Shown here one piece after another: positions 1-33,042 of a stretch of DNA of 33,042 nucleotides. Within the stretch, counting starts at the first letter, position 1. Each line of letters starts with the position of its first letter. The DNA lies in the NCBI GenBank assembly GCA_035533075.1, contig DATLUO010000009.1, positions 1 through 33,042 on the forward strand. Direction: 5' to 3'. Made by a program: the position numbers and the translations under genes. The notes below the pieces were generated by a model that was not told where the DNA came from, ran no database searches, and saw only the letters and a list, made by a program, of their open reading frames with translations. The DNA comes from Pirellulales bacterium (GTDB taxonomy: Bacteria; Planctomycetota; Planctomycetia; Pirellulales; JAICIG01).

Positions 1-2
1 AC

Positions 3-317
3 AACCTGGTGCTGATGCGGCAATGGGGAACATTGCGCCGCGGCTGGCGGCCCGGCGAGCCGGGCCGCTATCGCTGGCGCGTCATTCAGCGCCGGCCCAC
101 CTTTTGGAGCTCGCGCGATCGCTGGCTGGTGGAACATGAAACGCCGGCATTCAGCAAAACCATACGCCCGCCGACCTGGGGCATCGGCCCCTGGCGGCTC
201 GACGTTCCGCTGATCATGGTGTTCTCGTGCGATCCATCAGCCAAAGCCGCCCAAGTTCCCGACGCCCGTGTTTTACGACGTATTACAGGGACTCTCACCG
301 CGCCAAACGGATTGTGA
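3..317 (+). CDS. C-terminal part of an unrecognised protein (5' end outside window)
   Basis: The frame is open from the left edge to a TGA at 315-317, and codon use for the first 75 residues or so looks coding for a high-GC genome. The visible part is rich in Trp, Arg and Pro (for example WGTLRRGW, RPPTWGIGPWRLDVP) with no membrane segment or motif I can name. The last 25 residues are compositionally different and may be a read-out tail after a truncation. The next genes lie on the opposite strand and converge on it. No function is proposed. Confidence 0.45.
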   Translation, partial: NLVLMRQWGTLRRGWRPGEPGRYRWRVIQRRPTFWSSRDRWLVEHETPAFSKTIRPPTWGIGPWRLDVPLIMVFSCDPSAKAAQVPDARVLRRITGTLTAPNGL

Positions 318-351
318 CGAGCGAGGCCGTTGGTGTTGTAGCCGAGACGCA

Positions 352-930
352 TTAGTCGGGCTGATCGAGCAGTTCTTGAAGCCGCGCGGCCAGCGCCGCG
401 GGCAGCCGGCCGAGCCAGGTGCGATCGATCAGGCCGACATCAAGCATGTCGAGCAAATGCACCTGGTCTTTTCGCCGGTAGGAGGTCAGTTTCATCCGCA
501 CGAGAGCCTCGAGAGTGACGACTTGAAACTGATCGCTGGCCACGCTTTCGCTGACGTCGGGCACCGGCTGCAAGTCGGCCTCGCGCACCGTTTCACCGGC
601 GAACACCACATGCACCGCGTCGCGGGCCTTGGCGTTCGGTCCGTCGAGAAACATGTCGATACCGGCCGCATGGCGATAGACGAAGCCGGCCTGGCCCATG
701 GCCGTGATGGCGCGTTCGAGATCCGATCGTCGCAGCACGATATTTACGTCCCGCGTATTTCGGACGGCGGCTTCATCGACGCGCGAGACCCAGTCGGCCA
801 CCGCGTTGCCGCCGGCCACGGCATAGGGAACGCCGGCGGCTTCCAAAGCACGCGCGGCGCGCAGCGTGCGGTCGCGGACTTTTTCCACGGCCCGAATCAT
901 CCTTTCCCATGATGGTTTGTGTAACTGCAT
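352..930 (-). CDS. Minor nucleotidyltransferase-like protein
   Basis: The 192-residue protein starts at the internal ATG 928-930 (MQLHKPSWERM), where the similarity to nucleotidyltransferase-fold proteins that I recognise from planctomycetes begins. The nucleotidyltransferase signature is a Gly-Gly pair (residues 40-41, AVAGGNAV) followed about 20 residues later by the metal-binding strand. Here that strand reads RDVNIVL (61-67) where D-x-D is expected, so the second Asp is Asn and catalysis may be weakened. The C-terminal half (LVRMKLTSYRRKDQVHLLDML) is typical of proteins annotated as nucleotidyl transferase AbiEii or MNT-like. The frame stays open upstream into a PIN-toxin fragment, so a 280-residue fusion starting at 1194 is also possible. 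Whether it belongs to a toxin-antitoxin pair cannot be told. Confidence 0.7.
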   Translation of the reverse strand: MQLHKPSWERMIRAVEKVRDRTLRAARALEAAGVPYAVAGGNAVADWVSRVDEAAVRNTRDVNIVLRRSDLERAITAMGQAGFVYRHAAGIDMFLDGPNAKARDAVHVVFAGETVREADLQPVPDVSESVASDQFQVVTLEALVRMKLTSYRRKDQVHLLDMLDVGLIDRTWLGRLPAALAARLQELLDQPD

Positions 931-1194
931 CTCGGCGATATGACTTTCCGTTAAGTCAGTTTTATCAGGGCATCTCGTCCCCGCGATGACCAGGAACCAG
1001 CCGATACCCTGTGGAATGCGCCGCTGTCTCTCCGCCCGCGTGAGCGCGTGGGCGGCTTCGATCGGGAAAAAATCGGGGGCGATCAGCTCATGGACGCCGT
1101 TGCGGCAATCAGCGCGCCGTTGAAGCGCTTTTGCCGTGTCTGGCTCGGGAAGTGCCCATTTCAATGCGACGGAGGAATCGAGGACGTACTTCAT
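931..1194 (-). pseudogene. Truncated PIN-domain (VapC-like) toxin, in frame with the downstream nucleotidyltransferase
   Basis: It begins MKYVLDSSVALKWALPE, a typical VapC start with the first catalytic Asp (D6), and includes the second acidic residue in FFPIEAAHAL (E46). After about 62 residues the PIN similarity stops. The C-terminal acidic residues needed for RNase activity are absent, so about half of a normal 130-140 aa toxin remains. There is no stop codon before the nucleotidyltransferase ATG at 930, so translation from here gives a chimera. The start overlaps the stop of the upstream antitoxin-like gene as ATGA, the usual toxin-antitoxin arrangement. Confidence 0.65.
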
Positions 1195-1391
1195 TCCTCG
1201 TCACGAATTTCACGGATAAGATCGACCGCAATCTCGATGGTCCCATACTTCTGGCGAATCTCCTCAGTAAGCTGATCGCCCCGCTCTTGGATACGTTGGT
1301 ATACGTCCGGCGGTAATGGGGTACCGTGAACAATGCGATCCATAAGAGCTTGCGTGTCCGCATCCAAGATCGGTGTCGTATCGGTATTCAT
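1191..1391 (-). CDS. Small antitoxin-like protein, partner of the truncated PIN toxin
   Basis: It encodes 66 residues (MNTDTTPILD to IREIRDEE), acidic and mostly helical. The ATG at 1389-1391 is preferred to a GTG further up (1457) because a GGAG lies nine bases upstream and the extra residues look non-coding. Its stop overlaps the PIN start by four bases, so the two are translationally coupled. I know this kind of short protein only as the gene preceding PIN toxins. No DNA-binding motif is obvious. If the toxin is broken, this antitoxin is either a relic or acts on toxins encoded elsewhere. Confidence 0.6.
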   Translation of the reverse strand: MNTDTTPILDADTQALMDRIVHGTPLPPDVYQRIQERGDQLTEEIRQKYGTIEIAVDLIREIRDEE

Positions 1392-1458
1392 ATTGGAATT
1401 CTCCGCTACGAAGGTGGTCCCGTCAACCAGTTCCGGCGTTTGGCGTCCATCGAGCACG

Positions 1459-3678
1459 TCATCCGCCTGTGCCCCCGAACTCTTTGATCGCCAACGTCTG
1501 CAACGCCTTCAAATCCACTTTGCCCGTCCCCAACACCGGTATCTCCGCAACCTGATGAAAACTGTCGGGCGAAGGAATCCAGAGGTTCGGCAGCCCGGCC
1601 TGCGAAAGCTCTTTGCAGACCGCTTCGGGCGATTTGTCCAGGCCCGTGTGCAGCACCACCAACCGCTCGCCCTTACGCTCGTCGGGCACGGCCGTCACCG
1701 CCACTTTCAACTCGTCTTCGCCCGCGCCGATGATCTTCTGGATCGTCTCCTCGATCTTCAGGTGCGGCACCATCTCGCCGCCCAGTTTCGAGAAGCGACT
1801 CTCACGCCCGGTGATGCGAATGAAGCCGTCTTCGTCGATCGAGGCCAGGTCGCCCGTCTTGTACCAGCCGTCGCGAATCACCTGGGCGGTCTTTTCCGGC
1901 TGGCCCAAGTAGCCGGCCATCACGTTGGGGCCTTTGATCCAGAGCATGCCCGGCTGGTTGACGCCCAGCTCCTGGTCCGATTCCGGGTCGGTGATCTTGG
2001 CGGCGACGCCGGGCAGCGGCCGGCCCACCGTTCCCTCTTTGGCCAGGACCTGCGTCTTGTCCGTGGTCCGACTGGGCGGAATGTTCACGGCCACCACCGG
2101 CGACAGCTCCGTCGTCCCATAGCCCTCCAGCGGCCGCACGCCAAACCGCTCCTCGAAGGCGTCGCACAACTCCTTGGGAAGTTTTTCGGCGCCGGCCAGC
2201 ACGACGTCGAGCGCGGCGAAATCTTCGGGCTGGCAGCGCTTCAGGTAGAACCGCAGAAACGTGGGCGTGGCGATCATGATGGTGGCCTGGTGCTTGCCGC
2301 ACATTTCGCCCACGTGCCGGGCGTCGCGCGGGTCGTAGTGATACACCCCTTTGGGAGCCAGCGTGAGCGCGGTCCACATCGTCGCCGTATAGCCGAAGGA
2401 GTGAAAGAAGGGGAGCACGCCCGCCAGCACGTCGTTGTCCGACAAATGGACGAGTTGATTGAAGGCGTTGACGTTCGAGGCCACGTTGCGGTGCGTCAGC
2501 ATCACGCCCTTGGGTTCGCCCGTCGAACCCGACGTGAAAATGATCGTCAACAGGTCGTCGGGCGTCAGGCGCGTCAGCCCCAGAAGCCGTTCGAGCAGCC
2601 GGAGCGGCGTGGCGTAGGTGGCGACGGCGGCCGAGAGTTTGTCGGCCAGCGTCACCTTCTCGCGAAGCTCTTCCAGAAAAACCGGTTCGGCCTCGAGTTC
2701 ATAGTGCAGCTTTTCCATCACGCGGTGGCTGGTGAGCACGTGCCGGATGCCGGCCTGGCGGATGCAGGAGTTCATCACCGTCGAGGAGACGGTATAGTTC
2801 AGGTTGACCGCCACGCGGCCCGCCAAAGCCAGCGCGGCGTTGGCCAGCACGCCGCCGCCCGAAGGCGGCAGGATCAGGCCGACGTTCTTTTCGTCCTGGG
2901 CCAACACATTTCGCAACAGCAGCCGCCGCAGAATCAGCGAACGCATCAACAGCGATCCCCCGGTCATCTCTTGCCCGCTGGTATCGGCCAGCTTCGCGCG
3001 GCGCAGGCTCCTGCGGCACTCTCGCAGCATGGCACGCGGCAAGACCAACGAATGTTCGCGACTCTCTCGCAAGGCGATGACTCCTAATTCGGCCACGGTG
3101 CGGCGAACGATCTCCGGTTCGCCGACGTGGCTCAACGGCGGGCCAAACCAGACCGACACGGAACGCCGCCAACGGCGCGGCCATTTCCAGAAGAACTTAC
3201 CGTCCGAAAAACTAAAGATACTTCCCCACAGCCCTTCCAGGTATACCGGAATAATCGGCACGCCGGTCTGCCCGGCCAGAGCGAGAAACCCGCGTTTGAA
3301 CCCCCGCAACTGGCCCGAACGCGTAATCCCGCCCTCGGGAAACATGCAGACCAGCTCGCCCTTGCCGAGCGCCTCACGGGCAACACGAAGGGTTTCGGCC
3401 AGTGCTTTGGGACCCGGCCGCATCGGCACCACACCGGCGATGCGGCAGAGCCAGGACACTTTCCAGGACTCGACGAAACTGGCCTTCGCCAGAATGCGGA
3501 TGGGCCGCGGCGACGCCGCCAAGAGCAGAACTCCGTCGATAAACGTGACGTGATTGGCGACTAACAGGGCCGGCCCACGCCGCGGAAGGTGTTCCCTCCC
3601 GCGCACGCCGAAGCGGTACAGGATGCGAAGCAGCACGCGAAGCAATCGCCAAAGCGTTGCGTAGCGAAGGTCCATCAT
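1459..3678 (-). CDS. aas: Bifunctional lysophospholipid acyltransferase / acyl-ACP synthetase (Aas-type)
   Basis: The 739 residues hold two domains in the order of E. coli Aas (719 aa). Residues 20-200 form a PlsC-type acyltransferase with the NHVTFID motif (catalytic H43 and D48) and FPEG at 113-116. Residues 240-735 form an AMP-binding acyl-activating enzyme with the P-loop FTSGSTGEPKG at 381-391, followed by YGTTE and the GWYKTGDL hinge region. The family activates fatty acids to acyl-ACP and re-acylates lysophosphatidylethanolamine at the inner membrane, so this is probably phospholipid repair. The first two codons are both ATG (3678 and 3675). No LplT-like flippase gene is next to it. 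The upstream neighbour is divergent, so it probably has its own promoter in 3679-3772. Confidence 0.88.
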   Translation of the reverse strand: MMDLRYATLWRLLRVLLRILYRFGVRGREHLPRRGPALLVANHVTFIDGVLLLAASPRPIRILAKASFVESWKVSWLCRIAGVVPMRPGPKALAETLRVAREALGKGELVCMFPEGGITRSGQLRGFKRGFLALAGQTGVPIIPVYLEGLWGSIFSFSDGKFFWKWPRRWRRSVSVWFGPPLSHVGEPEIVRRTVAELGVIALRESREHSLVLPRAMLRECRRSLRRAKLADTSGQEMTGGSLLMRSLILRRLLLRNVLAQDEKNVGLILPPSGGGVLANAALALAGRVAVNLNYTVSSTVMNSCIRQAGIRHVLTSHRVMEKLHYELEAEPVFLEELREKVTLADKLSAAVATYATPLRLLERLLGLTRLTPDDLLTIIFTSGSTGEPKGVMLTHRNVASNVNAFNQLVHLSDNDVLAGVLPFFHSFGYTATMWTALTLAPKGVYHYDPRDARHVGEMCGKHQATIMIATPTFLRFYLKRCQPEDFAALDVVLAGAEKLPKELCDAFEERFGVRPLEGYGTTELSPVVAVNIPPSRTTDKTQVLAKEGTVGRPLPGVAAKITDPESDQELGVNQPGMLWIKGPNVMAGYLGQPEKTAQVIRDGWYKTGDLASIDEDGFIRITGRESRFSKLGGEMVPHLKIEETIQKIIGAGEDELKVAVTAVPDERKGERLVVLHTGLDKSPEAVCKELSQAGLPNLWIPSPDSFHQVAEIPVLGTGKVDLKALQTLAIKEFGGTGG

Positions 3679-3772
3679 AACCGTTATCCGCGGACGTGCC
3701 CTGGAGAGTCCTGGCCGCCCAGCACGATATGCAAGAAACAGGCCAGTGGTTGTCCGGCAGCAGGTGCCTCGA

Positions 3773-4066
3773 ATGGAACTGAATCGTAACCATTATTTCA
3801 TGGCGGGCGTGGTACTCGTGCTGCTGGGCATCCAGCTCCGGTTGGTCGATTCGTTCGTGCTCAACGAGCAAACGACGCGGATGCTGAACCAGCCGTCGAG
3901 CGAGGGCATGATGAGCATTCGGCCCATGCTGCAAGGCGTGACGCCGATGCCGCGGAAGGTGATTAAACCGCCCCAATCGTTGGGTTGGGCGCTGATGTCG
4001 ATCGGGTCGGTCCTGATCCTGCACGCCTTGGCGATGAAGCCGCCCGGCGCGGAGCCGCAGCACTAG
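3773..4066 (+). CDS. Small membrane protein, two predicted helices, unknown function
   Basis: It encodes 97 residues starting MELNRNHYFMAG. An upstream GTG at 3746 would add nine residues, but the ATG at 3773 fits the hydrophobic start better. One hydrophobic helix follows at about residues 8-26 (YFMAGVVLVLLGIQLRLV) and a second near the C-terminus (about 74-90, LGWALMSIGSVLILHAL), with a polar loop of about 45 residues between them. No family is recognised. It is divergent from aas and is followed after 14 bases by another small envelope-directed gene, so the pair is probably co-transcribed. Confidence 0.6.
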   Translation: MELNRNHYFMAGVVLVLLGIQLRLVDSFVLNEQTTRMLNQPSSEGMMSIRPMLQGVTPMPRKVIKPPQSLGWALMSIGSVLILHALAMKPPGAEPQH

Positions 4067-4080
4067 CGGGCAGGTGCCAC

Positions 4081-4497
4081 ATGCAGGCTAGACTACCGTC
4101 TCCTCATCGACTCATGCCCTTGCTCGCCTTGCTGATCGCGCTGGCGGCAGGCGGCGTCTGCGCGCTACGACTGGTGGCCGACGAGTCAGGTGGACCCCAG
4201 GCCACGCCCGGCGCCTCCAAGCCTCGGCTTCGCAGAGAGGGGACGCAACTGCACGACGAGCCGGGGCGCTTCACCTTGGCCGGAAACCGGGCCACGTTCG
4301 TCGCCGTCGACGGAACGAATTATGCCGGACTGGAAAACTTGAACTTGGAACGCGTCGCCAAGATCATCGCGGCCAGCCCCGACTCGGTGGAATGGTTGGT
4401 CACCGGGACCGTGACGGAATACGAAGGCTCGAACTACCTGCTCATCAGCCGCGCCCGGCGGAAAGCCGCGACGGGCAAGGTGCCTCGCAGCTTTTGA
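4081..4497 (+). CDS. Small membrane-anchored or secreted protein, unknown function
   Basis: It encodes 138 residues from the ATG at 4081. A hydrophobic segment at about residues 12-28 (LMPLLALLIALAAGG) acts as a signal anchor or signal peptide. A low-complexity stretch follows, then a compact domain (about 65-130) with alternating strands (RFTLAGNRATFVAVDG, WLVTGTVTEYEGSNYLLISRA) that could be a small beta-barrel of OB type. The fold suggestion is inference from strand spacing only. It lies 14 bases after the preceding small membrane gene and converges on the enoyl-CoA hydratase gene. Confidence 0.6.
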   Translation: MQARLPSPHRLMPLLALLIALAAGGVCALRLVADESGGPQATPGASKPRLRREGTQLHDEPGRFTLAGNRATFVAVDGTNYAGLENLNLERVAKIIAASPDSVEWLVTGTVTEYEGSNYLLISRARRKAATGKVPRSF

Positions 4498-4525
4498 GTG
4501 CTGCCAAACGTAAGGTGGGGCAAGC

Positions 4526-4539
4526 CCCGGCGCGCCGGG
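4526..4539. repeat. 14-bp perfect GC palindrome
   Basis: CCCGGCGCGCCGGG reads the same on both strands without a loop. It sits inside a longer GC-rich stretch (about 4515-4555) in the convergent gap between two genes. It may belong to a dispersed intergenic repeat or help stop transcription. Confidence 0.4.
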
Positions 4540-4559
4540 ACGAGCGCCGGCCCACTCGA

Positions 4560-4594
4560 TTTGGATTTTTGATTCCGCCAATCCAAAATCCAAA
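4560..4594. terminator. Possible bidirectional terminator hairpin
   Basis: Two 15-base arms (4560-4574 and 4580-4594) pair with one mismatch around a five-base CCGCC loop. The stem is AT-rich, unlike the surrounding DNA, and lies between the convergent genes ending at 4497 and 4606. A terminator for both directions is a reasonable reading. A dispersed repeat element is the alternative, since the stem is not GC-rich as in classical intrinsic terminators. Confidence 0.4.
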
Positions 4595-4605
4595 ATTGTA
4601 ATGGC

Positions 4606-5391
4606 CTACTGCCACTTCGGCTCGCGCTTCTCCAAAAACGCGGCCAGCCCTTCGGCGGCCGCGTCGGTGGTCCGCGCGGTGGCGCTCACCGCGGCGCCGG
4701 CGGTGAGCAGCATAGGCAGGTGCTCGGCGATCATTTCGTTCAAGAGCCGCTTGGTGAGCTGCAACGCCTCGCTGGAAGAGCGGGCGCATTCGGCGGCCAT
4801 CGCCACGGCGCGCGGCCAAAGCTGGTCGGGCTCCGCCAACTCGTGAAACAGTCCAATGCGGTGCGCTTCGCTGGCGTCGATCGTTTCGGCCGAAAGCAAG
4901 AGCCTCGCCGCCTGTCCGCCTCCCAAGCGAAAGGCGAGGAGCGGCGCCACGAGGCCGGCCACAATCCCGCGGCGCGGTTCGGGCAAGCCAAACTTCGCCT
5001 CCCGCGAGGCGATCACGATATCGCAGCCGAGCACCAGGCCCGCGCCGCCGGCCAGTGCTGGCCCGTTCACCGCGGCAATCAGCGGCTTCGGAAAACGCCA
5101 CAGCAGTTCCAGCAGGTCGCGATAGAGATCGGCGTCGTCCTGCCAGCGCTGGCGGGCGTTTTCCTCGCGGCTGGTGTCGAGCATCTCCTGCAAATCCATG
5201 CCGGCGCAAAACGCCGGGCCCGCCCCTGTCAGAATGACCGCCCGCACCCGGCGTTCGAGGTGCAGATCGCCGAGAGCCTCTTGCAGCTCGCCCAGCATGG
5301 CGCGATTCAGCGCATTCCGCTTCTCGGCGCGGTTCAAAATCACCGTGCCCGCATGGTCGTGAATGTGGAGGCGAATCAGGGGAGCAGTCAT
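4606..5391 (-). CDS. Enoyl-CoA hydratase/isomerase family protein
   Basis: It encodes 261 residues from ATG 5391; an alternative in-frame ATG at 5403 adds four. The crotonase fold is shown by the two oxyanion-hole segments AFCAGMDLQEM and VNGPALAGGAGLVLGCD, followed by FGLPEPRRGIV, where the catalytic acidic residue usually lies. The length matches family members (255-270 aa). The family hydrates or isomerises enoyl-CoA thioesters in fatty-acid or amino-acid breakdown. The exact substrate cannot be read from the sequence, and no other beta-oxidation gene is adjacent. It is divergent from smpB with a gap of about 65 bases. Confidence 0.85.
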   Translation of the reverse strand: MTAPLIRLHIHDHAGTVILNRAEKRNALNRAMLGELQEALGDLHLERRVRAVILTGAGPAFCAGMDLQEMLDTSREENARQRWQDDADLYRDLLELLWRFPKPLIAAVNGPALAGGAGLVLGCDIVIASREAKFGLPEPRRGIVAGLVAPLLAFRLGGGQAARLLLSAETIDASEAHRIGLFHELAEPDQLWPRAVAMAAECARSSSEALQLTKRLLNEMIAEHLPMLLTAGAAVSATARTTDAAAEGLAAFLEKREPKWQ

Positions 5392-5407
5392 GGTTAGCTT
5401 CACGGGT

Positions 5408-5413
5408 TATACT
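5408..5413 (+). promoter_or_regulatory. Possible -10 element for smpB
   Basis: TATACT (5 of 6 to consensus) lies 45 bases before the proposed ACG start of smpB in the divergent gap. No convincing -35 hexamer was found at 16-18 bases, so this is a weak call. Confidence 0.3.
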
Positions 5414-5443
5414 GAACGGGCCGGTGAAAGAGCAAGGTTCGAG

Positions 5444-5450
5444 AAAGGAG
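5444..5450 (+). promoter_or_regulatory. Shine-Dalgarno that decides the smpB start
   Basis: AAAGGAG is the strongest ribosome-binding site in this stretch. It is spaced seven bases from the in-frame ACG at 5458 and far (67 bases) from the GTG at 5518. It supports the ACG as the true start of smpB. Confidence 0.6.
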
Positions 5451-5457
5451 CAGAGCC

Positions 5458-5952
5458 ACGGCAAAGAGCGACAAGAGCAAAACGAAACGCGATGCCGAGC
5501 ACGACAACGAGCGTGTCGTGGCCCAGAACCGCCGCGCGCGTCACGAGTACGACGTGCTCGAGACGCTGGAGTGCGGCGTCGTGCTGGTGGGCAGCGAGGT
5601 GAAGAGCCTGCGCACGGGCAAGCTTTCGCTGGAAGAGGCTTACGGCCGCGTGAAAGGGGGCGAAGTCTGGTTGCTGGGCTGCGATATTCCCGAATACGCC
5701 CAGGCCAACCGCTTCAACCACGACCCGCGCCGCCCGCGCAAGCTGCTCATGCACCGCCGCGAAATCCGCAAGTTCGCCAACCGGGCCTACGAACAGGGCC
5801 TCACGCTGGTGCCGCTGAAGATGTACTTCAAACAGGGCCGCGTGAAGCTGCTGATGGGCATTTGCCGTGGCCGCAAACTTCACGACAAGCGCGAGAAGAT
5901 CAAAAAGTCGACGGTCCAACGCGACATCGCGCGGGCCATGCGGCGGAAGTGA
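5458..5952 (+). CDS. smpB: SsrA-binding protein SmpB, probable ACG start
   Basis: SmpB binds tmRNA and delivers it to stalled ribosomes for trans-translation. The core is unmistakable: AQNRRARHEY, LVGSEVKSLRTGK, RPRKLLMHRREI, QGLTLVPLKMYFK and the basic tail HDKREKIKKSTVQRDI. The only conventional start is GTG 5518, which begins at AQNRRARHEY and cuts off the usual polar N-terminal tail. The frame stays open upstream to a TGA at 5425. At 5458 an ACG follows AAAGGAG (5444-5450) by seven bases, giving T/M-A-K-S-D-K-S-K, a typical SmpB beginning, and 164 residues in all. I therefore place the start there, as either a rare ACG initiation codon or an ATG-to-ACG change. No tmRNA gene is adjacent. 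Confidence 0.88.
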   Translation, partial: TAKSDKSKTKRDAEHDNERVVAQNRRARHEYDVLETLECGVVLVGSEVKSLRTGKLSLEEAYGRVKGGEVWLLGCDIPEYAQANRFNHDPRRPRKLLMHRREIRKFANRAYEQGLTLVPLKMYFKQGRVKLLMGICRGRKLHDKREKIKKSTVQRDIARAMRRK

Positions 5953-6099
5953 GGGGTAGCGGAATGGAATAAACGAACCGCGAGAAGGTCGCCGAGCGAA
6001 GAGAGAAGCCGGGAGGAAGCCTGGATCCGCGCCAGCGGCCGCGACCAGTGGCCTTACGGGCCCCGTGACTCCAACGTGCCGGATGAATCTGTACAACGC

Positions 6100-6151
6100 A
6101 CGGATGAAACACAGATCAAACTCGGATTTGCGTTATCCGTGTTTCATCCGT
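6100..6151. repeat. Inverted repeat, 13-bp perfect arms
   Basis: ACGGATGAAACAC at 6100-6112 is the exact reverse complement of 6139-6151. Pairing continues inward for four more bases with one mismatch, leaving an unpaired centre. It stands in the non-coding gap after smpB, just before a restriction-modification gene scrap. ATCCGTGTTTCATCCGTG-type words are dispersed intergenic repeats in environmental genomes as far as I recall, so a scattered repeat is more likely than a terminator. Confidence 0.5.
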
Positions 6152-6223
6152 GAGAATCAGCGGCTGATAACCCTTGGCGAAACCGCCGTCGGCCGCACGC
6201 TGAGACCCAAGGTCCGCTGCAAC

Positions 6224-6471
6224 CTTCATCCGCGCAATCAGGGCACCGGCATCCCCGACGGCGGGCTCGACACCGCCGACCAGTTTCAGCGGCCATCGGC
6301 CGGCGAGCCGAAGCCCGGCCAACTCCCAGCCGCGGCGCCATCGAGGTCAAGGGTACGAAGCCCGACGAGATGGCCGTCGCCGACAGCCCGCAAGTGGCCG
6401 GATACCTGAAGACCTACGGCATCGTGCTGGTCACCAACCTGCGCAGCTTCGTGATCGTCGATCGGAATTGA
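6224..6471 (+). pseudogene. Frameshifted N-terminal scrap of a DNA methyltransferase / type ISP-like restriction enzyme
   Basis: One frame reads HPRNQGTGIPDGGL then DQFQR and PKPGQLPA up to about 6330. The continuation is in another frame from 6331: RGAIEVKGTKPDE, VAGYLKTYGIVLVTNLRSFVIV, ending at TGA 6469-6471. Both parts match the order of an N-terminal segment I recognise in large Eco57I/type ISP-like adenine methylase-restriction proteins (GxGIPDGG, then RGxIEVKGT, then QVxxYxxxYxxVLVTNxRxFxxV). Those proteins are around 1000 residues long; only about 80 residues are left here. A C-terminal scrap of the same kind lies at 7602-7667, beyond the VapC gene. Confidence 0.6.
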
Positions 6472-6570
6472 CTTTCTCCCGCAGTTGGCCGAAGATTCTT
6501 TTGGAGGCTCGGTTGAGGAGCCGCCTTCGGGTTGCCGTGTTTTTATGTCCTGTTTCCTGCTCCTGGGTGA

Positions 6571-7134
6571 ATGTCCCGCATGATGAAGACGTTTTCAGCC
6601 ATTTTTGAGAACGGCGTCTTCCGGCCCGTCGAGCCCGTCGATTTCCCTGAGCACTGCCAGGTGCGTGTCGATGTGCGATCGGTTGAACCGACGGGCGAAA
6701 GCAGCCGTGATGAGGTTTCTGCCAACACGCCGATGCCCCAGCGAGTGCGCCTCGTCGGCAGGCTGGCGATGATTCCTGCCGGCACGCATGCCTTCGACCT
6801 CGTTCTGGATGACGGGCGGCAGGCCGGGGTCGAATTGGTCGCAGGCGACACGGCGGTCGTCTCCCGGCTGATCGGCGAGCGAGTACTTGTCCTCGGCACG
6901 GCGATGTACGGACCTTCTGGCAACTTGCTGAGGATCGACGCCGACGAGGTCAACCTTTCGGGAGACGACGGCCGCTTCTTCTCGGCGGCCCCGCGACTGG
7001 CCCGCGAACGCTTGGATGTTGATGAGGTTCTGCATGAGCAGCGTCACAAGCGTGGTGTGTCGGCCATCCTTGGCCAATGGCCGGGCGACGAGAGCGATGA
7101 CGAGATCGCGGCGGCACTGAAGGAACTGAGTTGA
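6571..7134 (+). CDS. DUF104 (AF2212-like) antitoxin, long form
   Basis: The N-terminus MKTFSAIFENGVFRPVEPVD (from the ATG at 6583) is the signature of AF2212-like antitoxins, usually 60-75 residues. This one has 187 residues: after the N-terminal module there is an added beta-rich domain of about 100 residues (VRLVGRLAMIPAGTHAFDLVLDD, ERVLVLGTAMYGPSG), and then an acidic tail (WPGDESDDEIAAALKELS) of the kind that occupies a PIN toxin's active-site groove. Starts at 6571, 6580 and 6583 are all possible; 6571 is given as the longest. The stop TGA shares one base with the ATG of the vapC gene. It probably represses its own promoter, as such operons usually do. Confidence 0.75.
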   Translation: MSRMMKTFSAIFENGVFRPVEPVDFPEHCQVRVDVRSVEPTGESSRDEVSANTPMPQRVRLVGRLAMIPAGTHAFDLVLDDGRQAGVELVAGDTAVVSRLIGERVLVLGTAMYGPSGNLLRIDADEVNLSGDDGRFFSAAPRLARERLDVDEVLHEQRHKRGVSAILGQWPGDESDDEIAAALKELS

Positions 7135-7589
7135 TGGCCTCCGCGGCGCCTGCGGGCTACCTGCTCGACACGAACATTCTCGTTCACCTGATTCGCGGCA
7201 AGGCGGTCGGCAAGGCGATCGAGGCCCACTTCGGTTTGCACGGCGGGCTCAATCGCTCGATCATCTGCGTGGTAACTGTCGGCGAAATGTATTCGTTGGC
7301 GAGAAAATGGAATTGGGGGCAAAGCCGCCTGGCTCGCTTGCAGCACTTGCTCGGGGAAGTGGTATGGGTGGACATCAACCGTCCATCGGTCCTCGATGCC
7401 TACGGCGAACTCGACGACCTGAGCAACCGACTCGGCCGGCCGATGGGCAAGAACGACGTCTGGATCGCTGCGGTGGCCAAGCTCTCTCGTATGACGCTGC
7501 TCACGACCGACGGCGACTTCGATCATCTGCATCCGGGCCACCTGATCCGGATTCGCCTCGACGAGAATACGGGCAATCCAGTGCCCTAA
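7134..7589 (+). CDS. vapC: VapC-type PIN-domain ribonuclease toxin
   Basis: It encodes 151 residues from the ATG at 7134; a TTG at 7131 adds one. The four-acid PIN active site is complete: D12 in YLLDTNILV, E51 in TVGEMYSL, D108 in GKNDVWIAA, and D126/D130 in TTDGDFDHL. PIN toxins of this type cut tRNA or rRNA when freed from their antitoxin. The gene overlaps the stop of the DUF104 antitoxin by one base, so production is coupled. Unlike the PIN copy at 931-1194 it appears intact. It sits between two scraps of a degraded restriction-modification gene. Confidence 0.85.
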   Translation: MASAAPAGYLLDTNILVHLIRGKAVGKAIEAHFGLHGGLNRSIICVVTVGEMYSLARKWNWGQSRLARLQHLLGEVVWVDINRPSVLDAYGELDDLSNRLGRPMGKNDVWIAAVAKLSRMTLLTTDGDFDHLHPGHLIRIRLDENTGNPVP

Positions 7590-7601
7590 GACAACAACTG
7601 C

Positions 7602-7667
7602 GCCTATTGGCGGAACGTGCCGATCAACGTCTGGGAGCACACGATCGGCGGCTACCAGGTGATGAAT
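7602..7667 (+). pseudogene. C-terminal scrap of a DNA methyltransferase / type ISP-like restriction enzyme
   Basis: About 22 residues, AYWRNVPINVWEHTIGGYQV, match the conserved motif near the C-terminus of the same large methylase-restriction proteins (WxNVPxxVWEYTIGGYQVxKKWLSYR), as I recall it. The similarity stops where KKWLSYR would follow. It starts 12 bases after the vapC stop and is on the same strand as the N-terminal scrap at 6224-6471. Confidence 0.5.
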
Positions 7668-7682
7668 ACCGCCGCACCAAAG

Positions 7683-7736
7683 ACGCCCCCTTCGACTGGT
7701 CGAGCGTCACCGCCGGCAAGACGGCGCGAGCTTCGT
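7683..7736 (+). repeat. Direct repeat copy 1 (about 54 bp)
   Basis: It shares a 28-base identical core (7689-7716, CCTTCGACTGG...CACCGCCGG) with 7880-7907, and a slightly diverged flank (GACGGCGCG, then CTTCGT). The copies are about 190 bases apart. In one frame it reads PFDWSSVTAGKTARAS, so it may derive from the end of a gene. Confidence 0.7.
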
Positions 7737-7873
7737 AGTCCTGTATGGGGATTACTCCTACCTCACGCGGCACGCGAAACGGCTCCGCGTAGCGGGTCGT
7801 TTAGCAGGATTGCTCCACCCCGTTCGATCTAGATAGACTATGGGTGTCTTCCTTCGCGTCAGCGGCAGCCAAC

Positions 7874-7926
7874 ACGCCGCCTTCGACTGGTCGAGCGTCA
7901 CCGCCGGTTAGACGGCGCGGCTTCGT
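7874..7926 (+). repeat. Direct repeat copy 2 (about 53 bp)
   Basis: This is the second copy of the segment at 7683-7736. The 28-base core is identical, with a one-base deletion and a few changes in the flanks. Here the reading frame is closed by TAG soon after the core. Confidence 0.7.
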
Positions 7927-8134
7927 GGGCCTCGATTGGCTTCGCCCTCTTCCTTGGCAACCCGATCCAAGGACCGCTGGTCGCCCACCGAGGCCAACGC
8001 CTGGGTGTCTTGCTTGCCCTTCCTTGGTTGACCGGCAAGCCGTTGGAGCGCTGCGGGAAAGCGGCGACAGCCATACGGCTTGCGGAAGCACTGGAAACAC
8101 GGAAGCGCGGGTAGCTACCCGGACCGAGAGAGCG

Positions 8135-8809
8135 CTACGAGTGGGAGTGATACACGTCGACGCCGCCGGGGCCGATGGTGACCTCGAACAGACTCTGGTC
8201 CGGGTCGTTCGGGTTGGAGTCATTGGCGCTGGCCAAAATGACATCCACGGCGGTGGGGTTGACCTCCACGAAGCCGAACTGTGCCCGGTTGGGAGTCTCC
8301 ACCAGCCGGTACGCCAGCAGCGTCGTGCCTTCCTCCTCGACCACGTTGAGGCGGATGGCGTCGACCTGGCCGGTCTTGGCATCGGTCTTGATCATCTCGG
8401 TGACGCGCATGAAGTCGGCGCCGTCGTGCATGTCGAAGCTGAACTTCTCGTGGTTACCGTGAACCACGTCGCTGCTCAAACCGGCAAATGCCGCATCGGC
8501 AGCGTGCCCGGTGGCGAACTCGCCGGCCAGGGCGTAGGTGAGATTCTGGGCGGCCGACAGGTCGACGTTGGTCGGGAACTGGACGTTGCCGGGCAAACCG
8601 GGCGCGTTCTGAATGGGCGGCAAGGCTGGAGAGCCCATGATCGCAGGCGGGAATTCCACGTGACCGACCACGCCGGGAACCGTCGGGAACGATGTCGGCG
8701 GACCACCAATCGGGGGCGGACCACCGCCTGAAACACCACCGGAGAGGTTGAGCCGATGTTCCAGCGTCTCGAGTACCAGCCGGTCGCGCTTTGTACGCAA
8801 TCGCATCAT
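8135..8809 (-). CDS. Secreted-type protein with LEPR-XLL-like N-terminus, unknown function
   Basis: It encodes 224 residues. The start is ATG 8809 (a second ATG follows at 8806), because AAAGGA lies nine bases upstream. The N-terminus is basic (MMRLRTKRDRL) followed by LETLEHRLNLSGG, a diverged form of the LEPR-XLL motif that opens many large planctomycete extracellular proteins. No ordinary hydrophobic signal peptide is present, so export is inferred from that motif. A Gly/Pro-rich linker (about 25-65) leads to a C-terminal domain of about 150 residues with alternating strands (IRLNVVEEEGTTLLAYRLV, FGFVEVNPTAVDVILASA) that I cannot assign. It has no operon partner. Confidence 0.65.
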   Translation of the reverse strand: MMRLRTKRDRLVLETLEHRLNLSGGVSGGGPPPIGGPPTSFPTVPGVVGHVEFPPAIMGSPALPPIQNAPGLPGNVQFPTNVDLSAAQNLTYALAGEFATGHAADAAFAGLSSDVVHGNHEKFSFDMHDGADFMRVTEMIKTDAKTGQVDAIRLNVVEEEGTTLLAYRLVETPNRAQFGFVEVNPTAVDVILASANDSNPNDPDQSLFEVTIGPGGVDVYHSHS

Positions 8810-9306
8810 AACACTGCATCCTTTCAATAAAGAGGGGATTAAATCTCCCATACACCTCAACAGAGATGCCAACCGGCGGGGCCGATTCAGGAAGGTCCGG
8901 GCGGTCCAATTTACAATTGGAGTTCCCGGACCTTCCTAGCTTGGCCCAGCCGGCCCCCACCGCACCGCCGGCTCGTTGAACCGGCGGCAAATGGCGCCCG
9001 CGGGCGTGGCATCGCCAATGATGGCCGGCCGTGCGTTCGACGTCAGCGGGGTCATCTGTTCGCGGGTTCCGCTCCGCGCGGGCCGTTGGCCCCGCGGTTC
9101 AACGTCGCACGAAGGGCCAACAGCGGGAAAGCTGATCTCTCCGCGCCAGGGTAACTTCCCGAATTCGCGCGGTCAAGCATTTGTAGGGGTAACGGCTCAA
9201 ATAAGGTGTCGAGCGTTTCTTTCCACGCGCTGTCGAAATCGGCCATTTGCAAGCTGGCTTGACATCGGCTGCAGTAACCGCCACGATTGGCGGTGGAGAC
9301 GCTTCA
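8810..9306. other. Divergent intergenic region with hairpin
   Basis: Between the minus-strand gene starting at 8809 and the plus-strand antitoxin at 9307 I see no convincing gene. It holds the ribosome-binding site of the 8809 gene, the large hairpin at 8889-8937, and presumably promoters for both sides. The stretch 8940-9250 may be degraded coding DNA. Confidence 0.5.
8889..8937. repeat. Nested inverted repeat (13-bp perfect outer arms, inner palindrome)
   Basis: AGGAAGGTCCGGG (8889-8901) is the exact reverse complement of 8925-8937. Centred between them is CCAATT-TAC-AATTGG (8906-8920), itself a palindrome, with four unpaired bases on each side. The whole could extrude as one long cruciform. 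It lies 80-128 bases upstream of the minus-strand gene starting at 8809, so an operator, a leader structure, or a terminator of an upstream relic are all possible. Confidence 0.6.
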
Positions 9307-9570
9307 ATGCCAATTCTCTTGACCGAACAGCAATGGGCCGATGTCCAAAAGGGCACCGAGGTGCCTGTGCGTGTCCAGGATCCGACGCAGGCCGCCACTT
9401 TTGTGCTGCTGCGGGCCGAGGTGTACGACCGGTTCAAGTCGCTCTTCGAAGAAGATCCCATTAGCCAGCAGGAGCGGCTCTATCAGCTCCAGCAATTCGG
9501 GCGCCGCGCGGGCTGGGACGATCCCGAGATGGACATCTATGACGAGCTTGACCCGCGCCGAGCGTCATGA
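9307..9570 (+). CDS. Antitoxin of a MazF/PemK-type pair
   Basis: It encodes 87 residues (MPILLTEQQWADVQKG to YDELDPRRAS) from ATG 9307, with GGAG about eight bases upstream. A TEQQ helix start, a strand pair (VPVRVQDPTQAATFVLLRAEVY) and an acidic C-terminal tail (GWDDPEMDIYDELD) fit the small antitoxins that precede PemK/MazF genes in planctomycetes. No classical AbrB or HTH DNA-binding domain is evident. Its stop overlaps the toxin start as ATGA. Confidence 0.7.
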   Translation: MPILLTEQQWADVQKGTEVPVRVQDPTQAATFVLLRAEVYDRFKSLFEEDPISQQERLYQLQQFGRRAGWDDPEMDIYDELDPRRAS

Positions 9571-9920
9571 GCGTTAACCGCGGCGACGTCGTGCTCGTCG
9601 ACTACCCGTTCACCGACCGCCGAGGCAGCAAAGTGCGTCCCGCGCTTGTCGTGCAGGCCGACATCCTCAACCACCACATCACCGACACCATCTTGGCGGC
9701 AGTCAGTCGCTCGACGCATCGTGCGTCCGCGACGCAGCTTTTCGTGGATATCTCCACGGCAGAAGGCAGTCAAACGGGCTTGCGCCAGAATTCAATGATC
9801 CAGTGCGAGAACTTGCTGACCTTCGATCAGCGATTTATCATCGCGAAAATCGGAGACATGCCACCCGCTCTTTTGCGTCAGATCGACGCCTGCCTCAAAG
9901 CCGAATTGGATCTACCGTAG
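9567..9920 (+). CDS. MazF/PemK-family endoribonuclease toxin
   Basis: It encodes 117 residues, normal for the family (105-120). The N-terminal RGDVVLVDYPFTDRRGSKVRPALVV is diagnostic: the G-D-[IV]-[VW] strand, the loop, and the K-x-R-P motif with the catalytic Arg at position 24. The later GLRQNSMIQCENLLTFD segment carries the conserved Ser region before the second conserved loop. The family cuts single-stranded mRNA at short sequence motifs unless bound by its antitoxin. It is coupled by a four-base overlap to the antitoxin at 9307, and the pair appears intact. Confidence 0.88.
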   Translation: MSVNRGDVVLVDYPFTDRRGSKVRPALVVQADILNHHITDTILAAVSRSTHRASATQLFVDISTAEGSQTGLRQNSMIQCENLLTFDQRFIIAKIGDMPPALLRQIDACLKAELDLP

Positions 9921-10139
9921 CGGGGTGACCGAGCGTGAAGCTGTCGGCGGGACCAAGCAATCCTGGCAAACAACCGGCCCGCGAGAGGACGGCAGCCGCG
10001 TGCCATTTTACAGGCTGCGAAGCGGAGACGGGCGAGACCGGCCACAACCTTGGGTCGGCGAGCTGGGCGACATCGACAGGCTGGCTTGCTGTGGTCGCTG
10101 GCTTCCACCGCGCGGTGGACCGTGTGTCGAGCAGGGCGA

Positions 10140-10358
10140 TTAACGCTTCGCCCAAACGTGCCCCACGGCTTCCGGAGTGTCGGCCTGTTCGATGCTGGCC
10201 AGAACTTGCTCCAGCAAATTCGCGTCTTGGATCTGTCGGATGTCGCGCATGAGCGCCAGCCCCTCGGCGGCGAAGCGAAGTTTCAACGCCACCTCAATGC
10301 CCGCCAACAGGCCCTCTTCCCGACCCTTCTCGAGGCCTTCGGCCAGGCCCTTTTCCAT
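10140..10358 (-). pseudogene. C-terminal scrap of an Rpn/YhgA-type nuclease-like protein
   Basis: Seventy-two residues, beginning MEKGLAEGLEKGREEGL, show the Glu-Lys-Gly repeated helix and then GIEVALKLRF, which is the usual C-terminal end of Rpn-type (PD-(D/E)XK, transposase-related) proteins of about 300 residues. The nuclease domain is missing. Upstream the frame runs straight into a 24-bp inverted repeat (10371-10438), which marks the break. A GTG-type start within that repeat could give an 85-residue product, but that would be accidental. Confidence 0.55.
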
Positions 10359-10370
10359 GGTGACGGCATT

Positions 10371-10438
10371 AGGCGATAGGCGTTGGGCGTTAGGCACGAT
10401 CTTCCAATGGCTTCCCTAACGCCCAACGCCTATCGCCT
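10371..10438. repeat. 24-bp perfect inverted repeat with 20-base spacer
   Basis: The 24 bases at 10371-10394 are exactly the reverse complement of 10415-10438, with 20 bases between them. Each arm is built from related short words (GGCGATAGGCGTTGGGCGTTAGG). It truncates the Rpn-type scrap on its left and precedes galM on its right. It looks like a dispersed palindromic element or the remnant of a small non-autonomous one; no coding sequence is inside. Confidence 0.75.
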
Positions 10439-10550
10439 TCGTCGCTGGGCCAGCGCTCGTTTCGGCGGCACCGGGGCCCGGCCTTACGTGGGCAGTCCGT
10501 CGAAAGCCCACCATGCCTCATCCTCTCACCTGTAACCATTCCCTTTCGTC

Positions 10551-10559
10551 TGCTACACT
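10551..10559 (+). promoter_or_regulatory. Extended -10 promoter element for galM
   Basis: TGCTACACT fits an extended -10 (TG-n-TACACT), 31 bases before the galM ATG. No good -35 is visible at 17 bases, which an extended -10 tolerates. The Shine-Dalgarno AGGAG follows at 10576-10580. Confidence 0.4.
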
Positions 10560-10589
10560 GGGACGCGCCCAACTCAGGAGAGCATCGTG

Positions 10590-11711
10590 ATGAAGCAACT
10601 CGTCATCGTTCTGTGTACGGCCGCAGTGCTGAGCGGCGGCGCAGCGGAGGGAAAAATGTCGGTCAGCAAATCGCCCTTCGGCAGCCTGCCCGACGGCCGG
10701 CAGGTCGATCAGTTTACGCTGACCAACGACCACGGCCTGACCGTCAAGATCATCAATTACGGGGCCATCCTCACGTCGGTTCGCGTGCCCGACAAAAACG
10801 GCAAGCCGGGCGAGGTCACTCTCGGCTTCGACACGCTGGCACCCTATCTGGCGGGCCATCCCTATTTCGGCGCCACCTGCGGGCGCGTAGCCAACCGCAT
10901 CGCCAAGGGCCGCTTCACGCTTGACGGCGTCGAATATAAGCTGGCCACGAACAACGGCCCGAACCATCTGCACGGCGGCCTCAAAGGTTTCGACAAGGCC
11001 CTTTGGACGGCCGAGCCGATCGACAAGCCCGGCGCGGTGGGCGTGCGGCTCTCGCACGTCAGCCCCGACGGCGACGAAGGCTATCCGGGCAAGCTCTCGG
11101 TGACCGTCGCCTACACGTTGACCGACAAAAACGAGCTGAAGATCGACTACACGGCCACCACCGACAAAGCCACGCCGATCAACCTGACCAACCACACCTA
11201 CTGGAACCTGGCCGACGGCGGCAAAAGCGACGTGCTCGGGCACGTACTCGAGATCCATGCCGACCGTTATGTTCCGGTCGACGCCAACCTGATTCCGACC
11301 GGCGAGCTGAAGAGCGTCAAGGGGACGCCGATGGATTTCACCAAGCCGATGGAGATCGGCTCGCGGATGGACCGGGTGCCGGGCGAACCGAAGGGCTACG
11401 ATCACTGCTACGTCCTGAACCAAGAACCGCCCGGCGCGCTGACGCTGGCCGCCCGGCTGCGAGAGCCGGCCAGCGGACGGGTGATGGAGATTTACACCAC
11501 GGAGCCGGCCATCCAGCTTTATACGGGCAATTTTCTCGACGCTTCCATCCAGTCGCGCGGCGCCGTCTACCGGCAGCACCACGCTTTTTGCCTGGAGGCC
11601 GAACACTATCCCGACGCGATCAATCAGCCGAAGTTTCCCTCGACGGTGCTCAAGCCCGGCGAGACCTATCGGCAGACGACGGTACACACGTTTTCGATGG
11701 AAGGGTCATAA
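10590..11711 (+). CDS. galM: Aldose 1-epimerase (galactose mutarotase), exported
   Basis: It encodes 373 residues from ATG 10590 (GTG 10587 is adjacent), with AGGAG nine bases upstream. The N-terminus (MKQLVIVLCTAAVLSGGAAEG) is a signal peptide, so the enzyme probably works in the periplasm, interconverting alpha and beta anomers of aldohexoses. Family motifs are in order: FGATCGRVANRIAKGRF, NHLHGGLKGFDKALW with a conserved His, NLTNHTYWNL with the proton-transfer His, YDHCYV, and FCLEAEHYPDAIN with the catalytic Glu. The length is typical. It is followed after five bases by the adaptor lipoprotein gene, so the two may be co-transcribed although a shared pathway is not evident. Confidence 0.9.
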   Translation: MKQLVIVLCTAAVLSGGAAEGKMSVSKSPFGSLPDGRQVDQFTLTNDHGLTVKIINYGAILTSVRVPDKNGKPGEVTLGFDTLAPYLAGHPYFGATCGRVANRIAKGRFTLDGVEYKLATNNGPNHLHGGLKGFDKALWTAEPIDKPGAVGVRLSHVSPDGDEGYPGKLSVTVAYTLTDKNELKIDYTATTDKATPINLTNHTYWNLADGGKSDVLGHVLEIHADRYVPVDANLIPTGELKSVKGTPMDFTKPMEIGSRMDRVPGEPKGYDHCYVLNQEPPGALTLAARLREPASGRVMEIYTTEPAIQLYTGNFLDASIQSRGAVYRQHHAFCLEAEHYPDAINQPKFPSTVLKPGETYRQTTVHTFSMEGS

Positions 11712-11716
11712 AACGA

Positions 11717-12994
11717 ATGATTTGCGTCAACGACCGCCTCAAGAAGTATCGTAGGTGCGTGCCGGTCCTCTTGGCCGGTGTGGCGATTGCGGGCTGCCAT
11801 CCCTCAACGGCGGCACCGACCAAACCGGCCCCGCCGGCCAAATCGTCGCACGCCGCCAGCGAAGGCGATCTGAACACGATCGAGCTGACGGCCGAAGCTG
11901 AAGAGCGGCTGGGCATTCAAACGGCGACCGTCGAGCGACGCGCGGTGCGACGAAGGCGAACGTACGGCGGCGAGGTCGTGCTACCGACCGGCGCCTCGAT
12001 TACCGTTTCGGCGCCGATCGGCGGCACGCTCGAGTCCGTTTCGGAAGGGAGCGTGCCGGAAGTCGGCACGCACGTCGGTCGCAATCAGCCGGTCTTTCTG
12101 CTGCTGCCGTTGCTGTCCGCCGAACGGGACGTGCTCACGCCGGCCGAGCGGATTTCGGTGGCCCAAGCGCGTTTGCAGCTTTCGCAGGCGCAAGTCGACG
12201 CCGACGGGCTGCTTCAGCAGGCCCAGGCGCAGGTCGACGCGGCGAAGATCAACCTGGACCGTGCGGAACGGCTGCTCAAAGGGCAGGCCGGCACGGTCGC
12301 GACCGTCGACGCGGCCAAGGCCCAGCTCGAGTTGGCGGAGAAGGCGCACTCCGCGGCCGAGCAGCGGGTGGCGTTGTTGGAAAAGATCCGGCTCGATACC
12401 GAAGCGGGCGATGCCACGCCGATCCCGATTGTTTCGCCACGCGACGGCTACGTGCGCGTGCAGCATGCCACCGTGGGCGAGATTGTGCCGGCCGGCGCGC
12501 CGTTGTTCGAGGTGATGGACTACGATCCGATCTGGATCAAAGTGCCGATTTATGCGGGCGAAGTGGCTTCGATCGCCGATCACGAGCCTGCCCGCGTGTG
12601 GCACTTTGGCGACGTGGCCGCCAAGGCGCGGGCGGCCGAACCGGTGCGCGCTCCACCCACCGCCGACGCGCAGGCCGCCACGGTCGATCTCTATTATCAG
12701 TTGGCCAACTCCAACGGCGAGTTGCGTCCGGGCCAACGGCTGAACGTCGGACTGGCCCTGCGGAGCGAAGAAGAGAGCCTCGTCATCCCCTGGTCGGCGG
12801 TCTACATCGACATCTATGGCGGCTATTGGGTCTACGTGAAGACGGGCGACCATAAGTTTGTCCGCCGCCGCGTGCAGGTGCCGTTTGTCACGGACGACCT
12901 GGCGGTGATTCACAGCGGCCCCGCGGTCGGGACGCCCGTGGTGATCGAGGGCGTCGCGGAGCTTATTGGCACGGAGTTCGGCGCGGGGCATTAA
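11717..12994 (+). CDS. Efflux periplasmic adaptor lipoprotein (HlyD/CusB-like membrane fusion protein)
   Basis: It encodes 425 residues. The N-terminus has a lipobox (VAIAGC, lipidated C27), so it is anchored to a membrane from the periplasmic side. A beta segment (about 75-125), a long coiled-coil hairpin with repeated AQVDADGLLQQAQAQVDAA-type helices (about 150-225) and the returning lipoyl half (VSPRDGYVRVQHATVGEIV) make the adaptor layout. A beta-barrel (ELRPGQRLNVGLALR) and a membrane-proximal end (VVIEGVAELIG) follow. CusB/CzcB-type adaptors join an RND pump to an outer-membrane channel, often for metals. No pump gene follows: the next gene is on the opposite strand. It may serve a pump encoded elsewhere. 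Confidence 0.8.
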   Translation: MICVNDRLKKYRRCVPVLLAGVAIAGCHPSTAAPTKPAPPAKSSHAASEGDLNTIELTAEAEERLGIQTATVERRAVRRRRTYGGEVVLPTGASITVSAPIGGTLESVSEGSVPEVGTHVGRNQPVFLLLPLLSAERDVLTPAERISVAQARLQLSQAQVDADGLLQQAQAQVDAAKINLDRAERLLKGQAGTVATVDAAKAQLELAEKAHSAAEQRVALLEKIRLDTEAGDATPIPIVSPRDGYVRVQHATVGEIVPAGAPLFEVMDYDPIWIKVPIYAGEVASIADHEPARVWHFGDVAAKARAAEPVRAPPTADAQAATVDLYYQLANSNGELRPGQRLNVGLALRSEEESLVIPWSAVYIDIYGGYWVYVKTGDHKFVRRRVQVPFVTDDLAVIHSGPAVGTPVVIEGVAELIGTEFGAGH

Positions 12995-13075
12995 TGCGGC
13001 TCCGTTAGGCAACGGCAATGCTTGCGCCGCCTGTTCCCGAAACGCCTGCCGCTGTTCCGCAGTCAGTTCGATCAA
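12995..13075 (-). pseudogene. Possible N-terminal scrap of a small antitoxin
   Basis: From a TTG at 13075, preceded by GGGAG, the frame reads MIELTAEQRQAFREQAAQALPLPNG. This resembles the opening of small antitoxins (MIELT-x-EQRQALRE) that partner PIN or MazF toxins. Similarity ends after about 25 residues, and the frame then runs antisense into the adaptor gene. Too short to be certain. Confidence 0.3.
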
Positions 13076-13123
13076 AGAATCTCCCGAAGCCTCCTCGTGA
13101 ATAGCGACTTATCCGCTCGGTCC

Positions 13124-14026
13124 TCACTCAATTTCGCGGTCATGCTCGACCTCCGACACAATTCTACACAACGCCGCCGAGCGCTCAAATTCCACCGCCA
13201 GCACGGCGTACATCCGCGATTGCTGGTCCCAAAGCCAGTATCCTTGGTGCCGCGTGCCGGCGATCAACGGCCGTAAAACCGGGTCTTGAGAAAAGAGCAT
13301 CGGCACCAGCAGCGGATTCAGACCGTGAAAAAAGTTCCGCTCGACCGCCAGTCGCTCGGCCAGCGGTGCCAGCTCCGCCTCGGCCAGCGTGGCCAGCTCC
13401 GGCACCGTGGCTGATGACACGAAGTCGGTGATCAGCAGCCCCCGGCCGCCTGGCGCGGTCAAGCGGGCCAGCAGCCGCAGGTGTCCCGAACGAACGCTCA
13501 ACAGCAGATCCATGAAGTGCGGAGCCGTTGCCGGCACGGCCTGCACCACCGCGTCGATCAATTGGCTGATGGTCCCCACCGAGGCCACCACGTCGAACGG
13601 GCCGGGCAAGAACGGTAACACCGGGTCGGCGGCGTCCTGAATCAGCTTTTCAAGCTCGGCAGATGGCTGCGTAAGCCGGCCGTTCAGTGTTTCCAACGCA
13701 TCGCAGATGCCCGTGACGTCGGTCCCGCCGTGCAGGCGGAGTTTTCGGCGGTCGTGGTCGGGAAGCTGCCGCGCCACGCCCCGCTGGAGGGCTTCCGTGT
13801 CGAGATCGACCAGGTGTACCTCGCCGTAGGCGGCCAGCAGCCGCGGCAAATCGAGATCGTTGGCGTTGCCGGCGCCGAGCAGGCAAAGCCGGCCCGGCGT
13901 CCCGTGGGTCAGGGAGAGAAGGCACTCGCTGACGCGATTACGATGGTTGGCCGACGCTTGCCAGTGCCCGTCGCGGGCCCGGTTCCGACGTGCCTGTTCG
14001 GCGGCGAAGCGAGGCGGAGGCGGCAT
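13124..14026 (-). CDS. SAM-dependent methyltransferase-like protein
   Basis: It encodes 300 residues from ATG 14026; an upstream start at 14065 is less likely. The Rossmann motif I is clear (RLCLLGAGNANDLDL, residues 46-60), followed by an acidic end of strand 2 (VHLVDLD, 71-76) that would bind the ribose of SAM. Later strands (FDVVASVGTISQL, GRGLLITDFVSS) fit a class I methyltransferase. The substrate is unknown. The first 40 residues are basic and rich in Arg, with WxxSANHRxRV as a possible lineage motif. It is divergent from the large surface-protein gene at 14119. Confidence 0.65.
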   Translation of the reverse strand: MPPPPRFAAEQARRNRARDGHWQASANHRNRVSECLLSLTHGTPGRLCLLGAGNANDLDLPRLLAAYGEVHLVDLDTEALQRGVARQLPDHDRRKLRLHGGTDVTGICDALETLNGRLTQPSAELEKLIQDAADPVLPFLPGPFDVVASVGTISQLIDAVVQAVPATAPHFMDLLLSVRSGHLRLLARLTAPGGRGLLITDFVSSATVPELATLAEAELAPLAERLAVERNFFHGLNPLLVPMLFSQDPVLRPLIAGTRHQGYWLWDQQSRMYAVLAVEFERSAALCRIVSEVEHDREIE

Positions 14027-14073
14027 AACACCGATTTTCGCGCAAAAAACTTGTGTTCGTTGCAACCCCTATT

Positions 14074-14099
14074 TACTATGGTTTTGCCGACCTATTATA
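14074..14099. promoter_or_regulatory. AT-rich divergent promoter region
   Basis: On the plus strand TTGTGT (14051-14056) is 17 bases from TACTAT (14074-14079), and TATTAT follows at 14093-14098. On the minus strand 14094-14099 reads TATAAT exactly. The gap 14027-14118 thus carries candidate -10 elements in both directions, for the methyltransferase-like gene and for the surface protein. The -35 matches are poor. Confidence 0.4.
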
Positions 14100-14118
14100 G
14101 CGACTCGTGGAGATGTTG

Positions 14119-17100
14119 ATGCGATTTCGCCCGTCCAAAGCGGTCCCGCCGCGCCCTCGCCGCCGACCGCGGAACGCCCTGTCAGGCCCCAACGGCCCGG
14201 CGCTGGCCGCGCGGCCGCTCCGTTATGAACCGCTGGAAGAGCGAGAACTATTGGCCTGGAACGTGGCGCCCATCGTCATTGCGCCCGTGGAAGGCGCGCC
14301 CGTCGCCGAACAAGCCCTGGCCGACATCATCGTCGATCCCGGCAGCGGTCTGGGACCGGCCGACTTTGCCGCCACCATCAACTGGGGCGACGGCACCACC
14401 AACACCGCCGACGTCGTCAGCACGTCGCAAAACACGACGTTCGCGGTGCTGGGCACGCACACCTACAGCGAAGAAGGGCCGGAATCGATCCAGATCACCG
14501 TCACCCACGGCACCGATACGCCAAAAATAGGCACCGATGCGGTCACGGTCAGCGACCCCGCCGTGAACGTGACCGGCGGAGCCACGTTCACCGCCGCCGA
14601 AGCAGCCACGCCCTCGCAACAGGTCATGGCCACGTTCAGCGATCCCGGCAGCAACGAGGACCCGCAAAGCGATTACTCGGCCAAAATCGCCTGGGGCGAC
14701 GGCAGCATCACGGCCGGCACCATCGCCTTCAATCCGCTGGCCGACGATTTTTCGGTGACGGGCGGCGGCGACCACGTGTATGCCGAAGACGGTTCCTACA
14801 CCCTGACCGTCACCGTCTCGCACGATAGCGCGCCGGCGGCCAGCGCCACCAGCAGCGCGATTGTCTCCGATCCTTCGGTGGTCGGCACGGGCGGCTATAA
14901 TTACACCGGCATTGAAAACAACATGAACGTTGCCTTCAACGAAACGGTGGCCACCTTCACCGATCCGGCTGGACCGGAGCCTCTCTCGAGTTATTCGGCG
15001 ACGATCGTCTGGGGCACCGATCCGATCACCAATCAGCCGATCACCTCGGCCGGCACGATCACGCTTGGTAAGGGCAATGTGGACGGCACGATCGTACCGG
15101 TCTTCACCGTCAGCGGGTCTCACGCCTTCACCGAAGAGACGCCCACGATCACGCTGAATGGCGTCACCACCAATCTCGCTCCCATCAGCGTCGTTTTGAA
15201 TCACGGCGCGAGTTTGCCCGTCACGGTGGCCAGCAGCGCCAGCATTTCCGACGCCCCCTTGCAACTAACCGCTTCGGCGTCGTTCAGCGCGGCGGAAGGG
15301 GTCCCGCTGGTGAACGTGCCCATGGCCACGTTTACCGACTTGGGCGGCATCGAAGCCCTTGAGGACTACACCGCCGAAATCGCGTGGGGCGACGGCATCA
15401 CCACGCCGGGCAGCGTGTCGCTGACCAACGGCGAGTTCACGGTGACGGGCACGCACAACTACCGCGTGGGCGGTTTGCAGACGGCCACCATCAACCTCTA
15501 CCACGACACCGCTCCCGAAACGGCGGTGCTGACGGCGATCACGGTCAGCGACCCGCCGGTCGTTCCCACCGGCAACTACGCCTTCGCCGCCACCGAGGCC
15601 CTTCAATCGACGCCTCAGACGGTCGCCACGTTCGTCGATCCCGGCGGCGTGGCGCCGCTGAACGAATACTCGGCCACCATCGACTGGGGCGACGGCAGCG
15701 CCACATCGGCCGGCACCCTTTCCGTGAATCCGATCTCGGACGTGTTCACCGTCAGCGGCCAGCACACCTATGCCGAAGAGGGCTCGTACCCCATCGCGGT
15801 GACCATCAGCCACGAAGCGGCCCCCACCGTCGCCGTCACCAGCACGGCGGCCGTGACCGATCAGCCGGTGGTGGCCAACGGCGGCTATGCGTATTCGGCC
15901 GTCGAGTTCCGTCAGTTCGGTCCGCAAACGCTGGCCGTGTTCAGCGATCCGGCCGGCACGGAGTCGCCGGGCGACTATGCGGCCACCATCAACTGGGGCG
16001 ACGGCACCACGTCACCCGGCAGCATCGTGGCGAAGGCCGACGGCAGCGGCTTCAGCGTGCAGGGAAGCCACGTTTTCACTCAGGCCGGCAGCTTCGAAGT
16101 CGGCGTAACCATCCATCACGACACCGCTGCCGACGTGACCGTCCAAGACACGCTGACGGTGAGCTTGCCTCCGGTCACGCTCAGCACCCAGCCGTTGATC
16201 TGGAAGGAATGGACGCCCCTGGAGGCGCCTGACAACGCCTTGGCCAGCATCTCGTTCGTCGACAGCAACACGCAGGTGATGATCAATTGGGGCGACGGCA
16301 CCAGCGGCCCGGGCACGGTCACGCAATTCGTCAGCGGCGGCGCGGGCGCCGCGCTCGGCACGCACACCTGGACCGAAACCGGTTCCTACACCGTCACCGT
16401 CACGGTGACCGACGGCGCGTCGCGGGCCACGGCGACGCTGCCCGTGACCGTGCTGAAACCGGTCTTGCCGGTTCCCAACCCCGCGACCGCTTCGGCCAAC
16501 GACTATTACGTGGCCGAAATGTACGAAGACATCTTGCACCGGTTTGTCGACTCGCAGGGCCTGCAGTTCTGGTCGGGCTTGCTCGACGCCGGGGCTCCTC
16601 TGTCGGTCGTCTCGACGGCGCTACTTTCTTCCGACGAGTACCTGACGAATTTCGTCATTCGTCCGGCCTACGAAAAGTACCTGGGCCGCGACGCGGATCC
16701 CGGCGGCATCACCTATTGGCTCGCTCAGATGCACGCCGGGCTGACCGATGAAGGTCTGGCCGCTTCCCTGGCGTCGTCCGCCGAATTCTATATCAACGCC
16801 GGCAACACCAATGTCGGCTACGTCGACGCGCTCTATCGCCTCGTTCTCGGCCGCCCGGCCGACGGCGGCGGCGAAAGCTATTGGGTCGGGCGGCTCGCCG
16901 CGGGCGAGAGCGCGTTCGATGTGGCGATTGGTTTCGCCACGAGCTCCGAAGACCGCACGACGCAAATCGACCACACCTATCAGGCGCTTCTCGGCCGCAA
17001 TCCCTCGTTGGGCGAGCTCGATCAATGGCTGGTCGACTTCCAGTCGGGCATGACGACCAACGAGTCGCTCATCGCCAGTATCGCCGCCACCGACGAATAC

Positions 17101-17124
17101 TACTCCCGCGCCGTCAACGAATAG
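14119..17124 (+). CDS. Large surface protein with seven WGDG (PKD/Ig-like) repeats and DUF4214 C-terminus
   Basis: It encodes 1001 residues from ATG 14119 (TGGAG six bases upstream); GTG 14107 or ATG 14113 would add a few. The basic, Pro-rich N-terminus ends in YEPLEERELLAWN, a LEPR-XLL-type motif of planctomycete extracellular proteins. Seven repeats of about 100 residues follow, each with an [AV]xIxWGDG core (tgg codons near 14393, 14692, 15009, 15385, 15685, 15993, 16288); the third is degenerate (WGTD). The C-terminal 200 residues hold DUF4214 modules (EKYLGRDADPGGITYW, YRLVLGRPADGGGESYW, YQALLGRNPSLGELDQW). WGDG repeats usually build adhesive or structural stalks. DUF4214 is common at the ends of secreted proteins. 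A cell-surface role is likely but unproven. Confidence 0.82.
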   Translation: MRFRPSKAVPPRPRRRPRNALSGPNGPALAARPLRYEPLEERELLAWNVAPIVIAPVEGAPVAEQALADIIVDPGSGLGPADFAATINWGDGTTNTADVVSTSQNTTFAVLGTHTYSEEGPESIQITVTHGTDTPKIGTDAVTVSDPAVNVTGGATFTAAEAATPSQQVMATFSDPGSNEDPQSDYSAKIAWGDGSITAGTIAFNPLADDFSVTGGGDHVYAEDGSYTLTVTVSHDSAPAASATSSAIVSDPSVVGTGGYNYTGIENNMNVAFNETVATFTDPAGPEPLSSYSATIVWGTDPITNQPITSAGTITLGKGNVDGTIVPVFTVSGSHAFTEETPTITLNGVTTNLAPISVVLNHGASLPVTVASSASISDAPLQLTASASFSAAEGVPLVNVPMATFTDLGGIEALEDYTAEIAWGDGITTPGSVSLTNGEFTVTGTHNYRVGGLQTATINLYHDTAPETAVLTAITVSDPPVVPTGNYAFAATEALQSTPQTVATFVDPGGVAPLNEYSATIDWGDGSATSAGTLSVNPISDVFTVSGQHTYAEEGSYPIAVTISHEAAPTVAVTSTAAVTDQPVVANGGYAYSAVEFRQFGPQTLAVFSDPAGTESPGDYAATINWGDGTTSPGSIVAKADGSGFSVQGSHVFTQAGSFEVGVTIHHDTAADVTVQDTLTVSLPPVTLSTQPLIWKEWTPLEAPDNALASISFVDSNTQVMINWGDGTSGPGTVTQFVSGGAGAALGTHTWTETGSYTVTVTVTDGASRATATLPVTVLKPVLPVPNPATASANDYYVAEMYEDILHRFVDSQGLQFWSGLLDAGAPLSVVSTALLSSDEYLTNFVIRPAYEKYLGRDADPGGITYWLAQMHAGLTDEGLAASLASSAEFYINAGNTNVGYVDALYRLVLGRPADGGGESYWVGRLAAGESAFDVAIGFATSSEDRTTQIDHTYQALLGRNPSLGELDQWLVDFQSGMTTNESLIASIAATDEYYSRAVNE

Positions 17125-17198
17125 ATGCCCGAAAACGAGCGGCGTGGTTGGGGCCTCGGCCGTTACTATAAGAGCAGGGCCGAAACCGCCGCCACGCC

Positions 17199-17804
17199 AT
17201 GCTCGCCAATCCCCTCGAACTGCTGCTGCAAGCCAAACAAGGCTCCGACGTTGCGCGCGGCGAGCTGCTGGAAAGCTACCGTGCCTACTTGGAGCTGCTG
17301 GCCAGGGTCGAGCTGGGGCGAAGGCTGCAAACCAAGGTCGATGCCGCCGACCTCGTTCAGGAGACGTTCTTGGAGGCGCACCGCAATTTCGCCCTCTTCC
17401 GCGGCCAGAGCGAACCGGAATTCGCCGCCTGGCTGCGCGAGATCCTTTCGGGCAGAATCTGCAACCTCGTGCGGCATTACCTGGGCACGCAAGGCCGCGA
17501 CCTGCGGCGAGAGCGGGCCTGGAACGTCAACCTGGATGAATCGTCGCGGGCCATCGACCGCGGCTTTTTAGCCCTGCAAAGCACGCCCAGCCAGCACGTG
17601 GCCGCGCGCGAGCAAGGCGTGCTGCTGGCCCAGGCGCTGTCGCGGCTGCCGCCCGATTACCGCGAGGTGGTCGTATTGCGGCACTTCGAAGAACTGACGT
17701 TTCCGGAAGTCGCCCGTCGCATGGATCGCACCGTCGATAGCGTGCAAAAGCTTTGGGTGCGCGCCCTGGCCAGCTTGAAGCAGACCCTGCCGGAGGTTGT
17801 ATGA
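17199..17804 (+). CDS. ECF-type RNA polymerase sigma factor (planctomycete-specific group)
   Basis: It encodes 201 residues. Region 2 is seen in DAADLVQETFLEAHRNFALFRG, with WLREILSGRICNLVRHYLG after it. Region 4 is seen in LSRLPPDYREVVVLRHFEELTFPEVARRMDRTVDSVQKLWVRAL, a helix-turn-helix for the -35 element. The linker between them (about 100-140) is longer than in E. coli RpoE. I place it in the planctomycete-specific sigma-70 subfamily from memory. No anti-sigma factor is adjacent; instead the stop overlaps the start of a membrane Ser/Thr kinase by ATGA, so phosphorylation is the likely control. Confidence 0.88.
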   Translation: MLANPLELLLQAKQGSDVARGELLESYRAYLELLARVELGRRLQTKVDAADLVQETFLEAHRNFALFRGQSEPEFAAWLREILSGRICNLVRHYLGTQGRDLRRERAWNVNLDESSRAIDRGFLALQSTPSQHVAAREQGVLLAQALSRLPPDYREVVVLRHFEELTFPEVARRMDRTVDSVQKLWVRALASLKQTLPEVV

Positions 17805-20296
17805 GTGAACTGGAGAATAGCCACACCGAAGTCGATCCACCCAGCTCGCCCGCAAACGCAACCGGCGACGTACTGGACGATCCGCGCGTGCTGGCCGTCG
17901 TGCAAGAATATATGGCCGAGCTCGATCTCGGCCGCGTGCCCGATCGGCGCGGCTATGTCAGTCGCTATCCCGAGTTGGCGGTCGCCGTCGGGCAGTGTCT
18001 CGACGGCCTGGAGCTGGTGCGCGCGGCGGGGCCACGCTCTTCGTCGGCGGGCGCGGACCGCGCGGCCGCCAACGAGCCGGCGCCGCGGGCCTTGGGCGAC
18101 TTTCAGATCATTCGCGAGCTGGGCCGCGGCGGTATGGGAGTGGTCTACGAGGCGGTGCAGCTTTCGCTCGGCCGCCGCGTGGCATTGAAGGTGTTGCCGT
18201 TCGCCGCCACGTTCGACGCCCGCCAATTGCAGCGGTTCAAGAACGAAGCCCAGGCCGCGGCCCTCTTGCACCACACCAATATCGTGCCGATTTATGCCGT
18301 GGGCTGCGAGCGGGGCGTTCACTTCTACGCCATGCAGCTCATCGAAGGGCACTCGATGGCGCTTTTGATCCGCCAGATGCGCGAGCAGGCCGGACTGGCT
18401 TCGGCCGAGCCCGAAGTCAAATCGGCCAGCCCCAAATCAGCCAGCCCCAAATCAGCCAGTTGTGCAGCCGGAGTCTCGGCGACTGGTCCTTATCTGGGCG
18501 GCGTTGTGCCCTTGGCGACAAAGAACGAATATCTCCGCTCGACCGCCGGCGCCTCGCTCAGCATCACCGCCCGCGCCGCGCGCGGCGGCGACCATTATCA
18601 GAAGCTCGCGCGGCTGATGCTGCAGGCGGCCGATGCCCTGGAGCACGCCCACCAGGTCGGCATCGTGCATCGCGACATCAAGCCCGCGAACCTGATGATC
18701 GACCCTTCCGGCACGCTCTGGGTGGCCGACTTCGGGCTGGCCCTGTTTCAGGCCGAGGCCAGCTTGACGCGCACCGGCGACCTGGTGGGCACGTTCCGCT
18801 ATATGAGTCCCGAGCAGGCCAGCGGCCAACGCACGGCCATCGACCACCGCACCGACCTCTATTCGCTGGGGGCGACCTTCTACGAGCTGCTCACGCTGGA
18901 GCCGGTGTTCTCAGGCGAAACCAGGCACGAGCTGCTCTACCAGATTCTGCACGGCGAGCCGAAAGCGCCGCGTCAGATCAACCGGGCCATACCGGTCGAG
19001 CTGGAAACGATCGTGCTCAAGGCGCTGCGCAAGACGCCCGGCGAGCGCTATGCGTCGGCCGCCGAGTTCGCCGAAGACCTGCGGCGGTTTCTCGATCACC
19101 GCCCCATCCTGGCGCGCCGCCCGACCGTGGTCGACCGCCTGCGCAAATGGTCTCGCCGGCATCCGTCCATCGTCGTCGCCGGCGTGCTGCTGTTGGCCGG
19201 CGGACTGGTGGCGCTTTCGGTCAGCACATGGATGATTGCCCGTGAACAGCAGAAGACGGCCGACAGCCTGGCGGCGCTGTCGGTCAGCAATCGGATGATC
19301 GCCCATGAACAACAGAAAACGGCCGACGCGCTGGGCCGCGAGAAACAACGGGCGAACGAGGCGGAAGACTTGTTCCGTCAGGCGCGGCAGGCCGTCGACG
19401 TGCTGGTGGAGGTGAGCGAGGACGAACTGGCCGACAAGTTCTCAATGGTGCAGACCCGCAAGCGGATGTTGCAAACCGCCTTGGGATTCTATCAGGACTT
19501 TATCGAAGAGCGGCGCGGCGACGAAGCATCGCAGGCCGATCTGACGACCGTCGAACAGCGCGTGAAGGGCATTTTGCGCGAGTTGGAGTTATTGCGCCGC
19601 AACACGCAAACCACGCTCTTGCGCAAGCCGATTGTGATCCAAGAACTGCGATTGGACGAGCAGCAGGAGCAACGTACCGCCGAGTTGTTGCACACCTGGG
19701 ACGAAGAGGTGAGTGATTTGCGATCGGAGCTGGAAGCGCTCGACGAAGAGGGCCGGCGTCAACGTTTCATCGCGCTGGCCGAAGGGCGCGAACGTTCGGT
19801 CGAACGGGTGCTCAGCGCCGAGCAGCGCGAGCGGTTGCGGCAGCTCGCGTTGCAGGCGCAAGGTTTGTGGGCCTTCAAAGAACCGGAGGTGGTGGCCGCG
19901 CTGGAGCTGACGCGAGGGCAACGCCTGGCGATTCGCAAGATCGAACGCGAGCTGTTCGAGCGCGAACCGCCGCATGATCACAGACACGGTCCGCAGGACC
20001 ATGGGCCGCCAGACCGCGGGCCACGCGACCATGGACCTCCGGAGCATGGGCTGCAGGATCACGGTCTGCACGATCGTGGGGCGCCGGACAGAGGATCCCA
20101 TCCCCGCCGGCCGAAGCTGCGCGATTTCCAACAGGCCCTGGCGAAGGTCCTGGCGCTGCTGAGTACCGAACAGATCGAGCGTTGGCACGAGCTTTCGGGC
20201 ACGCCGCTGGAAGGTTTGTTCGACATGCCTTTTGGCGAACCATCCGGCCCAACGCCTCCCGAGGATTGTACACCGGGGCAAAAACCGACCGACTAA
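17801..20296 (+). CDS. Membrane Ser/Thr protein kinase with Spy/CpxP-like tail and His-rich repeat
   Basis: It encodes 831 residues. The kinase domain (about 100-430) is complete: GRGGMG loop 108-113, VALK with K130, HRDIKPAN with D292, DFG 310-312 and SPE 336-338. A 70-residue insertion (about 198-265) contains KSASP repeats. One membrane helix (about 457-478) is followed by a duplicated 21-residue juxtamembrane segment (471-491 and 492-512) and a long helical extracytoplasmic part. The end (about 665-800) has LSAEQRERL, LTRGQRLAI and LSTEQIERW, like the LTxxQ helices of Spy/CpxP/ZraP periplasmic sensors. Seven pentapeptides of xxDHG/DRG type (731-765) interrupt it. It probably senses envelope state or metal and signals to the overlapping sigma factor. 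Confidence 0.88.
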   Translation: MSELENSHTEVDPPSSPANATGDVLDDPRVLAVVQEYMAELDLGRVPDRRGYVSRYPELAVAVGQCLDGLELVRAAGPRSSSAGADRAAANEPAPRALGDFQIIRELGRGGMGVVYEAVQLSLGRRVALKVLPFAATFDARQLQRFKNEAQAAALLHHTNIVPIYAVGCERGVHFYAMQLIEGHSMALLIRQMREQAGLASAEPEVKSASPKSASPKSASCAAGVSATGPYLGGVVPLATKNEYLRSTAGASLSITARAARGGDHYQKLARLMLQAADALEHAHQVGIVHRDIKPANLMIDPSGTLWVADFGLALFQAEASLTRTGDLVGTFRYMSPEQASGQRTAIDHRTDLYSLGATFYELLTLEPVFSGETRHELLYQILHGEPKAPRQINRAIPVELETIVLKALRKTPGERYASAAEFAEDLRRFLDHRPILARRPTVVDRLRKWSRRHPSIVVAGVLLLAGGLVALSVSTWMIAREQQKTADSLAALSVSNRMIAHEQQKTADALGREKQRANEAEDLFRQARQAVDVLVEVSEDELADKFSMVQTRKRMLQTALGFYQDFIEERRGDEASQADLTTVEQRVKGILRELELLRRNTQTTLLRKPIVIQELRLDEQQEQRTAELLHTWDEEVSDLRSELEALDEEGRRQRFIALAEGRERSVERVLSAEQRERLRQLALQAQGLWAFKEPEVVAALELTRGQRLAIRKIERELFEREPPHDHRHGPQDHGPPDRGPRDHGPPEHGLQDHGLHDRGAPDRGSHPRRPKLRDFQQALAKVLALLSTEQIERWHELSGTPLEGLFDMPFGEPSGPTPPEDCTPGQKPTD
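18419..18463 (+). repeat. Coding 15-bp tandem repeat (KSASP x3) in the kinase
   Basis: Three 15-base units encode KSASP KSASP KSASC within an insertion of the kinase domain between strand 5 and the HRD loop. The units are nearly identical at DNA level, pointing to recent slippage expansion. Confidence 0.8.
19211..19336 (+). repeat. 63-bp tandem duplication in the kinase juxtamembrane region
   Basis: Two adjacent 63-base units encode ALSVSTWMIAREQQKTADSL-A and ALSVSNRMIAHEQQKTADAL-G. The first overlaps the end of the membrane helix and the second extends the following helix by exactly 21 residues, three heptads, so coiled-coil register is kept. Confidence 0.85.
19991..20095 (+). repeat. Coding 15-bp repeat, seven DHG/DRG pentapeptides in the kinase tail
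   Basis: Seven units of five codons encode PQDHG, PPDRG, PRDHG, PPEHG, LQDHG, LHDRG and APDRG. They lie inside the Spy/CpxP-like region of the kinase and are flanked by HDHRH and GSH. The His and Asp spacing could bind divalent metal. Confidence 0.85.
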
Positions 20297-20383
20297 CGCA
20301 CGGAGGATGGCCTTGCCAGGCCGTCCAGCATACGACGTGGCGGCCTAGGAAGGCCATGCTCCCCATCCAGCGAGAAACGACCC
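20297..20383. repeat. Two small hairpins after the kinase gene
   Basis: GGATGGCCTT-GCC-AGGCCGTCC (about 20305-20326) folds with one wobble pair. AGCAT...ATGCT around GGCCT-AGG-AAGGCC (about 20328-20358) forms a second hairpin. The words GGCCTTGCCAGGCC and GGCCTAGGAAGGCC are alike, so this looks like a REP-type dispersed element. It could also attenuate transcription into the downstream genes. Confidence 0.45.
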
Positions 20384-20641
20384 ATGTATTTCGGCGAACC
20401 ACCCGCGGGCATCAATCTCACGGCCTACGACCTCGATCTGATCTTCGCGGTGCCCAAGCCGCTGCGACTGCGGACAATTCACATCGCCGCGCTGGGCGTG
20501 GCTGCGTTGTCGCTGGCGGGCGTCATCGAATGGCCGCGGTGCTGGCAGCTCATGGCGCTGGGCGACGCGGCGGCAGCGAGCGCGCTGTTCGCGCTGGCGG
20601 CGGGCCGGGAGTGGTTCTTGCGCGGCGGACCGGCCTTTTAG
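20384..20641 (+). CDS. 85-residue membrane protein of the sigma-kinase cluster
   Basis: It starts at ATG 20384 with no strong Shine-Dalgarno. A polar start (MYFGEPPAGINLTAYDLDLIFAVPKP) precedes two hydrophobic helices at about residues 32-50 (IHIAALGVAALSLAGVIEW) and 55-75 (LMALGDAAAASALFALAAG). No family is recognised. It lies between the kinase and the DUF4175 gene on the same strand, so it may be a membrane partner of either. Whether it depends on the kinase promoter is uncertain because of the hairpins in front of it. Confidence 0.6.
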   Translation: MYFGEPPAGINLTAYDLDLIFAVPKPLRLRTIHIAALGVAALSLAGVIEWPRCWQLMALGDAAAASALFALAAGREWFLRGGPAF

Positions 20642-20667
20642 CCTTCTCCGCGGAATGCCCGGCCGCG

Positions 20668-20673
20668 TACAAT
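20668..20673 (+). promoter_or_regulatory. Possible -10 element for the DUF4175 gene
   Basis: CGTACAATG at 20666-20674 includes TACAAT, 5 of 6 to consensus, 82 bases before the DUF4175 ATG. The same CGTACAATG word occurs upstream of the apt microprotein at 26303-26311. No clear -35 was found. Confidence 0.3.
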
Positions 20674-20754
20674 GAGGTCTGTTTGGCCGTCGATCTTGCC
20701 GCGGCAAGGCAATCCGTGCCACAATGACGGCACCGAAGGGCAACCTGGTTCAAT

Positions 20755-23700
20755 ATGCCTCATGTTCTCGAGCAAAAGATGGCTGCGGTGCGGCACCGGG
20801 TGCGGCGGTCGCTAATGCTCGATGCCGCGGGCAGGCTGGTCGCGGTGGTTGTCGCCGCCGGTCTCGCCCTGGGCATGCTCGATTACGTCGTGCGTTACGA
20901 AGACCGCGGCCTGCGGCTGATGTCGTCCTTGGCGCTCGGGCTGGCGATGGGCTGGGCTTGCTATCGGTTCTTGTGGCCGGCGTTGCGCGCCCGATTGACC
21001 GACGTGGACCTGGCCCTGCAACTCGAAGCGCGGCTGCCGATCTTGCGAGACCGGCTGGCCAGCGCCATGCGGTTCCTGCGCGAACGCGAAGACGACGCCC
21101 TGGCCGGCTCGGCGGCCCTGCGGCGCAGCGTGATCGCCGAAGCCACCGCCGAAATCGACCGCCTGAAGCTCGAAGAGACGGTCGAGCCGCGACTGGCCCG
21201 CCGATCGCTGTGGCTGGCCGGCGCATCGCTCGTCGCGGTGCTCGCGCTGGCGTTTTTCAACGTGTCCGCGACCGGCATCGCCGTCGCGCGGCTGGCGGCA
21301 CCGTGGGGAAGCACGCAGTGGCCCAAGCAGAATCATTTGGAGTTTGTCAACCCGGTGCGACGACTGGCGGCCGGGCAAACGTTCGAGGTCGAGCTTAAGG
21401 ATGCCCAAGGGGCCAGGCTGCCCGACGCAGTGTCGATTCAGTTTCGCTTTCCTGAGTCGCAGTCGTCGCCCACGGAAACCAGCGAGCCGATGCGGCGGGT
21501 GAACGACGCCATGTTGGCCCGCAAGGAAAACGTCACACGCTCGTTTTCCTATCGCGCCGTGGGCGGCGACGATTACTCGATGGAGTGGACCGACCTGCAA
21601 GTCGTCGAGCCGCCGCAGATCGAAGACTTGTCGGTGAGGCTTCATTATCCGGAATACACCGGCTGGCCGGCCGAGACGGCCGAACCGCACCTGCGCGCTT
21701 TGGTGGGGACGCTGGTCGAGCTGTCGGGCCGCACCAGCAAACCGGCCAGCGCCGTGAAAGTGCATGTCAACGACGATGAGGCGATTCCGGCCAGGCTGAC
21801 CGACGACGGCCGACGCTTTCTCGTGCCCGGCGACGCGGCGTCGCAGTTCAAGGTCGAACGTTCGGGGGCCTATTGGATCGAGCTGGTCGACCGGGATGGG
21901 TTCTCCAGCGGCGAACAGACCCGCTACGAGATTCGCGCAGTGGAAGATTTCACGCCCACGGTCACCATCGAGCAGCCGCAGGCCAACGCCTTTGTGACGC
22001 CCGTCGCGAACGTCGCCCTGCGCGTCGCGGCCAAAGACGATCTGGCACTGGCGCAGGTGGCTTTGCGGTTCTCACGTAGCGACCGGTCGCAAGAACAAGA
22101 GACGGAGATCGTCGTCTACCAAGCGCCGCAGACTCCGCAACCGCGGACGGACGCGGCCACGAAGCTGGAAAGCGGCGAATCTCGCGAAGTTTCTCACGAG
22201 CTCGACCTGGCGGCATTGGGGCTCAAGCCGGGCGCGCAGATCACGCTCTACGCCACGGCCACGGATTATCATCCGCATCGCGGGCAGAGTCAGCCCGTCC
22301 GGTTGACGGTCATCACCGCCGATGAGCTGCGAGAGCGGCTGGCCGAGCGGCAGAACTTTATCGTCGGCGAGCTGGGCCGGCTGCTGAAGCTCCAGCGCGA
22401 TGCGCGGTCGCCGCTCGCCGACGCCGACATCCAATTGCGGCGGGTCGGCCGCCTGCAAAGGCACGACATCGACCACCTGCAAAGCGCCGAATTGTTGCAG
22501 CGGCAGGTCGAGCGCGGACTCACCAGCCCCAGCGAAGGCGTGACGAGCCAGATTTCCGGACTGCTCGCCGATCTGGAGCAGAACAACGTCGACAGCCCGG
22601 ACGTCGAGCGGCAGATGCGATCGCTGCTCGACGAGATCGACCGCTTGGGCCGCGACGAGCTGCCGGCCATCGGCGGCGAGCTGACGGCGGCGATCAAGGC
22701 GGCGCAGGTCGAGCTGCCGTCCGGCGCGACCAAGGAAGCCGCGGCACCGCCGGCGGGCGCCAGTGCGGTCGCGGCGCCGTTGACATCCGCGGCCGGGCAC
22801 CAGGATGAGGTGATCGCCACGCTCGAGCGGCTTACCGCCTCGCTGGCCGAGTGGGACAACTTCCGCCGCTTCCACCGCGAGATCGCCACGCTCCGCCGAC
22901 AGCAGGAAGAGCTGAATCGCGATTCGGCCGACTCCGGGCGGCAGACGCTGGCCAGAGACTTCAACCGGCTCACGCCGCAGGAGCAGGCCGATTTGGGGAA
23001 GCTGGCCGCGCGGCAACTCGATCTTGCCCGGCAGTTCGACAAGATTCAGGAGCGCATGCAGCGGACGGCCGAAGAGGCCGCGACGGGCGATCCGCTGTCG
23101 GCCGGCAGCATCGCCGACGCTTTGGCGCACGCGCGCCAGCGCGGCGTGTCGCAGGCCTTGCACGAGTCGGGCAGGCAGATCGGCAAGAACCAATTCGGCC
23201 AGGCCACGCAGGCCCAGCGCCAGGCGGCCGACGACTTGCAAGAGATGCTCGACATTCTGGCCAACCGCCGCGAGCATGAGTTGGGCCGGCTGGTGAAGAA
23301 GCTCCGCGAAGCCCAAGAGCAGCTCGATCAACTTCGCGAACGGCAACAGGGCTTGCAAAAGAAATGGCGGGCGGCGGCCGATGAGGCCGGCGATGCCGTT
23401 CGGCGACGCGAGCTCGAGCGGCTCACGCGCCAGCAGCGCGACGCCGCCGCCGACACTCAGCGTCTGGCTCGCTCATTACAGCGATTGCAGGCCGAACGGG
23501 CAGGCCAACAAGCGACGCAGGGCGGGGCGAACATGGAGCGTGCCGCGGAACAGGCCGATCAAGGTCAGGCCGACCAGGGTCAGGCCGACCAGGGGCAGGC
23601 CGGGGCCGCGGCCGAAGCCGCGGCCGAGGCCGAGCGCGATCTCGAGCAGGCACAACAAGAGCTGGCCAAACGGCTGGCGCAGGCCGAAGCCGATCTGGCC

Positions 23701-24327
23701 CAGGAACAGATGGCGCGGCTCGAAGACCATCTCAAGCCCCTGGCCGACGCGCAGCGGGAACTGCTGGAAGAAACCCATCATTACGCCGAGGTCGAGCAGT
23801 CGCAAGGCGAATTGACTCGCGCCCAGGCGATCAGCGTCGGCGACTTGGGAAAGCAGCAACATGAGATGTCGCAAGAGGCGGCGGAGTTGGCGGCCAAGAT
23901 GGCGGCGACTCCCGTCTTTCGGTTGGCCTTGCAGCAGGCGGACCGGCAGATGCAACGCGCCGCCCTGCTGCTCGACGGGCAGAAGACCGGCCAGCCGACG
24001 CAACAGGCGGAACAACGCGCCATCGACCTGTTGACGCACGCGGTAGAGGCCCTCAAACCGGCCGCCGGCGGGCCTCAAGAACAAGAAAGCGAATCTCAGC
24101 CGGGCGAGCAAAATGCCAACGCCGCCGACCCCAGTCAGATGCTGGCCGAGCTGAAGCTGCTAAAATGGATGCAGGACGACGTGAACCAGCGCACCGAGGC
24201 GCTCGACAAGGCCCATCGCGGCGCCGCCGAGTTGCCGCCCGACGCGCAGCGTGAATACGAGGAGCTGAGCGAGCAGCAAGGCGTGATCGCCGAGCTGACG
24301 TTGAAGTTGGCGAACGAAGAAGGCTGA
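20755..24327 (+). CDS. DUF4175-type large membrane protein with long coiled coil
   Basis: It encodes 1190 residues. Membrane helices lie at about 24-46, 55-76 and 150-170, followed by a beta-rich extracytoplasmic part (about 190-520) with Ig-like strands (EFVNPVRRLAAGQTFEVELKDAQG, VRLHYPEYTGWPAET). From about 525 to the end it is almost all charged, Gln-rich coiled coil (LRERQQGLQKKWRAAADEAGD). This layout matches the DUF4175 family as I know it. A repeat ADQGQ x3 stands at about 934-948. The function of the family is unknown. The position after the sigma factor and kinase suggests an envelope role, and the coiled coil could span the periplasm or act as a scaffold. Confidence 0.75.
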   Translation: MPHVLEQKMAAVRHRVRRSLMLDAAGRLVAVVVAAGLALGMLDYVVRYEDRGLRLMSSLALGLAMGWACYRFLWPALRARLTDVDLALQLEARLPILRDRLASAMRFLREREDDALAGSAALRRSVIAEATAEIDRLKLEETVEPRLARRSLWLAGASLVAVLALAFFNVSATGIAVARLAAPWGSTQWPKQNHLEFVNPVRRLAAGQTFEVELKDAQGARLPDAVSIQFRFPESQSSPTETSEPMRRVNDAMLARKENVTRSFSYRAVGGDDYSMEWTDLQVVEPPQIEDLSVRLHYPEYTGWPAETAEPHLRALVGTLVELSGRTSKPASAVKVHVNDDEAIPARLTDDGRRFLVPGDAASQFKVERSGAYWIELVDRDGFSSGEQTRYEIRAVEDFTPTVTIEQPQANAFVTPVANVALRVAAKDDLALAQVALRFSRSDRSQEQETEIVVYQAPQTPQPRTDAATKLESGESREVSHELDLAALGLKPGAQITLYATATDYHPHRGQSQPVRLTVITADELRERLAERQNFIVGELGRLLKLQRDARSPLADADIQLRRVGRLQRHDIDHLQSAELLQRQVERGLTSPSEGVTSQISGLLADLEQNNVDSPDVERQMRSLLDEIDRLGRDELPAIGGELTAAIKAAQVELPSGATKEAAAPPAGASAVAAPLTSAAGHQDEVIATLERLTASLAEWDNFRRFHREIATLRRQQEELNRDSADSGRQTLARDFNRLTPQEQADLGKLAARQLDLARQFDKIQERMQRTAEEAATGDPLSAGSIADALAHARQRGVSQALHESGRQIGKNQFGQATQAQRQAADDLQEMLDILANRREHELGRLVKKLREAQEQLDQLRERQQGLQKKWRAAADEAGDAVRRRELERLTRQQRDAAADTQRLARSLQRLQAERAGQQATQGGANMERAAEQADQGQADQGQADQGQAGAAAEAAAEAERDLEQAQQELAKRLAQAEADLAQEQMARLEDHLKPLADAQRELLEETHHYAEVEQSQGELTRAQAISVGDLGKQQHEMSQEAAELAAKMAATPVFRLALQQADRQMQRAALLLDGQKTGQPTQQAEQRAIDLLTHAVEALKPAAGGPQEQESESQPGEQNANAADPSQMLAELKLLKWMQDDVNQRTEALDKAHRGAAELPPDAQREYEELSEQQGVIAELTLKLANEEG
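23554..23598 (+). repeat. Coding 15-bp tandem repeat (ADQGQ x3)
   Basis: Three 15-base units encode ADQGQ, in frame, within the DUF4175 coiled coil. They differ only at a few third positions. An alanine/glutamate-rich stretch (AAAEAAAEAERD) follows directly. Confidence 0.8.
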
Positions 24328-24621
24328 TTGCGAGTGTTAGCCGCGACAAAGACATACCTTGACCTTGTCAAAAGAGTCCCGCTGAGGCCGATTCAGTCGG
24401 AAGCCGAGTTGGACCGCGCGATTGCAGCCATTGATCGGCTTTTGGAACGGCCTTCGCTGTCGCGCGATGAAGACGACTATCTCGATGTGTTAAGCGACCT
24501 GGTGTTTAAGTACGAACAGGCCGTGCATCCGCTCGCACCGGTCGGTTCGCGGCAAAGTTCCACGAGAAAACAAACGAGCACCCGACAGCGTCATGGGAGG
24601 AAATCGGATGAGTCCCTTTAG
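24328..24621 (+). pseudogene. HigA-type antitoxin lacking its HTH domain
   Basis: The frame opens with TTG 24328 (or GTG 24334) immediately after the DUF4175 stop, with GAAGG five bases before the TTG. Residues 8-71 (TYLDLVKRVPLRPIQSEAELDRAIA, DEDDYLDVLSDLVFKYEQAVHPLAPV) match the N-terminal dimerisation half of HigA-like antitoxins of about 130 residues. The helix-turn-helix half is gone, replaced by a basic tail (RKQTSTRQRHGRKSDESL) that looks like shifted frame. No HigB toxin gene precedes it. It could still be translated from the operon, but it could not bind DNA as HigA does. Confidence 0.7.
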
Positions 24622-24702
24622 AACTTTCGCAGCGACCGCTACCATCAACCACAGCAGCGCTTTCAAGGTGAACTGCGGGCGGCAACCCGGACGGTGGCGG
24701 AG

Positions 24703-25059
24703 CTACATTTTTACCGTCGCCGCCGACAGCACGCTCCCGATCTCCTCGACCGCCGTCGTGAGCGATCGCACGGCCATTTTATAGTTCGTGTGATCCGAGA
24801 CCTGCGGTTGCAACTCGGCGAACTTGGCGGCCGCTTCCCGCAGGCCGGCATGCTTTTTATGAACCAGCTTCAGATATTCGGCCGAGTCCTGGGCGGTCCA
24901 GGCCGGCCCCAACGCCAGGCAGAAGTCGTAGAGCGTGCGGACGACCTCCATCAGTTCGTCGTCGTCTTCGGCCTCTTCCGAGTGCTTGACGAACGTGCGC
25001 ACCACCCAGATGTGGCTGACCAGCGCGTCGATCCGCCGCATGGCTTCGTCGGCAGTCAT
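24703..25059 (-). CDS. Small helical protein linked to the transporter gene
   Basis: It encodes 118 residues (MTADEAMRRIDALVSHIWVVRTFV to VLSAATVKM). It is soluble, acidic and predicted all-alpha (HSEEAEDDDELMEVVRTLYDFCLALG), with no signal peptide or known motif. It starts 18 bases after the stop of the duplicated transporter gene on the same strand, so it is probably in the same transcript. A regulatory or partner role is only inference. It ends convergent with the HigA scrap. Confidence 0.65.
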   Translation of the reverse strand: MTADEAMRRIDALVSHIWVVRTFVKHSEEAEDDDELMEVVRTLYDFCLALGPAWTAQDSAEYLKLVHKKHAGLREAAAKFAELQPQVSDHTNYKMAVRSLTTAVEEIGSVLSAATVKM

Positions 25060-25077
25060 GGCAGGTCCCTCGCAACA

Positions 25078-26118
25078 TCACGTGCCGACGGGCTGGGTGC
25101 CCGCGGGCCCGTGGGCCGGTGTCTTGGCCGCGGGGGCATGTCCGCCACGGGGAGCAAACACCAGCACCGTCACCGCGCCCGCCACAACCAGGATCAGGCC
25201 CGCATAGAAGATCGGATGGATCGAGCTGGCGCCCTGAAGCTGAATGCCGATCAACGTGTTGATCACCGGAGCGCATCCGAAGACCAGCGGCATGACGTAG
25301 ATCGGCTTGCCACCGAAGTTGAAGGCCATGATCACTCCCAACGCGCCCACGGCCCCCGCGGCGCCGCCGGCCAGGCTCCACAAGCTGCCGTTATAGGTGA
25401 AGCTGCTGTCCTCCGTCGTGAACAGCAAGATGAAGACCGGCACCAGCACGGCGATGACGAAATACGATACGCCCACGCAAACCAGCGGCCGCAAGCGGCT
25501 GCCCTGCATCAGCATCTGGCCCTTGTGCAACATCGGGCCATACACGCCCCAGCACAGGGCCGTCATCGCCACGCACAGCGTGACCACCGCCGTCTGGACC
25601 AGCGACACTTCGGCCGGCGCGTGGTCCGCCGCCTGGGCCACGGCGGCCGGCGCGGCGGACGGCTTGAACACCAGCACCGTCACGGCGCCGGCGGCCACGA
25701 TAATCAGCCCCGCCACGAACAACGCGCTCGGCCGGCCGTGATCGCGGTGCGTCCACATCGTGTAAAGCGTGTTGACCACCGGAGCGCAGCCAAACACCAG
25801 CGGCATCACGTAGATCGGCTTGCCGCCGCTGGTAAAGGCCAGGATGATGCCCAGCGCCCCCAAGGCTCCCGCGGCGCCGGCGATCAAACTCCACAGCGTG
25901 CCGGAAAACGTCCAGCCGCCCCGCTCCGGCCGCAGCCTGAGCAGCACGCCGGGCGCGATGATGGCAATCACAAAGTAGGCCAGGCCGACGCAGATGAACG
26001 GCCGCCAGTGGGCATGGGCGCCCATGTCGCGTTGGCCCTGGTTCAGCACGGGACCATACACGCCCCAGCACAGTGCCGTGAGACCGACAAACAACAACGC
26101 CAAAACGAAATTCTTCAT
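25078..26118 (-). CDS. Ten-helix membrane protein made of two duplicated five-helix halves (DMT/EamA-like)
   Basis: It encodes 346 residues. Residues 4-151 and 175-321 are clear repeats: ALCWGVYGPVLNQGQ / ALCWGVYGPMLHKGQ, then GTLWSLIAGAAGALGALG / GSLWSLAGGAAGAVGALG, then GGKPIYVMPLVFGCAPVVNTL / GGKPIYVMPLVFGCAPVINTL, then AGAVTVLVF in both. The offset is 171-172 residues. Each half has about five hydrophobic helices, so the halves would sit in opposite orientation, as in drug/metabolite transporters. The joining linker is Ala/His/Pro-rich (152-172), and the tail is similar. The substrate is unknown, and the family name is my structural guess. It has its own promoter in the gap before 26119. 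Confidence 0.75.
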   Translation of the reverse strand: MKNFVLALLFVGLTALCWGVYGPVLNQGQRDMGAHAHWRPFICVGLAYFVIAIIAPGVLLRLRPERGGWTFSGTLWSLIAGAAGALGALGIILAFTSGGKPIYVMPLVFGCAPVVNTLYTMWTHRDHGRPSALFVAGLIIVAAGAVTVLVFKPSAAPAAVAQAADHAPAEVSLVQTAVVTLCVAMTALCWGVYGPMLHKGQMLMQGSRLRPLVCVGVSYFVIAVLVPVFILLFTTEDSSFTYNGSLWSLAGGAAGAVGALGVIMAFNFGGKPIYVMPLVFGCAPVINTLIGIQLQGASSIHPIFYAGLILVVAGAVTVLVFAPRGGHAPAAKTPAHGPAGTQPVGT

Positions 26119-26304
26119 GGAGAAATTGGGGACCAGGCAGGGTGGAGGGCGGCAACTCGCGATACGCTGTGCCTAGTGTAACAACCGCTGGCCCGATTTG
26201 CACGCAGGCAGCCATCGTCGTAGGGTGGGACCAACTCAACGTTAAGATGCTGCGAGAAGGAGCGAGGCCGCGTTTTCCGCGCTTCCACGGCCCGGCGAAT
26301 ACCG

Positions 26305-26310
26305 TACAAT
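26305..26310 (+). promoter_or_regulatory. Possible -10 element for the microprotein-apt operon
   Basis: TACAAT lies 36 bases before the microprotein ATG at 26346. A -35 match is poor (TTCCAC at 26283-26288, spacing 16). AGGAG (26334-26338) gives the ribosome-binding site seven bases before the ATG. Confidence 0.35.
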
Positions 26311-26345
26311 GCGGACGTTGGCCCACTCACCCCAGGAGATGTCCG

Positions 26346-26465
26346 ATGCTCGACATGGTCGCTTCGCATCCCGCGATTTCGGCGGCGATGGCGGTGGTCT
26401 TGGCCGCCTGCATGGGACTGGCGGCCGCCGCCGGCATCGTGGGATACCTGAACCGCAGCAGCTGA
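26346..26465 (+). CDS. 39-residue single-helix membrane microprotein, coupled to apt
   Basis: The ORF starts MLDMVASHPAISAAM, contains one hydrophobic helix (about residues 10-34) and ends YLNRSS. AGGAG at 26334-26338 is ideally spaced (seven bases). The stop TGA (26463-26465) is directly followed by the ATG of apt (26466), so apt has no room for its own ribosome-binding site outside this gene and is probably translated by coupling. It is too small for a domain call, and no family is recognised. It could be a real membrane peptide or mainly a translation leader. Confidence 0.6.
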   Translation: MLDMVASHPAISAAMAVVLAACMGLAAAAGIVGYLNRSS

Positions 26466-26999
26466 ATGAAATCCACCGACGCGCTCGATCTCAGACAATT
26501 CATCCGCACGATCGCCGACTTTCCCAAGCCGGGCATTCTGTTTCGCGACATCACGCCGCTGCTGGCCGACGCCGACGCGCTGCGGGAAACGGTCAAACGG
26601 CTCGCCGATCCGTTCCGGAATGAAGACATCGACGCGATCGCCGCCGCCGAGGCCCGCGGATTCATCTTCGCGGCCCCCCTGGCGATCGAATTGGGCAAAG
26701 GCTTCGTGCCGGTGCGCAAGCCGGGCAAGCTCCCCTTCGAAACACGCCGCTTCAGCTACGATCTGGAGTATGGCAATGACAGCCTGGAGATTCACAGCGA
26801 CGGCCTGGCCGCGGGCGCCCGCGTGCTGTTGGTCGACGACCTGCTGGCCACCGGCGGCACGATGCAGGCCTGCTGCCGGCTGGTCGAAGGCTGCGGCGCG
26901 CAAATCGTCGGTTGCGCTTTTGTGATCGAACTGACCGGGCTGGGCGGCGCGAAACGCATCGCTCCGCACAAGACGTTCAGCTTGCTGAAATTTGAATGA
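26466..26999 (+). CDS. apt: Adenine phosphoribosyltransferase
   Basis: It encodes 177 residues, usual for the family. It makes AMP from adenine and PRPP in purine salvage, in the cytoplasm. [15 protein letters not shown] near the N-terminus is the Apt signature. [15 protein letters not shown] binds the base, and [14 protein letters not shown] (120-133) is the PRPP-binding motif with the two Asp. [11 protein letters not shown] is the flexible loop. It starts directly after the stop of the 39-residue microprotein and is followed after 19 bases by the PQQ-propeller gene. Confidence 0.95.
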
Positions 27000-27018
27000 C
27001 CTCAATTGAGAGATTTGC

Positions 27019-28260
27019 ATGAGCCGGCCGGTCGCCGTTTGCTTGTTGATGTGGCTACTGTTGCCGCACGTTGTCTTTGCCGATGCTGCGGGCGATTGGC
27101 CGTCGTGGCGCGGGCCGCGACGCGATGCCCGTTGTGACGAAAAGGGGCTGCTCGGCGCATGGCCCGAAGGCGGGCCGAAACTGGTATGGCAGGCCGACGG
27201 TCTGGGCGAGGGCTTTTCGGCGCCCAGCGTCGCCGGCAACCTGGTCTACGTCATGGGCAACAAAGACGGGCAAGAGTGGGTGTTGGCCCTCGACCGCACG
27301 AAGCAGGGCCAAGGTGTGTGGGCGGTGCCGACCGGACCCGTGCGTAGCAACGGCGGCGGATACCCTGGCCCGCGAGCGACACCCACGGTCGACGGCAACC
27401 GCGTCTTTGCTTTGGGGCTGAACGGCGACCTAGTGTGCCTTGATGCCGAGACGGGCAACTTGCATTGGCGGCACGATCTCGTGGCCGACTTCGGTGGCCG
27501 CGTGGGAGGCTGGGGATATTGCGAATCGGTCCTGGTCGACGACAAGTGGGTGCTCTGCACACCCGGCGGCGATCAGGCCACGATCGTGGCCCTGCTCAAG
27601 ACCAGCGGCAAGCCTGTCTGGGCCTCGGCCATCGGCGATACCGCCGATTACGCCTCGATCGTGCCGATTCAGGTGTCGGGCACCAAGCAGTATGTGCAGT
27701 TGACCCATCAGGGCGTGGTGGGAGTCGAAGCCAAGAAGGGCGCGTTGCTGTGGCGATACAACAAACCGGCCAATGGCACCGCCAACTGTTCGACGCCGGT
27801 CTTCTTCGACGACAGCGTTTTTGCCGCCTCCGGATATGGCACCGGGGGCGGCCTGGTACACCTCTCGAAGAAGCGAAAAATGTGGGAAGCCACCGAGGTC
27901 TACTTCACCTCCGAGATGAAGAACCATCACGGCGGAATGGTAGTGGTCGAGGGCCACCTCTACGGCTGCGACGATCCGGGAATCCTCCGCTGCCTCGATT
28001 TCAAGACGGGCAAATCGCTGTGGCAAGACCGAAGCTGCGGCAAGTGCTCCCTGCTCTATGCCGACGGCATGCTTTATTGCCGCAACGAGCAAGGGCTGGT
28101 CAGCCTGGTGCGGGCTTCGCCGATGGGCTTTGAGCTGAAGGGGCGTTTCCAGCAACCGGACCGTAGCGACCGAAACGCCTGGCCTCATCCCGTGATTGCG
28201 GGCGGGCAACTCTATCTGCGCGATCAGGACAAGTTGTTCTGCTACGACTTGCGAAACTAG
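27019..28260 (+). CDS. Exported PQQ-like beta-propeller protein
   Basis: It encodes 413 residues. A signal peptide (about 1-21, VCLLMWLLLPHVVFA) is followed by DWPSWRGPRRDA, the standard opening of planctomycete PQQ-type propeller proteins. Blades are seen as repeated strands with VYVMGNKDGQEWVLALD, VFALGLNGDLVCLDAETGNLHWRHDL, KWVLCTPGGDQATIVALLKTSGKPVWAS and GILRCLDFKTGKSLWQDRSCGK. Cys pairs near 300-345 (CDD, CLDF, CGKCS) are notable. Members usually act as scaffolds or dehydrogenase-like proteins in the periplasm; bound PQQ is not certain. It sits 19 bases after apt in an apparent operon. Confidence 0.85.
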   Translation: MSRPVAVCLLMWLLLPHVVFADAAGDWPSWRGPRRDARCDEKGLLGAWPEGGPKLVWQADGLGEGFSAPSVAGNLVYVMGNKDGQEWVLALDRTKQGQGVWAVPTGPVRSNGGGYPGPRATPTVDGNRVFALGLNGDLVCLDAETGNLHWRHDLVADFGGRVGGWGYCESVLVDDKWVLCTPGGDQATIVALLKTSGKPVWASAIGDTADYASIVPIQVSGTKQYVQLTHQGVVGVEAKKGALLWRYNKPANGTANCSTPVFFDDSVFAASGYGTGGGLVHLSKKRKMWEATEVYFTSEMKNHHGGMVVVEGHLYGCDDPGILRCLDFKTGKSLWQDRSCGKCSLLYADGMLYCRNEQGLVSLVRASPMGFELKGRFQQPDRSDRNAWPHPVIAGGQLYLRDQDKLFCYDLRN

Positions 28261-28305
28261 CGGAGCGGTGCGATGCTTTTTGCGACATCCCACAAAGCAC
28301 TGCTG

Positions 28306-28512
28306 CTATTCGGAAGCAGGTTGGCCTGGGATCGCGTACCGTCGCAGGATCTTGAGCACGTGCTCGGCGGTCTCGCCGTCGATGGCGACGCCGGGCGTGC
28401 CGACAATGGTCAGCAGCCATTTGCCGCCTCCTTGGTCGGTGACGCACGTGATATGGTCGATCGACACCAGCCGCTGAGCGCCTGCGGTCAACTCGATGAA
28501 ACGTTGCTTCAT
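28306..28512 (-). CDS. Small conserved protein, unknown function
   Basis: It encodes 68 residues starting MKQRFIELTAGAQRLVSIDHITCV. The ATG at 28510-28512 is chosen because the longer frame upstream is compositionally non-coding. Strands alternate (RLVSIDHITCVTD, KWLLTIVGTPGVAI), ending in a helix (DGETAEHVLKILRRYA). The layout of a beta-rich start with a helix end recalls small planctomycete proteins whose function is unknown. It converges on the PQQ-propeller gene. Confidence 0.6.
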   Translation of the reverse strand: MKQRFIELTAGAQRLVSIDHITCVTDQGGGKWLLTIVGTPGVAIDGETAEHVLKILRRYAIPGQPASE

Positions 28513-28796
28513 GGCCTGCCAGCCCTGTAAAAGAGAACTCCGCCCCCAGCCGCCTCTCGATATCCGATTCCCGCAAAAACAGCGCTGATTATCTAAAAAT
28601 TCTGAGGAATGGCAAATCCGAATTGCGAGAATCGCCGGGGAGCCAAGAATGGGAGGGGTTTTAGCGCCCGATTTCGGGGGGCCGAAGCAGGAACTGACCG
28701 CCTGCGCGCCTGGAAAGCGCGAGCGCCGGCCGAGGCTTGGTGTCAAAACCGACCGGCGGCAGGGAAATTCCCGATGCGAACAATTAGGGGCGAAAC
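28513..28796. other. Intergenic region without visible gene
   Basis: The stretch between the small conserved gene and the MFS stop has a lower GC part near 28585-28630 that could hold the promoter of the minus-strand small gene. No other structure was recognised. Confidence 0.4.
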
Positions 28797-30518
28797 TCAC
28801 TCCGGCAACGGCTTGCCTTTTGTTTCGGGGGCGAAGGGCAGCACCAACAGACCCAGCAAGAAAACGCTGCACATGCTGACGCCGGCGTACCGCATCGGCT
28901 CGCTCTTGCCGGCGAACACTTCACTGGTCAGCAATCCCAGGGCCGACGGCCCGGCGGCCGCCACAAGCCGCCCCACATTGTAGCAAAACGACGTTCCGGT
29001 GCTGCGAAGGTGCGTGGGAAACAACTCGGGAAAATAGATCGCATAGCCGCCAAACAGCGACAGTTGGCAGAAACCCATCAACGGAATCATCCAGAACACG
29101 TCGGTGATGGTTTGAAAATACCAGAAGACCATCGCCGTGCTCAGGGTGGCGAGGACGAACGAAATGGCGAAGGTCGGCCGCCGGCCGAGCAGGTGCGTGA
29201 CCCGGCTAAAGGCGTAGATGCCGAAGAACGCGCCCAGGTTCAGCATCACCGAGGTCAAGGCGGCCCACAGCGTCAGGCGGCCGTTGATGTCGCGGGTCCG
29301 TTTGCCGATGCGGTCGATGTGCGCCTCGACGTCGTCGCTGCCCTGGCTGGCCGCGTCCAGATAGGCTTGCCGCCGCTGCCGCTCCTCGGCGGTCTGCGGC
29401 GCGAGTTTTTTTGCGGGGTTGCCTTGGTCCAGGGCGTTCAACAGCGCCTCCGGCGTGGCGGTTTCGCCCGATTGAAAAAGATCGACGGCGGCCGCGTAGA
29501 GCCGCTCGGCGTCGCGCGTGCCCGGTTCGGGGCTGAGCAGGTGCGAGGGCTGAATCTTGTCGCTGGCTTTCTCCAGTGCCGATCGATCGGAAAGAACCAG
29601 GGCCAGAAAGCTCCGATCGAGGGCGCCGCCGCCACGCTGGCGAGCTTCGGCCTCGAAGGTCTTGCGAAACACGAGCCGGGTCAGGTCGATGCTGAAAAAC
29701 CCGATGGCCCACAGCCCCACGACTCCGCAAAACGCCAGGCCCAGGCCGACCAAGGCATGCGAGCGCCAGCGCGGGTTGCCGAACAACTCCGCATAAGAGC
29801 CGAGCTTCTTGGCCACCTCGCCTTCGGTGGCTTTCGCCCTCCAGCGCTCCGGCTCTTTCAACTTCCGCCGAATCAAGATGGCCAGCAATGCCGGCACCGT
29901 GCCCACGACGAACATCACCCGCCAGGCGCTCACCGAAGTGAATCCCAACTGCTCGGCGAAGAACCGCTCCAGCGCACCGGTTTCTTCCAGCCGCCCCAGA
30001 CCAAGGCTGATCAACGCGGCCGAAATGTTGCCGATGGCCGACAGGGCCTGCAACAGCCCCAGGGCGAAGGGCCGCGCGCGGTCGGGCATGACCTCCGCCA
30101 CCAGCGCCACGCCCACGGCGAATTCGCCGCCCACGCCCAGGCCCGTCAAAAACCGGTAGAGGGCAAAGTCCCAGATGGTGCGCGAAAAGGCGCTCAAGCC
30201 GGTGCAGAGCGAGTAGATCAAAATCGTCCAGAGCATCGTTCGCGCGCGGCCGATGCGGTCGCCGAGCACGCCGAAGGCAAGTCCGCCGACGGCCCAGCCG
30301 ATCAAGAAAATCGAGGTCGCATAGCCGCCGAATTTGTCGATGCTCGGATCGGACGGCGGCAGGCCCAGCAAGTCGGTGCATGCCGGGCGCCGCGCCAGGT
30401 TGAACAACTGTTGGTCCATCGTGTCGAACAGCCACCCCAGGGCCGCGACGACAAACACGAACCAGTGATAGCGGGTCAGCTCGCGATACCAGGGACGGCG
30501 ATCGGCGTCGGAAGACAT
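28797..30518 (-). CDS. MFS transporter (sugar/aromatic-acid type) with large insert
   Basis: It encodes 573 residues from ATG 30518; an upstream GTG-type start at 30569 is unlikely. Twelve helices are expected. The signature loop GDRIGRARTM (87-95) follows helix 2, and LTGLGVGGEFAVGVALVAEVMPDRARP (125-150) is typical of sugar and organic-acid carriers. PELFPTHLRSTGTSFCYNVGR is seen near the end. Between helix 7 (about 254-278) and helix 8 (about 415-436) there is an insert of about 130 residues with hydrophilic helices (DRSFLALVLSDRSALEKASD, TAEERQRRQAYLDAA), predicted to be outside the cytoplasm. The substrate is unknown. No other gene is in its operon. Confidence 0.85.
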   Translation of the reverse strand: MSSDADRRPWYRELTRYHWFVFVVAALGWLFDTMDQQLFNLARRPACTDLLGLPPSDPSIDKFGGYATSIFLIGWAVGGLAFGVLGDRIGRARTMLWTILIYSLCTGLSAFSRTIWDFALYRFLTGLGVGGEFAVGVALVAEVMPDRARPFALGLLQALSAIGNISAALISLGLGRLEETGALERFFAEQLGFTSVSAWRVMFVVGTVPALLAILIRRKLKEPERWRAKATEGEVAKKLGSYAELFGNPRWRSHALVGLGLAFCGVVGLWAIGFFSIDLTRLVFRKTFEAEARQRGGGALDRSFLALVLSDRSALEKASDKIQPSHLLSPEPGTRDAERLYAAAVDLFQSGETATPEALLNALDQGNPAKKLAPQTAEERQRRQAYLDAASQGSDDVEAHIDRIGKRTRDINGRLTLWAALTSVMLNLGAFFGIYAFSRVTHLLGRRPTFAISFVLATLSTAMVFWYFQTITDVFWMIPLMGFCQLSLFGGYAIYFPELFPTHLRSTGTSFCYNVGRLVAAAGPSALGLLTSEVFAGKSEPMRYAGVSMCSVFLLGLLVLPFAPETKGKPLPE

Positions 30519-30674
30519 GCGGTAATCCTGAGGCTGGACAAATCGAGCGGCTGCGTCGAAATTGACCAAACGCCGCGCCGCCCGTCAAGGGTTGGGGCCG
30601 TTGACTTCGACCGCCGCGCCGGCTGAAGCACCGCAACCGTTGGTTCGGAATGCTGGACGCCAAAGATCGCGACG

Positions 30675-30851
30675 ATGGTGTCTCGCTTGACAAGATTCGG
30701 CTCGAAGCCGACCGGCGAAGATTACGGCCCGCTGCTGGATATCTCCAAGCCTGATGGCTGCCTGCTGGCTGTCAACGGCATCGAGTCCGCGGCGGCGCTC
30801 GACCTGCACTACCTGCCGAACAACGGCGTCGCGGCCACGCTCTGCGTTTTG
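30675..30851 (+). other. Possible gene fragment
   Basis: A short plus-strand frame reads GEDYGPLLDISKPDGCLLAVNGIESAAAL, then LHYLPNNGVAATLCVLA, with coding-like codon use, and then runs into the 3' end of the opposite gene (stop at 30853). No family is recognised and no clear ribosome-binding site was found. It may be a relic. Confidence 0.25.
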
Positions 30852-30852
30852 G

Positions 30853-33042
30853 CTATCCGTAGTATTGGCTGCTCGACAGCAGGCCGACGAGCGCCTCGAT
30901 CGCGTTCTTGCCACCATTATGCAGCAGTTGACTGACGGCGGTGCTCACCAGCGTTGGGTCTGGGTTGCCCTGGAAAAAGAGGTCGGCGTAGCCGTTGCCC
31001 GTCAGGTTGGCCAGGGCGTAGTTGCCGGTCTGCACCGTTCCCGCCGAGGCCACCGGTGGATTGGCCAGCAACGCCTCGAAGTTGCCGTTGAAGAACTTGT
31101 TGCCTCCTTCCGAGGTCAGCAGCATCCCGCTGACCACGTTATCCCGACCCTCGGCGCCGATCTCATTGACCCAGAAGGCGAACGTCGGGTCGGTGGCCCG
31201 GCCGAAAAGATCGCGATAGAGGGCGGTCACAAAGCCCTGGTCCGTGCCGCCGGCGCGGACGTAGTATTCCTGCGATCCGGCGATGAACTTGATGATCTCC
31301 ACCAGGTCATGCTTCTGCGCCAGTCTTCCGCTGAAGAACTGCAGGCCGGGGGCGTCGGGCGCGCGTCCCAAGAAATCCACGTAGAGCAGCGTGACGAAGT
31401 GAATGTCGAACTCCGCCGAATAGAGGAACCCACGGGCGACTTCGGCCCGCACCGCGGAACTGGCGCCGTTGCCGCCGAGGATGCCCAGCCAATAAGCCTG
31501 GCCCGCTGCGTCCGGCTCTCGGCCGAGTAATTCGCGATACAGGTTCGTGACGAAGGTCAGGTTCGTACCATCTCCGGCCTGACCGGCCAGATTGCCGGTG
31601 GTGGTCGGCGGAGTGGTGCTGGGGCTGACGGTGATCGTGGCCGTGGCCGTGGCCGAAGCGGTGCCCGGCGAGTCGTCGGTCAGCACGACGGTCACCGTGT
31701 CCGTCCCAGCCGCGCCGTAAACGTGGCTACCCGTCACGGTCAACGTGCCGTTGGTCAGGCTCACCGTGCCTGTGCCGCTCGTGCCGTCGCCCCAGTTGAT
31801 GGTGGCCGTGAAGTCGCTGGCTGGATTGGTGGGATGGCCGGTGTTGGTGAAGGTGGCCACCGTGCCGCTGAAAGTGCTGCCTGCCGTGGCGGTGGTCGTG
31901 ACCGGCGTGCCGGCGGCCAGCGTATCGGCCTCGGACACGTTGGCGGTGCCGGTGGACGTACCCGTGGCCGTGCCCGTGGTCTGGGTCAAGACCACCGATG
32001 CGCTGCCCGCCGACAGTTCGTCGCTGTAAAGGTGACTGCCGCTGACGGTGAGAGTGCCGCCCGAGCCGGTGACGCTGCCCGTGCTGCTGGTGCCATCGCC
32101 CCAGTTGATCGTGGCCGTGAAGTCGCTGGCCACGGCGGTGGTGTCGCTGTCGGTGAATGTGGCCAGGGTCGTGCTGCTGAAGGTCGTTCCTTCGGTGGCG
32201 CTGACGGTGACCGTGCCCACGGGCGTGAGCGTCGCGGCAGCGGCCACCGTCACGGTTGCCGTGGCCGTCGCGCTGGCGGTGCCCGGCGTGTCGTCGGTCA
32301 GGACGATGGTCGCCGTTTCCGTCCCGGTCGTGCTGTAAAGGTGGTTCCCTCTGACGGTCAGCGTACCGCTGGCGAGGCTGACCGTGCCCGTGCTGCTCGT
32401 GCCGTCGCCCCAATTGATCGTGGCCGTAAAGTCGCTGGCCGGATTCGTCGGATAGCCGGTGTTGGTGAAGGTGGCCACGGTGCCGGTGAACGTCGTTCCT
32501 TCGGCGGCGGTGGCGGTGACCGGTGTGCCAGCGGTCAGTACGTCGGCCTCGGCCGCGGTGGCCGTGCCGGTGGCCGTGCCCGTGCCGCTGCTGGGCGTGG
32601 TCTCGGTCAACACGACCGAGACGCTCCCCGCCGTCAGTTCATCGCTATAGAGATGACTGCCGGCGACGGTGAACGTGCCGCCCAATCCTGTGATGGAGGC
32701 GCCGCTGACGGTGTCCAGCGTGCTGCCGTCGCCCCAGTTGATCGTGGCCGTAAAGTCGCTGGCCACTGCGGTGGCGTCGGTGTCGGTGAAGGTGGCCAAC
32801 GCCGTGCTGCTGAAGGTCGTTCCTTCGGTGGCGCTGATCGTGACCGTGCCCACCGGCGTGATCGTCGCGGCAGGGGCCACGGTGATCGTGGCGCTGGCCG
32901 TGGCGGTGGCGGTGCCCGGCGTGTCGTCGGTCAAGACGACGGTCACCGCTTCCGTCCCGGTCGTGCTGTAAAGATGGCTCCCCGTGACGGTCAGCGTGCC
33001 GCTGGAAAGACTGACCGTGCCGGTGCTGCTGTTGCCGTCGCC
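30853..33042 (-). CDS. 3' part of a large surface protein with alternating WGDG repeats and DUF4214 end (5' end outside window)
   Basis: At least 729 residues are visible, and the frame is open to the right edge. From about 33042 to 31630 there are Thr/Ser/Ala-rich repeats with the ATINWGDG core. Two repeat types alternate: A (VGTVTVSATEGTTFSSTT...SHLYSDELSAG) and B (AGTPVTATAAEGTTFTGTVATFTNTGYPTNP...). The last about 250 residues contain DUF4214 modules (YRELLGREPDAAGQAYW, YVDFLGRAPDAPGLQFF, YRDLFGRATDPTFAFW). The architecture matches the protein at 14119-17124, but the repeats here are far more alike. A secreted adhesin or stalk is likely. The N-terminus and export signal cannot be seen. 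Confidence 0.8.
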   Translation of the reverse strand, partial: GDGNSSTGTVSLSSGTLTVTGSHLYSTTGTEAVTVVLTDDTPGTATATASATITVAPAATITPVGTVTISATEGTTFSSTALATFTDTDATAVASDFTATINWGDGSTLDTVSGASITGLGGTFTVAGSHLYSDELTAGSVSVVLTETTPSSGTGTATGTATAAEADVLTAGTPVTATAAEGTTFTGTVATFTNTGYPTNPASDFTATINWGDGTSSTGTVSLASGTLTVRGNHLYSTTGTETATIVLTDDTPGTASATATATVTVAAAATLTPVGTVTVSATEGTTFSSTTLATFTDSDTTAVASDFTATINWGDGTSSTGSVTGSGGTLTVSGSHLYSDELSAGSASVVLTQTTGTATGTSTGTANVSEADTLAAGTPVTTTATAGSTFSGTVATFTNTGHPTNPASDFTATINWGDGTSGTGTVSLTNGTLTVTGSHVYGAAGTDTVTVVLTDDSPGTASATATATITVSPSTTPPTTTGNLAGQAGDGTNLTFVTNLYRELLGREPDAAGQAYWLGILGGNGASSAVRAEVARGFLYSAEFDIHFVTLLYVDFLGRAPDAPGLQFFSGRLAQKHDLVEIIKFIAGSQEYYVRAGGTDQGFVTALYRDLFGRATDPTFAFWVNEIGAEGRDNVVSGMLLTSEGGNKFFNGNFEALLANPPVASAGTVQTGNYALANLTGNGYADLFFQGNPDPTLVSTAVSQLLHNGGKNAIEALVGLLSSSQYYG
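31640..33042 (-). repeat. Coding tandem repeats, about 309 bp per unit, A/B alternation
   Basis: The WGDG-encoding word (CCCAGTTGAT or CCCAATTGAT on the plus strand) begins at 31791, 32100, 32409 and 32733, and a fifth copy starts at the right edge. The spacing is 309, 309, 324 and about 309 bases. Neighbouring units differ in type, while alternate units are closely similar, so the true period is a pair of about 620 bases. Confidence 0.85.

Follow-up and report, generated by a model that had tools for sequence, protein, structure and literature searches.

A VapC toxin-antitoxin pair with a chimeric antitoxin amid remnants of type ISP restriction-modification genes in a planctomycete genome

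At this site, one or two type ISP restriction-modification (RM) genes appear to lie in ruins, and a compact type II toxin-antitoxin (TA) operon would be the sole part still open. Both TA frames are open, and the antitoxin is a chimera, with a DUF104 start followed by the C-terminal half of a VapC antitoxin type that is ~315 residues long. As an account of the whole, we consider it rather probable that an RM-associated toxin pair has outlived its RM neighbors and now lies amid what is left of them. The initial annotation had described a DUF104-VapC pair between two scraps of one RM gene; DNA and protein matches agree that both scraps are of type ISP, on the same strand and in gene order on either side of the open pair. 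Taken by itself, such a site would be ordinary decay; what makes it more than that is the chimeric nature of the antitoxin, together with the relatives embedded in RM operons.

The window is the whole stretch of DNA analyzed, a complete contig (C9) of 33,042 bases from a genome of 8.54 Mb in 296 contigs. Its genes and scraps at this site all lie on the plus strand. The intact upstream neighbor is smpB (5518-5952; Pfam SmpB, E 8.9e-58), followed by a dispersed, partly palindromic short repeat (6099-6152) just left of the N-terminal scrap. The N scrap itself spans 6184-6464, and a leader of 106 bases (6465-6570) separates it from the antitoxin gene (6571-7134, 187 residues, with the start at 6571 or 6580). 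The vapC gene (7134-7589, 151 residues) is followed by the C scrap in two parts, 7592-7666 and 7667-7749, and by a second copy of the last ~70 bases of an ISP gene with its stop codon (7865-7933). The location given earlier for the scraps was right; their limits had to be moved to 6184 on the left and 7749 on the right, with the extra gene end added. The leader has no other match in the own genome at E <= 0.01, and a consensus scan of 6380-7800, leader included, found neither promoter nor terminator. ARAGORN found no tRNA or tmRNA in the window, which argues against an island at such a gene. The short repeat at 6099-6152 and another partly palindromic one at 10371-10438 are present at many places in the genome, the former matching many contigs and also the window itself in inverse orientation.

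Type ISP RM enzymes, of which LlaGI and LlaBIII are examples, are single polypeptides with nuclease, helicase, methylase and specificity regions. An intact type ISP protein of 1168 residues from genome G078 (Pfam PF18135 Type_ISP_C and PF02384 N6_Mtase) served as the reference. At the DNA level, the N scrap shares 94% identity with the beginning of an ISP gene on contig C138 of the same genome (L009 9032-9313, E 8e-123) and 93% with a second C138 copy, both over 282 columns. Against the G078 protein, tblastn reads it as codons 37-84 in one frame and 83-129 in another, and the frameshift noticed initially is thereby located near 6325. The C scrap matches a decayed ISP 3' end on contig C255 over 75 bases at 92% and over 83 bases at 89% identity (E 4e-25 each). 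Its first part carries the C-terminal motif AYWRNVPINVW...IGGYQVM, and its second part comprises the gene end plus ~40 bases beyond. These two pieces are 130 bases apart in C255, and that stretch (~43 codons) is absent from the window at 7666/7667; the corresponding motifs begin at residues 1087 and 1152 of 1168 in the G078 protein. The additional gene end at 7865-7933 is 90% identical to C255 and 86% identical to 7671-7742.

Together the scraps cover codons 37-129 and parts of ~1084-1162 of 1168, so that ~11% of the codons are left; the first 36 codons, ~950 central codons (129 to ~1084) and the ~43 C-scrap codons are missing. The scraps are fragments of type ISP genes, matching the N-terminal nuclease region and the C-terminal specificity region of these enzymes and of the G078 relative. 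Unlike such enzymes, they are frameshifted and have suffered internal loss, and they do not constitute an enzyme. Translated searches are in keeping with the class proposed at first. A 46-residue N peptide has four matches among plasmid records, three annotated as "type ISP restriction/modification enzyme" and one unannotated, and a 25-residue C peptide has 20, of which 16 are annotated as type ISP. These C-peptide matches (E 1e-3 for two, 0.4-9 for the other 18) are weak on their own.

The toxin is assigned to the PIN family (PF01850, E 2e-12) and carries the acidic residues D12, E51, D108 and D126. In an alignment of 13 toxins, L11, D12, T13, N107, D108 and D126 are among the invariant columns and E51 is nearly invariant. 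VapC-type PIN proteins cut RNA, and the C-terminal part of the antitoxin blocks them. The pair shares with VapBC systems the PIN toxin with its conserved acidic residues, the DUF104 start, and an antitoxin gene directly upstream in an operon-like arrangement, judged by gene positions, the two genes overlapping at TGATGG (7132-7136). By family resemblance, the window toxin would be a VapC-type PIN ribonuclease that is bound and blocked by the C-terminal region of its antitoxin, as VapB-type antitoxins do. The closest relative of the toxin, in genome G250, is 66% identical over residues 4-151, end included, so the toxin is not truncated by the right joint. The pair differs from the candidate two-gene system PDC-M32 as modeled in PADLOC, since none of the 13 toxins matches a PADLOC model; the A-subunit model PDC-M32A weakly matches 5 of the 16 antitoxins in the alignment (best E 1.6e-5). 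PDC-M32 appears as a prophage annotation in the part of PMC12429752 consulted.

For the antitoxin, Pfam identifies PF01954 (DUF104/AF2212-like, E 1.4e-9) in residues 4-37, aligned to positions 1-34 of the 59 in the profile. Association of DUF104/COG2880 antitoxins with PIN partners is noted in the consulted part of Makarova 2009 (PMC2701414). The DUF104 start (~6580-6690) gives way to a different family at 6727-7131, where residues 53-187 match long antitoxins at five loci with pairwise identities of 36-47%, and were also aligned with them. These long antitoxins (~315 residues) sit directly upstream of VapC homologs, and none of the five tested has a Pfam match. Searching with one query, we found 15 matches in 14 of 392 genomes of the phylum, own genome included. 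The window antitoxin is the sole match that lacks the entire N-terminal part, covering positions 174-315 of the query only; one other lacks the C-terminal end. Because the match is confined to this region and the start is DUF104, the antitoxin is a chimera. It neither matches DUF104 over its whole length nor is homologous to the long antitoxins over their ~315 residues, and its residues 53-187 set it apart from ordinary VapBC/DUF104 systems. The "DUF104-VapC pair" of the initial annotation thus stands as to toxin and antitoxin start, and falls for most of the antitoxin. Another DUF104-like frame in the same genome (L034, contig C88) is 51% identical over 35 residues. A structure predicted from the single antitoxin sequence has a pLDDT of 34, too low to be usable.

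A search for the long-antitoxin family in a class with nine genomes added no further genome, and one query (L105) had no match in plasmids and phages at E 1e-3. Viral contigs contributed 12 loci, one of which (L192, 23% identity) aligns over positions 8-315 and the other 11 within 253-315. At L192 (5953-7361 of its contig), the distant long antitoxin is followed by a PIN-like frame.

Gene neighborhoods were compared at 18 loci outside the own genome, 13 from the long-antitoxin search and five from relatives in the order that were reached through VapC and in which a long antitoxin was seen; two VapC-only loci (G093 and G032) showed no long antitoxin and were left out. An RM gene is the next same-strand neighbor in 8 of the 18. 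Five of these eight pairs precede hsdM, and three of the five also follow hsdS (G274, G014 and G446). In G478, hsdR and hsdS lie upstream, hsdS being separated from the pair by at least two ORFs, while hsdM follows directly; in G254, too, hsdM comes after the TA. The vapC stop overlaps the hsdM start (ATGA) in G446, G478 and G014. Of the remaining three, G010 has its pair between type III mod and res genes, the latter assigned by size and gene order with a ResIII match (E 0.0024) below the Pfam cut-off. The G289 pair directly follows a single-chain type IIG gene (Eco57I/TaqI_C), and that of G280 precedes an Mrr_cat endonuclease gene. These pairs would form a still unnamed planctomycete TA family, repeatedly found inside or beside RM operons, to which the window pair would belong. 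In the window itself the RM neighbors are debris rather than uninterrupted genes.

The other 10 loci are without a same-strand RM neighbor. One of them, G256, has a methylase gene convergent to the TA; the neighbors at the other nine include ROK family, BatA, SDR, CHAT, histidine kinase, ClpB, acyl-CoA dehydrogenase, DUF2130 and DEAD/MZB helicase genes. Scans at the negative loci took in a part of the neighbors, at G059 a single downstream frame, which had no match, and at G290 the upstream gene. The nearest relative, G250, is flanked by a hydrolase gene and a ROK-family gene and has no RM gene beside it. In at least four of the 18 (G016, G053, G353 and G445) vapC is broken or was not found, and in all four the next same-strand neighbor is something other than an RM gene. 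The G353 locus has a helicase/Res-like ORF, judged by eye, ~5 kb away, and the G053 helicase shows a sub-threshold ResIII match.

Three of the decayed family members deserve a separate description. At L190 (G053, 637-7639 of contig C51), the decayed pair lies upstream of a 1696-residue DEAD-box helicase with an MrfA-type Zn-binding domain. In L184 (G353, 153-3030 of contig C362), the vapC homolog appears to be split into two pieces ~2.5 kb apart, with transposase-like ORFs between them that we take to be IS66-like. The own genome holds a second family member (L102, contig C76, 13993-15384), with an open antitoxin of 317 residues and a frameshifted vapC. It has no direct RM neighbors, and a distant ISP-like ORF is ~7 kb away. 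The frameshift demonstrates that pairs of the long-antitoxin family can also die.

How strong the RM association is depends on the background rate. For 8 of 18, binomial probabilities are 1.7e-11 at a rate of 1.2%, 1.1e-6 at 5%, 1.7e-4 at 10% and 0.016 at 20%, all at assumed rates and without a matched control. G010 and G014 had prompted the idea of an RM association; recounting without them gives 6 of 16, with probabilities of 2e-8 (1.2%), 0.003 (10%) and 0.08 (20%), again at assumed rates. An antitoxin tree was built from 18 sequences: the C76 antitoxin, that of the window, and those of all loci outside the own genome except G053 and G445, 16 in number. The five type I loci require four changes on this tree, most of whose forks are weak, and a single origin of the type I linkage may fit it. 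The window antitoxin pairs with G250, weakly (80/49). This grouping with a relative that is not RM-linked weakens the claim that the window TA arrived with an RM locus, and for the same reason its ISP setting may be accidental.

In the favored reading, the TA would probably serve as an addiction or back-up module: once the cell loses the RM locus or silences it, the antitoxin, being labile, would fade and the toxin would arrest translation. Loss of the locus would leave the toxin without fresh antitoxin, and the pair should therefore resist deletion. The RM part would have decayed by a frameshift and several deletions, whereas any deletion that extended into the TA would be selected against, since it would free the toxin. 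Such selection could account for an RM remnant that begins 2 bases after the vapC stop; one joint speaks for it. Along the way the antitoxin gene may have changed as well, losing its first ~170 codons and gaining in their place a short DUF104 module and a new leader. Where relatives are embedded in hsd operons, coupling to hsdM would allow the pair to guard the operon or to act as a back-up defense.

ISP pieces elsewhere in the own genome bear on this history. Besides the window, they occur on five other contigs: C138 (two pieces), C174, C39, C140 and C255. Searches with the intact protein and with the C138 copy found no full-length ISP copy in the genome. Measured on the reference, the C138 pieces comprise codons 4-199 and 4-469, and the C255 piece codons 583-647 and 904-1162. 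The C39 piece has two in-frame stops, the C174 piece is in two frames and the C140 piece is ~90 bases long. The pieces differ in their breakpoints, a pattern more in keeping with decay than with a recurrent insertion site. Of the two options offered initially, insertion of the TA into a defense gene or decay of a defense island with the addictive module kept, the latter is the better. Across genomes, ISP matches at E <= 1e-20 occur in 11 of 146, own included, and G078 is the only other close one. On C138, the two truncated ISP starts stand in tandem (L009, 7188-10460), 91% identical over 730 bp, with two ORFs without Pfam match between them. Contig C140 also holds a 174-bp piece of the smpB 3' end (L126, 3192-3365), 90% identical to window 5790-5963, at ~0.6 kb from a fragment of the start of a further ISP-like gene (43%, E 4e-9) that tblastn did not recover. 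The genome seems rich in short partial gene copies.

The joints of the TA were inspected for traces of how it came to lie here. The left joint is at 6464, where 86 bases of perfect identity to C138 copy B come to an end; outside that stretch, 16 of 196 columns of the N scrap (~8%) differ from copy B. The initial annotation had suggested a look for repeats at the joints; among the repeats of 6300-7800, none occurs at both (6464 and 7592). The longest direct repeat there, 25 bases that are 72% alike (a raw identity, with no chance estimate), pairs 6445-6469, across the left joint, with 7729-7753, across the outer end of the C scrap. The initial annotation had also proposed a look for the intact gene at the same site in relatives; no relative close enough to reveal an undisturbed site was found. 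The smpB gene was matched in 54 of 57 genomes, own included, with 29 loci among the genome contigs. The downstream comparison covered the nearest relative, G001 (smpB 84-85%), the only one placed in the same family, and a different gene follows smpB there.

That the TA simply entered a single intact ISP gene is rejected as stated: with codons 129 to ~1084 absent, such an event cannot alone explain the arrangement. Two histories can be proposed. The one we find slightly more attractive, at a little under even odds, is compatible with an outliving RM-associated pair and places the TA between two tandem ISP copies, of which the upstream one lost its 3' part and the downstream one its 5' part; the scraps would then derive from two genes. 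It has precedents in C138, where two N-terminal copies lie 1.6 kb apart with unrelated ORFs between them, in the two gene-end copies of the window, 195 bases apart, and in G289, where the TA directly follows a single-chain IIG gene. An ISP-TA-ISP locus was not seen, which speaks against it. A history closer to the original proposal, and one we regard as possible on a more tentative footing, has the TA inserted into one intact ISP gene most of which was removed by later deletions. The common strand, the gene order and the similar divergence of the scraps (94% versus 89-92%) suit it, whereas the ~950 codons missing around the site and the want of a repeat shared by the two TA joints do not. Both scraps may, but need not, come from one gene: their nearest copies, on C138 for the N scrap and on C255 for the C scrap, do not extend into the part matched by the other.

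It is also conceivable, if unlikely, that the juxtaposition is due to chance, the TA having landed or survived beside ISP debris in a genome rich in fragments and repeats. The smpB piece on C140, the scattered ISP pieces (~85 bp to ~1.6 kb), the many dispersed repeats and a nearest relative that is not RM-linked would all agree with this. Pure chance is made less probable by the presence, to the left and right of the pair, of scraps from one kind of gene that keep the gene order, and by the RM habit of the family. An assembly chimera, in which the metagenome bin was joined through ISP repeats, is very improbable. In its favor, the N scrap ends in 86 bases that match C138 copy B exactly, and the bin has 296 contigs. 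Against it, the TA joint falls at the end of this identical stretch and must therefore exist in some real molecule, the remainder of the N scrap is ~8% different, and exact matches between the C scrap and C255 never exceed 21 bases.

Ribonuclease toxins within RM operons have precedents. The PrrC anticodon nuclease is embedded in the hsd operon PrrI, and HEPN toxins occur in RM operons (PMC3710099 and PMC3506569, parts consulted). What these systems have in common with G274, G014 and G446 is that a type I RM operon includes a gene for a predicted ribonuclease toxin. PrrC is held by Hsd proteins without an antitoxin; the planctomycete relatives, by contrast, embed a whole TA pair. Coupling of RM immunity to suicide toxins, with the RM proteins as the brake, is proposed in the consulted portion of PMC3506569; that of a review on RM and TA regulation (PMC3874152) has no bearing on embedding. 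We found no description of a complete VapC pair between hsdS and hsdM in the literature searched, from which subscription journals were largely absent.

If complete TA pairs are built into hsd and mod/res operons, they would represent another form of coupling, and one that is easily testable. Tentatively, and with less confidence than in the survival of the pair itself, we suggest a distinct planctomycete RM-TA composite in which VapC and a ~315-residue antitoxin, placed between hsdS and hsdM or between mod and res, would be coupled to the methylase in translation, such that loss or inhibition of the RM operon would deprive the cell of antitoxin and lead to arrest. The window would then be a fossil of this composite on an ISP gene, with a toxin pair that survived the RM enzyme and an antitoxin rebuilt around a DUF104 start. 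It suggests what may remain once the RM half dies, an addictive pair held amid debris.

A second toxin gene occurs nearby. The window encodes a MazF/PemK-type toxin at 9567-9920 on the plus strand (Pfam E 1.6e-18), preceded by a small ORF, and the whole (9247-9920) is likely a second TA pair, within 2 kb of the VapC pair.

Follow-up and report, generated by a model that had tools for sequence, protein, structure and literature searches.

A conserved ECF sigma factor–Ser/Thr kinase gene pair with a Spy/CpxP-related kinase tail in a Pirellulales genome

Results

Genes at the locus

The window, i.e. the whole stretch of DNA that was analysed, comprises 33,042 nt of a draft genome of a Pirellulales bacterium. 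As an earlier note on this DNA had described, four open reading frames follow one another on its forward strand. The first (17199-17804, +) encodes an ECF sigma factor of 201 aa that matches TIGR02984 (Sig-70_plancto1) with 219.5 bits and thus exceeds the NCBI curated cut-off of 183.75. The second (17801-20296, +) encodes a Hanks-type Ser/Thr kinase of 831 aa. Its PF00069 (Pkinase) score of 133.6 bits lies over the cut-off, and the catalytic motifs HRDIKPAN and DFG are seen in the sequence. The two genes overlap, as had also been noticed before, by an ATGA at 17801-17804 that is common to the sigma factor stop and the kinase start. An anti-sigma gene was not seen among the neighbouring ORFs tested by family searches.

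An ORF of 85 codons with two hydrophobic stretches (20384-20641, +) begins 87 nt after the kinase gene. It is followed, after a further 113 nt, by a gene for a DUF4175-like membrane/coiled-coil protein of 1190 aa (20755-24327, +). The gap between the kinase gene and the 85-aa ORF is largely filled by a palindrome, a diverged copy of a 62-bp repeat (20301-20362, no strand assigned).

On the upstream side, a PKD/DUF4214 surface-type protein is encoded at 14107-17124 (+), ending about 75 nt before the sigma factor gene. Upstream of a related sigma factor gene, positions 2200-2814 of locus L131 give a 35% match to the C-terminal part of this protein.

Conservation of the sigma factor and its kinase

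A sigma factor alignment covering 80 loci in named planctomycete records was used to characterize the pair; the nearest named relative is a Pirellulales bin. The kinase gene lies close downstream of the sigma factor gene on the same strand in 74 of the 76 loci whose sequence extends 500 nt or more beyond the latter, usually overlapping it or within tens of bases. The same tail is present in 50 of the kinases at related loci. In a sister genus (genome G001), the pair is found on contig C35, with 79% identity of the sigma factor and 72% identity of the kinase domain to the window. At least three further sigma factor–kinase pairs are present among the TIGR02984-like genes of the 8.5-Mb source draft genome. 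The two genes, which had been assumed to belong together, are a conserved pair by this comparison of gene order and sequence.

At related locus L163, the kinase frame stops about 220 nt in, after a sigma factor gene at 6001-6600, and VTC and DUF4956 genes come next. The kinase of this locus is either truncated or frameshifted.

Region 2.2 of the sigma factor reads KVDAADLVQE, with both aspartates retained (DAAD). In the alignment of related planctomycete loci, D48 is found in 78/80 and D51 in 80/80 sequences, i.e. the acidic DxxD is intact. The linker contains S115, S116 and T129-P130-S131, which are the kind of Ser/Thr sites that a search of the region 2-4 linker had been proposed to look for. 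In the same alignment, position 129 is Ser or Thr in 79/80, P130 is present in 80/80 and S131 in 78/80 sequences; S115/S116 are frequent among the relatives.

Two sigma factors of the source genome (L025 and L036) apparently have a kinase nearby and are devoid of the linker motif. A serine motif in the linker as a mark of every kinase-paired sigma factor was therefore dropped; it marks a sigma factor subgroup and not kinase pairing. Membership in ECF43 was likewise considered and rejected. Sigma factors of that group lack the acidic region 2.2 motif and are phosphorylated on a threonine there, according to excerpts of a review (PMC8999054) and to PMC13147305, whereas the sigma factor of the window keeps the DxxD.

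Kinase architecture and tail

The kinase domain spans approximately residues 100-430 and is followed by one transmembrane helix (approximately residues 456-478) and a helical tail. This layout would place the kinase domain in the cytosol and, across the single membrane helix, the tail outside the cytoplasmic membrane. The earlier note had likened the tail to periplasmic Spy/CpxP-type sensors, and profile comparisons bear this out for the part encoded at 19610-20293 (+). PF07813 is matched by 22 of 49 homologous kinase tails (best E-value 1.1e-5), with one homologous tail passing the cut-off at 31.3 bits, and a kinase-tail profile finds E. coli Spy structures with E-values of 1.8e-5 and 5.1e-5. 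A Pfam search with the window's own tail alone gave no match. At the level of sequence profiles, the tail is related to the Spy/CpxP (LTXXQ) proteins. Members of this family (PF07813) are periplasmic proteins, whereas the related tail of the window is fused to a transmembrane kinase.

Structure prediction was carried out for the whole tail (pLDDT 85.8) and for the LTXXQ part alone (pLDDT 82.2). Fold matches of the former are generic helical bundles, and a fold search with the latter gave no useful match. The best match, of model residues 68-147 to an MIT-like bundle (73 residues, rmsd 1.6), has a Z-score of 10.1, which falls under the level counted meaningful for helical bundles. This modelled likeness to the MIT domain possibly reflects only a common helical arrangement. 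Since neither tail model has a convincing fold match, the relation to Spy rests on the profiles described above.

Genes downstream of the pair at related loci

Sequence of 1.2 kb or more beyond the kinase gene is available for 62 of the 80 loci. On the strand of the kinase gene, VTC, DUF4956 and/or CotH genes come next at 14 of these 62 loci, a count that is uncorrected for kinship among phylogenetically non-independent loci. Examples are L154, L157, L181, L183, L184, L190, L193, L202, L203 and L205. The family assignments of these genes were confirmed, and queries for VTC, DUF4956 and CotH had no match in 444 kb of planctomycete sequence used as a control. Further matches of the kinase-tail profile are the N-terminal parts of several of the nearby CotH proteins and, at locus L133, a 292-aa protein beside the pair.

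A gene group of cotH, polyphosphate polymerase and DUF4956 has been reported beside pel loci (PMC7112168). The same families are found after the pair at some related loci but not at the window. No literature on CotH together with sigma factors was found. VTC is absent from both genomes of the window's family, so this result bears on the relatives and not on the window itself.

Genomic context of the DUF4175-like gene and the 85-aa ORF

The DUF4175 assignment of the fourth protein holds in part. Relatives are present in 48 of 57 genomes of the order, but the PF13779 score of 21.8 bits stays below the gathering cut-off of 27.3, and the protein is counted as a distant relative only. For the 85-aa ORF, no relatives were found in 56 other genomes, and family searches yielded nothing of note. 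Its codon-position GC content (0.69/0.52/0.85) is compatible with coding.

Relatives of either gene are found beside the sigma factor–kinase pair at none of the 80 loci, and the window ORFs other than the pair had no matches at the nearest sigma factor–kinase loci. Conversely, the sigma factor, the kinase and the 85-aa ORF are absent from all 20 regions around DUF4175 homologues (L095-L114). Across the order, these regions have recurrent neighbours of their own. Upstream, a MoxR ATPase, a DUF58 protein, a BatA-like protein and a vWFA protein recur (names read from the sequences), with the vWFA family present in 17 of the 20 regions; three further families recur downstream. The MoxR-DUF58-BatA-vWFA cluster is absent around the DUF4175-like gene of the window. 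In the sister genus, the DUF4175-like gene is located on contig C179, apart from the pair and with other neighbours. In each of the two family genomes, the top-ranking vWFA homologues lie on other contigs than the DUF4175-like gene, so the cluster seems to be dispersed in this family, as far as gene positions indicate.

The survey of neighbourhoods had been proposed by the earlier note itself, which regarded its circuit as refuted if kinase and DUF4175 genes were not neighbours in relatives. This is the case, as they are neighbours at 0/80 loci and in 0/20 regions, and on separate contigs in the sister genus. Together with the two gaps, this speaks against one signalling unit of four genes.

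A palindromic repeat at the junction

The 62-bp inverted repeat, with the consensus arm GGAGGATGGCCTTCCTAGGCCGTCC, is found at 40 or more places in the source genome (including L231-L250); this number is a lower bound, as 40 of 138 candidates were scored. The repeat is REP-like in form. At the junction, the palindrome folds far better than shuffled sequences (z -4.1). Judged from its sequence and position, the repeat could mark a boundary of rearrangement or the end of a transcript. In the source genome, the sequence would also allow one transcript for all four genes.

Discussion

The data are best explained by a two-gene module of an ECF sigma factor and a Ser/Thr kinase in which the kinase senses through its tail and activates the sigma factor, with the 85-aa ORF and the DUF4175-like gene being unrelated to it. 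We assign this reading a probability of about 0.7. The tail would sense a condition of the envelope and switch the kinase on. The kinase would then phosphorylate the sigma factor, or activate it otherwise, and the regulon would be transcribed. That the kinase is the likely controller had already been proposed, and published precedent for ECF–kinase pairs backs it. Such pairs are a published kind, with ECF43, ECF59, ECF61, ECF62 and ECF217 as examples in excerpts of the review (PMC8999054). The claim that no system of such composition has been described thus holds for the four-gene set, but not for the sigma factor–kinase pair.

The pair resembles ECF59, ECF61, ECF62 and ECF217 in that a sigma factor gene is located beside a Ser/Thr kinase gene with no adjacent anti-sigma gene seen, and in its planctomycete hosts (PMC8999054, excerpts). 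An LTXXQ tail and VTC/DUF4956/CotH neighbours are features of the window's group that these excerpts do not mention for the four groups. The ECF43 pairs EcfP-PknT of Vibrio parahaemolyticus and EcfK-PknS of Xanthomonas citri likewise combine a membrane Hanks-type kinase with an adjacent ECF sigma factor gene, and direct phosphorylation is the model there. By analogy, the sigma factor of the window may be phosphorylated by its kinase. As its acidic residues in region 2.2 are kept, the EcfP-type switch would not apply and the linker would offer likelier phosphosites, namely S115/S116 and [S/T]129-P-S131 in place of the region 2.2 threonine of EcfP/EcfK. Linker phosphosites have been reported for EcfK as well (PMC13147305), which makes phosphorylation of the linker the better guess here. 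The conserved linker serines could instead have a structural role. No published experiments on a planctomycete sigma factor–kinase pair were found.

The strongest alternative leaves the pair intact and changes the target: the substrates of the kinase would be other proteins or an unlinked anti-sigma factor, with the sigma factor itself left unphosphorylated. The intact acidic residues in region 2.2 should let the sigma factor bind polymerase in its unphosphorylated state, and groups other than ECF43 may work differently according to the excerpts of the review (PMC8999054). The near-invariance of the linker Ser/Thr within the sigma factor group and the linker sites of EcfK both argue the other way, and we regard this alternative as rather unlikely.

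The two-gene reading also has to account for the DUF4175-like gene. In the window's family, this gene would have been split from the MoxR/vWFA cluster and, in the source genome, have landed by chance downstream of the pair. A less probable variant, to which we give little credence, is that the gene, after leaving its usual cluster, became a target of the sigma factor or was co-transcribed with the pair in this one lineage. The gene order of the source genome would agree with such a link, as would the missing cluster around the gene in both family genomes examined; a strong hairpin separates the kinase gene from the downstream genes, however, and the gene order in the sister genus is a different one. 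An envelope-stress circuit of all four genes, in which the kinase, sensing through its tail jointly with the DUF4175 coiled coil and with the 85-aa protein as an accessory, activates the sigma factor, draws on the common strand, the short gaps and the apparent membrane or envelope link of all members, but is very improbable given that its adjacency is kept at no other surveyed locus or region, that DUF4175 has its own conserved neighbourhood, that the 85-aa ORF is an orphan and that a multi-copy palindrome occupies the junction. The four-part stress circuit is not supported, and the DUF4175-like gene and the 85-aa ORF are considered chance neighbours of the pair.

For the relatives, the recurring LTXXQ, CotH, VTC and DUF4956 neighbours suggest a candidate set of targets or partners. 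A wider proposal, doubtful in our judgement, is that in a planctomycete subgroup the Spy/CpxP-type kinase tail and the same domain on secreted CotH proteins belong to one envelope-sensing system, which would be tied to VTC/DUF4956 at some loci and would have a sigma factor phosphorylated in the linker and not in region 2.2. The source genome would then carry a reduced form of this system.

ECF–kinase pairs are common in planctomycetes. With the false four-part circuit removed, a real two-gene module remains at this locus. The combination of an intact DxxD and conserved linker serines makes it simple to test whether this group is switched by phosphorylation of the linker.
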